Positions 1 to 64,000 of a stretch of DNA of 64,000 bases are shown piece after piece. The stretch is from contig NW_004457586.1 in the NCBI RefSeq assembly GCF_000313135.1, positions 644,860 to 708,859 on the forward strand. Reading direction: 5' to 3'. The notes under the pieces are model-generated. The model was not told where the DNA came from and searched no databases. It worked only from the letters and a program-made list of their open reading frames with translations. Positions within the stretch are counted from its first letter, which is position 1, and each line of letters begins with the position of its first letter. The position numbers and the translations under genes were made by a program. This DNA is from Acanthamoeba castellanii str. Neff (Eukaryota; Discosea; Longamoebia; Acanthamoebidae).

Positions 1-388
1 TAGTCCCTGGGGCACGACGAAGAGGTAAGAGGAAAGTGGGAGAGAGGAAAGCCTTTGTACTCAGCTCTCTCTGGCCCAGCATTGGAAACGATTCGAAACA
101 ATAGCAGCGATTGGGATTCGAAAAGAAGAGGAGGAAGAAGGCGAGTAACGAGAAAGAGGATAAAGATGTCGAACCAGGAGGAGAAGCCACAACGTTGGTC
201 GTTGACGAAGGTAACGCCACGATCACATCTCGCCACTACCGACTTTACACGTTGGAGCTGCATAAATCTCTTGGGGTGCGATCTCTCATGATGATTTACC
301 CCCCCTCCCCTCTCCAGAGCTCGTCGCAGAGATCGACGCAGACGCAGACGCGACGCAGCAGCTCGGTCGGTCGCTCCAGCTCGCATAG
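1..388 (+). CDS. 3' end of an unidentified gene (partial)
   Basis: The window opens inside a gene. A likely exon covers roughly 106-275 and reads as a Lys/Arg/Glu-rich stretch followed by an ordinary-looking segment (RLYTLELHKSLG). It can be joined by a GT-AG intron (276-319) to a last exon reading LVAEIDADADATQQLGRSLQLA and ending in TAG at 386-388. A splice donor near 26 and an acceptor near 105 suggest another intron upstream. I do not recognise a family. An alternative acceptor (exon from 318) gives a Ser/Arg-rich reading that stays open to about 470, so this could instead be part of the kinase gene that follows. Exon boundaries are inferred by eye only. Confidence 0.3.
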
Positions 389-623
389 AGAACTCAACAC
401 GAACACGGAGAAGGAGAAGGAGAAGGAGAAAAAGAGGAAGAGAAGAGGTATAAACCTAATCACCTCCTGATCCCCCTTCTGATCAAGCATAGATGATTAA
501 GACTCACTGCATGACGACTGCTCTCTCAAACGCAGCAGGGGCGCACGAATTGGTGGGAGCCTGTTGGCCAAGTTCGCCAAGGCGAGGCTCAAAACCAAGG
601 GCCGACCGGAAAACAGCAACACC

Positions 624-1886
624 ATGCCGGAAGACCGCGGCAGAGCGGACACCAGCCCCACGCAGCGGAAAGGCCTCCGCCATCGCAAGTCGGGTGAGCT
701 GGTGCCCAAGGACTCTCCCTCGCTCGAGGCCGACCCCTTGGGGGTACTGGTACTCTTTCTGTGCCAACCCGCACACCGACTCTACTCTGACACTCTCTGC
801 CCCGCTTTCGCTTGCATCTGCCCAGAACATGCCTATGGGGGCCAACAAGCGGGCCTCGATGACTTTCCGCACTCGTACGCCTTCCCGCTCGCTCAGCGCG
901 CTGGCGCACTCCCCCCAATGAGCCAACTTGTTGGTCCATTACTCATTCTCCCCATCGCAGAGAACTCGCGAAAGAGCACGTGGCGCTTCTCGCTTCCGGA
1001 GCAGCTGCACAATCGGGTGGGCGAGGACAAGCGCGTGTTCCCCGCGCACTCGCTCAACTCAACGACCAACAACGGCGATCCCAACGACCTCTTCACCCTG
1101 CGTCGGAAACTGGGCGACAGGTGAGCACCACCATCATAATCCGAATTCTCTCATCTATCACCACCTTCCTAACCTTTGATGTTTCTAATATTGTCATTTC
1201 AGCCCGCACGCCGTGGTGCATAAGGCCACGGTCAAGGAGACCGGCTTCGAGATTGCGTCGAAGATCCTGCTGATGCACGGGCAAGGCGAAGCGGCAACTA
1301 CCTCAGTGTACTGTGCTCATGCCTGACCACGCCGCAATTGATCTAAGGTCCTGCCCCTGTCAGGGCTGCTAACATGAGCATGGTGGATATAGGGCGCAAG
1401 TAGCCAACGAGGTCTCCTTACTGCAGCGCGCCCGCCATCCCAACGTGGTCCGCTATTACGGCACCTTCTACAACGAAGACTTTATGTGGGTAAGCTGTTC
1501 GATTCCCGTCGTTCTGAAGCAGAGGCTCGATGAACTAACATGACCCTACCCACTCTTTCAGATCATCATGGAGTACTGTGCGGTCGGCAGTATAGCCGGA
1601 ATGCAAAAGTATGGAATTCGTTTCTCGGAGCTTCAGTTGGCTTCGATCATCACGTCGGTCCTACACGGTCTCGCCTATCTTCACACCATGGGAGTTGTAC
1701 GCGTTACTCTCCACTTTCTTGCACGCATATCATTCGCTCGCTCTCGGTATGCTCATGTGTTACGGCGTAACTTTCAGCCCCATCGTGATCTCAAGTGCTC
1801 CAATATACTCATGAACGAGCTCGGCGATGCCAAGCTAGGTACCGCTGCACACCTTCTTCGGGGCGTACTCGCGTGGCTCCGCTTTG

Positions 1887-1918
<32 letters not shown>

Positions 1919-4689
1919 ACAAACATACCCACTGTAGCCGATTTCGGAATGCCGTATCTCTGGATGCGAACGTTGATGAAGGCCCAGGGCATCACTCCCT
2001 CGCCACTCTGGCTAGCGCCCGAAGTGTACGCGGGAGAGACGTTCAACCAAGCCGCCGACATATGGTACGCGTTTGATTTTGCAGCTGTGTCCGCAACTTC
2101 TTCTCACAATCGCAACACACAACGCATTTCTGATGCGCTCAGGTCGCTGGGGATAACTGTGATAGAGATGGCCGACGGACAGCCGCCTTATGCGACAGAG
2201 GAGCCCATGCGGGTACAACAATGATTGGCGTCAATTTGCAGTTGTCATCGTTTCTACCCCTTGAGAACTGGTAACTGACGTACCGGGGTTTTCCTACATG
2301 CAGGCCGCCTATTTATTGGCCAACCGGCCGTCGCCGACAGTGCAGGATCCCTCCAAGTGGTCACCCGCCTTCCTCGATTTCATTAGCCAATGCCTTCAGA
2401 AGGTAGCGGACCTCATCCGCACTTCACTGTGGTCGGTGTTCTGATTCTTCTTCGCGTTACACATTTCAGGACCCCACGAAACGACCATCGGCCCGAGAAT
2501 TACTGCGGCACGACTTCTTCAACGACTACGACAGCAGGCGAAGCGAAGAGGTGATCTCGAGGCTTCTGCAGCAATACCAGAAAGCCAGGACAAAGAAAGG
2601 CCGCTCTGATAGTACTCCTCCCGCACGCGTGCGCGTAGAATTAATTCGTGACTTTGCTCTCATCGGCCCATTCTCGGCACGCAGGCGGAGAATCGCGCGC
2701 AGATGGCACAGCCTCAGGTCTCTGCGGACATGGCCAACCCTGAGGTCGCACCGACAGAAGAGATGCAAAAGGACACGAAACGGCTCTCGAGACAACTCAA
2801 CGAAGGAAAGGTTCGCCACACGCCCATCTCCAACCGCACACCTTCTCCATGTGTTTTTCTGAGTGGCCGTGTCACTTACATGCAAATCGTTAATTGAAAT
2901 CAACAATCCAATTCGCTAGGGAAAGAGAATGTCCAGGGAGGTGCTCTCGAATATTGTGCACTACGTGCGGAATGAACTGAACATCGGCAACCAAAAGGAG
3001 AAGGAGAAGGAACAACAACAACAACAGCTGTTGCCCTCCGTGGTCGAACCAGAAGAGGAACCCAGCATCATCGAAGCCGACTGCGAGACTACATACACCG
3101 CCACAGGTACGATCTTGCAATTCCCCGTAATTAAATATGTTTAATTCTAACACTGTCACTTTGGTGTGTGTGGTCAACGTATGATCAGATGAAGGGCACG
3201 AATATGACGAAGACACCTCGATATTATCATCAACGGACAGTTCGTCTCTGTCGAGCAGCGGCGAGCTGTCGCCGACGTCGTCGCCACCATCGGCCGCGAC
3301 CACGATCCTCCCCGCGCAGCGCATGCTGGTCGACGACTCGCGGCTGCAGCCGAGCGAGTTCTGCCCGCCCTACTCCTCCTCCGCGCCAGCACCGTTCCTG
3401 CCCATCCGCAGCGCGTGGCGCGAGGAGTACGACAAGGCCAAGGAGGACAACCGGCGGGCCACTGTCGGCCTCTTAGCCGATGAGCCTCGGTCGCCAATCG
3501 ACCCCGAGAATGAGGAGGTATACATTGCCATAATAACACCCTGCAACAAGCCGAGACGCGCACTGATGAAAATGTGGTGTGCGCAGAGAATGCTCAACTC
3601 GATGACGGAATCGGGACGAATGCGCAAGAGGCCCATAAGGTACTATATTGCAACACAAGCTCTTTCTTTGGCATTTGCGACATGGAAGTTCTCAACCACA
3701 CCACGCGCGGTTGGAATTCTAGCTCGCGGCGGTCTGGTAACGAGAGTTTGGAAACAAGCTATTCAGGTCTGGTCAAGGTAACCTCGGGCAGTCTTTCGCT
3801 CAGGGCCGACGACGCGACCCCGACGGGCTATATCACTCCCAACAGGTAGCCCCGACTATATGGCACGCAGAACGCACTAGAAAATTTAGGCTCCCGCTCA
3901 CAGTTGCACTCGTGCGTGTGCGGTGGTGCGTGTACGTGTGCGGCTCTATACAGCGCGAAGAAAGAAGTCTCATTCGCCACGGAGAGACGGGAGAACGAGG
4001 CCGACAAGAGAAGGGAAGTGGAAAAAGCGCTCAACGGCCTGACGTCGGCCCGACAGACGAGGCGTAGTGGAGGAGCAGTTGGAGGTGATGGTGGCAGCTA
4101 CAGCATCTTCGACCGAAACACGCCAGAGGGCGGCGAGGCCAGAGGGGCCGAGGAGGAAGTCGTCTACCAGCCACAGGAAGACCGAAGCACTATGGAGCAC
4201 TATCTCAACCTCTCCATCATCAACGTCGTCAACGAGCTGTTGAGCTGGAAGTCCAGGTATGCTCCGCCCGCAATCCGACACGGCACACACGCACTCGACA
4301 CTCACTTGGGCGACTGGAATAGGTGCCAGCAACTTGAAATGGAGATGATCATGGAGAAGCAGAAGCAGAGCCAGCTCATCCAGCAGTCACAGCAGCTCCT
4401 GCAGTACCTGCTCTCGTCACAGCTGCCCTCGGCCACGCTCACCTCGCCCCACCCGCCCGTCGGGGGCTCGCCCGTGATGCCCACCCGCGCCGGCGTGGGC
4501 TCGACGCCCGCCTCCCCGGCCGGCTACTACCCGACCCCGTCGGCCCAGGGGTTTCCGCCGATCCAGCTGGCTCGGTCCACCACGCCCACCAACATGGCCA
4601 CGCCACCACAGCCGGCCGTGACTCGGGCGTCGGCGGCCGACCGGGACAAGCGGAGGCGCTCCACCTCGTCTGTACAGCAGAACTGGTGA
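624..4689 (+). CDS. Ste20/MST-like protein kinase, multi-exon
   Basis: Serine/threonine kinase of the Ste20 group, closest by eye to the GCK-II/MST (Hippo-like) subfamily. Joined exons give the kinase lobe in order: LRRKLGDSPHAVVHKA (glycine-loop region), IASKIL (ATP lysine), ANEVSLL (helix C Glu), HRDLKCSNIL (catalytic loop, near 1788), ADFG (near 1938), LAPEV (near 2015), and ADIW-SLGITVIEMADGQPPY (near 2055-2195). The C-lobe ends at KRPSARELLRHDFF (near 2475-2520). The HRD Asp, DFG Asp and ATP Lys are all present, so it is probably active, although the glycine loop is degenerate. A long tail follows: Glu/Gln-rich (poly-Gln near 3015), Ser-rich (3230-3300), then a Gln-rich helical stretch (4190-4430) that could act like the SARAH/coiled-coil dimeriser of MST kinases, and a Pro/Ser/Thr tail ending VQQNW. 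An intron near 1885-1937 carries a CA repeat. The N-terminus is unsure: ATG 624 is the first plausible start, but the next junctions are not resolved. Confidence 0.8.
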
Positions 4690-5129
4690 GGCGCGGGAAG
4701 AAGAGAAGAATAGAAGAAGGAGGAGAAAAGGAGAGATTGAGAGACCACGAGATCGAGATCAAGGCGAAGAAGATCACCCCCACTTCATCTGTACAGACAA
4801 CACTTGGGAAAACAAAGAGGAAAGAGAGGGCCTACGTTCCTATTCGCTGAATGGCGAAATTTCGACCGGAGTGTGCTGCATTGGAACTGGCGCTTTAAAA
4901 AAGGCTGCGAAGTCCGGATAAAGTGCCGCCCTATGGCGGATGTGGCGAAGCTCGTGAGTTTTCCGGACGCCCTCGGACAAACGAGTTGTTGCACTGCTTA
5001 GCACCCATTCGTCCACGACTCACAGAAAGAAGCTGCAACCGCCTCCATTTCCTTCATCTTGTGCTACCGCTCCAACACAAACCAAGAACAACCACAACCT
5101 CGCCCACACCCCGCAAAAAACCACTGGTC
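4690..5129. other. Intergenic region, kinase 3' end to lectin start
   Basis: 440 nt separating the kinase stop from the lectin start codon. Open frames here are short and lack any family signal. The first part is purine-rich (4690-4770). The stretch just before ATG 5130 is C/A-rich, as expected for a 5' untranslated leader. I see no RNA gene or repeat. Confidence 0.5.
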
Positions 5130-7199
5130 ATGGCTAATCCAGCAACAACGGCCTGGCGACGCACGGCCGTCGTGCTGAGCCTGCTGCTCTTGGCCTCCTT
5201 GTGCCACGCCGGCAGACGACAAGACGTCGACTGGCCCGACAGCGAATACTACGACGACACTGGCGACTACAGCTCGGACGATAGCGACAGCCACGACTAC
5301 GAATACAAGCATCGGCCCAACAAGGAGAAGGCTTGTCCATCCGAGTCCCCTACGCCGCCGTCGCCCACCTGCCCGGTCAAGGAGTCGCCCTCGGCCTCGC
5401 CGTCCCCGTCGTGCCCGAAGAAGAAGTCACCGTCGCCCTCTCCGTCGCCTTCCTGCCCAAAACAGAAGTCTCCGTCGCCCTCGCCCTCGAGCATGGTGCC
5501 TTCCCGGTCGCCTTCGCCCTCAGCTTCGGCCTCGCCCTCGCCAGTCCCGTCCGAGTCCGCGTCGGCGTCGCCCTCGCCCAGCGCGTCGTCGTCACCCCCG
5601 CCTGAGTCCCCATCAGGTAGCCCGTCTCCCTCCTCCAGCTCCTCCTCCTCTCCTTCGGCCAGCGCCTCGTTCTCTCCCATTCCCGTTCCCAGCCAATCCG
5701 CCTCTCCCTCTGCCTCTCCTTCTCCCTCTTCCACGCCTTCTCTCTTTCCGTCGCCTTCGCTCTCGGGCTCCCCGTCCGCGTCGCCCTCAGCATCCACCTC
5801 TCCGTCGCCCTCATCTTCACCCTCTGCGTCGGCATCTTCATCGCCCTGTCCCTCTCCCTCCCCTTCGGCTTCCATCTCCGTCTCCCCCTCGGCCTCGCCC
5901 TCCACCTCGCCGTCTGCGTCTGCGTCCGCCTCCTCCTCGCCCTCTCTCACACCCTCTACCTCTCCTTCAGGAAGCCCGTCGGCCTCCTCGACGCCCTCGC
6001 TCTCCCCTTCGCCATCGCTCTCGGCCACCCCCTCCACCACCCCGTCTCCCACGCCCTCCCGCACGCCTTCGCCCACCTCATCGCCCTCGACCTCGGTCTC
6101 GCCCATCCTGTCGACGCCCGGCCCATCGTCCCTGCCTACAGCGTCGCCGTTGGCCTCGGTCTGCCCGCAGCCGCTGCTGGGGGTGGCGGCCGGCTTCAGC
6201 GCGTTCGTGTTTGGCAACGAAACCGACGGAAGTTCCAATGCAACCACTTTCTCTGTCGACTTGGTCAACGGGGACTTCGAGAGCGCGGTTGCAGTCAACG
6301 GCGGTCTTCGACTTCGCGGCTTTGGCATCTTCCAGAACTCACCGTGCACGGACCAGGCCAGCCAGGGCTCGACCCTGATCGTCAACGGTCCGGTCAACGC
6401 GGTCGACACCCACCTCTTCTGCGGAAACCTTCTCGTCGCCAACCAGAGCGACGTCATTCGTCCGCCGAGCTTCCAACCAGGCAACGGAGTGGTGGTACAG
6501 CTCACTGTCACAGCTTTACCGGCATTTTAGCTTCATTTATTTGGTGGCTGACGAGTTGGTGTGGTTGCAGGCGAGCAATGTGTCGATCGACTTCAGCTCT
6601 GTGCGGACCAACCTACCGGCGTGAGCGCTGTGCTGTGCGCTCTTACCAATGCCACCCCGGCCGACACGACCATCTTCGGCGACGTGCGCCTGCGGGCCAC
6701 AGGCCTCGAGACCGAGGTGCTGACCCAATGCTACTACCTGTTTGCCTGGCGGCCTGTGATGCTTGATATTGAGACTAACTCTCTGCATACAGGTATTCAC
6801 GGTGGATGTGTCGACACTGGCGAGGACAGGCTTCATGCGGCTCACCAACGTCGACGCCTCGGTGACCAAGTCCGTCATCATCAACGTGTTGGGCAGCGGC
6901 ACCGCGCGCTTCTCCAACTTCTTCTTCGATACCGCCGCCATACCACAGGGCTTGATCACCTGGAACATCTGTTCGGCAGATCGGGTCGTTATTGAGAACT
7001 TTCTCTTCCCTGGTACCCCCACCACTCTTGCCCTAGACCCAACGCCCACATTTCTCACACTATTCGGTTTGTTGTAGGCACCCTTCTGGCGCCGGCAGCA
7101 TCGGTGACGCTCCAGAAGGCGCAGGTCGTGGGCTCGGTGGTGGCTTCGTCGCTCACCGGCTCAGGTGGAGGCCAGATCAACGTGGCCCGCTGCCCGTAG
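5130..7199 (+). CDS. Secreted Jonah-type lectin: Ser/Pro-rich linker plus choice-of-anchor A domain
   Basis: Secreted protein. ATG 5130 is chosen because it opens directly into a signal peptide (TAVVLSLLLLASLCHA). Next come an acidic DDSDSHDYEY segment, a Cys/Lys/Pro segment (CPKKKSPSPSPSPSCPKQK) and some 250 residues of Ser/Pro/Ala repeats to about 6130, probably O-glycosylated. A choice-of-anchor A (CAA) domain follows: LLGVAAGFSAFVFGNETDG, DFESAVAVNGGLRLRGFGI, NVSIDFSSVRTNL, FTVDVSTL, and a typical end VVGSVVASSLTGSGGGQINV. This layout matches the Jonah lectins described from Acanthamoeba cyst walls, which bind cellulose. Introns fit near 6495-6570, 6718-6792 and 7012-7079. One oddity is that the authentic frame hits TGA at 6622-6624 and the domain resumes one frame over (VSAVLCALTNA), so a one-base loss or a sequencing error is likely. 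N-glycosylation sites (NET, NAT) are visible. Confidence 0.8.
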
Positions 7200-8722
<1,523 letters not shown>

Positions 8723-8817
8723 CGCTTCAACAAACCCCAACAAACCCCAACAAGATTGAAGTACACAAAAGTTGTTTTGATTTCCTGACCATCACTGGTG
8801 AAGACGAGGCCGTAAGA

Positions 8818-11165
8818 TCAAGGGTGAGACGAAAAGTGGGAGAAGGCGGAGTGGGGGTTGTAGCTGCCAAAGGGGGTGCGGTTGGGGTAGCCGGGCGGAA
8901 GGCGGTGGTGGTCCGGGACCGGTGTGCCGGCTCCGCCGAACTTGAGGGGCGCAAAGCCTCGGTCCGCTTCGTCGCCGCAAAGTGCCCGCGAGTGCTGTAG
9001 CACAGGGTTGGTGTGGGTCGGCTGAGGGTCCAGGTAGGTCCCCGTGTGGTAGGACATCGGCGCCGACGACATGGGCCTGGGCGGCAGCGGAGCGTAGTTC
9101 GACACAGCTCCGCTATGGCCGTAGTAAGCTGGCACCTCACCACAACGCTGGTGCTGCTGGTGCTGCTGGTGCGAGTTGTAGTGATAGCTCGGTTCCTGCT
9201 GTGACCTATGCTGGTGGTGCTGTTGATGCTGATGCTGATGGTAGTCGTAGGGCTCGATGTCGGACAGGAGCTGCGAGTGGTAGGAGGCCGACGGGAGCGC
9301 TGCTGACGATGACTGCAGCGCAGGTGAAGAGGAGGAAGAGAGGCTGTGCCAGGAGGCGAAGAACTCTGGCGGGCAAGGTGAGCCCGAGAATTCGGGCGAG
9401 CAGGTGGCGAGCGACGGGGGCTGAGGCAGCGAAGAGGTCGACGGGCCGGCGAAGGACGAGGTGGTGGACAGGTTCTGGGGCCACGACAGCGCTGTCGTCG
9501 ACGAGAACGAAGACGACGAGAACGACGAACAGGTGAACGGCGACGAGGTGTTGAACGGTAGGCCGAGGTACTGGCCGCTCTGTGACGGGTCGTTGCTGTT
9601 GCTGTTGATGTAGCCGGTGGGGCACGGCGGCGACTGGGTCTCGCCGTCTCGGATATCCGCCGGCGACACCACCGCTATGGAGCTGTGACCTGCGGCGGGC
9701 CGGGCAGGAGAGGCAGATGAGGGTCTAGCGCCGATGAGGGAACGTAGAGCGAAGATGAAGAGGAAGAAGAAGAAGAAGTGGAGCGGAATGCAGATGATGA
9801 GGGCGAATGTGAAGGAGACGGAGAACACGGTGAGGTCGAGGGCGAACTGGACGGCGAAGGAGTTCGGTGGTGGAACTGTGTGAAGAAGTTCTGAGGCTGG
9901 AGGTGCTCTCCCGCCAATTCGTTCCGCCACACGCCGCTTCCGTTGCGCACTTCCCTCGTCACCGCCGACTGCTGTGCCCTCTGCTCCTCTCTCCGGTCAG
10001 CTCCGTTGGCTTCCTCGGCATAGCCTCGCCTCCGCTTGGCACCAGCTCCCTCGGCTTCTTCGGGGTCTTCATCGCTACCGCTGCGAGCATCCCGATCGCG
10101 CTTGTGGGCATTGGAGTTCTTCGCCGTGCACGGGTCAGCTCTGGCCGCCGACGGCGAGTGCTTCTTCCTCGGCTGCGGCTTGTTGTGGACAAACACCCAG
10201 TCCCAGTCGCGCTTGTCTCCGTCCGCTTCGCCCACGCTGGCCATGGCTGGCGGCATTCCGCCGGCCGCGGGAGAGTCTGTGCGGCCCTCGCGCGTATTGG
10301 GGGCGCTGGAGGTCTCGGAGGGCTTGGACAGTACCCAGCCGTCGTAGTCGCCCGAGCCCGACCTACCGGCAGTCGAGGCAGGGTCCGCCTTCTTAAGGAG
10401 GTAGTTGAGATAACTCAGCTCGCTCGATATGTAGCTCTGGAATGGTGCGTGCTTGGGGCCTCCAAGGCTCGCCGAGGTGGTGGCGGTGGGCTTAGTGGCT
10501 GAAGGCGCGGCCTGCTCGGTGAGTGCGAAGCTGTTGAATCGTTGGCGTTCGGCCTCCCGCTGGTGGTCGACCCGCTGCAGGTGGGTGTAGTGTTGCTTGG
10601 CCTTGCCCCGAGGCCCCTTGCGGTTGCAACGCACCGAGGGGAATGCCTTCTTCACGAGCTTACCAAAGTAGCTGAATGAGTGCCAAAACGAGTGGTGAGT
10701 TTTGATCCAGAAGTGGTAAACCTGACCGCAACCTTGGGGGGCTTACGTGGGAACGATTACGGGGTCGGTCTTGTTCGGCTCCATGGAGTTGAGATAGTCT
10801 CCGTAGACCTCCTCCTTGGCCAACGATCCGCTGCGCCCTAATCTATAGTTCTCACGTAACCTGGAAAACAACCGCCAACGGACGCCACACACAATGAGGC
10901 CCGTACAAAATCACCTGCGGAATATTGTACAACAAATATAATAAAATGCCATAGCGACCACCATGCGGTTGCCGCCCCCGGGAAGCAGGGGGAGATCCGG
11001 CGGACACCGAGGTACGTACCAGAAGACGATCCGACAGGCCAGGAGTTCCTTCTCCAGTGCAGTGGCTCCGGAGACAAGCATGGTGATGGTGGTGGTGGGA
11101 TGGAGCAGTCGTTGGAGTGGTGCGACCTTTAGAGATGACTCCAGGTAGCTGAGTGAAGCGAACAA
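8818..11165 (-). CDS. RFX-family transcription factor
   Basis: Contains the RFX winged-helix DNA-binding domain near its N-terminus. Joining three exons gives ACRIVFW-LRENYRLGRSGSLAKEEVYGDYL, then NKTDPVIVPT-YFGKLVKKAF, then PSVRCNRKGPRGKAKQHYTHL. The FGKL...F...R...RG..K.HY pattern is the RFX recognition signature for X-box DNA. The splice at about 11021 completes the Trp codon of WLRENY, which supports the junctions. The rest (about 10600 down to 8818) is Ser/Pro/His/Gln-rich and disordered, with poly-Ser runs and many Tyr-rich stretches. A short intron near 9690-9745 connects the two reading frames. RFX dimerisation domains are not obvious. The start is uncertain: the Met at 11165 or the internal Met at 11081 are candidates, and a 5' exon upstream is possible. 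It converges on the Rac-like gene with a 95-nt gap. Confidence 0.85.
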
Positions 11166-11750
11166 ACTGAGCCGGTTGTTGTTGGTCGCGGGCTGACCGT
11201 TGAGCCTGTGTTGAACAATAGCCCCCAGAGAGCTGTGGCGTGCGTTGTGGACGAGGTGCAGAAGAAAAAGTGCTCAGACTTCCGAAGCCGAAGGCACAGC
11301 GGAAGCGTCGTGTGCTGGAGTTGGCCTGTTTGTAGCTCGGCTGCTTCCCCGGGCCGTGGCGCCTTCACACGTCGAGGGCCACTCATCGCTGCACGTGACC
11401 GAGTTGATTATTGGCATTATTTCCTTTTTCGACCGTGGTTGGCAACGACTACATGCAGTGTAACTTCATCCGATGCGTTGCTTACACAACGGCCAACCAT
11501 AAGCCGATCATCTGAACCCAATAGGATAGGTCAACTTGGAGACACATTAGTGGAACTTCGAAGCTCAAGACAGCATTCCATTACAGGGCAAGTTACATTG
11601 GAGATGGTGTGTGTTCTCCACCAACTTTCCGCGGTCTAGGTCTCCGGTTGGTGTCGATGACGTAGCTCAGCTGTATTTGTGGCTCCCCGACAATCTCAAC
11701 CTAATCATACGATAAGCCCGCAACTACTCGCACTCCGACGTAGTCGCCGC
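11166..11750. other. Intergenic region upstream of the RFX gene
   Basis: 585 nt between the RFX start and the RecQ4-like stop, both genes on the minus strand. It probably contains the RecQ4 3' UTR and the RFX promoter. An open frame runs leftward from about 11386 but shows no family match. No repeat or RNA gene seen. Confidence 0.45.
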
Positions 11751-16493
<4,743 letters not shown>

Positions 16494-16763
16494 GAAGAAA
16501 TTGGCTGACACATCCTTGCGCCTGCCGCGGGTCGCGACGATGTCGCCATGTTGTTCACCGCCGTTGATGCTCGATCGTTTTCTTTGTTTTCTTCCTTACC
16601 ACATTCAATTCTCTTTCTTTCAGCAAGTTCCATACTTCCTGAACGAGCGAATGCAGTGATCGCGATGAGTAAATTCGAAGATGTGGTTCTTCTAGTTGAT
16701 CGAGTTGCCGTTTGTTCTTGTGGTTTCGCGCCAAAACGACGTTTATGTCTACAAAAATGAAGT

Positions 16764-18128
16764 TCACGAGTACAGCGAAACGACTGAGTAGCGCTTCCTC
16801 TTCATGTTGAAGATGACGATGTCCCTCGTCTGCTCGAGCCCGCTGGCATCTTTCCGCTTCTGCTGGTGTACCACGTTCTTCTGCAGCATCTGCGGCGCGA
16901 GGTAGGTGGAGGAAGTGGCTCGCGGCAGGGCCGAGAAGGAGACGATGTTGGATGACGACGGCGGAGGCGTGGGTGTGTAAGCCGGACCCGACCACGGGAC
17001 TCGATGCAGCTTGGTCGACGAGTAGAACTCGCCAAGTTGCTTGAAGAAGACGCCTGAAGTGAAGAAGCGTTAGCATGTGACGGACATGTGTGCACATGTT
17101 GCCAACAAACAGCGCTTGCTTACCTTCGCTCCGATGTCGCTCGGTGTAGGCGAGCAGCAAAACTGTGTTGAAGCCACTGAGGGCAACGATCGTCTCCAGC
17201 AAAGGCTTGAATAATCTGATAACAGACGAGAGGTCGAGCTGATGAGCGCCATGTTGAACAGGTTTGGTTGAGCTTGCTCGAGTTTAGATTGGGTGTGGTT
17301 GGTACCGTTCGTCGAACACGACCTCGGCAGCGACGATGAAGTCGTACGTTTCCGTGATCTGGCTCAAGTTGTCTCCCCTGAATAACATGATGAGCCATAG
17401 TCACATATATGAGTATGCTTCACATGGTTGAAGAGTATGGTGGTGTGCATACCACTTCAACTCTTGTACGACCAGGTTCTCGTCCTCCTGCATCTGGTTG
17501 AGCTCGAGGTTCTCGCGGATGCGGGGGAGCATCTCGGCCTTCTCGGTAATCACCACCTTCGTGTCGGGGCCAAAGTGCTTCTTCAGCGCCATGGACGTCA
17601 AGCCGCAGCCCGCTCCGAGCTCCAATATCTTTCGCTGCCCCAATGAAAGGAGCATGTCAGCCAACTGGGCAAGGCGACTAGAGGCCTTGGAACAAACCTT
17701 GTGCATATCTTGAGGAGTAAATGTCTTCATGATGTAGTCAGTAAGGTGCTTGCTTCCCGCCCACACGTGCGAACCCATCGCCATTCCTGCACCGCAACAG
17801 ACGTCAGAGATCGATGTCACTCTCGTGAACGAGCGGTGATCGACAAGTACCAGCAGTTTCTTTGACCACCACGTCGACCGTAGAGCCGAAGCGAAACGTT
17901 TTCTAATGGTTGGGCACAAAATCTCAGAATGAATTGCCAATTGGGTGCCTGGGGCTGAGCCCGTACTGTTTGATCTCGGCTTGAGGATCGCTGCATCCTC
18001 TCGAGGTAGAGTGATTTGAGCATAGTGTTGGCTTCGGAGACCGCCTCTGACGAATCCACCTCGCCAATTACTCGATTCCTCAGCCCAGCATCCTGCGCCG
18101 TTGATTCCATCTGCACGGTAGCCAGCAT
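16764..18128 (-). CDS. METTL21-type protein methyltransferase
   Basis: Seven-beta-strand SAM-dependent methyltransferase of the family that modifies lysines in proteins such as chaperones, VCP or eEF1A. Motif I reads KILELGAGCGLTSMAL (near 17580-17640), post-I is VVITEKAEML with an acidic residue, and the AAEVVFDERL segment (near 17310-17340) fits the family's D/E-x-x-Y/F catalytic motif. The last exon ends RDIVIFNMKRKRYSVVSLYS, matching the usual final beta-hairpin. ATG 18128 gives a 5' exon with helical, charged sequence; an in-frame Met at 18110 is an alternative. Six or so introns are short. The gene is divergent from the EBP-like gene, with 252 nt between start codons. The substrate cannot be told from sequence. 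Confidence 0.8.
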
Positions 18129-18380
18129 TTGAATAATGATTCCTGAAAGCCGGCTGTGGCTTGACGAAGGTGCAAATGTTTACCCGTACCTGGCCCCGCT
18201 CGTCGTCTTGCCGCCCGTCACAGCAGATTCCTCTTTACTACGCGCAAGTTGGTAAAGGCGTTCAAATTTCCTTGCGCCGATTACTCGACATAAAAAATTT
18301 CGGAAAGTTTGAAAAGTTTTTGTGGCTTTTGTAATGCATTTGGAAGAGACCCACAGAACCGCAAAAGGACGCGAACAAAG
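18129..18380. promoter_or_regulatory. Divergent promoter region, methyltransferase and EBP-like genes
   Basis: 252 nt lie between two start codons on opposite strands, so promoters of both genes must sit here or inside the transcribed parts. An AT-rich stretch with a poly-A/T run lies at 18285-18320 (cataaaaaatttcggaaag). I cannot point to a convincing TATA box for either side. Confidence 0.5.
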
Positions 18381-19416
18381 ATGGCCACGCAGGAAGGAGT
18401 GATTGACTTGTCTTCGGTCATCTATGATGTAGATCCAGTGGTGATGGTGCCCTTGGGACTCCTCATCCTCGTGCTCACTGCATCGCTCCCCAAATCGCAT
18501 CGCCTCTCGCTCAGGGACTCCCTTGTGGCCTTCTGGTATCTCTTCAACGGCATCATCATCCACATTTTCCTCGATGGGTGCGCACCCTACTGCCAACACT
18601 TAGGTTTCCCTCTGGCCTTTTCACAATCAGAGAATTGCGATCTAAAGCTAAGCGCCTGCACCACACAGATTGGTGGGCTTCGCCAGGCGTGTGCCGTTCC
18701 TCTTCTCGCTCTACTGCACGCTGGACAAGTACGCTGCCCGTCTCGGTTGGCGCCATCTTGCTCGTGGGGGTGTGGAGACACAGGTCAGTCTCGCTTACCT
18801 CAAGGCCGCTTGCGCTGCAGGCGCTATGAGCATGCCGAGTCGGCGGTGATGATGATCTCCATCACCGAGCTGCTCATCATGGGTCCGCTCTGCATCTTCC
18901 TCTACTACGGCTACCACCGCAACAAGTCCTGGAGAGCCCCGCTGGAGCTTGTGGTAACCACTCTTCCTTTCTTCTCTTCGCCAAACGTGTGATGGCTTTA
19001 CATCTTCTTCTTGTGTGTCTTCACACTATCAGGTCTGCGCCATTCAGATCTTTGGCACCATCGTCTTCACCGGCTCTGAGATCTGGGAGGGCTTCCCTCA
19101 CATCCCCACCGACTTTGAGATGACCTTTGAACAGGACAAGGTGATCTCTCCCTCTCCACTCCCTCCTTCATCACTCGTTGTTCAATGCTCATCGATCGAG
19201 TTGTTGCTCTCCTTCCCCCCAACACTACAGGTCATCTTCTTCTGGGTGTTCTTCGTCGCCGCCAACGCCCTGTGGCTCTTGTTGCCGCTCCGCCTCCTGC
19301 TGACGGCCTTCCACGAGGTCAACGCCGCCATGCTCGCTACTCGTCCCGCGACCAGGGGCTCTTCGTCCAAGGCAAAGAAGTCGACCAAGAAATCGACCAG
19401 CAAGAAGGCCGACTGA
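18381..19416 (+). CDS. EBP-family (EXPERA) sterol isomerase-like membrane protein
   Basis: Multi-pass ER membrane protein of the emopamil-binding-protein family; canonical EBP moves the sterol B-ring double bond from C8 to C7. ATG 18381 is followed by VVMVPLGLLILVLTASL (helix 1), then AFWYLFNGIIIHIFLDG, which matches the EBP helix carrying the key His. The later exons give MISITELLIMGPLCIFLYYGYHRNKSWRAPLELVV and IFGTIVFTGSEIWEGF, then IFFWVFFVAANALWLLLPLRLLL, which aligns with the final EBP helix. The tail is Lys/Ser-rich (KAKKSTKKSTSKKAD), reminiscent of ER-retention Lys motifs. Introns are near 18578-18668, 18782-18830, 18954-19032 and 19141-19231. An aspartate stands where EBP has its first catalytic Glu, and the second Glu seems shifted by three residues, so it could be an EBP-like paralogue with altered chemistry. 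Confidence 0.75.
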
Positions 19417-19572
19417 ACATCATCAAGTTCAAGCCATACCGACTCTTCTCTCTCAAGCTGATTAGGTCTTGATGTTGCTATTGTTGCAATGCCGTGTATT
19501 GCATTCAGAACCAACAAATAAATAAGTGTCTTTACAATAAATATTATTGTGTGGTGGGTGACGCGTCGAGGG

Positions 19573-21766
19573 TTAGAGTGGCGGCTTGACGCGCGTGCTC
19601 CGCCAGTTCCTGCTTTCGTTCTGCTTCGAGGCAGTGAGCTCCTGCTGCTTCTTCTTCTTCTCGAGGTCGTCGTTTTCTGCATCGTCGTCGTCGCTGGGGG
19701 TGGCGTTGACGGAGGCGACGGTCAGATGGAGCAGCACGACCAGGAAGGCCCCGAGCAGGAGGACCGCGGTCAGGAAGGCCATCTTGATGAAGAGCGAGAC
19801 GAAGGGGCCGAGCATGAAGATGATCACGAAGCCCAGCGAGTTGAAGATGAGTCGGCACGAGAACGCCGGCTCCGTGTTGTCGAGGAAGAACGTCCCGAGA
19901 ATCACCGCGCTGAACGTATTGTAGCACGCATCTCCAATCCCAAACACACCTACGATCGCCCAGGCACACACACGCACACAGCGCACACACCGCACACCAC
20001 ACACACACACACACATCAGATGAATGAACGACGAGGTGGAGTCGATGAAGCGTTGCTTTTTTTTTACCTGCGGCGATGTAGAGCACGACGGTGTCGATCT
20101 CCTTGATGGACTCGTGATCGCCGCTCGACCAGCACTTGTAGAGGAAGAAGGCGTAGAACGAGAGGTGGACCGACACGCCGACGATGATGAAGATCATCTT
20201 GCCCAGCTTGTCGGAGAGCTTGCCCAGCACGAAGCACGCGAGGCCGTCGAACACGCAGAAGCAGATCAGCACCATGGGGATGCCGGCCAGGCCCTGCGTG
20301 GGCAGGATGATGCTCTTGGTGATGTCCGCCGCCACGAAGCCGGCCTGCAGGCCCAGGTAGAGGATGCTCACGCTGAGCAGGTACATGCGCGGGTCCGTGA
20401 GCAGCCGGAACACCTTGCCCACCTTGCCCAGCACGGTCCGCATGGAAAGGGGCGGCTCGACGTCGACGTCGACATCAACGTCAAGGTCGACGCCAACATC
20501 ATCATCATCGTCGCCGAGCGTGATCTCCTTATGCTTGGGCACGTCGATGTCGCTTTCGTCGTAGTGTGCTGCCGAGCGCTGCTTGCCTTGGAGTTGTTGT
20601 TGCTCTTCGCGGCGCTGCTGGCGGGCCTGGCGCGCCCACTCCCGCTCGCCCGGCTGGTGACCCAGCGCGGCGAGGACGAACAGCGCGGAGATGGAGATGC
20701 CCAGAAACGTGTAGAACAGCAGCGCCGTGGAGGGCGACCCCGGGGATGCTTCATCGGTGCCGCCGGACGGGTCGGGCGACTCAGTGGTGTCCTCATCCTC
20801 CTCAGTCACCCCGTCCACGCTCGATGTCTCGCCCGTCAGGAGCAGCACCACCCCGATCACATTACCCACCACTTGGCACGCCTGCACCGCCAACAACAAC
20901 AACAACAACAAGTCGTTAGTTAGTGTGTCGTGCCGTGTGTCGCGTGCGCGATCGTGTGCACCTGCATGCTCGCGAAGAAGATGCCGTTGAAGAGGCCCAG
21001 GACGGACTTCTTCGGTTGGTTCATCGCCCGCGCGTAGTTGGCGGCCACGTTCGACAGGTAGGCGCCCTGGCCGGTCCACAGAAGGCCGGCCCCCACCCCG
21101 CTCGTCACCGCCGCCGGAATGAGGGTCCACCTGGTGCATCCACATCCACATCAACGTCATCATCGTCGTCGTCGTCAGCGTCACGAGCAACAAACATTCA
21201 GCCCAAGCTCGAGGTGGAGGGAAGTGGTGCGTGCACTGTACGCGGTTGGGTTGAGGTTGGCGGCGATGAAGAGGGAGTAGGTGGATGCACCGGCGACGAG
21301 CGCCCACTTGGGTGTCAGGAGTTCAGTTGCCGATGAACTGGTTGACGACCCATGTGCACATGGGTCAGAGAGTGCTGAGTGTTGTGGTGAGGGTGGTGAA
21401 GTTTGTTAGGTACCTGATGAAGAGGGAAGAGAAGCAGAAGGCCACGTAGAGGAGGGCCAGCGTCACGGTGCCGAGCTTGCCCGGAATGAGACTGCTCACA
21501 AGGTTCTGCGTGGTGCTGCACAAAAAAAATTAAAAAATGAGAAAAGAAGAAACAATGAATAGTTTTGATTCTCATTCTCAAATTAATAAAATGAGAATAA
21601 TAAATAATAATAAATAATAAGAAATAATATACCTGAATGCGACGAAGATGAGGAAGAAACCGAGACAGATTACGATTAAATCGCGAATCGGTTTCTTGGC
21701 ATCAAGCCCACCCGCGGAGCTGGGGTGAACGAGCAGCGGCGTCGCCTCTCCCACACTCCCCTTCAT
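19573..21766 (-). CDS. UNC93-like major facilitator transporter
   Basis: Polytopic membrane protein of the UNC-93/MFSD11 branch of the major facilitator superfamily. ATG 21766 opens MKGSVGEATPLLV, then DLIVICLGFFLIFVAFR (helix 1). Later exons give LGTVTLALLYVAFCFSSL, KWALVAGASTYSLFIAANL, and GAGLLWTGQGAYLSNVA, a family signature in which UNC93 members carry WxGQGxY. A central loop (20420-20830) is long, Gln/Arg/Asp-rich and hydrophilic. The second half has MYLLSVSILYLGLQAGFVAADITKSI, LACFVLGKLSDKLGKMIF, FGIGDACYNTFSAVILGTFF and FVVIIFMLGPF-like helices. The C-terminus is acidic then Lys/Gln-rich. It converges with the EBP-like gene (157 nt). Substrate unknown; family members affect trafficking or ion channels. 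Intron near 20890 holds a CAA repeat and another near 19950-20068 a CA repeat. Confidence 0.82.
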
Positions 21767-22091
21767 CTTTCCTCCCTCCAGTGGAGACTACCACCCGCGC
21801 TTCTGTTCAGTTCGTTTGTTTGTTCGCAGCCCGGGCGCGAGCCGCACAAAACAAACAACAGAAGAAGAGAGAAAGAGAGGAGAGGGGCGAAAGCGAAGAG
21901 AACGAACGCGAAGGGGAGACCACAGAGAAGGAAGGGGAACACCGAAACTGCGGAGCGCAAGAGGGTGCAACTTCCAACTTTCGCCTTTCCCCGTTCTCTT
22001 GGGGAAGAAGTTCGCTACTGGGTTGTCGACAAGGTCCGTGTTAGGGCAACATGTCCACCGTCAGTGGACCCACCAAGCCTGCTGAGGGTGT
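21767..22091. other. Intergenic region upstream of the UNC93-like gene
   Basis: 325 nt between the UNC93-like start and the ALC1-like stop, both on the minus strand. A purine-rich tract occupies 21855-21960. It probably includes the ALC1-like 3' UTR and the UNC93 promoter. I see nothing else supported. Confidence 0.45.
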
Positions 22092-27600
<5,509 letters not shown>

Positions 27601-27951
27601 CTCGCAAGCTCGTCTTGTTCGATTGGATCACAACCGGTTGTCGTTAATCGAAAATAAAAACAAAAAATACAAATAAAAGCCACTTTATTTCCGAGAAAAT
27701 ATTTCTACTGATGACGTGGGCCGCCTCCTTAAAAATCAGGAAAAGCGGATTTCCCACAAGCAGATCTTTTTCTTTCTGTTCCCCGCGAACTTTTGCCTGA
27801 CGCTTGGGCTCTTCAGGTTCCTCGATCTCTCTCGCTTGTGGTGGCCACTTCCTCGTTCGTTGGCACCACGCAAGACGCAAAGACGATCGGCAACAGCAGA
27901 GAGACAAAGAAGTGATTCGAGACAGAATTTGAACAAAGAGGATTAATCGAC
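27601..27951. promoter_or_regulatory. Divergent promoter region, ALC1-like and ABCD genes
   Basis: 351 nt between divergent start codons. The left part is AT-rich (27640-27690, long A/AAT runs). The right part next to the ABCD start is A/G-rich. No specific element can be named from sequence alone. Confidence 0.5.
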
Positions 27952-30900
27952 ATGGATCTCGCTCCGGGAGTGGCCGCTGGCTTCCTCCAGCAACTCCAGA
28001 AAGTGCAATCGGGAGTGATGAAACGAAAGATGGCCGCCGGCGGTGGATTGATCGCTCTCGCCACAGCCGCTTATGTTGGTACGCAATTCTGGATGATTTA
28101 TGCAACTCCACATGTTGTATTGCTTAGCTCAACTTGTTAATCATGCATTATACAACGGGAAGGGCCCAACTCCCATTATGCGATTAATAACAACGCCCAA
28201 ACATCGAAATAGTGACACACAAGCTTCTAAATACTGACAATACTGCAACAACACAACACAACACCACACGTGCAGGCTCGAACATGATGGCGCGCAAGCG
28301 CGGGCCGGGGCAAACACGCCCGCGAAGCGATTCCAGCAGCGGACTGGGCATGGTTGATCCCGCTGCCCAGAAGCGAAAGGGGAAGACCGCCGTCAACCGG
28401 GAGTTCTTTCAACAGCTCTCACGCTTCCTCCCCATCCTCATTCCCGTGCGCCCTTTACCATCAGGCCCCAACCAACTCTCTCTTTCTTCTTCGTCTTCGT
28501 TACAAAGTCACTCACATCACTCCTCTTCCTCTTGGAAACTTGTAGGGCGTTTGGACGAGGGAAGTGGCAACGATGCTCGGCGTGTTTGTCATTCTGATGG
28601 TTCGTGCTCTTACTATGTGACATCTGTTTGACTTCTGGTGACTTCAACTCATTGATGTTGTTGGTGGTGCTGATAATGGATGTTGATGGCGCCCTCATAT
28701 GGTATTTATTAGTCGCGCACGTGGCTCGACTTTTGGATGATCGCCAACAACGCCAACATCCTGGGCGCCGTGGTGCAGAGGGACTTCAGCCGCTTCCTCA
28801 AATACATCATCCAGTTCGCCCTCATGCAGTTCCCCACCTCGCTTGTAAATAACCTCCTCAAACACTTCATCGACAACCTCGCCCTCTACTTCCGCGAACG
28901 GTACCCAATCATCATCCTCTCTCCCTCTCTCTCTCTCTCATCGCACCTCTCTGGTCTTCTTCATCGACTGATCACTGATCGTTCCTTTTTGGAACGTTTT
29001 ATGTGAGCCAGGCTCACGCTGCACCTCCACCAGCACTACATGAAGGGCTTCACCTACTACGCCGTGTCCAACCTCGACAACCGAATCGACAATGCCGACC
29101 AGATGCTCACCCAGGTATGTGTACATTATTAGTAACCTCATTCCACGTGAGTGCAGTGACACTGAAGTCACGCGGGGGCAGGATATCGATCGGTTTGCCA
29201 GCTCGCTGAGCACGCTCTACTCCAACATCACCAAGCCGATCATCGACGTCATCCTGTTCTACAGGAACCTCGTCCAACAGTTTGGCTGGGGCGGTACAAC
29301 ACACACTCTCTCCCTCTCCCTCTCTTTCTTTAGTCGCTTGACCTACTCTTGAGCTCACCAACACCGTTGGCGCCTGTAGGTCCCACGACCATGATTCTCT
29401 ACTTCGTGTTGGCCGGAGCCGTCATGACTAAGCTGCGCGCACCATTCGCCTGGTATGCCTCGACGCAGGCCAAGCTGGAGGGTACCCACACTGCCGCGAT
29501 TTATCTTACTTGCTTATTAGTAATGATTTGACATTGGTATTATTGGTTTTTTAAACAATTGTCACTTTTTGGCTCCTATTGACGCGTGTTCCTTTTAGGC
29601 GAGTTCCGCTACTGCCACTCGCGGCTCATCACTAACGGCGAGGAGATCGCCTTCTACAACGGCGGCGAGCGCGAGAAGGGTATCATCGATTCGGCCTTCC
29701 ACCGAGTGCGCACCTCTTGCTTACAAAGCCCTCTCCCTGGCGCCGGCGATAGCACTCGCTCCCCCCCCCCTTTCACTAACCGCCAGGCCGTCGTCCACAG
29801 TTGGTGCGCATCGTTTCGCGTTACCTCCGCTTCCGGACGGTGTTGGGCGTCATCGACTCCTGCGTGACCAAGTACAGCGGGACCCTCGTGGGCTACTTCA
29901 TTGTCACCGCGCCCATCTTCGATCCCCGACGCGCCAGCCGCTAGTACGCGCACCGGCCAACACACACACACACCACAGCACACCTCGAAGAACCTCGCTC
30001 ATCTGTTATTGACTTTGCTTGGCGTACAGTGTGGAGTCGCTCGGTGGCAATCCCAAGCAGATCATGGAGGACTACACACGCTACATGCGACTACTGATGG
30101 TTTCGTCTCTCACAACACATCATCCCCCCCCCAACCCTAAGAGTGGTGGCTAACCAGCAGCGAACCCACCACCACCACCACCCACAGGTGATGGTGCGCG
30201 CGGTCGGGCGACTGGTGTCCAGCGGGCGGGAGCTGTCCCACTTGGCGGGCTACACTTCGCGCGTGGCCGAGCTCTACAACGTGCTCGGGGACATCAACAG
30301 CGGCACCTTCGTTCGGACTCAAACGGTGCGTGAGCCGCAGGAGGGCGAGGAGAGGACCGTGGACCACATCGACCCGATCACTTCGCGCGGCGAGCTCGTC
30401 GAGATCGGACCCAGCGACACACGTACGCTATGCCATGAACCCTTTCGGTCGTGTGTCGTGTGTCGTGTCGCGAGCATCGTGCGCTTGTCGTGCCATGTTG
30501 CGCTGACCTATGACTTTTTGCTGGCTAGCCATCATCCGCTTCGAGCATGTGCCGATCGTGACACCCAACGGTGACGTCCTCTTGCGGGAGCTCAACTTTG
30601 AGATCAAGGCCGGCATGAACTGCCTGATCGCCGGACCCAACGGCTGCGGCAAAAGGTTCGCCAAAGCCCTCAATCTCTCCTCCCCCCAAAGACCGCACGC
30701 GATCCGCGTTAATGACTAATTGCGCCCGCGGCGGCCACCAGTTCTCTGTTCCGTACGCTGGGCGACCTGTGGCCTCTCTGTGGCGGCCGGCTCACGCGAC
30801 CCAACAAGAAGCACCTCTTCTACATCCCTCAGCGGCCCTACCTCGCTATCGGCACCCTGCGGGACCAGGTGGGCGCCACAACAACCCCCTTTTTCCTACT

Positions 30901-31538
30901 CTGTCTCTGTTTGCTGTGTGATCTGACCCAGAGGGTCTGCAGGTGGTCTATCCGCACACCAAGAAGGACCTGGACAGGCTGGGCGTCAAGGACTCGGAGC
31001 TCCTGCAGCTGATGGACAAGGTCCGCACCACCTTCCCCCCCCCTCTCAATGACTGCAGTGCTGGCAGCGGCGGTGCTGATGCGTAACGTGGCCCATGATG
31101 GACAGGTGGCGCTGTCCTACCTGGTGAAGCGCTTCGGTGGCTGGGACGCGCGTGCAGATTGGTGGGACGTCCTGTCGGGCGGAGAGAAGCAGCGTATCGC
31201 CATGGCCCGCCTCTTCTACCACAGGCCTCTCTTCGCCGTTCTCGACGAGTGCACCAGGTTCGCCACGCCCCTGCGTCGCTGCACCGCACGCGCTGAGCCG
31301 ATCGGGCTGTTGGCTGACCTTCACCACCATAATCTTCTTATTCTGCTACCACTACCACAGTGCGGTGAGCGTCGACATAGAAGCGGCGATGTACGAGTAC
31401 TGCAAGGAGATCGGCTGCACGCTCTTCACCATCTCGCATCGCAAGACGCTCTGGCGCTTCCACGAGTACGTCCTCCGCTTCGACGGCAAGGGCGGCTACG
31501 AGTTCTTCCACCTCGACTCCAGCTACGAGGGACTCTGA
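27952..31538 (+). CDS. Peroxisomal ABCD-type half ABC transporter
   Basis: Half-size ABC transporter of subfamily D, which imports acyl-CoAs or related lipids into peroxisomes. ATG 27952 opens [18 protein letters not shown]. The membrane part includes [37 protein letters not shown] and the EAA-like loop [18 protein letters not shown] (29080-29200), followed by [26 protein letters not shown], a strongly conserved ABCD block. The nucleotide domain has Walker [10 protein letters not shown] split by an intron near 30656, signature [20 protein letters not shown] (31174-31230), Walker [10 protein letters not shown], and the switch [15 protein letters not shown]. The tail is short, as in ABCD3/4. 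About a dozen introns, some with CT- or CA-rich tracts. The partner subunit is unknown; it could homodimerise. Confidence 0.92.
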
Positions 31539-31729
31539 AGAGTCGCGCTTGGGCTTGTTACATTGTTGTCATGGTTGACATTCTTGGCGTGCCTCAGCTC
31601 ATACCCAAGTCACGTGTTGCAACATTCTGTGTCACGTGTTGTCTCATGGGGGATCTCTGCTACGCGTAGTTATGCTACTTCTTCTATCTTTTTACAATCC
31701 CAACTCGAACCAAACCACATCGGTTGAGG

Positions 31730-32513
31730 ATGACGAGAGGGTTCATGCTCACCTTCTACTTGGCTTGGCTTGTCGTGGTCCTCGGGTGCTTCTCGGGTGT
31801 GGCGCGAGCCCAGCTGGCTGGGGTGGAGATCACCTTCACCAACCAGACCTTTAGCCAGAACGGCACCAACCTGGTGGCCCAGTTCGGCTTTACCCAGGGC
31901 TATGCCTCCGAGGCCGTCAACTGCACCTTCACCTTCCCCGGCGCGCTCACTTTCCAGAGTATAAATCAGTACTACACCCTCAGAGGGTCCAACTTGGCCG
32001 GTCTCTCCTTCCCCAGCGACATCAACGTACGCCAACCCAAGTATTATTTGGGTGTTATTTTAAACAGATATATATCAGGCACATAAGGCATATATGGATA
32101 TGTTGTCCTTTCTCCACCATAACAAATATTTATTATTATTTTTGCAGGCGCAACCACTGAGCTCAGGCAAGCTGCATGTGCGCAACGAAGGCGCTGTCTC
32201 CACTGGTACGGAGCTGACCTACTACGTGTGGCTGCACGAACAAGGCAAAGACCTGGGCCAGGCCTTCTCCTTCGGCCTGGCGTGCGCCGCCGACGGCCAG
32301 TCGGCCAGCTTCTCCCTCGACAACCTTGTGATCGTGGACAACACCCGGCCGGCCGAATCCGCGTCGCCTTCTCCTAATTCCTCGCCGCAGCCTGGCTCTT
32401 CCAAGTCTCCTTCGCCCAGTCCTTCGGGAGGCCACGACGACGTGTCATTGGGGGCGCGCCTGGCGCCGCTGGCCGCGCTCGTGCTTGCTGCATGCAGGAG
32501 CAGACACCAATAA
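31730..32513 (+). CDS. Secreted, probably GPI-anchored protein (FTNQTF family, copy 1)
   Basis: Two exons, 31730-32026 and 32148-32513, joined at phase 0. ATG 31730 opens a signal peptide (FYLAWLVVVLGCFSGVARA) that precedes the mature start near QLAGVEITF. The body carries FTNQTFSQNGTNL, CTFTFPGAL, ELTYYVWLHEQGKDLGQAFSFGLAC and DNLVIVDN. Two NxT glycosylation sites are visible. It ends with a Ser/Pro linker (SPSPNSSPQPGSSKSPSPSP) and a hydrophobic tail (ARLAPLAALVLAA), a layout typical of GPI-anchored proteins, though the last residues RSRHQ are polar. It is clearly paralogous to the gene at 36981-37688: same length, same motifs and the intron at the same place. No known domain recognised. 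Confidence 0.75.
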
Positions 32514-32830
32514 GAAAAAAGAGAGAAACAAAAAGAAATGTGAATAGATAATACTTCTTCTCGTACGCCCTTGGCAGTGAGTAAAAGAATAAAATACAAA
32601 ATGAAGAAGGTGAAGAGTACCTCCAAGTTCCTGTTTTCGGGGTGGAGGGCCAAGCGTGCGGTGGACAAGGTCGAGCCCCTCCTTCCCTCCTCCGCGGTCG
32701 GCACCGCCATCTTTTCTGGTGCCGCTCCTGCCCTCCTTCGCCCCCCCCCCAGTTTCTCTTGTCGGGGTCCTCACCTTTCGCGTCCTTGGTGCGGTGGCAC
32801 ATACGTGTGCGGCGATGGACGGACTTAGGT
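32514..32830. other. Intergenic region
   Basis: 317 nt between the secreted protein stop and the next start. The first third is A-rich (probable 3' UTR and poly-A signal region); the rest is C/T-rich with a poly-C run near 32740-32750. No other feature seen. Confidence 0.45.
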
Positions 32831-33374
32831 ATGAGCGAGGATGGAGAGAGCAGCAGAGAGGGCTCCACGCGCAGTGTTCAGACGTCGTGGGACAAACCGA
32901 AGCAGTGGAAGGGCCGTCGCTGCCCGGTGTGGCTGAACTTGGTCAGCATCGCTGCGGGCATCGGCGGGCTCATCATCGCGCTCCTCGTCCTCTTCCTCTA
33001 CTGGCGACCCGATGGGTGGCGAGACGACGGCAACGACTCCCTCAAGCTCACCCTCATCGCCACCGTTGGCGCCGGTACGCACACGCACACGCACCACCGC
33101 ACACGCACACGCACGCACACGCGCCTCACAAATGCGAATAGGAGCGGTCTTGGCGCTGTCGTGCACGCTGATGGTGGGCTGCTGCTACTGCCTGGTGTGC
33201 CACGGCGAGTTCTGGCAGCGAAGGAAGTGGAAGCGGTATCTCGACCACGAGGAGCAGGAGATGCACTCCATGGGCCAGATCGCGGACAAGTACCAGCGCG
33301 CCAAGGACGACAAGAAGGCCCGCCACGACGCCTACCGCACCCGCGCCTACGAACTCATGCGCGGCGACAAGTGA
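32831..33374 (+). CDS. Small two-helix membrane protein, unknown function
   Basis: Two exons: 32831 to about 33074 and about 33142-33374. The product is roughly 155 residues: a Ser/Glu-rich N-terminus (MSEDGESSREGSTRSV), a first helix (LVSIAAGIGGLIIALLVLFLYW), a short polar loop (RPDGWRDDGNDS), a second helix (LTLIATVGAGAVLALSCTLMVGCCYCLVC), and a basic/charged cytosolic tail (RRKWKRYLDHEEQEMHSMGQIADKYQRAKDDKK). Cys residues cluster at the end of helix 2 (GCCYCLVC), a likely palmitoylation site. The intron contains a CA-rich tract. I do not recognise a family. ATG 32831 is the first Met giving this frame after an upstream stop-poor region, so a longer N-terminus is possible. Confidence 0.65.
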
Positions 33375-34416
33375 ACCGTAAAAGAACCATTTTTCAACCA
33401 TTTATTATGTGATTTTTGATATTTAATGTACAATTTACAATATATAAACATATCAACCACATTTTACCAATATATCGGCATCTGTTTTTATCAACTAAAA
33501 AAGGGGGCGGTTGGTGGAGGGAAGGTGGCGTCGCATGTAGTTGGTCCTTCAGTGGTATCGCTCCTTCCTGGGCGAGGTGGTGGTTTAGTCCGATCCTCGG
33601 CAGGTGGGTTGATGTGGTTTCGGTTGGCTGCGCTCGTCCGTCGCTGGTGTGGTCCCTCAAGTCCTCCACCCTCGCCGGCCGCCGGTTGCCCAGCAGTCGG
33701 CGGAGGGGAGAGGACCGTCGGCACACAGCCGATCGTCGTTGCTGACGTCAGCCGTGTGCGATTGTGGTGTGCGAGAGACGCGGCCGGGCCTTCGATCGCC
33801 GCTTTCGGTGGGACGGTGCCCACCTTGGGCGGTGGTCGAGCTGGCTCGGCTGGGGGACGGAGCTGGCAGCGCAAGGAGCGGCTGAAGGCTGGGGTCGATT
33901 GGTGGGATAAGTTTCGGTCGAAGTGCCTCGCGTGGACGTCGAGGGCGACGAGTGGTGGTGTCTCATGGTCGACCGGTCTGCCGGCAGCGAGCCCCGCCTC
34001 AGATGGCGGGACCCACCACCGACAGATGGGTCCGGTCTCCCACCTAGGCTGAACCTCGTCGCAGTTGGTTGAAGGGTAAGATTATCGCTTTCTTTGAAGA
34101 AGGTGGTTATCGTGTTATCAGGATTGATAGTTGTCGTAGTGATTGATGAGTTGATCATTCAGTAGTTGCAGAGTTGTAGTCTTTCGAAGTAACATGCTGA
34201 CGTGTACGGTCGGCTGGCGAAGAGTCGGCTCGCTTGGGCTTCCCTCCACCGGCGCCCGAACTGTAAGCCTGGCCTCTCGCCCACCTTGAAGCTGCGCTCT
34301 CGCCCCCCGGCTCCCATTATGGTTCGTCTCACCCCCCCCTCAGCGAACTGCATTCCGATTTTCACGATTATGGGATATATTTGGAATTCCAAGTAATATA
34401 AATAGGAAAAGACTCT
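33375..34416. other. 1-kb region without an identifiable gene
   Basis: An AT-rich part (33400-33500) is followed by a GC-rich block (about 33500-34060) and then a mixed part. The GC-rich block is open in several frames on both strands; the products are Pro/Arg/Ser-rich and show no domain. A plus-strand frame contains RKERLKAGVDWWDKFRSKCL, which looks protein-like but matches nothing I know. It may be a decayed gene or element. Confidence 0.4.
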
Positions 34417-35357
34417 CTACACACGGGCGGTGGTCGCTGCGGCGGGGACGAGGTCGACGTAGATGCGGTCGTCTAGGTAGTGAGCCGTGGCCTCCACCCA
34501 CTGTCGAATACTTGCTACCTCCTCGCCCCACAACGTAATGGTGGAGCTGACGAGCTTCTGGCGACCATCATCGCAGCTTTGCCGCGCCAGCAATCGCTCG
34601 ACCTGCGGCCACGACCGGTGGGCGTACCACAGCTGCAGCGGGAACGTGACATGGGTGCCCTCCCGCACGTGGGCGTCGACCAGGGCCAGCATGGCGTCGA
34701 TCATGTCGGCTGTGTAGCCCGCCATGTCGCGCTCGTTGGTCGGATAGCCCGTTGTCCAGCCCAAGACAACACCGCGCCCGGCAGCGCTTGCTGGCACGCC
34801 TCGACGAACGCGCGACCGTCGAACGCAGACGACGGGCCGCCTGGTGTAGTTGTCGTGAGTGTGGTGAGACCTCGGCACGTCCGCACGCACCATTGCACAC
34901 CTCGCGCGCACGCACGACACGCACGGGAGCAGCCACGGGTACCAGGACCGGGAAGTACGTCGGCGTTGAGCCAAACAGGAAAGCCGAAGGGTCCGCGGAC
35001 CTGTTGTCGGGCCACGAGGACGGCCAGGCACGGGGCCACGGCGGCGAACGACTTGAAGTCGAGCTTCACGCCCTTGGTCTTCTTCGTTCCTTCACCATCA
35101 GCTGCTGCGGCAACGCTTCGGTTGTGCTCCAAGATGAGATCGAACCAGGCCTCGAAGGGCATGGCGTCGGGCGGGATGGAGGGCGGGTGCGCCATCACCG
35201 GCACACCCGCCCCCTTCGCTGCCGCAGCATCTTCATTGCCGCTACGGAACATGACGTCAGCCTCGATCATCGAGATTCGATCATCACCCAGCGCATCCCG
35301 AAGCTGCAACCTATCGTTGGCCGCGTGAGCCCACCCCACCTCTCTTGCCGGCTGCAT
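34417..35357 (-). CDS. FAM151/menorin-type protein, frame disrupted
   Basis: Member of the FAM151 (DUF2181) family, related to the TIM-barrel phosphodiesterase fold; the worm member menorin acts in dendrite patterning. ATG 35357 opens MQPAREVGWAHAANDR. Family blocks in order: ISMIEADVMFR, VPVMAHPPSIPPDA, KGVKLDFKSFAAVAP, FPVWLNADVLPGPG, then after an intron (about 34833-34940) FDGRAFVEACQQALPGAVLS, LGWTTGYPTNERDM, HVTFPLQLWYAHRSWPQ and SSTITLWGEEVAS. The last two parts lie in different frames: GAVLS is followed directly, one base short, by LGWTTG near 34763-34768. One missing base would restore the family pattern. This may be a sequencing error or a real inactivating change. No signal peptide is visible at this start. 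Confidence 0.75.
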
Positions 35358-35473
35358 CTTCGTCTTCGTGTCCCTCACTCTTGCAGCCAAATAAATTTAT
35401 TTTATTTTATGGACGCAAATATAAACAAACAAAACAAAAACAAAAACAAGAAAATAGTACCAGTAGAAGAACA
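35358..35473. promoter_or_regulatory. Short divergent promoter, FAM151-type and peptidase genes
   Basis: Only 116 nt separate the two start codons. The stretch is strongly AT-rich (35389-35460, with runs of aaac units), which stands out from both coding sides and probably holds the core promoters and leaders of both genes. Confidence 0.55.
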
Positions 35474-36837
35474 ATGGAGGGGGAGCAGGAACTTGGTATG
35501 CTGGAAGTTGAGAGCAGCGACCGAGCCCAGGAGCTGCTCAGTGTTTTTTCAAAAGTGCGGGACCGGCTGCACCACGAGGGTGGCATCACCGCCCTTCCCC
35601 TTGACTTCCCCATTCGAGAGCTCAACCACGTACCCACTTACCCCCTCTGCCCCTCCTCCCTCGGCTTGAGTCTAAACTCCGACCTTGTCAAGGATAGGAC
35701 AGCTACATGGGCATCACCTACACACTGCACGGGAACTGGAAGGAGGTGGGTCGAAGAAGGGTCGCCCATGAGAACGTAGTGGAGGTGTGCGGCTTCTCTG
35801 GAAATCGAGGGCCTCGACATACATAAGGCCGTGCCATGCAGTAGCAATTTGCTCACACTGTTGAGGTGGTGACGGAATACAGTCGATAGGGATCAGGCTG
35901 CGGTACCAGAACTCGCGCAAGTGCTACGACCTGAACACGCTGCTGGCGACGCTGCTTCACGAGTTCGCGCACGCCATCACCCGCGGCGAGATGCTGAACG
36001 GCCACACCGAGGAAGGACGGTGCGTGGGCGAAACACTCCAGCCTTCAGTGAAAGCTTCTGGGCAAGGCACGCGTGCGTGGTGGCTAACGCACTAGATTCA
36101 GGCGGTGCCGAGGCTGGCATGACATCGCCCACACGGACGAATTCTACGCCAACTTCGCACTCATCTTGGAGAAGGCGGAGGCTCTCGACATCTTCACTCT
36201 GCCGGGTACCACGCCTCAGTGGGCTGTATGCAGGAAGATCCAACTCTACAGCTCATCACTTCCTCTCAACACGCAGGCGACGCGCGATCCAAGTTCACTA
36301 AGAAGAACCTGATCAAGTATGACAAAATCGACTCACAGGTCGCCGACCTCAACGGTGCGCGGCAAGACACCTGATTCATCCACGCATTCTCAGTACTAAC
36401 GTTAGAGATTGGTACCACACTGTCTCGATGACGACGACGATGTGGGAAACAGGTGAGGCGGAGGGAGAGGAGGAAGACGCGTCTCTGCCGCGATTCCTGC
36501 AATCGGAGGTAAAAAGTGGTGGACGGCAGGAGGAGGCGGACGACGTGAGGCCGGCCCGACCACAGGCCGAAGAACCGCTGCGCCTCACGCTCTCCCGCAA
36601 CGGCCAACGCAAGATGGTAGTGCTGAGCCCTCGCAACATGGACGCACTGGCCAAGCTCGTCAAACAGAAGTTCAGGTCTCGCCACACGCTCTCACCTTCT
36701 CTGTTTTGACCGAGCAAGGTGCTGACCACAACTCTCACAGGGTGAAGGCGCACAAGGTGACCGACACCAAGGGTAGGCCCATCGTCGACGCTGACCTGCT
36801 CCAACTCGCCCAGGACGCAACACTCAACATTGCGTGA
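35474..36837 (+). CDS. HExxH zinc-metallopeptidase-like protein with C-terminal beta-grasp-like tail
   Basis: Start at ATG 35474 (MEGEQELGMLEVESSDRA). An exon near 35905-36019 reads CYDLNTLLATLLHEFAHAITRGEMLNGHTEEG, giving the zinc motif HEFAH; the next exon has WHDIAHTDEFYANFALILEKAEALDIF, where an HxxxF-type segment could supply the third ligand, as in WLM/SprT-like peptidases. Introns fit near 35632-35711, 35745-35893, 36020-36100, 36210-36276 and 36357-36452; the last uses the acceptor that keeps the frame (DLN-GEAEGEEED). The C-terminal part (LRLTLSRNGQRKMVVLSPRNM...KVTDTKGRPIVDADLL) resembles doublecortin or ubiquitin-like beta-grasp modules by pattern only. The gene is divergent from the FAM151 gene, 116 nt apart. 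No exact family identified. Confidence 0.65.
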
Positions 36838-36980
36838 TATAAAAATAAATATATAATTAATTATTTGCCCACAAGCAATAAATAGAAACATTAAAAAAAT
36901 AAATTAAAAAATCAATCAATAACGAGCAATATTGATTGATTTGATTGTAACGTCTGTACAAGCGAACTTGGTTGGATCGC

Positions 36981-37688
36981 TTAGTAGAGGAGGAAGGTGG
37001 TGAGGAGGGGCAGGAAGAAGCTGGTGATGGTGGCCGCGCTCGAGCTGCCGCCCTTGGGGTTGTTGATCACCACGCTGGCGAGGGTCTGCTCGACGAGCAC
37101 ATCACCATCGAGCTGGCAGCTGACGCCGAGGTCGAACTTGCTGCCGAAGTTCTTCTGCTGGTCGTACGGGTAGAGGTAGTAGACGATCGACGTGCCGTTG
37201 GTGATGGTGGCATTGTTGTAAATGTGCACCAAACCCGTGCTGAGCGTCTTGGACTGCACCACAACAAGAATTTTATTAATAATTATTGTAATGAAAATTG
37301 TTAATTATAAAATTGTTAATTATAAAATAAAAATAAAAACGGACCGAAAAATGAAGCGAGGAAAGAACGAAACGCGAAAGATAAAGAGACGTACGCTGAT
37401 GTCGCTCTTGAGGGTGAAGTTGGGGCGCTGCTGGTTGTAGCTGATGAGGTAGCGGTCCATGACCTTGAAGAAGGTCTTGTCGCCGGGGAAGGTGAAGTTG
37501 CACTGGAGGGAATCGGCGGCAAAGTCCTTGGTGAATTCGAAGGTGCCGATGAGGTTGGTGCCGTTCTCGCTGAAGGTCTGGTTGGTGAAGGTGGCGGTGG
37601 CGCCATCGATGGCGGCCTCGGTCCTGAGGACGTTAAAGGCGCACAGCAGCACGACGAGCGAAGCCAGGAAGGCGAGTGTGGTCTTCAT
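36981..37688 (-). CDS. Secreted, probably GPI-anchored protein (FTNQTF family, copy 2)
   Basis: Two exons, 37688-37395 and 37253-36981. ATG 37688 opens a clear signal peptide (TTLAFLASLVVLLCAFNVLRTEA). The body reads ATFTNQTFSENGTNLIG, CNFTFPGDKTFFKVMDRYL, then after the intron LSTGLVHIYNNATITNG, SIVYYLYPYDQQKNFGSKFDLGVSC and LASVVINN. Several N-glycosylation sites occur (NQT, NGT, NFT, NAT). The C-terminus is GGSSSAATITSFFLPLLTTFLLY, a small-residue omega-like site followed by a hydrophobic tail, as expected for GPI attachment. It matches copy 1 (31730-32513) across its length and in intron position, but lacks the long Ser/Pro linker. Function unknown. Confidence 0.78.
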
Positions 37689-38321
37689 CTTGTTCGAATC
37701 CGTAGTAATTAGAATCAATCGATTGATGGGAGTGGATGCAGTAGCAATCTGATCAATCTTTGTCTCACGCACAAGCGGAGCCAAACCGATCACCGGCGAT
37801 TGGTCGTTGCTTCATTGCACAACCCGAAGCTCCGGACATGGCGTGACGAGCGGAACTTAGGAGTCCAGAGCCGCTACCGGGAGGGGATAAGCTGCGAATG
37901 GGTATTGAGGGCCAAAACTTAACATTTTCCTTTATATTTTCTTTCGACCTTTTTTGCTTGGCACAAAAATAGAAAAAAGGCGCCAGAAATTGGCACAGAT
38001 GGATCCGTGCGCTGCGCTATCAGAAGAGGTAGGAGGCCCCGTTTCTGTGCTCTTAACCTGCATGGGTACTTTGTGGCCTGTCCACTCACCTCAGGTTTCT
38101 GCAGGTGTGTTTACACATTTTTTCATTCTTCACGGCGCGTGAATTGGTGACGAATGGGCTCGTATGCAAGCATTGGCGCCTCCTTTCGCTCGACTCCTGG
38201 CTCTGGGTGCGTCTCTCGTGCCAAACATCGACATCCTTGGAAAATGCCAGCTTGTAATCTTGTATTCTCAACGTTGCTGTTGTAGAAATGCTTGTGTAGG
38301 CGAGGCTTCTTCATTAGCAAC
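37689..38321. promoter_or_regulatory. Divergent intergenic region, secreted protein and SPRY gene
   Basis: 633 nt between divergent start codons. Includes an AT-rich stretch (37910-37980). A short open frame at about 38000-38142 shows no family signal. Promoters of both genes are expected here. Confidence 0.45.
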
Positions 38322-40609
38322 ATGAACGGCGAGGTGGATTGGGCTGCCCTATACGTGCAGCGGAAACGGCAGTTCGATCGGGTGGGCACCATCCGCCTTT
38401 CGCCACAGGACGTACTCCCGGACTTGCTCGAGATCAGCGACGATGGGCTCAGCGTCCGGTGCACGGGTCCCTCGGTGGGCGAACCCTTTGGCATATCCTT
38501 TCCGCCTCCTCTCCTTTCCCTTTACGCACTACTCACCCTCTGGTGCGCACACCACGTCACGAGGCCGATCATCGACCAGCGTGCGGCACGGCACGCACAC
38601 ACATTCGCTCATTCGAGCCTTAACTCTCACAATCGGTGCAAGCCACCATGCCTCTGCAAGCGCTCCCCTTTGGCGAAGACTGCGCGGTGTCCTACTTCGA
38701 AGTGCACATCGAAAACGCTGGTGATGTCGGGTACAGCTTGACCACCTCCACCTCCACCTCCTGCCCTCGCTTCAGAGTCTTTCTTCCATTCAAACGTTCA
38801 CTCACCCTCGCGTTCGACAAATTGTGCTGCCTCGCCAGGCAAGTCATGATTGGCATCGCCCTCAACACTTTCCTCGTAGCATGGCGCCCGCAGGCTGGCG
38901 AAAAGGGTACACCCACCGCTTGGCTTCGTTGTGTGTGTCGTGCGTCGGTGTGTGGCGCGTGCCTCACATTTCCCCAGGTCGTACGGGTACCACGCTGACG
39001 ACGGTCGGGTGTTCGCTCAGTCCGGCATTGGGCGCAAGTGGGGTCCCACCTTCACCACGGGCGATGTCATTGGTATGCCTACAGTGTGTGTCTCATATTT
39101 CTATATAGAAATTTATTACAATGCTTACTCAACACACCATACACTCTTCCCTGTGCACTTCACTTGACAGGGTGTGGTGTCAATTTCCTGTCGCGGTCAC
39201 TGTTCTTCACAAAGAACGGCGAGCTGCTGGGCGTCGCCGTGCAGAAGCTCAAGCACTGCCGCAAGTTCTACCCCATCGTCACGCTCCACTCTGCCGGTGC
39301 GCGAGTGCGGCTCAACTTTGGTGATCGCCCATTCGTTTTCCCCGTGGGCGAGCACATCCGCCAGATCGATGAAGCTTTCAAAGGTTCTCCACTCCTCGCT
39401 ATTCTCCTTCTCTGTGCACTTAGACACGACACGACACGACACGACACGACACGACACGACACGACACGACACGACACGACACGACACGACACGACACGCA
39501 CGCACGCACACACACACACTACACGACCGCAACTACCTCACTCTCGCCTCAAATAGAGTCGGAGCGCCTGGAAGAACGCGAAAAGAATGAGCTAGAACGA
39601 AAGCGAAGACGTGGCAGCTTAGAGGCGTCAGGAAACGGCGCGAAGAAGAGCGACGAGGAGGACGAAGACCAGTCACACAAGGCCGACGAAGAGAGCGACG
39701 ACGAGGATGAAGATGAGGACGAAGAAGATGAAGACGATGAAGGTGGTGAGGGAGCCATCGCGAGCAATTGGGAGGGAACCACAGACGACACATTCGCAGA
39801 TATTCTTGAACGGATCACACACGAGGTAAATCCACATGAGACACACACGTCACGCACGACACACACACACACACAGCCATGCCCGATCATCGGCGCTATC
39901 CTCGCCTCATGATGACGTGTGATGAACACACAACATCTTTTCTTCATCAGGGTGCGGACACGGACGAAGAACTAATAGAGTACTGCCGAAGCCAACTCAG
40001 GTCACTCAAGTAACACTCCCCAAACTGGGCATTTTATCGGTGTGTCTCATGATGCCACACGACACACACGACGCACACGACACACTCTTCTCTTCACCGT
40101 GCAAGACCGTACTTTCGGATGGAGAACATAGACGTGGACACCATTCCGGTGGAGGAGCTGTTTGAGATGACGCGCGAGCTCGCGATCTACATCCGGGAGT
40201 CACACGCCGAGAGCAGCACATGGGACCTCGCCCCCAATGTACACTTCTTCCTCTTCCTCACCTCCTCCCTACCTTCTTTTTTTGTTCGAGGTCCCATGTG
40301 CGAACACGACACACACGACACACACGACACACACGGTAGGTGTTTCGGCCGGTTTTGACGGAGAACGACTACCGATTGGTGCTGGCCGACCTGCGGTTGC
40401 TGCGGAACATGGCAGCCTACTCGACGGCGTCGCCGGCGATCCAGGCCGTGCTCGCCTACTATTCGAGCGCCGCGCAGTCGACGCCCCACATCGGCGTGAC
40501 GCGATGGCAGGCCTTCACCGACGCCGAGAAGCGGCGGTGCCTCATCCTCGCCCTCGAAGCCATTTGCCGGTACTCTTCCACGACACATGCACGGCAACAC
40601 GCGCGCGCG

Positions 40610-40699
<90 letters not shown>

Positions 40700-41375
40700 A
40701 CACACATACACACACGCATAGAGAGAGAGAGAGGAGTGCTGATATGGTTTGAGGGTACAGGGACTACGAGCTGTGCGTGTGCCGGCGAGACGTGGCCATC
40801 CTCAAGAGCACCAAGATTGCGGATACCAACGAACAGAAGCAGATCACGATCGAGCGAGTGCGAGAACGGATGACGCCGCTGGTGCACCCACCACCGGCTG
40901 TCCTGCAACAGAGCGACAAGGAGATCGCCATCTGGACCCTCAAGGAATTCGAACGGCAGCTCGAGGCCAGCCAGCTTGCGATCATAGGTACCGCTGTGCG
41001 TGCGTGTGTGTATGTGTGTGTGTGTGCGTGTGTGTGCGTGTGTTCACTGGGGCCGGCTGGTGTGCAGAACAAACGAGGAAGCTGGTGGGCGTCAAGTACT
41101 GGTGGGAGTCGCTGGGTGAGTCGCTGGGAATGGTGGCTCGCCGTGAGCGGACCGTGGCCAGTCCGCACCTGCGGACCAGCCCAGTCATGTGCCTCCTCGG
41201 CACGGGCTACCACCTGTGGTTCGCCGCTCGCCGACTCCTCTCGCCTCTCGCTGCTGAGGCTGCGCCTGCCCCTGCCCCGGACCCTACTTCCGCACCTGCG
41301 CACCCTGCGCACCCTGCGCACCCTGCCCCCGCCGCTGCCTCGCCGCAGCCGCCCCACGACGACCCGCCTGCCTGA
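38322..41375 (+). CDS. RanBPM-like SPRY-domain protein
   Basis: ATG 38322 opens [21 protein letters not shown]. The SPRY (B30.2-like) domain is assembled from five exons: [111 protein letters not shown]. The GYHxDDG...[15 protein letters not shown] signature is that of RanBPM/RanBP9-type SPRY domains, used for protein binding, as in the GID/CTLH ubiquitin ligase. A very acidic low-complexity segment follows (39640-39760), then helical parts ([19 protein letters not shown] and [19 protein letters not shown], both near 40145-40410). I could not find LisH or CTLH motifs. The tail is Pro/Ala/His-rich. Introns hold a CGACA microsatellite (39422-39498) and a long CA repeat (40600-40700). Confidence 0.75.
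39422..39498. repeat. CGACA pentanucleotide microsatellite (second array)
   Basis: About 15 tandem copies of the same 5-nt unit seen at 13404-13514, in an intron of the SPRY gene immediately before the acidic exon. It grades into a short CA-rich tract. Confidence 0.93.
40598..40700. repeat. GC/CA dinucleotide microsatellite
   Basis: A short (GC)n run passes into about 38 copies of CA and then a GA-rich tract, all in an intron of the SPRY gene. Confidence 0.95.
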
Positions 41376-41565
41376 TGTCGTACCAACTACAACCCGTGCG
41401 TGCGGGTGTGACGAAGGTAATATGTTGAATGTTGTCTTTGTTGTCGCCTTGTGGTCAACAAAAGAAGCAAGACACTCTCTTGCAATACAAGGTGCTGTGT
41501 CCGCCGGCTTCGTGCTGTCCCCTTGTTATCGTGGGTGGAACACACGCGTGACGAGGGCGAATGTC

Positions 41566-42126
41566 TCACTTCGAGCGCCCAGAACTCAAGGGAGTGGGGT
41601 ACACCATGTCCGCAACCTGCAGGTCGCTCACGCAGCAAGCGAGCGATTGAATACACGAGGTGAGCACGCAGGACAATGAAAAGATGAAGAAGGGGCGGGA
41701 GCACCTCGAGGGCTTGGAGGACGTACTCCAGCGAGGTTTGGGGCCTTGCCTTGTCGAGGCACAGCGCTTGGCAGATGGACGGGAACCCGCCCGGGTGATC
41801 CTGGTTGCTTCGGCCACCAGCAATATGTAGTTGAACCAGATTGCGTAAGGGCAGCCATCGAAAGAGGTGGCCATCGAAAGAGCCCGTGTAGCAGAAATGT
41901 ACACACGCACGCAACACGACTCAACATGCACGCCTGTGAGGTGTGTAACAAGTAGAAGTGAGGGGGGGAGTTGGGCTGCATCGGAACCTTGCAGCCGCAG
42001 CAGACGTCTGCTGCAGTCAGACAGACGCCAACGAACTGGAGCTCCACGGGGAGCCGGTGGTGGTCGATGGGGCGCAGTGGAAGAGGTGGAAGCAGGGGCA
42101 GTGCTACCGCCGAAACTGAACGACAT
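41566..42126 (-). pseudogene. Decayed partial copy of the FG/BTB gene
   Basis: Opens MSFSFGGSTAPASTSSTAPHRP, almost the same as the start of the intact gene at 44761. It then jumps to sequence matching the end of the BTB exon, including the following intron (GTTCCGATGCAGCCCAAC...), then matches FCYTGSFDG (intact: FCYTGCFDA) and SICQALCLDKARPQTSLEYVLQALE (intact: SICQTLCLHKAMAETSLEPILETLE). The FG repeats and most of the BTB domain are deleted, and one intron junction is lost. The conserved intron sequence shows that this arose by DNA duplication, not by reverse transcription. Flanking DNA (41400-41560) also matches 42510-42620. It could still be transcribed as a short protein ending GRSK, but a functional product is unlikely. 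Confidence 0.7.
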
Positions 42127-42660
42127 TATGTCGTGTAGAGAGACGATAGGAAGACGCCTGGAAGATGCGAGAGCACAGAGTAGCGAGTGTGTAGAAGAGT
42201 ACTGGGAGACCGTAGGTGAGAAGAGAAGAGAAGAAGAGAGAGAGAGAGAGTTGGTAATAGTGGTAGACGAAGTGATGATGAGTGAATAAACAGTCTCTCG
42301 TCGTTGTATTTGTTTGTGATCACTCGGGAGCGCCTGATTGGCCGAGACCGCGTGTCGCTTCGGCCGTTTGCCAGCATTTCCTAATCTCGAGGGCAAGCTT
42401 TGCCTCTTCGCATACTACGCATTCCACGGCTTGGAATGTGCTGGCGAGAAGTAAGTGGCGCCAACGAACAGAGAAGCAGAGCACGATCGAGCGAGTGCAC
42501 AAGAACGGTAGTGGTGTGACGAAGGTAACGCTTTTGTTGCCGCCTGTGTGGTCAAAAAAGAAGCAAGAAACACGAGAAATACAGGTGCTGTGTCGGTGGA
42601 CATGTATGTCCCCTTGTCGTGGATGGGACACAATTGGCAGGCGATCGGGTTGAACGGCCC
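42127..42660. other. Spacer within a segmental duplication
   Basis: 534 nt between the decayed copy and the stop of the intact FG/BTB gene. The part near 42505-42620 (gtgtgacgaaggtaa..., then aagaagcaag and tgctgtgtcgg) matches 41405-41540, so the duplicated block includes the 3' flank. A GA-rich tract lies at 42220-42250. No gene seen. Confidence 0.55.
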
Positions 42661-42988
42661 TCACACCGAGCTCCCAAAATCGAATGCTCCGGAGGGGGTG
42701 CTGGGGTGCAGCATGCCCGTAACCTGCCCTCACGCAACAAACGAGCGAGCGAGCGAAGGTGCTAACGATGAGCGCAGTCGGCCGGTAGGTAGAGAAGGTG
42801 AAGGAAGGGAAGGAAGGGGGCGTACGTGGAGGAGGAACTCAGCGAGGAGGTCCTTATCGAGGCGCATAAACTCATCGACCGTGGCGCCAAGGTTGGAGGA
42901 CGCCTCCTTCAGGAAGGTCATGATTCCCTTCTTCAGTTCCACGAGCCCGTTCTGGTGCGCAGTCTGCGGCCGGCCACGACGGGCCACA

Positions 42989-43030
<42 letters not shown>

Positions 43031-44761
43031 TCGATCGATCGATCGATCGGTGAATAAACGAAATGAGCACGCAGCACAATGAAAAGATGGAGAAGCGAAG
43101 TGGGGCGGGCATACCTCGAGGGTTTCGAGGATGGGCTCCAGCGAGGTTTCGGCCATTGCCTTGTGGAGGCACAGCGTTTGGCAGATGGACCTGAACGAGC
43201 CCTGGTAAGCGCGAGTGCAGGGAAACTTGGGCAAGGGGGGGGAGAATGTGTTGTAGTGTGGTGCGTGGGACGTACGAGAGGCTGGTCATCTTAAACTCTT
43301 CGGCCACCAGCGCTATTTGAACAAGCCTGGCCAAGGGCAGGTCGGCATCAAAACAGCCCGTGTAGCAGAACTGTCTCACCGCACACACACGCACACGCAC
43401 ACGCACACGCAACATACACACGACACGACACGCACCGATGAGATGTGTGATAAGTAGTAGAAGAGAGGGGGGGGGTTGGGCTGCATCGGAACCTTGATGA
43501 TGCGGGAGACGTCGGTGAGCTGGAGCCCCTTGATGTCGTCGTCGAGCAAGTAGACGGGCTTGTTCTCCTGCATCATCGGGGGCTGGGTCGAATGGTCGTC
43601 AAACATCTTCTGGAGCTTGGGCGAGCCCAGCGCCAGGATGGCCCTGTGCGCGTAGATGTCCTGGCCCTGGTACTGTAGGATCACGTCCGGGAACAGGTCC
43701 CTTCTATCAAAGAGCCGTGCCACATTCACCCTCTCCTGAATAACGACACACGACACGACACGACATGTCACGACACGAAACACGCTGGTGAGACGACACG
43801 AGCAGACAGGAGGGGAGAGAGGGATTGGGGGCAGTACTGGCGTGGGGGTGAAGCTGGAGAAGTGTCCCGCGGCGGTAGCGGCGGGCGCGCCGAAGGTGGG
43901 AGCGGTGGTCGACGGGGCGCCGAAAGTAGCGAAGCAGCCGCCCGAGGTGGGCGTGGTGGCTGCTGGTTGGCCGAACCCACCCGAGGTGGCTGCGCCGAAA
44001 CCGAAGCCCCCGCCCGAGGCGGCGGCGGTGGCCACTGGTTGGCCGAAGACGCCCGTGGTGGTGGTGGAGCCGAACAACCCGCCTCCACCCGAGGTGGTGG
44101 TGGCGGCCGCTGCTGGTTGGCCGAAGCCGCCCGAGGTGGCTGAGCCGAAACCCCCGAAGCCGCCGCCCGAGGTGGTGGTCACGGGTTGGCCGAACCCACC
44201 CGAGGTGGCTGCGCCGAAATCGAAGACCCCGCCCGAGGTGGTGGTGGCGGCGGTGGCCGCTGGTTGGCCGAAGCCGCTAAACAGACTAGAGCCCGTGGTG
44301 CCGGGTCCGAAGGCATTCGTCATCGGCTTCATGGCAGGGCCGCTGGTCGATGACGGCACCGCCGCCGTTGGTGGTGCGGTTGAGCTGCCAAACAACGAGG
44401 TGGAGGTGGACGCTGTGCTGCCGCTGGTGCTGCTGGTGGCGGCGCCGAACAGTGAACTGCCGAAGCTGGAGGTGCCCGGGGTGGTGGCGGCGGCCCCGAA
44501 GCTGGATGAAGACGAGGCCGGGGTGGTGGCGGGCGTGGTCGCCGGAGGAGCTGACGGCGGCGGCGCTGTGGCGGCCCCGCCGAAGCTGAAGGTGCCCGGG
44601 GCGGATGTGGGCCATCCAGCGTTGGGGGCGGCAGTGGCGGCGGGCGTTGTGGGCGCCGCGGCGGAAGGCGAAGATATAGTAGCACTAGAAGCAGAAGCAG
44701 AAGCAGCAGTGGAAGAGGTGGAAGAGGGGGCGGTGCTGCCGCCGCCGAAGCTGAAGGACAT
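42661..44761 (-). CDS. FG-repeat (nucleoporin-like) protein with BTB/POZ domain
   Basis: ATG 44761 opens MSFSFGGGSTAPSSTSST. About 310 residues of low-complexity sequence follow with some 18 FG units (SFGG, SLFG, GFGQP, FGFG, TFGAP), rich in Ser/Thr/Ala/Gly as in FG nucleoporins. The next exon (about 43738-43495) is a BTB/POZ domain: RRDLFPDVILQYQGQDIYAHRAILALGSPKLQKMF, with the typical D-V-hydrophobic and HRAIL signatures, continuing LVQIALVAEEF and SICQTLCLHKA. A later exon reads NGLVELKKGIMTFLKEASSNLG. The end used here, VTGMLHPSTPSGAFDFGSSV, keeps the frame through an acceptor near 42720 and itself ends in an FG. BTB domains often bind Cul3 or form dimers, so the protein could link ubiquitination to nuclear pores, but this is inference. 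An intron carries CA and GATC repeats (42988-43048). Confidence 0.75.
42986..43049. repeat. CA and GATC simple repeats
   Basis: A (CA)n tract passes directly into about six copies of GATC, in an intron of the FG/BTB gene. Confidence 0.9.
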
Positions 44762-45073
44762 GTTGTGTGTAGAGAGACGACAAGAGGATACCTGTCTGGA
44801 AGGTGAGGTGAGCACGAGCTGGTGGTGTGGAAGAAATAGTACAAATAGAGAAGCCCACACCACACCAGACCAGACACCGACACCCTACCGCCTCTCCTCT
44901 ACTCAGCAACGCCGACGTTGTCTGAAGTGAAAGTGGAGGCTTCACTGCCAAGTAGTGCTTTGTTGACCAGAGAGCCAAAGGACTTGCTTTGCAGATTCAA
45001 GCCTTTATTGGGGCCTAACGCTGCAGCTCGCTACAAAGCGGTGCGGTGGCGGAGGGGTGGGTTGTGTTGGTTG

Positions 45074-45110
<37 letters not shown>

Positions 45111-45572
45111 TAATAAATAATAAATAATAAAAAGTAGGGTTGTTGGGGCGGTGTACCAAAGGTTGTGTTGTGGTGGTGGGTGGGCGGGAAGACGAAGGGT
45201 TTTGTGTTGCTGCCTGCGTCTTCTCGAACCTTCCAGAAGCAAAATGTGTCGTTCACTGCACGTACCTCGCATTCTTGGCGCTAACTGGTACATTGAAAAC
45301 AAAAAGAAATGAAATGAGAAAATATCAAATCCGAGGCCCCAATAGTGGCGGATTGGCATTAGATGGAGAACGTGGTCGCCACTGCTCCTCTTCCTGTACG
45401 TACTGAGCCTCTCCTCTTCGAATAATCATGGCACCGTCAACGGAATCGGATTTATACCCTCATCGTGTCCCTTAATATTAATTTTCGATTTAACAATCGA
45501 GCTGCAGCTTTGCAATTCTTGTTTGATTTTAATTTTTTTTAACTTGGCAATATTCTATTTTTTTCCATTTTA
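44762..45572. promoter_or_regulatory. Divergent intergenic region, FG/BTB and PH genes
   Basis: 811 nt between divergent starts. It holds an AAT trinucleotide repeat (45078-45132), an AT-rich part before the PH gene (45470-45570, with poly-T runs) and a middle part of mixed composition with no coding signal. Promoters of both genes are expected here. Confidence 0.5.
45078..45132. repeat. AAT trinucleotide repeat
   Basis: About 10 near-perfect copies of AAT, then an imperfect continuation, in the divergent region between the FG/BTB and PH genes. Confidence 0.95.
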
Positions 45573-46580
45573 ATGGATGGCACAAGCCGCAGGAGGTACG
45601 CCACGCACGTGTGCAGAGGCCTTGCGCCGACGCACTGTGCGCCCGCGAACTACACTCACGCCCCTTTGTTTCGTGTGTTGTGACGGTGGCGGTCACGCAC
45701 CCAGCTCTACGGCTATCTGCAGAAGAAGGGCGAGAAAGGTCTGGTGCGCAGCTACAAGAAGCGATGGTTCGAACAGAACGGCTCCAAGATCTTCTACTTC
45801 CATGAGAGGGTACGGAAAGAAATACGCCAGTGTAGGCGCACTCCTGCCCTTCTGGGCTTTGATCTGACCTCGGGCGGATCTGTCGTTGCAGGGCGAGAAG
45901 AACGCGCTGGGGTTCATCGATTGTATTGAGATCAGCACTGTCAGGTTGGTCCAGTTCATGATCACTGAATGTTCACATTCACCGCACAACACGCATGACC
46001 GCATGACACGCATGACCGCACGACACGCGCCACCATCGCACCCTCACACACGCGGCCTAACCGTTACTCGCACATCTTCAGGCGGACTGATGAGAACGGC
46101 CTCGCCAGTCCTGGCGGCAGGTACGACACTTCACACATCAGCAACCGACGCAGCCCTGGGCTTGATCCATCATAGCGTCTTGATTGTCCCCCCTCCTCAC
46201 ACACATACACTCATGGCCATGAGCAGGCCGTCGGTGCGCCGCGATGCCTCCGTTCCGTTCGAAATCATCACGCCCAAGCGCATCTACGAGTTCATCGCCT
46301 CCACCGAAAAGGACTGCAATTATTGGGTACGCGCTCCCGCGGTACTCGGTCAGAGATATCAACAAGCCTGACCTGCTCTCTACCGGTTGCACCCGTTTGC
46401 TTGCTTGGTTGGTTGGTTGGTTGTACGCAGGTGAATGGCCTCAATCAGTATCTCCAGTACCAGGAGGCCATGCTCGACACCCAGGGCATGATGGCGGCCC
46501 ACGACCAACAGGTCACGTCGCTGCAAGTACGCTGTCATGTCGTCCAGCTAATCCGAGTAGTCGCCTGCATGGTGCTCACC

Positions 46581-46618
<38 letters not shown>

Positions 46619-48745
46619 GTGTGTCGTCTGTGTGTCGTGTGTGTAAATGCAGGAAAAGTTGGAAGACATCAAGAAACGACACACGCTGCAGTCCATCCAA
46701 TGGGCGGAGCGAGACAAGGAGCTGGAGAAGGAGCTGGCCGCCCTGCAGGAGCGGTTGAAGAAGCAAGAGGCCGATGCGCAAGCCAAGCAGTCCGAGCTGG
46801 ACCAGAAGACGGCCGAGAGCCTCGAGCGCCTGCGCGAACTCAACAGGGCCAAGAAGGACCTCGAGTCCGAGAAGAAGCAGAGAGAGGAGAGCGAAAACGA
46901 AGCCAAAAAGAACGAAGAGGCGTCCAGGCTCGCGCTGAGCCGCGCCGAGGAGCGGCTGCTCGACAAGGTTGCCGAGCGCGAGCGCGAGATCGACGAGTTG
47001 CGGAGCCGGCTGGCCAAGAAGGACGCCGACATGCTCGACTACGTCAAGAGCCAGCAGACCACCAGCACCAGCACCGACGAGCGCGACCACCTGCGGGAGA
47101 TGTTCGAGAGCGAGATCGAGGAGCGCAGGCGCGAGACCGAGCGCACCAAGGCCCAGTACGAGGAGAAGCTGGCCGAGCTGGCCCAGGCCAAGGACGACGA
47201 GGCCCGGCGGCAGGTCGACGAGCTCGAGCGCGCCCACTCCGCCGCGCTGCGCCGGGTCGCCGACGAAGCCGAGCGCAAGGCCGAGGCGAGCGAAGAGGCG
47301 TGGCAGCTCAGGGCCAAGGAATTCGAGGCACGCACGGATGAACTGCGCCGGCGGGTGGCCGACAAGAAGTCCAAGATCAAGCAGCGCAACGGGTGGCTGC
47401 GCGAGCTCGAAGCCCAGGCCAAGCAGGGCGCCAACGACGAGGCGGCCCAGCGCGCGCAGAAGCTCGACATCGAGGGCCGCGACGTAGAGCGCCAGCTGCG
47501 CGACCGGGAGCAGGAGCTGCAGGACCGCGAGCGCGAGCTGGGCGAGGTGCGGGCCAAGCTCGCCGTGGCCACGAAGCAGAAGAAGGCCCTCAAGACCGAG
47601 GTCCAGGGCAAGCTCAACGAAATGGAGAAGGTCCTGCTCAAGAAGTCGCAGGAGATGCACTCCATGCGCGACGCCCTGCAGGACCAGAAGAAGCGCAAGG
47701 AGGAGGAGGAGGCGGGCGCCGAGCTGGCGCGGCTGGGCGAGGAGGTGCGACAGAGCGCGGCGGCGCTCGAGGCCAAGGACGAGCGGGTGCGACAGCTCGA
47801 GCGGGTGAACGAGGAGCTCGAGGCCCGGGTGAAGACCCTGCAGGCCGGCCTGGACGAGCGCGAGCGGGAGGTGGAGGCCCTGAAGCGGGAGAAGGAAGAG
47901 CTGCAGGTGCCCAAGGGCGAGTCGAAGAGCGCCAAGAAGCTGCGCGAGGAGCTCGAGGCTGCGCTGTCGCGGGCCAAGGCCAAGGCCCAGTCCAAGGACG
48001 ACATGCTGCGCGCGCTCAGCCAAAAGCTGGTCGAGATCGAGGCCGACCTCGAGCAGCGCCTGCGCGCCAAGGACGAGGCCATCGAGCAGCTCCACATTCG
48101 CCTCGCCGACTCCACCGAACAGAAGAACGCCCTCGCCGACCGATTCGAGGTATTCTATTGTCTGTGTCGTGCGCGTGCGGTGTGTGCCGTGTGTGTCGTG
48201 TGTGTCGTGTGTGCCGTGTTCGCCGTGGTGTGGTGTGGTGTTGACTTGCGCATGGTCTCGCAGGAATTGCTCAAGTCTTCGCAACATGGCTCGCGGGACG
48301 AGGCGGAGCGCAAGCGCAAGCAGGAGGACGAGGTGAACGAGCTGAAGCTGGCGCTGCGGCTCAAGGACGAAGAGATCCACATGCTGACGGACCTCGGCGG
48401 CGGCTCCGGAGGCCGGGGCAAGGGCAAGGTCCCGGGCCACCACAGCGACGGGGAGGTGGAGAACGCCATCCTGCACGAGAAAATGGAAGAGCTGCGCCAA
48501 GAGCTCTTCTACTCGCTCGCCGTCGGCATCAAACTCAACCTCTCCATGCAGGTTTGCTTTTCCTCAACCACACACACACCACGCACGACACGTGACGCCT
48601 AACATTGTCACTTTTCTTTTTCTTTTTCTTAAAGGGCATTCAATGCACCCAGAGTATCACGACCTTGTACGACGACGCCATGAGGGACATGATCCCGACC
48701 AGCGCGTGGAATAGCTGGATCTTCAACAGGTTGAGCAGAGTGTGA
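45573..48745 (+). CDS. PH-domain protein with long coiled coil
   Basis: Exon 1 (45573-45608, MDGTSRRRYATH) joins at phase 0 to 45705, giving LYGYLQKKGEKGLVRSYKKRWFEQNGSKIFYFHE, the first strands of a pleckstrin-homology domain. The rest of it comes from short exons (GFIDCIEIS, SVPFEIITPKRIYEFIAST, DCNYWVNGLNQYLQY), with the C-terminal helix carrying the usual Trp. From about 46650 to 48150 a single long exon encodes some 500 residues of Glu/Lys/Arg/Leu/Ala-rich heptad sequence, a near-certain long coiled coil. The last exons read EELLKSSQHGSRD..., a Gly-rich linker, and GIQCTQSITTLYDDAMRDMIPTSAWNSWIFN. It is likely a membrane- or cytoskeleton-associated scaffold. Introns at 46575-46645 and 48150-48265 hold GT-rich repeats. 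The coiled-coil exon also gives a 650-residue antisense frame, an artefact of GC bias. Confidence 0.8.
46575..46645. repeat. GT dinucleotide repeat
   Basis: A (GT)n tract followed by gtgtcgt variants, in the intron before the coiled-coil exon of the PH gene. Confidence 0.9.
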
Positions 48746-48819
48746 CCCCAGCGCCACACCACTAACAGTGTACTATTGTAATTTTTGCCCTTTAAAATAA
48801 ATATCACACACGGAGGAGG

Positions 48820-51420
48820 TCAAGAATTCTTTTTTGCAGTCTTGGCGGTAGTGCGCAGGCTGGCGAGCTCGCGCTGCAGGGCGTTGCGCTCTTCGAGGAG
48901 GACCTGCTCCTGCCGCACCATGAGCCGCTCCATGGCCGTGCGCAGGTCGGCCAGCGCGTGGGAGTGGATCTGCTGCAGCGCCGAGATCTGTTCCATCGAC
49001 AGGTCTTCGTACTCGCTCTGTGTGTGCGTGACCAAAAGGCTCGCGAGTTAGTTCATCAACAAAACACGACACACGCGGCGACACGACACAACACACGACA
49101 CGAACCACGACACGACACGACACGCGCGCAGGAAGAAAAGTTGAGGGATGGTACGCCGAGAAGGTGGGCGTGGGTGAGGGCGAGACTCTCGGCCTGTGGG
49201 TGTCGCTCGCGCATCTGTCGGTCCATGGCCCGTTCGCGCTCCACGGCCATGTCGCGCTCGCGCGCCAGCAGCTGCTTCTCGACCTCGAGCAGGGCCTTCT
49301 CCTTGCGCATGATCTCCAGCGACGCCGCGAGCTCCTGCTTCTCCCGCTTCTCGCGCTCGTACATGCGCCTCAGCTGGGCGAGCTCCTTCGACGCCGCGGC
49401 CGCCGGACCCGGCGACTCGCCGTGTTTTCGGCCCTCTTCTGCGCACTCGGGGCCTTCGCCGCCGCAGCAGTCGCGGGGCTCGAGCCCGGCTTTGGCGGGA
49501 GCGGGCCGGCGCGGCTGGCCGACGGAGCCGGCATGCCCGGCGGCGGAGGTCGCTTCCCGGCCGCTGCCACAGCGTCGGCATAGCGGAAAGGCGCTTTGCG
49601 GTTGACGTTGACGTTGACGTTGGGTACTGCCGTCGTTGCCGATCGCTGTTGGTCGCTCTGCTCTCGATTTTGCTGTTGTTGCTGGTCTGCTACGGCGGAC
49701 GATCGCGCGGTGTCGGGCGACATGGTCACGCTTGGGCCTTTCTGTTCTGGGGCCTGCCCCGTTGTTTGCCTGCGACGCGTCACCTCTGGTTTTTCCGCCG
49801 GCGTTGGCTGCGGGGCTGCGTCCTTCGATCTCTGCTGCTGCTGTTGCTGCTCGGCCTCTGCCGTCGGCGTGGCGCCTCCGACTCTCTTGTTCTGCCGCTC
49901 GTTCTCCCCTTGGATCACCTCCCTGGCCTTTGTTACGTCGACGCTGGGGCTGGGAATGCATCCTTGTGGGGTGGCTTCTTCTCTTCACTGCTTGGTCCGG
50001 CCTCGTGCGCCACTGTGCCACTCTCCGTTTCGCTGGGTTGTTCCTTCTTCTGCGGCTTGGTGGCCTCCTTCTTTTGCTTCTGTCTGAGTCGTCGTTTGGC
50101 CCCTTTTCGCTCTGTTGCGTGTGCCCACGCACGACACGCACAGCTGTTACTCCGATGCACGTTCAACTCAATGTCGAAGCGCAGCGCTCACCCTTGACGA
50201 GGCCCTTCTCCGTGTTGGCAGCGGCCGCCTCCAGCTCTTCCCATTTGCGCTGCAGGGCTGCTACGCATTCTCTGGCCACGATGCCCGCATCTTGCGCAGC
50301 CTGCAATGGCGTCTGATGACAGTGCGATAGTGAGAGAGAAAAAAAAATGAAGAACATGCTGAGCGGTGTTGTGTGGTGCGCTGCGTGTGTACGGTGCGGA
50401 GGCGTGTGCACGCACCTTGTTCATGCGGTTCCTTTGGTTAATTTCTGCGCCCCTCGAGAGAAGTGCGCTGACGCACCGTGCATGGCCCGCCTTTGCAGCA
50501 AAGTGAAGTGCTGACAACAGATTGTGAGTCAAGCAGCAGCAGCAGCAGCGTGTGTGCGTGCGCGCGTGCGCGCGTGCGTGCGTGCGTGTGTGTGTGTGGA
50601 TCTGGCCCAGCGATCGTGTAGGTGTACCGGTATTGCCGTTGATGTCCTGCGCATTCACGTGGCTTGCGTCGTTCAGGCCCTTAAGGATCAGATGGCACAC
50701 GTCGCCCTGGTCCGCACCCGCGCAGCAGGCACACATCAGCGCCGTCATCCCTGTTCAAGAAAAAGCAAGCGCGTCAGTGCATTTGAGATGGTACCCCCAT
50801 TATATACCTTGACGGCGAAGAGGGCACAGAGCAGCGCACCTGCCCGATTGGCGCTGGTCGCAGAGACTCCGTAGGCCAGCAGGCACGCGACCACATCCGC
50901 AAAGCCGCCCATAGCTCCGAACATCAGCGCTGCACGCATGTGCAGAGAGTGAGCATTCACATCCCATAAGATAGAGGCGGGTACGCTAGCATGGAGTCAG
51001 TCGAGCTTGGTGGTAGAACGTGGGCCACGTACGAGTGTCTCCGTTGGCGTTGGGTACATCGGCGAGCGGCAAAGACTTCTTTGCGTCAGCAGGAGCAGAC
51101 CGGCCAGACGTGGAGGCCGCCGCGGCAAGCGCGGACCGGAGTGGGGGAAGCAGATCGGCCCGTCCGTTTCTGGCGGCAACGTGGATGAGGGTGTTGCCGC
51201 TCTTGCCCAGTCGCAGATCGGTCAGCAATTGGAGTGCCTTCCTTGCATGCTCGTCCAAATCGGGCAACTCATTCGCGCATTCCGGCGATTTGAAGAGGAG
51301 CACTCGCAGCTTCAAGACGTCGTCCGACTGTGGGCCACTGCGCGGGGACGAGAAGAGTTCAAGTATGGCGGCAGCTCTCCTTTCTTCCTCTTTCTCCTCC
51401 TGTGCTGCCGGTGGATCCAT
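48820..51420 (-). CDS. Ankyrin-repeat protein with C-terminal coiled coil
   Basis: ATG 51420 opens MDPPAAQEEKEEERRAAAILEL. The N-terminal half contains ankyrin repeats split by introns: GNTLIHVAARNGRADLLPPL, ALMFGAMGGFADVVACLLAYGV, TALMCACCAGADQGDVCHLILKGL, ALHFAAKAGHARCVSALLSRGAEIN and TPLQAAQDAG. A Lys/Glu-rich and then Gln/Pro-rich low-complexity middle follows (49450-50150). The end is a coiled coil: ELAQLRRMYEREKREKQELAASLEIMRKEKALLEVEKQLLARERD, then SMEQISALQQIHSHALADLRTAM. Ends KTAKKNS at 48820. The middle is problematic: the most protein-like reading moves between frames near 49930 and near 49430 without clear introns, so there may be very short introns, indels, or a different reading. 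Ankyrin repeats suggest protein binding. Introns contain GT, CGACA-like and CA tracts. Confidence 0.7.
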
Positions 51421-51492
51421 TTCTTGTGATTAAATACTTGATTTTCCCGCCTTTCTCGATCGGAGCCGAATCGCAACAGAGGAGTTGAAGAG
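51421..51492. promoter_or_regulatory. 72-nt divergent promoter, ankyrin and methyltransferase genes
   Basis: Start codons of the two genes face away from each other across only 72 nt. Both cores and any leaders must share this space or overlap coding sequence. No named motif can be supported. Confidence 0.6.
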
Positions 51493-52677
51493 ATGGATGG
51501 TACGCTCGCTTTGGCGCAGCTTAGTGATTCATCTAACCTGAACTCTGGCGTGGTCAGATGAATGCCAATTCAGGGAGGTCACAGTTAAATTCGGAGGGGG
51601 CGACGAAGTAAGGGTGCGTGAGCTGCATGTTGGTGCAAAAGCCAAAAGCTCGCCCTCGTCTCTCAAGGACCCAACGTCACTGCTCTACCATTTCTCTGGA
51701 TGCGCTCTGTGCGAGGCTGCAGTCGTCTTGGCCAGGTGATGCTTCCTCGGCTCACTCGCCTTCAAGATGATTGGGCTCATCAAGTCATGACTTCTCGGTG
51801 CAGGTGGGTCTATGGTAACTCGTCCCTCTTCCAGGACAAGACGGTGATGGAGCTGGGAGCCGGCTGCGGTCTGGTTGGCCTCGTCTGTGCTCACTTCGCC
51901 TCGCGCTTGTACCTCACTGATCGACTGCCCCTGGTGCGTGCACCACAGCACTTCATAGCTACGGCACATCACAAGTTGTGCTCCCCCTCATCCACCACAT
52001 TGCCTTTTCAATGTAAGGTCCTGGACAATCTGCGGCACAATGTGAGCATCAACGCTGCACTTGCCCGTAAGGGTCCGCTCTTGTGCAAGGACATCACAGC
52101 AACCGCCCAAGTGCACCACTTGGAGTGGGGTGAAGCCGACGCCGCAAGCAGAGTGGTACGTCGCTCTGCCTGATTGATGACAGCGGCACACATTCACCCG
52201 GCTGACCTTCCACGTTGTTCGCCAGTTTGATCCCGTCGATGTGGCTGTGGGATCGGAGGTAATCTACCTGTCCGCGCACGTCGACCTGCTCATGAAAGTG
52301 CTCGATGCCTACCTGCTGCCCGAGGGCGTGTTCTACCAGATCTGTGCCCAGGAGAGAGAGGTACGCCACTCCCTCGTTTCGAGCAGTGCATAAAGGCAAT
52401 GTGTTGGCTCACCCACGACGTTCTTCTTCTTCTTGCTCTTTAGGGCTTGGACCGGGTGAAGGCGAAGGTGGAGGAAAGAGGCGACTACAGGTGCGATGTA
52501 GCGCCTGTCAACATTGGCGAACTGTTCCCGCAGCGAAGCAGTACAGTTGAGGGAGGCGATGGCGACGATAGCCAGTCGTGCTGTCTACTGTTTGATCAAG
52601 TGATCGACCTCCGGCACTTCAACCCGCTCGAAGACTTCAGCTTCGTCGTCACCATCACCAAGCTCCGTTCAAAATAA
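51493..52677 (+). CDS. METTL-type (methyltransferase family 16) protein methyltransferase
   Basis: Exon 1 is only 7 nt (51493-51499); the exon from about 51559 continues in frame as MDDECQFREVTVKFGGGDEVRVRELHV, then DPTSLLYHFSGCALCEAAVVLAR. Next is WVYGNSSLFQDKTVMELGAGCGLVGLVCAHF (motif I ELGAGCGL), RLYLTD (post-I Asp), LDNLRHNVSIN, HHLEWGEAD, and DVAVGSEVIYLSAHVDLLMKVLDAYL, where SEVIY occupies the position of the family's D/E-x-x-Y motif. It ends FSFVVTITKLRSK. The overall pattern fits family 16 lysine (or arginine) methyltransferases. It is a different member from the one at 16764-18128. It is followed, only 100 nt downstream, by the FANCI gene in the same direction. Confidence 0.78.
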
Positions 52678-52777
52678 AAATAAAACAATAAAACAAAAAA
52701 CAAAAAGATTAGAAGAAAATATTCAGCACCTGAAGAACGCATTGAAGCAATTCAACGTTTGCCAGAGGCAACACGAG

Positions 52778-55700
52778 ATGGCAAGGACCAAAGTCTCAGC
52801 AAAGTTCGTGGCAATACTTGGTTGCATCTGCCAGCACGTTCTAACCCAAGATTTGGTGCGAAATTCAGGAAATCGACTGCCGGTAAGAGCGCCAGCAAAG
52901 GGGCGGGACCGAAGGCCGTGCCCATCAAAACGCTTGGCACGAAGCGAAGGTACACGTGCTCTTGCTGCGCTGCTGCAAGTGTCAAAAATCTGAGAGATCC
53001 TCACCCGAGCGCAGACGTCCTCAAGAAGAAGATGAGGAAAAAGGAGAAGAGGAGGAGAACGAAGTGATGAGCGAAGACGAGCAGCGTGAGGAGGAACCAA
53101 AGAAGCTGGCAGCACCCGCCAGGCGCTGTGTGCAGAGTACGTTTCTCACTCCCCCATGTCGCGAGCCGCTCATCCCACCCTAAGGCATGCCTTGCTTTCT
53201 GCGCTACTTCCAGTCCTTCAAGAAGACCCCGATGAAGCCGCCGAGGGTAGCTTGGACGATGAAATCGTGGAGATATGGGAGAACAAGATGCAGCCCCACA
53301 TGACCCAATCCCAGGTACGACGACCTGGGAACTACAGTTGAACTTACGCCTTCTTTGCAGCCTTACCCAAGCTGGCACCGTGCAGGTGAGCGGCCTATCT
53401 GCGCCGTCGGCCGACAATCAAGGCCTCGTCCGTTTGGCCAACAAGATCCAGTCGGTGCGTGTCTCGCTGAACAAGAGCGAACCACTCGAGATTGACCCTT
53501 GGATGAATGTCTCTCTGCACCACCTGCGTTCATTCAGGTGTCCGAACGCGAGCTGCTGGGGTATATCAACAAACGAACTGCGATGGAGGGCGACTTGGTC
53601 CAGTTGCTGAGGGCCATCTTTCAGGGCCTCCCCTCGTACACCGACAAAGGAAAGCAGATTCGAGGGGCTGTTCTCCACCGCGTCATGTGGCTCATCATCA
53701 AGGGCCGGCTTACGAACAAGAAGGCCGAGGAAGCCGTCAATGCTCTACTACCCGAGGTACCTGGCCTCACACACCCTCTTGTTGATGGCATCACCTTTGC
53801 GCTAATCACACGTGGCTCTTGTTATATAGATGGATGCGGTTGCAGACGAAGATTTCATTGATCTAGCCGAAGTGATTCTTTGGGGAGTCGAAAAGGGTAT
53901 GCAGCTTCCTGTGTCATTAGTCAGAGTGTTGGCTGACGCTGTTGTGGATGCTTGCCTTGCGCCTTGCCAGCTCGATCGGCCGAGGGGCGGTTTCTGGACT
54001 TCTTGCCGAAGACTCTCGCAGCGATTGAGCGCTTGTCCGCAGTGGGAGTCGATGAGCACACCAACAAGACTGGTCCGCAATACAAGAGTCACCTCATTGC
54101 TAGGTGCGAACACGTGCGCCGTTGGAATCGACGGCCTTCAGGAACTAACGTTGGTGGTATACTGGGTTAGATTGTGCGACCTTGACTGGTCTGAAGAGCT
54201 GGTCAGACAGATAACCGCCACACTGAGAGAGATCACACTTTCGCACGACGAAATGCAGCGAGTCATTCACAAGATCATCAGGTAACTGCCAATTTGTGTT
54301 GCAAGAAAACTGTTAACGGCTAACCAAACCACCCCACGCGCAACACAGCTTCTTCAAGGGGATCGACCTCAACGAGCTGCCCTCTTTGATCTATCAGCTT
54401 ATCCTGCTGGCTACCAAAGGCGCTACTGACGTCAAGGCGAGTCTGTTGCGCGGTATCGCCAACCATCTGGAAAGCGAAGGCAGGAAGTATGACGAAGAGT
54501 GCGTGTGCCGCCCCCAAGTTGCTGACTTAGCCGTTTGGCTATCGCTCAACCACTCTTGATGGCTACACTCTGTAGGAGCCCGGACAAACGCACAGCAGCA
54601 TCGGGCGATGAGCAGTTGCTTCGGCACATCGAGGGCACCGTCCTCCTGCACCTTCAGTTTGCGATCAAGCAAGACCAGGTACCAGGCGGCCACTTTCTTT
54701 TTAGCCTGCTGGTACTAATTGAGGGTTCGGGGTGCTCCTGCAGGAACTGGGTCGCGCATTCTTGAAAGTGTTCAAGAGCGAGAATTTTCCTTTGACCTCG
54801 TTCACCGTGGCTCTGCTCTTGTCGGTTGCCCGCATTCAACGATTCGCCGATCAGGCCCTCGACACCATCAAGACGGCCATTCAGGTACTGGTCCCCATCG
54901 GTCTCCCTTGGCCCAGCACAACAGTTACGGACTGACAGTCTTTATCTCGGATATAAGACCTACTACAAGGAACAGCAAAAGAAATCCAAGTCGCACTGGA
55001 TGGAGAAGATGCGACAGCACATGCCACCCACCAGTACGTGTACCCTCCATGATGGACGCATTTTATACAATTGTGATATCAACGGCCACATGTGTGGACT
55101 GTTGCAGTCAACTTGGACGCTGCGATTCTGGCGACCATCAAGCATTCGGCGTATGGCTGGGACCACATCACCCCGTCGCTCGTGCAGCTGGGGGTCATGC
55201 TGATGGATTCGGTGTCGGCCTCGTCGCCAGCTTCTTCTGTCGCCTCTGCCTCCGCTGCGTCCACCGCTTCGGCGGCCGGCACCACGTCAACCCCCACCGC
55301 GTCGTCATCCATCATTTCCGTTTCGACGCCCAACAAGTACGTGTGCCTTCTTTGTGTCCTGCCTTTGCGCTGGTTCACCGACGTCGTTCCTTTTCCGACG
55401 ACAACAGGATGCTTCTTCGGCTCGGCGTACGAATCCTTCTGGAGATCTTCAAGGTCCACGAGAGCGTAAGGAATGAGATTCTCGAACAGATTCTGTCTCG
55501 TGTGGTACGACGCGCACACTGGTTAACTTGATTCACGCATGTTTCCGAAATGAACGACTCTTGACAACACTTGCAACAGATGATCAGCGGCGAGAACAGC
55601 AATGTGTTGCAGTACATCATATTGCTGTCTTCCATCTCTCGCGAATGTCAAGATCTGCTGCTCGGCAGCGGTGGAGAGTACCTCCCGCGCATCAAGGAGG

Positions 55701-58700
55701 TCTTCGACTATTTGTCCTACGTGCCGCCCACCGTCACCCGAGCCCTGCTCGCCGCCGTCGAGGTACCCTCATTCATAGCCAACTGCAGTACTTCGCTGCC
55801 CATACTCATGTCGGTCTGTTCACCCCTCTGCAGCCCATCATGGCAATCAATCCGTCCTTCCAAGACCACATCATCCTCGTTTTGCGCAAGGCCATGTTCT
55901 CGCGGTTCTCTCTCACTCGAAGGCCATCGCCCTGTCACTCGATGCTAACTCTTTCTCTTTCAGGGAGCTGGAGTCTCGGCTCACGGCTGTGACCGGCTTC
56001 GAGCACCTGCTGAAGAGCTGTGCACGCAAGAAAAACAAACACGAAGCCCAGAAAGGTACCATCTAGCTAGAGTGTAGGCCTTGCATTGAAGGCTCGGCCA
56101 GGTACTGAGCAAACTCGTCTCTTTGAACCAGCCGAACTGTTCTCTCTGGAGATGATCGGTTTCCTACGCCGGTGCCTGAGCCAGCAGTGGGAAATCCGAG
56201 CTCGCCTCTACGACGCGTTGACGGAAGTATTCAAGTCAAGGTACCGAGGCGAGCTGCATCACCCGACATCGTAGAAGGGTTGTTCTTACTCAGCTGCGAT
56301 GCTGCGCCCACAGCCACTCGCTCGCGGTAAAGGAGGCCATACTGGAACTGCTCTTGCAGCACTTCATGCACTTCCTCGAGACCGATCCCTCGGTATCGGC
56401 GCCCATCAAGCTGGACAAGTGCGTCGAGGTCTCGCAAACCTCAGCTGCCACCGTGAAACGGGTACCACAATCACTTCTTTTGTTGCGCTCTTGTTGGCTT
56501 TGGTCTTACTTGAGCGCTTGAACACTCTTCACCTGCAGCTGGAGCCCCTGGGCAACCTGATCAACGCCATCCAGCGGTGTGTCATGGACTACAAATTGGC
56601 GATGGTGAAACGCCAGTCCAGCCCTGGTACCGCGTTTTGCCTGCTGCGTGCAATTCGCATGAGCTGTTGATGCACCTCTGTCTCACCCTCCGGTCAGATC
56701 ATACGCCGAGCGACCCACTCCCGGTCTTCGAGGAACTGCAAGCGTCACTGGACTCCCTGGTCGAGAAACTGCTCAAGACCGAGGTACGTGATGTGCACCT
56801 TTGGTAATACGCGTCGTCAAGTGAATTGTGGTTCACGTCGAGTTTGTGGCGCCGTGGTTCACAGTTGGAAGACTTCAGCCTCGACAAGTCGGCCGACTAC
56901 TCCGACACGTCCTGCGAGGGCAGATTCCACCAGGAAGCGGCTTTGGTCCTTCTCTCGACGTTCGAGGTGAAGAAGAGCCTTCCAACCTTGCTTTTTCCTC
57001 AATTAACTTTGTTTGATAACAAACTCACTCTGTCCTGCCGCATGCGAGCTAGGTGCTTATCGACTACTCCGTGATGCGAGAAATGCCTGAACCGCCTTCA
57101 GCCGACTCGCTAAAAGTGGCCATCGACCTGTTCACCGTACGTGCTGTTCCAAGACTTCAAACTCCTCGGCTCAACCGCTCCACGTCTGGTGTTGGTTGAT
57201 GGTTGGTTTCTTTGTGGTGTGCTGCAGCACTACGAGACGCTCCAGATGGTGGTCAAGGACGCCACTGCGAAGAAGGCCAAGGGCGGTGCAAAGGGCGGAG
57301 CGAAGGACAAGGCCAAAGACACCATCGTCGCCAGCGGCAGCAGCGGCAGCCAGAAGGGCAAAGGCAAGGGGAAGGAGAAGGACCTCGACGAAGTCGGCGA
57401 TGAGGCAGAAGCGAAGCCCAAGAAGGCCGCCCGGGGACGTGGCCGCCCAGGCGCAGGAGCCCCCAAGCGGCACAAGCTCGTCGAGGTACGTACATTCCGT
57501 CCTCCTCCCTAACCACGTCATCAATGGTAGGCCCTTTGTCTGAGTGGCCTCTCACGCTCGCAATGCAGGGCGCCTTCCTTGAGCTGAACTGTGTGCTGGG
57601 CTTGATCAAGCTTCTGGTCGAAGAAGTGGAGGACTCGTCCCAAAGCGGTACTGCAGCCTCCATGGGCAAAATCGATCAATGGAGGCCAGATTGGGGACTT
57701 GACGTCTCACCGAGGCTCTTTGCTCCAGGCGACGCCAACGCCGTGCAACGGCTCATTCGCGCCAACCAAGCGTTCCAGTCCTACTTCTTCACTGCCGCCC
57801 ACAACATGCTCAACTCGGTACCGAGAGTCCTCTTTACAGCCTTCGTCTTCCCTTCGTCTTGTTTTTCATGATCACTCACCCTCGCCCGTTGCAGTGGAAT
57901 GAGGAGGTGCAAGAGGGCGTGGGCTTGGAGTTGGGAGATGGACGCAGTAGTTTGCTTCGGTCGCGGGCCAAGTTCTGCTCTGAGGTACGCCGAGAACGCA
58001 CCTTCTTCTCGCCTGGCGAGGCAGCAACGAACCAACCATTTTTATCTGATTATTTTATTTATTTTCCACGTCACACACCACAGGCGAGTTCGTACATACT
58101 TCAGGAGTTCGTGTCTGCGCACCTCTCCGCCGACAGCAAGGTGACCTACGCCTTCATTCACTTTTGCTGTTCGACCTACCTCCAACACAACCTCACGGCT
58201 CTTCTTTTCTCGACCACAGAACAAGAAGATCGCGCAAGTCCAGCTGGAGTGTCTCGAACAGAGCCTACGCTTCCTCGTGACCCAGGTGCGCCGTCGTCCA
58301 CTACGAGTCGTTGGCGTTCGACGCTACCTAGACTGACGCCATGGGCCTGTGCAGTGGGGACCCAGGAAGGTGGCCTTGCTCTTGAAGGAGTCGCTTCTGC
58401 CCCACCTGGCCAACTATCAGGACGTGGAGGCCGAGGTGCCGGAGGCGGAGGAGGACCAACCTCCGCTCGAGGCCGAGGCCATCATTCACAACACCCTCGT
58501 TCGCTTCGAGGCCATCATGCTGCAGCTCGCCAAGTCGAAGCGGTACAAGGAGGCCGAGGTGTTCAAGGACATCATCGAACTGCTCTTCGAGTTCCTGCGA
58601 TCGCCCGGGTCGGTCAAGGTACACGTGTTCTCCACTCGTCATCGCAATCGATTGCGGCACCGCACACGACGCAACACAACACGACCCATGACACACACAC

Positions 58701-60673
58701 ACTCCCTCAACACATCATCCCTCGTCCGCGCACAGGAGCTTGTGCCGGTGCATGCCAAGCTGATGAACATCGCCTGCGGCGAAACCGCAATCGAAAACGC
58801 GGCCGCCGCCAAGTGGATGGTCTCCCTCTTCCTCAAGATCGCACGGTCCCTGCCCAAGATGAACATCGTATCTATACTCACCCACCCACCCACCCACCCC
58901 GCTTCGTCACCAATCATCAAACTAACACCCACCTTTCCCAAATGTTCGTCTCGTTCAGTTGAATGCGTTGGCGGTCGACGTGCATGTGCTGGGCCATGTC
59001 ACAGAAGAGGATCCGTCTAATCAGGTGCGATCTTGGTGGCCCAATATGGCCGATTCGACTTGCGGAGCATAGATCAGGTCTGAACTCACCATTTGTGGCC
59101 ACAAAACAAACTCCAGGCTCGCCGCTACCCGCTCATCAACAAGGCCACGGTTTCGCAGATCCTGCCGCTCATCACCAGCACCATCGACAGCTCGCTGGAC
59201 GAGGTCGAGCAAGTGCTGGTCATCTCCAAGAGCATGTATCTCGAAGGTACGTACAGACTGCGGAGAAGCGCCACCTTGTCCGGTAACCACATGCGCTGAT
59301 ATCTCATTGGCCTCGCACCACGCGCACCATCGCACACGACACATGGGCAGACAAGGAGCAGGATCAGCAGTACGACGAGAGCGAGGATGAGGGCGAAGAC
59401 AAGACCGCAGGGCTGACCGCGCGAGCCAGGCTGCTGATGAGCGAGTGCTGCAAACAACTTCACGTGCGTACCGCGCCCTGCTCCCAATACGGGCCACTGC
59501 TTCATTCATAACCCGCGCGGTGCGTTTCTTTTGTTTATTTGTACGTACGCACCACCAACAGTTGCTGCTGAAGGTGCTCTCGTCCATCGTGACGTCGGCC
59601 ATTCCGCTCCTGTGCGCTGAGGGACTGGTCAAGGCGCTCGTCCACCTCTACAAGATCCTGTCGCAGCTCTCCAAGACGGTACGTCAACAGACCACCGCAC
59701 ACCAGGCCTCGGCCGAGGCCTGGTTGGTTGGTTGGTTGGTTGGTTGAACATTATGTGTGTGGTCATGCGCGCAGGCCATGCAATTGCAGCTGCGTCCGTC
59801 AGAGACGTTCCAGGAGCTGGTCAAGCACAGCGGCAGGGACTTCACGCCCACCATCTACGAACTCCTCGCCTACATCGAGAAGCCCCAGGACATGGAAGGT
59901 ACGCGTGCCGTGTTGGGACGTACCTGCCTTGTCGGCGAAGAAGAGTTCACCATTCGTTCTCACCACTCGTTCGTCGTCTCCACACAGATGAGCATGTCGA
60001 CAAGGCGGAGAGGCTGACCAAGGCCAAGCTCAAGCGACTCGCCACCCTCCTGCCCAACCTCATCTTCCTGATCGAGCAATTTGAAGTACACCCTCTTTTT
60101 TTTTGTAAGCTGCACAGCCAACGTTGCCTCGCGCTAACTCGACGATGATTGTTGCTTCCCTCTGCAGAGCGTGTTGATTCGCTACGGCAAGAAGTTCAAG
60201 GTCAACCTCGTGGAGGGGTTCCGTCGCAGGTGCGCGCCTGGCTACCTCCACCACACGCTCACCCTCTCGCACCACCAGAGAAGAAAAGGTGGTTGGTTGC
60301 AATTCTGACGGACGCTTCCCGCGCACCACTGTCACAGCACTACGCGGGACTTCCGCATTGCGAGCAGCAACCTGAAGAAGCAGGACGACATGCCCCCACC
60401 CCCGCCAAAGGTAGGCTTTCACCTCCTCTCGTGCTAGAAGCTAGAATCCAAAAAGGCGACTGACACTTGGTCCGTGTGTGATGCGTCATGGCATGGCTGC
60501 AGAAGAAGACGAAGACGACGCAACCAAACGCCGCGGCGGCGACAAGCGCGCCGACAACCAAGGCTCCGGCTCGCGCTGCAGGGCTCAAGCGAAAGGGTCC
60601 CGCAAGTGATGACGCCCAGGCAGCGACCGCCAAGTCCACCGCCACCTCCTCCAAAAAGAAGAAGAGTGACTAG
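52778..60673 (+). CDS. FANCI: Fanconi anemia complementation group I protein with an H3-tail-like N-terminus
   Basis: FANCI pairs with FANCD2 as the clamp that marks DNA crosslinks. The FANCI body runs from about 53430 to the end in some 25 exons. Signatures include ISFFKGIDLNELPSLIYQLI, RHIEGTVLLHLQFAIK, RIQRFADQALDTIKTAI, IRILLEIFKVHESVRNEILEQIL, HIILVLRKAMFSRELESR, RRCLSQQWEIRARLYDAL, KTELEDFSLDKSADYS, and LLPNLIFLIEQFESVLIRYGKK then TTRDFRIASSNL. It ends in a Lys-rich tail (SSKKKKSD), which likely binds DNA. Upstream, exons 52778-52803, 52869-52949, 53015-53136, 53214-53314 and 53386-53456 join in one frame and give MARTKVSAKKSTAGK..., a basic RRR patch, an acidic run, then the FANCI body. 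The family's ubiquitinated Lys is replaced by Leu (codon 55980-55982). A Lys/Ala-rich insert near 57260-57480 is unusual. Confidence 0.9.
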
Positions 60674-60738
60674 GCAGCTCTTGAGGAGCGAGTGCGTGTG
60701 CGGTAATAAACAAAAATGAAACTTCCACCACTCCATCT

Positions 60739-62015
60739 TCAGAAGTCAGAGGTGGTGGCGGTCTGCATTCCTCGCTTGGCGTAGTAGTTCCAGCGTGTGG
60801 ACTTGGGCGTCATGAAGGTGGCCCGCCGCACCAGCGCCGCCGTACGTTGGATCTGCTTCTTACCCTTCTTGCCCTTGCCATCATCGTTCACGTCCGCCTC
60901 CCTGCCCCGCGCAACCACCACCGCCACCATCAGCATCAGCATCATCATCTTCACCATCATCATAACCACAGAATGCTGGCAGAGGAGCGGCGGTACCAAG
61001 CGACGGCGTGTGCGTCGTGGTCCTCGAGCATGTTGTCGGTGGTGGCCCAGCTGAAGCGGATGAGGGTGGGGTAGCCGAAGAGCTTGTCCAGGCTGCCCTC
61101 GAGCCACTGCTTGGTGAAGGGGTCCGCCGGGTAGCCCGATCCGAACTCGCGCGAGAACTCCACCCCCTTCTCCTTGAACTTCCACGTTCGCAGGCACTGA
61201 TCCCTGATCACCTACGCACCGCACACACTGTCAACACGACTCGGCACACCACACACACACACACACACACAACCGCACCACACGAAACGGGTACGGACCT
61301 TGGCTACGATACTGGCTGCGCTGACGATCGGAAAGAGGGAGTCGGCCTTCTTCGACACGGTGATGGCCAGCCGCGGGAACTTGCGGGACAGGTTCTCCTG
61401 GTACCGGCCCGGGTCGCCGACGGTGTCGACGTACACCTCCTTCAGCGGCACGCCCTTGGTCAGGGCTCGCGCGATCAGCTCCGCCGCCGTGTCATGCGAA
61501 ATCTGGTTCAGGTTGTACTTGGACCTGTGTCGTGTGTGTCGTGTGGCGCTTACGATGAGAAGAAGAAGGGAGAAAAAAGGAGAGGAGCGTACGCGCGCAG
61601 CATTTTGTTGGAGAGGTCCTCGGCCGAGAGGATGCAGGCCTCGAAGCCGACGTCGGGGGCGCCCACGATCCTCTCGAACATGGACTCGCGCTGATGCTCC
61701 GAGAGCTGCTTGGAGTCTGCCATCACCGCCACCCCCGCGTTGTGGACCCCAACTCACTTCAGGACCCGCACGCACCCCGCAGCTCCGAGCAAAAGCGGCA
61801 GCGTACCCTGAAAGCCGTCACGGGTGCGTATGTTCTCCTTCTCGGACAGCGGGCAGTAGGCGCAGGCATAGACCATGGGTCCTGGGGCGAGTAGCAAATG
61901 AGCCACAAATCTTGGCGCCTTGTTATTAAGGGGAGTTACCAAGTACGGGTCCTCGTCCTGCTTCGTCTATGCCCAATGCATACTGCACATCCTTGTCGAG
62001 CTCACATACGCTCAT
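60739..62015 (-). CDS. RNASEH2A: Ribonuclease H2 catalytic subunit A
   Basis: Removes ribonucleotides and RNA from DNA in the nucleus as part of RNase H2. ATG 62015 opens [26 protein letters not shown], carrying the first two catalytic acids (Asp, Glu). The third lies in [13 protein letters not shown] (61380-61440), and the fourth in [18 protein letters not shown] (61310-61345). Further blocks: [21 protein letters not shown] and [14 protein letters not shown]. The C-terminus [23 protein letters not shown] is typical of the eukaryotic subunit. Length is close to the family norm. Introns near 61923-61890, 61800-61720, 61595-61527, 61290-61212 and 61003-60880. It converges with FANCI across 65 nt. 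All four catalytic residues are intact. Confidence 0.92.
61243..61275. repeat. AC dinucleotide repeat
   Basis: A short (AC)n tract in an intron of the RNase H2A gene. Confidence 0.9.
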
Positions 62016-62110
62016 CTTGTTTCTTTATTACAAGAAGGCCAAAACACGCGAGACCATCGCGAGTTAAAAAAGACAAGCAAAGAGAAGAGGAGGAAACAGT
62101 CCGCGGTGAT

Positions 62111-62240
62111 AAAAGAGATATTCCGCTGCCGGGAATCGAACCCGGGGCGCATGGGTGAGAACCATAAATGTTACCGACTACACCACAGCGGATGCTTCAA
62201 TAAAAATTGGTTTTGCAACGTGTTTTCAGAAAAAATAAGC
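62111..62240. repeat. Inverted repeat, left arm (with tRNA-Glu)
   Basis: About 125 nt including the tRNA gene and roughly 45 nt beyond its 5' end (gcttcaataaaaattggttttgcaacgtg...) matches, in inverted orientation, 63413-63543 with only a few changes. Confidence 0.85.
62122..62192 (-). tRNA. tRNA-Glu (CTC)
   Basis: The minus strand reads TCCGCTG at the 5' end, pairing perfectly with CAGCGGA at the 3' end (7-bp acceptor stem). The T arm is CCGGG-TTCGATT-CCCGG and the anticodon arm TATGG-TTCTCAC-CCATG, giving CTC as the anticodon. The D arm includes GTGTAGTCGGTAA. The 71-nt length and A/B box-like sequences fit a nuclear tRNA gene. No intron. A T-run follows at the 3' side, as for RNA polymerase III termination. 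An identical copy lies at 63463-63533 on the other strand. Confidence 0.95.
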
Positions 62241-62298
62241 TTGAGCGGCCATACGAAAAAAGCCTGGGCGAGCATGCCGTACTGTTTGTTGGCACAAC

Positions 62299-63375
62299 AT
62301 GGACGCGGCCACGGCACAGCAGGCATTGGCGGTGCACAAGGTGACGCTGCCGCACGTTGCGGGCATGCCCGTACATTTGCACTTTGTGGCCTCCAAAACC
62401 ACAACCGCGCCTGCGGCAAGTCTTGCAGCGCTTGCAGCGGAGGGGCGCCCCCTCGCGGTGGCGTTCCTCCTGCACGGTCGCTTGGGCGAAAGCGAGGCGC
62501 TTGACTCCACCGCAGCCGCACTGGTGCAACGATGTGCTGGTGTCGACGATACAAGGCAGCACCGGAACTTGGTCGTGGTCACCCTCGACCACCGCAACCA
62601 CGGCCACCGCCGCGTCCGTGACCTCGCCAAGTTCGTTTTCGCCCCGCACCGCTGCCCGCACACACCCGCACCACCGCACGCACCATCATCGCACACGCAC
62701 ACGCACTCATTGGTCCGTGTTCTGTGTAGCGAGTCGTGGCGAGCAGGAAACGAGACACACGCGCAGGACATGTTCTCGATCCAGTACGGCACGGCACAGG
62801 ACGTGTCGCTTCTGATCTCGCTCCTGCCGGCCTACCTGCCCGCCGCGCTGCGGATCGAGCTGTGGGCCAGCCTGGGCGGCCACTCGACGTGGCTCGCCCT
62901 GCTGCACGACCCGCGTATCACCGTGGGCGTGCCGATCATCGGCTGCTGCGACTATCTCCGCCTCATGCGCAACCGAGTGCAGGGCATGCTCGCGAGGAAG
63001 AACACCGGCGACCATGATGACGCGGCGGAGGCCCGTGAAGAGGAGGAGGAAAGGTATCTGCCCGAAGGTCTGAAGCGAGCCCTGAGGCAGTTGGATGCGG
63101 GTGGCATGGGCGAGCCGGCGGTGCAGCGGCTCAAGGGACGAAAGGTGCTGGTGCTGTGCGGGGCTGACGATCGGTTGGTGCCCTACCACTGCTCGCAACC
63201 CTTCATTGAGCGCCTGCAACATGCGATGGCAGCGACGACCGATCTGGGCGGGTTGTGTGAAGTGGTTGTGGAGGAGGGCAAGGGTCACGAGCTGACCGAC
63301 ACCATGGTGATCAAGACTGGTGATTGGTTGGTGCGTTGGGCCTGCACTCGAGAAGGGCAAGACGCGCGACTGTGA
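62299..63375 (+). CDS. Alpha/beta-hydrolase family protein
   Basis: Two exons, 62299-62630 and 62730-63375 (ATG 62299: MDAATAQQALAVHKV). LAVAFLLHGRLGESEAL carries the HG oxyanion-hole region; VVVTLDHRNHGHRR is the usual strand/loop; after the intron, ANESWRAGNETHAQDMFSI; the nucleophile elbow reads LGGHSTWLAL (Ser in GHST, with Trp where most have Gly). The acid is in VLVLCGADDRLVP and the His in GKGHELTD. An acidic insert (AEAREEEEERYLP) precedes the late helices. The intron (99 nt, CA-rich) is a multiple of three without stops, so retention would give a longer protein. Substrate unknown. The gene is bracketed by two inverted tRNA-Glu copies. Confidence 0.8.
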   Translation: MDAATAQQALAVHKVTLPHVAGMPVHLHFVASKTTTAPAASLAALAAEGRPLAVAFLLHGRLGESEALDSTAAALVQRCAGVDDTRQHRNLVVVTLDHRNHGHRRVRDLAKFVFAPHRCPHTPAPPHAPSSHTHTHSLVRVLCSESWRAGNETHAQDMFSIQYGTAQDVSLLISLLPAYLPAALRIELWASLGGHSTWLALLHDPRITVGVPIIGCCDYLRLMRNRVQGMLARKNTGDHDDAAEAREEEEERYLPEGLKRALRQLDAGGMGEPAVQRLKGRKVLVLCGADDRLVPYHCSQPFIERLQHAMAATTDLGGLCEVVVEEGKGHELTDTMVIKTGDWLVRWACTREGQDARL

Positions 63376-63412
63376 CCATTGGAAAGCAAATACTCCAAGC
63401 TTGATCACCTCT

Positions 63413-63543
63413 GGTATTTATTTATTCTGAAAACAAGTTGCAAAACCAATTTTATTGAAGCATCCGCTGTGGTGTAGTCGGTAACATTTATGGTTCTCAC
63501 CCATGCGCCCCGGGTTCGATTCCCGGCAGCGGAATATCTTTTT
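63413..63543. repeat. Inverted repeat, right arm (with tRNA-Glu)
   Basis: Inverted partner of 62111-62240. The shared part is the whole tRNA, the 5' flank (tctgaaaacaagttgcaaaacc) and a few bases of the 3' flank. The arms enclose the hydrolase gene. Confidence 0.85.
63463..63533 (+). tRNA. tRNA-Glu (CTC), second copy
   Basis: Same 71-nt sequence as the minus-strand gene at 62122-62192: acceptor TCCGCTG/CAGCGGA, anticodon loop TTCTCAC (CTC), T loop TTCGATT. A T-run (tcttttt) follows, consistent with RNA polymerase III termination. Confidence 0.95.
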
Positions 63544-63660
63544 CGTCCCCGATTTGCCGCCGTTGTTGCCGCACCGTTCGCTATTGGTGCACGGTTTAAA
63601 CCAACCGCGGACGACGACGAATAAATATGAACTAACTTTCTGGCCAACACAACACGCAAC

Positions 63661-64000
63661 ATGGACAAACAGGGGACACAAGAGGAGCAGCTACGACTGG
63701 AGAAGAAGATGAGGCGCATGACCTTCATCGTGAAGGACACACCCGAATACGATGAGGAGACAGACGGCACCGATTCCTCTACGAGCGATGAAGAAGATGA
63801 GGGAAGTGGGAGCGTTATCGTGCGGGACGACGTCGACTCCGACGAGGAGGAAGGTGCAACAGCCCAGCGTAGGAAGAGGGAGATGGAGGCAGGTGCCGAT
63901 TTGCGGGCAAGCAGTACGCCCGAGCTTGACGTGGAGCTCCGACGAAGGCCCGCAAGACAGGGAGGTGTTGAGCACGAAAGCGAAGACGAAGCGAAAAAGA
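63661..64000 (+). CDS. 5' end of an acidic, charged protein gene (partial)
   Basis: ATG 63661 opens MDKQGTQEEQLRLEKKMRRM and the frame stays open to the window end (113 codons). The sequence is rich in Glu, Asp, Arg and Ser, with clusters such as DEETDGTDSSTSDEEDEG and DSDEEEG, so it is probably a disordered region of a larger protein. No family recognised. The gene begins about 130 nt after the second tRNA. Confidence 0.6.
   Translation, partial: MDKQGTQEEQLRLEKKMRRMTFIVKDTPEYDEETDGTDSSTSDEEDEGSGSVIVRDDVDSDEEEGATAQRRKREMEAGADLRASSTPELDVELRRRPARQGGVEHESEDEAKK

What the first reader, a model, noticed from the sequence alone, without database searches (positions are those of the whole stretch)
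52778..53136. FANCI homologue that begins with a histone H3 tail mimic
By joining GT-AG exons 52778-52803 and 52869-52949 the protein starts MARTKVSAKKSTAGK. Against the H3 tail (A-R-T-K at 1-4, K9-S10-T11, G13-K14, K18), after Met removal 11 of the first 18 positions match, including K4, K9, S10, K14 and K18. The frame continues through a basic patch and an acidic exon (53015-53136) and further junctions into the FANCI body without a stop. If real, this repair clamp could be read by H3K4/K9 writers, readers or erasers, or compete for them. I know of no H3-mimic N-terminus on FANCI.
Basis: partly seen in the sequence, partly recalled or inferred. Interest (0 to 1): 0.88.

Follow-up and report, generated by a model that had tools for sequence, protein, structure and literature searches.

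The report
Repair protein wearing a histone tail
An amoeba's DNA-crosslink repair protein FANCI really does begin with a look-alike of the histone H3 tail, and a few other proteins in the same genome, some of them in DNA-damage families, carry such tails too, which hints that cells may use the histone code to steer non-histone proteins.

Summary
ATG 52778 is the first ATG after the upstream gene's stop, and the joins 52803|52869 and 52949|53015 are right: a database protein (P0001, 1559 aa, one 5686-base contig, shorter than the 7.9-kb gene and so almost certainly spliced RNA) begins MARTKVSAKKSTAGKSASKGAGPK and runs on into FANCI. H3 is matched at 11 of 18 positions; one of 2,000,000 shuffles reached 11. 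None of the other 22 FANCI hits has such a start.

It is not alone. The genome encodes near-perfect H3 tails at the start of a zf-PARP zinc-finger protein and a vWA-RING protein, a partial one on an unknown protein, and an internal one in an ankyrin gene that probably ends in a PARP domain. Of the 120 listed vWA-RING relatives (247 found), 56 start with an H3-like tail, among them proteins named from rotifers, sponges and a fungus.

Best reading: an N-terminal H3 mimic like PAF15's, docking FANCI onto an H3-tail reader. A PHD finger lies beside a weak, below-cut-off SRA match on the same contig. Docking is inferred. Conservation of the tail among amoeba FANCIs, its modifications and its partners are untested.

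The parts
52778..52803 (+). FANCI exon 1: M-ARTKVSAK(K), start of the H3-like tail
   Evidence: same N-terminus in P0001
52804..52868 (+). Intron 1 (65 bases, GT-AG, donor GTTCGT)
   Evidence: absent from P0001
52869..52949 (+). FANCI exon 2: (K)KSTAGKSASKGAGPKAVPIKTLGTKR(R), rest of the H3-like tail; K9, S10, T11, G13, K14, K18, K23, A24 match H3
53015..53136 (+). FANCI exon 3: end of the KRRR patch (residues 34-37 with Met) and an acidic stretch (EEDEEKGEEEENEVMSEDEQREEE)
53214..53454 (+). FANCI exons 4-5: end of the N-terminal extension; residue 126, in exon 5, aligns with position 16 of solved FANCI chain 3s4w, so about 110 residues are extra
52778..60673 (+). Whole FANCI coding region, 41 exons in the splice model (small exon borders differ from P0001 at four places); Pfam FANCI S1, HD1, S2, HD2, S4
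51622..52677 (+). Upstream neighbour: Methyltransf_16 (lysine methyltransferase family) gene, its stop 100 bases before the FANCI ATG; exon structure not modelled
   Evidence: Pfam match in frame 51622-52173; the piece 52444-52677 has none

Best explanation
This genome's FANCI carries a real N-terminal histone-H3 mimic. After removal of Met (inferred from Ala at position 2) the free end A-R-T-K is identical to H3 1-4, and lysines sit where H3 has K4, K9, K14, K18 and K23. I think it most likely works as a docking hook: a reader of the H3 N-terminus, such as a PHD finger, perhaps on a UHRF1-like SRA protein at a crosslink, grips the FANCI tail as it would H3 and so delivers or holds the FANCI-FANCD2 clamp, as UHRF1's PHD finger grips the H3-like N-terminus of PAF15. 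Shown: the tail, its place on the spliced FANCI frame (P0001), a match beyond composition, the same device on other proteins of the genome. Inferred: Met removal, reader binding, role in crosslink repair.
For: P0001 has the tail on FANCI. Match beyond composition. 8 of the 11 identical residues use other codons than either of the two H3 genes found, so it is no recent copy of H3 DNA. Same genome: exact H3 1-18 before a zf-PARP domain, 17 of 18 before a vWA-RING protein, ARTKQAARK on an unknown protein, internal ARTKQTARK in an ankyrin gene. In 56 H3-tailed vWA proteins T3, Q5 and A7 are kept in 56 and T6 in 55, but K4 and K9 in 45, so the kept feature is the H3 N-terminal peptide more than its charge. 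PHD binding to PAF15 needs little more than the first residues: 2.2 uM against 1.5 uM for H3, lost on R3A or T4D, little changed by K5A (PMC7060239, section 7 read in full); FANCI has exactly ARTK. FANCD2 is present. SRA matches exist at three loci, one of them with a PHD finger about 1.5 kb on whose nearest solved relatives are DIDO1 and CXXC1 PHDs. UHRF1 binds crosslinks through SRA and is needed for FANCD2 recruitment in human cells (PMC4386029, abstract and passages).
Against: FANCI's tail is weaker than the others: V5, S6 and K8 stand where the vWA family keeps Q5 (56 of 56), T6 (55) and R8 (51). No second amoeba species was at hand, so conservation in FANCI is unknown; P0001 is nearly identical (2 substitutions in 1241). 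Of 23 FANCI hits only P0001 has the tail. The SRA match beside the PHD is below Pfam's cut-off (26.4 and 24.5 bits against 30.7), and my model of that gene spans both frames but splices out part of the PHD, so an SRA-PHD protein is unproven. The clearer SRA genes (C154, C148) showed no PHD in the frames scanned. No binding data.
Confidence: 0.4

Rival explanations
1. The tail is a writer substrate, not a hook: histone enzymes (methylases, acetylases, an E3, or a PARP at the K-S site) modify FANCI as they modify H3, and the mark regulates the clamp.
For: K4, K9, K14, K18, K23, S10 and T11 are kept; mouse UHRF1 ubiquitylates PAF15 at K15 and K24, spaced as in H3 (PMC7060239, passages); other H3-tailed genes here are a zf-PARP protein, a vWA-RING protein and an ankyrin gene near a PARP domain.
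Against: In the 56 tailed vWA proteins K4 and K9 vary (45 kept each) while T3, Q5, T6, A7 hardly do. R8 of the A-R-K-S/T motif is K in FANCI. HPF1 was not found, but that search had no positive control and says little.
Confidence: 0.22
2. The tail is a nuclear-import or DNA-contact segment; H3's own tail is an importin signal (recalled), and the likeness comes from shared basic, small-residue composition.
For: Eight lysines in 35 residues; role of H3 tails in import (recalled, no call).
Against: Shuffles of the same composition reach 11 of 18 once in 2,000,000; a KRRR patch follows at residues 34-37, so a second import signal would be redundant; import does not need an A-R-T-K start (inference).
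Confidence: 0.2
3. The tail is a fossil of a fusion with an H3 tail cassette and has no present function.
For: In the ankyrin gene the exon begins two bases before ARTK, as if a tail exon had been inserted; one vWA protein, P0053, still matches the Histone Pfam model at residues 7-55, though below its cut-off (23.4 against 26.4 bits).
Against: The zf-PARP and vWA tails keep 18 and 17 of 19 residues although 11 and 9-10 codons differ from the H3 genes, which points to selection on those proteins; in FANCI all five lysines are kept. For FANCI itself there is no direct test of selection.
Confidence: 0.14
4. The join is a gene-model artefact and the H3-like exons belong to another gene.
For: The first donor, GTTCGT, occurs once among the 31 mapped introns; the first loose model read exon 2 differently.
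Against: P0001 has the join on a contig shorter than the gene; no histone domain in it.
Confidence: 0.02

Closest known systems
PAF15/PCLAF H3-like N-terminus read by the UHRF1 PHD finger (PMC7060239, section 7 read)
   Same: Non-histone protein at DNA with an H3-like free N-terminus (VRTK against ARTK) and lysines spaced as in H3
   Different: PAF15 is a PCNA-bound protein; here the tail sits on FANCI and matches H3 further (11 of 18); binding is not shown
SNAG-domain H3 mimics of SNAI1/GFI1 that bind LSD1 (recalled, no call)
   Same: N-terminal H3 mimicry as a hook for a histone enzyme
   Different: Other sequence, transcription factors; not tested here
H3K9-type mimics in G9a and LIG1 (recalled; a K126 site read by the UHRF1 Tudor domain is mentioned in the abstract start of PMC7585203)
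   Same: Non-histone copies of an H3 tail site, LIG1 being a replication and repair protein
   Different: Internal and K9-type (recalled); FANCI lacks A-R-K-S/T
FANCI of animals, plants and fungi
   Same: FANCI Pfam domains; alignment to solved FANCI chain 3s4w over residues 126-918 and 1208-1491
   Different: In the other 22 hits no stretch in the first 120 start positions matches H3 1-18 at more than 5 places

Membership tests
FANCI | FANCI solenoid and helical domains | tested here: met
   S1, HD1, S2, HD2, S4 in P0001, each over its cut-off; the S1-cap and S3 models seen in animal hits were not reported for P0001
FANCI | Monoubiquitylated lysine in LRKAMF | tested here: met
   K655 of P0001 aligns, by my count on the printed alignment, with position 522 of chain 3s4w; that this is the modified site is recalled
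FANCI | FANCD2 partner in the genome | tested here: met
   one PF14631 match at C207:784794-784967, E 1.5e-7, profile 1292-1350 of 1418
N-terminal H3 mimic (PAF15 type) | R-T-K behind a small or hydrophobic first residue at the protein start | tested here: met
   M-ARTK at the start of P0001
N-terminal H3 mimic (PAF15 type) | Free N-terminus after Met removal | not testable with these tools
   Ala at position 2 favours it (recalled rule)
N-terminal H3 mimic (PAF15 type) | Binding by a PHD finger or other H3 reader | not testable with these tools
   needs peptide binding
H3K9 mimic (A-R-K-S/T) | A-R-K followed by S or T | tested here: not met
   sequence is A-K-K-S-T
Histone H3 | Histone fold | tested here: not met
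   no Histone domain reported for P0001

The most novel reading that the evidence does not exclude
Eukaryotes have a shared tail code outside histones: a widespread family of vWA proteins, many with a RING or U-box, and in this amoeba also FANCI, a zf-PARP protein and an ankyrin-PARP, carry the H3 1-9 to 1-18 sequence so that one set of H3 readers and writers controls both nucleosomes and the DNA-damage machinery.
Probability: 0.28. Interest if true: 0.92.

Novelty: new variant of a known kind. Interest (0 to 1): 0.75.

Why it matters
Histone mimicry is known from a few animal proteins and from pathogens (recalled, apart from PAF15). Here it sits on a central crosslink-repair clamp in a protist, with further copies on zf-PARP, vWA-RING and ankyrin proteins, and H3-tailed vWA proteins reach from this amoeba to rotifers and sponges. 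If the tails are read, the histone code is also an address label for other proteins, and a short peptide gives a simple test. It would also offer a direct molecular link between H3-tail readers at crosslinks and loading of FANCI-FANCD2.

Tried and rejected
Rejected: chance; recent copy of H3 DNA; separate H3-variant gene; MARTK alone as evidence (27 hits against 11 in the control; several of the frames stop within a few dozen codons). C218:354024 (3 mismatches) and the weak hits on C9, C61 and C124 were read as chance. P0025 is a histone H3-PPR fusion, taken as a gene-model error and set aside.

Led nowhere: FANCI and the H3-tail pattern in viral contigs, no hit; HPF1, no hit and no positive control; C148 protein, no Pfam match. 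Literature: ten searches listed nothing on an H3-like FANCI or on H3-tailed vWA proteins. I saw titles and abstract starts only, and for only part of the papers found (20 of 42, 20 of 80, 10 of 96, 12 of 27); the library is open-licence papers.

Limits: the three protein searches are spent and gave no second amoeba FANCI. In the vWA search 120 of 247 hits were listed and those 120 checked. The tree used 87 of the 120: 57 with a tail within the first 40 positions and 30 of the 63 without; of the 33 left out at least one, P0112, has a U-box and no tail. Gene models outside the window are mine and unconfirmed: for C146 the automatic models spliced out part or most of the H3 tail and I set the exons by hand; for C143 the model ran on into a next gene and I cut it behind the RING (the database protein P0024 ends at the same place); for C148 I joined exons of two models by hand. 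That 'lgn' means read assemblies (Logan) is recalled.

Full report
What was claimed.

The sequence reads ATG at 52778, exon 1 to 52803, exon 2 52869-52949 and exon 3 53015-53136. Between the stop of the upstream gene (52675-52677) and 52778 there is no ATG in any + frame; the frame of the ATG is open upstream but without Met. A small splice model, started at this ATG and scored on exons picked by eye further down the gene, returned the same three exons and a gene of 41 exons ending at 60673; an earlier and looser run had cut exon 2 short and run into later genes. A database search with the model returned P0001, 1559 residues from one 5686-base contig. The gene spans 7,896 bases with about 40 introns, so an uninterrupted frame in a 5.7-kb contig almost certainly comes from spliced RNA. 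P0001 is identical to the model over residues 1-262. Walked onto the window it shows 31 introns, each GT-AG, and 2 substitutions in 1241 residues, after which a one-residue length difference stopped my walker. The larger differences from my model, at residues 263-281, 1069-1075 and 1385-1389, look like places where the model chose other splice sites (the first two confirmed).

It is FANCI. P0001 matches the Pfam models FANCI S1, HD1, S2, HD2 and S4 and solved FANCI chains from residue 126, which aligns with position 16 of chain 3s4w. The lysine of LRKAMF, recalled as the ubiquitylated one, is kept (K655). FANCD2 has one match elsewhere in the genome. The roughly 110 extra residues are the H3-like stretch, a KRRR patch and an acidic stretch, then a linker.

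The H3 likeness is real. Residues 1-18 without Met agree with H3 at 11 positions, 1-24 at 13, and lysines stand at 4, 9, 14, 18 and 23. Shuffling the same 35 residues reached 11 once in 2,000,000; 1,659 unspliced ATG peptides of the window reached at most 6. Eight of the 11 identical residues are coded by other codons than in either of the two H3 genes found. The MARTK pattern alone is near chance: 27 hits, control 11. The other 22 FANCI proteins of the search reach at most 5 of 18 in their first 120 start positions.

It is not alone. A pattern for M-ARTKQTARKS with up to 3 mismatches found 6 places in the genome, the reversed control none: two H3 genes, a gene on C143, one on C146, one on C148 and one chance-like place on C218. 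Without the Met and with 2 mismatches the 6 places were the two H3 genes, C143, C146, C148 and an internal place on C175; here the reversed control gave 2. C146 reads the exact ARTKQTARKSTGGKAPRK in one open frame with the start of a zf-PARP zinc finger; automatic splice models used a GT inside or just behind the tail, so the exon is my hand model. C143 has ARTKQTARKSVGGKAPRK before a vWA domain and a C-terminal RING. C148 has ARTKQAARKREPDEEE on a protein without Pfam match. C175 has an exon reading LRGG-ARTKQTARKVWPGNAPKKMA in frame on both sides, ankyrin repeats following it by Pfam and preceding it by eye. A PARP catalytic match lies about 8 kb downstream on the same strand, with a withheld stretch between, so ankyrin-PARP is an inference.

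The search with the first 60 residues of C143 returned 4 hits of 69 candidates: a close relative P0024 (E 5e-22), and three with E above 1, of which Rotaria socialis P0026 has a first 19 residues identical to the amoeba's while the whole is 41% identical by multiple alignment or 34% by BLAST, P0027 is an AAA ATPase with DUF7025 and the same tail behind MAFSFT, and P0025 is an H3 fusion, likely a gene-model error.

An H3-tailed vWA family. A whole-protein search with P0024 gave 247 hits, 120 listed. Of these 120, 56 begin with Met and match H3 1-18 at 7 or more positions directly behind it. Source names include Adineta and Rotaria (rotifers), Oscarella, Corticium, Sycon and Oopsacas (sponges, recalled), Endogone (fungus) and a Phypoly transcript, which I take as Physarum. 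Of eight tailed members scanned, three have RING, two a U-box and three neither. In the 56, T3, Q5 and A7 do not vary and T6 varies once; A1 48, R2 52, K4 45, R8 51, K9 45; likeness to H3 fades behind residue 17 (K18 31, residue 19 6 of 56). This count selects for likeness, so it shows which positions vary, not how many relatives have tails. A quick tree of 87 bodies with the tails cut off puts 27 tailless proteins (two named as archaea, most unnamed) on one side of a branch with support 100; on the other are the 57 tailed rows and three tailless ones: P0031, which starts at GGKAPR, P0066, which starts inside the body, and P0079. The label needs 4 changes, at least 2 forced by starred branches, and several rows are long, so one origin is possible but not shown. 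33 tailless hits were not in the tree, P0112 with a U-box among them.

How it may work. PAF15 shows the principle: the UHRF1 PHD finger binds its N-terminal VRTK as it binds H3 ARTK, with 2.2 against 1.5 uM, lost on R3A or T4D and little changed by K5A (PMC7060239, section 7), and mouse UHRF1 ubiquitylates K15 and K24, spaced as in H3 (passage). UHRF1 binds crosslinks by its SRA domain and is needed to recruit FANCD2 (PMC4386029, abstract and passages). The present genome has SRA matches at C154 and C148 over the cut-off and at C78 below it (26.4 against 30.7 bits). At C78, the contig that holds FANCI, a PHD finger follows the weak SRA match by about 1.5 kb; its nearest solved relatives are the PHD fingers of DIDO1 and CXXC1. 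My gene model spans both frames but splices out part of the PHD, so one SRA-PHD protein is possible, not shown. I therefore propose that FANCI's tail is a hook for an H3-tail reader, perhaps this one. This step is inference. The strongest results against it are FANCI's V5, S6 and K8 against the Q5, T6 and R8 of the vWA family, the weak SRA match, and the lack of a second amoeba species. In PAF15 the contacts described are to the first four residues, which FANCI keeps.

Novelty. N-terminal H3 mimicry is a known kind; on FANCI I found no report in ten searches of an open-licence library, seen as listings. The H3-tailed vWA family and the other tailed genes may be the larger find. Only FANCI and, by domain, the zf-PARP and probable ankyrin-PARP genes point to DNA damage; the vWA-RING and C148 proteins have no such evidence.

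Change after checking: the confidence of the hook reading was lowered slightly (0.42 to 0.40), the fossil rival raised (0.12 to 0.14), the novel case lowered (0.30 to 0.28) and the interest lowered (0.76 to 0.75), because the SRA match beside the PHD is below Pfam's cut-off, the ankyrin-PARP link crosses a withheld stretch, and P0053's histone match is below its cut-off.

Noticed in passing
L055 (G000:C143:33000-40000), gene from locus base 1204: vWA-RING protein with an N-terminal H3 tail (17 of 18); 56 of the 120 listed relatives also start H3-like, among them rotifer, sponge and fungal ones.
   Followed up: yes
L056 (G000:C146:108000-115500), minus strand, start at contig base 114293: 316-residue hand model: exact H3 1-18 tail followed by a zf-PARP zinc finger and a Q-rich region.
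   Followed up: partly
L058 (G000:C175:18000-24000), minus strand, contig bases 21698-21760: Internal LRGG-ARTKQTARKVWPGNAPKKMA in an ankyrin gene, a PARP catalytic match about 8 kb downstream; LRGG is the ubiquitin C-terminal motif (recalled), so a cut there would expose an H3-like N-terminus.
   Followed up: partly
L057 (G000:C148:231000-238000), minus strand, start at contig base 236963: MARTKQAARKREPDEEE on a protein without a Pfam match.
   Followed up: no
P0027 (database protein, source lgn): AAA ATPase with DUF7025 carrying ARTKQTARKSVGGKAPRKQLA behind MAFSFT; the same T11V change as the vWA tails of this amoeba and of Rotaria socialis.
   Followed up: no
window 51622-52677: Methyltransf_16 (lysine methyltransferase family) gene directly upstream of FANCI, 100 bases between its stop and the FANCI ATG.
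   Followed up: partly
L022 (G000:C124:22762-22776, minus strand): A protein that looks like dihydrofolate reductase (by eye, no search) also starts MARTK but shows no further H3 likeness; taken as chance.
   Followed up: no
P0055, P0060, P0062, P0067: A side branch of the vWA family (P0055 and P0060 named Adineta) with a changed tail MGHTQQTACKS: the H3 likeness is lost at A1, R2, K4 and R8 together.
   Followed up: no
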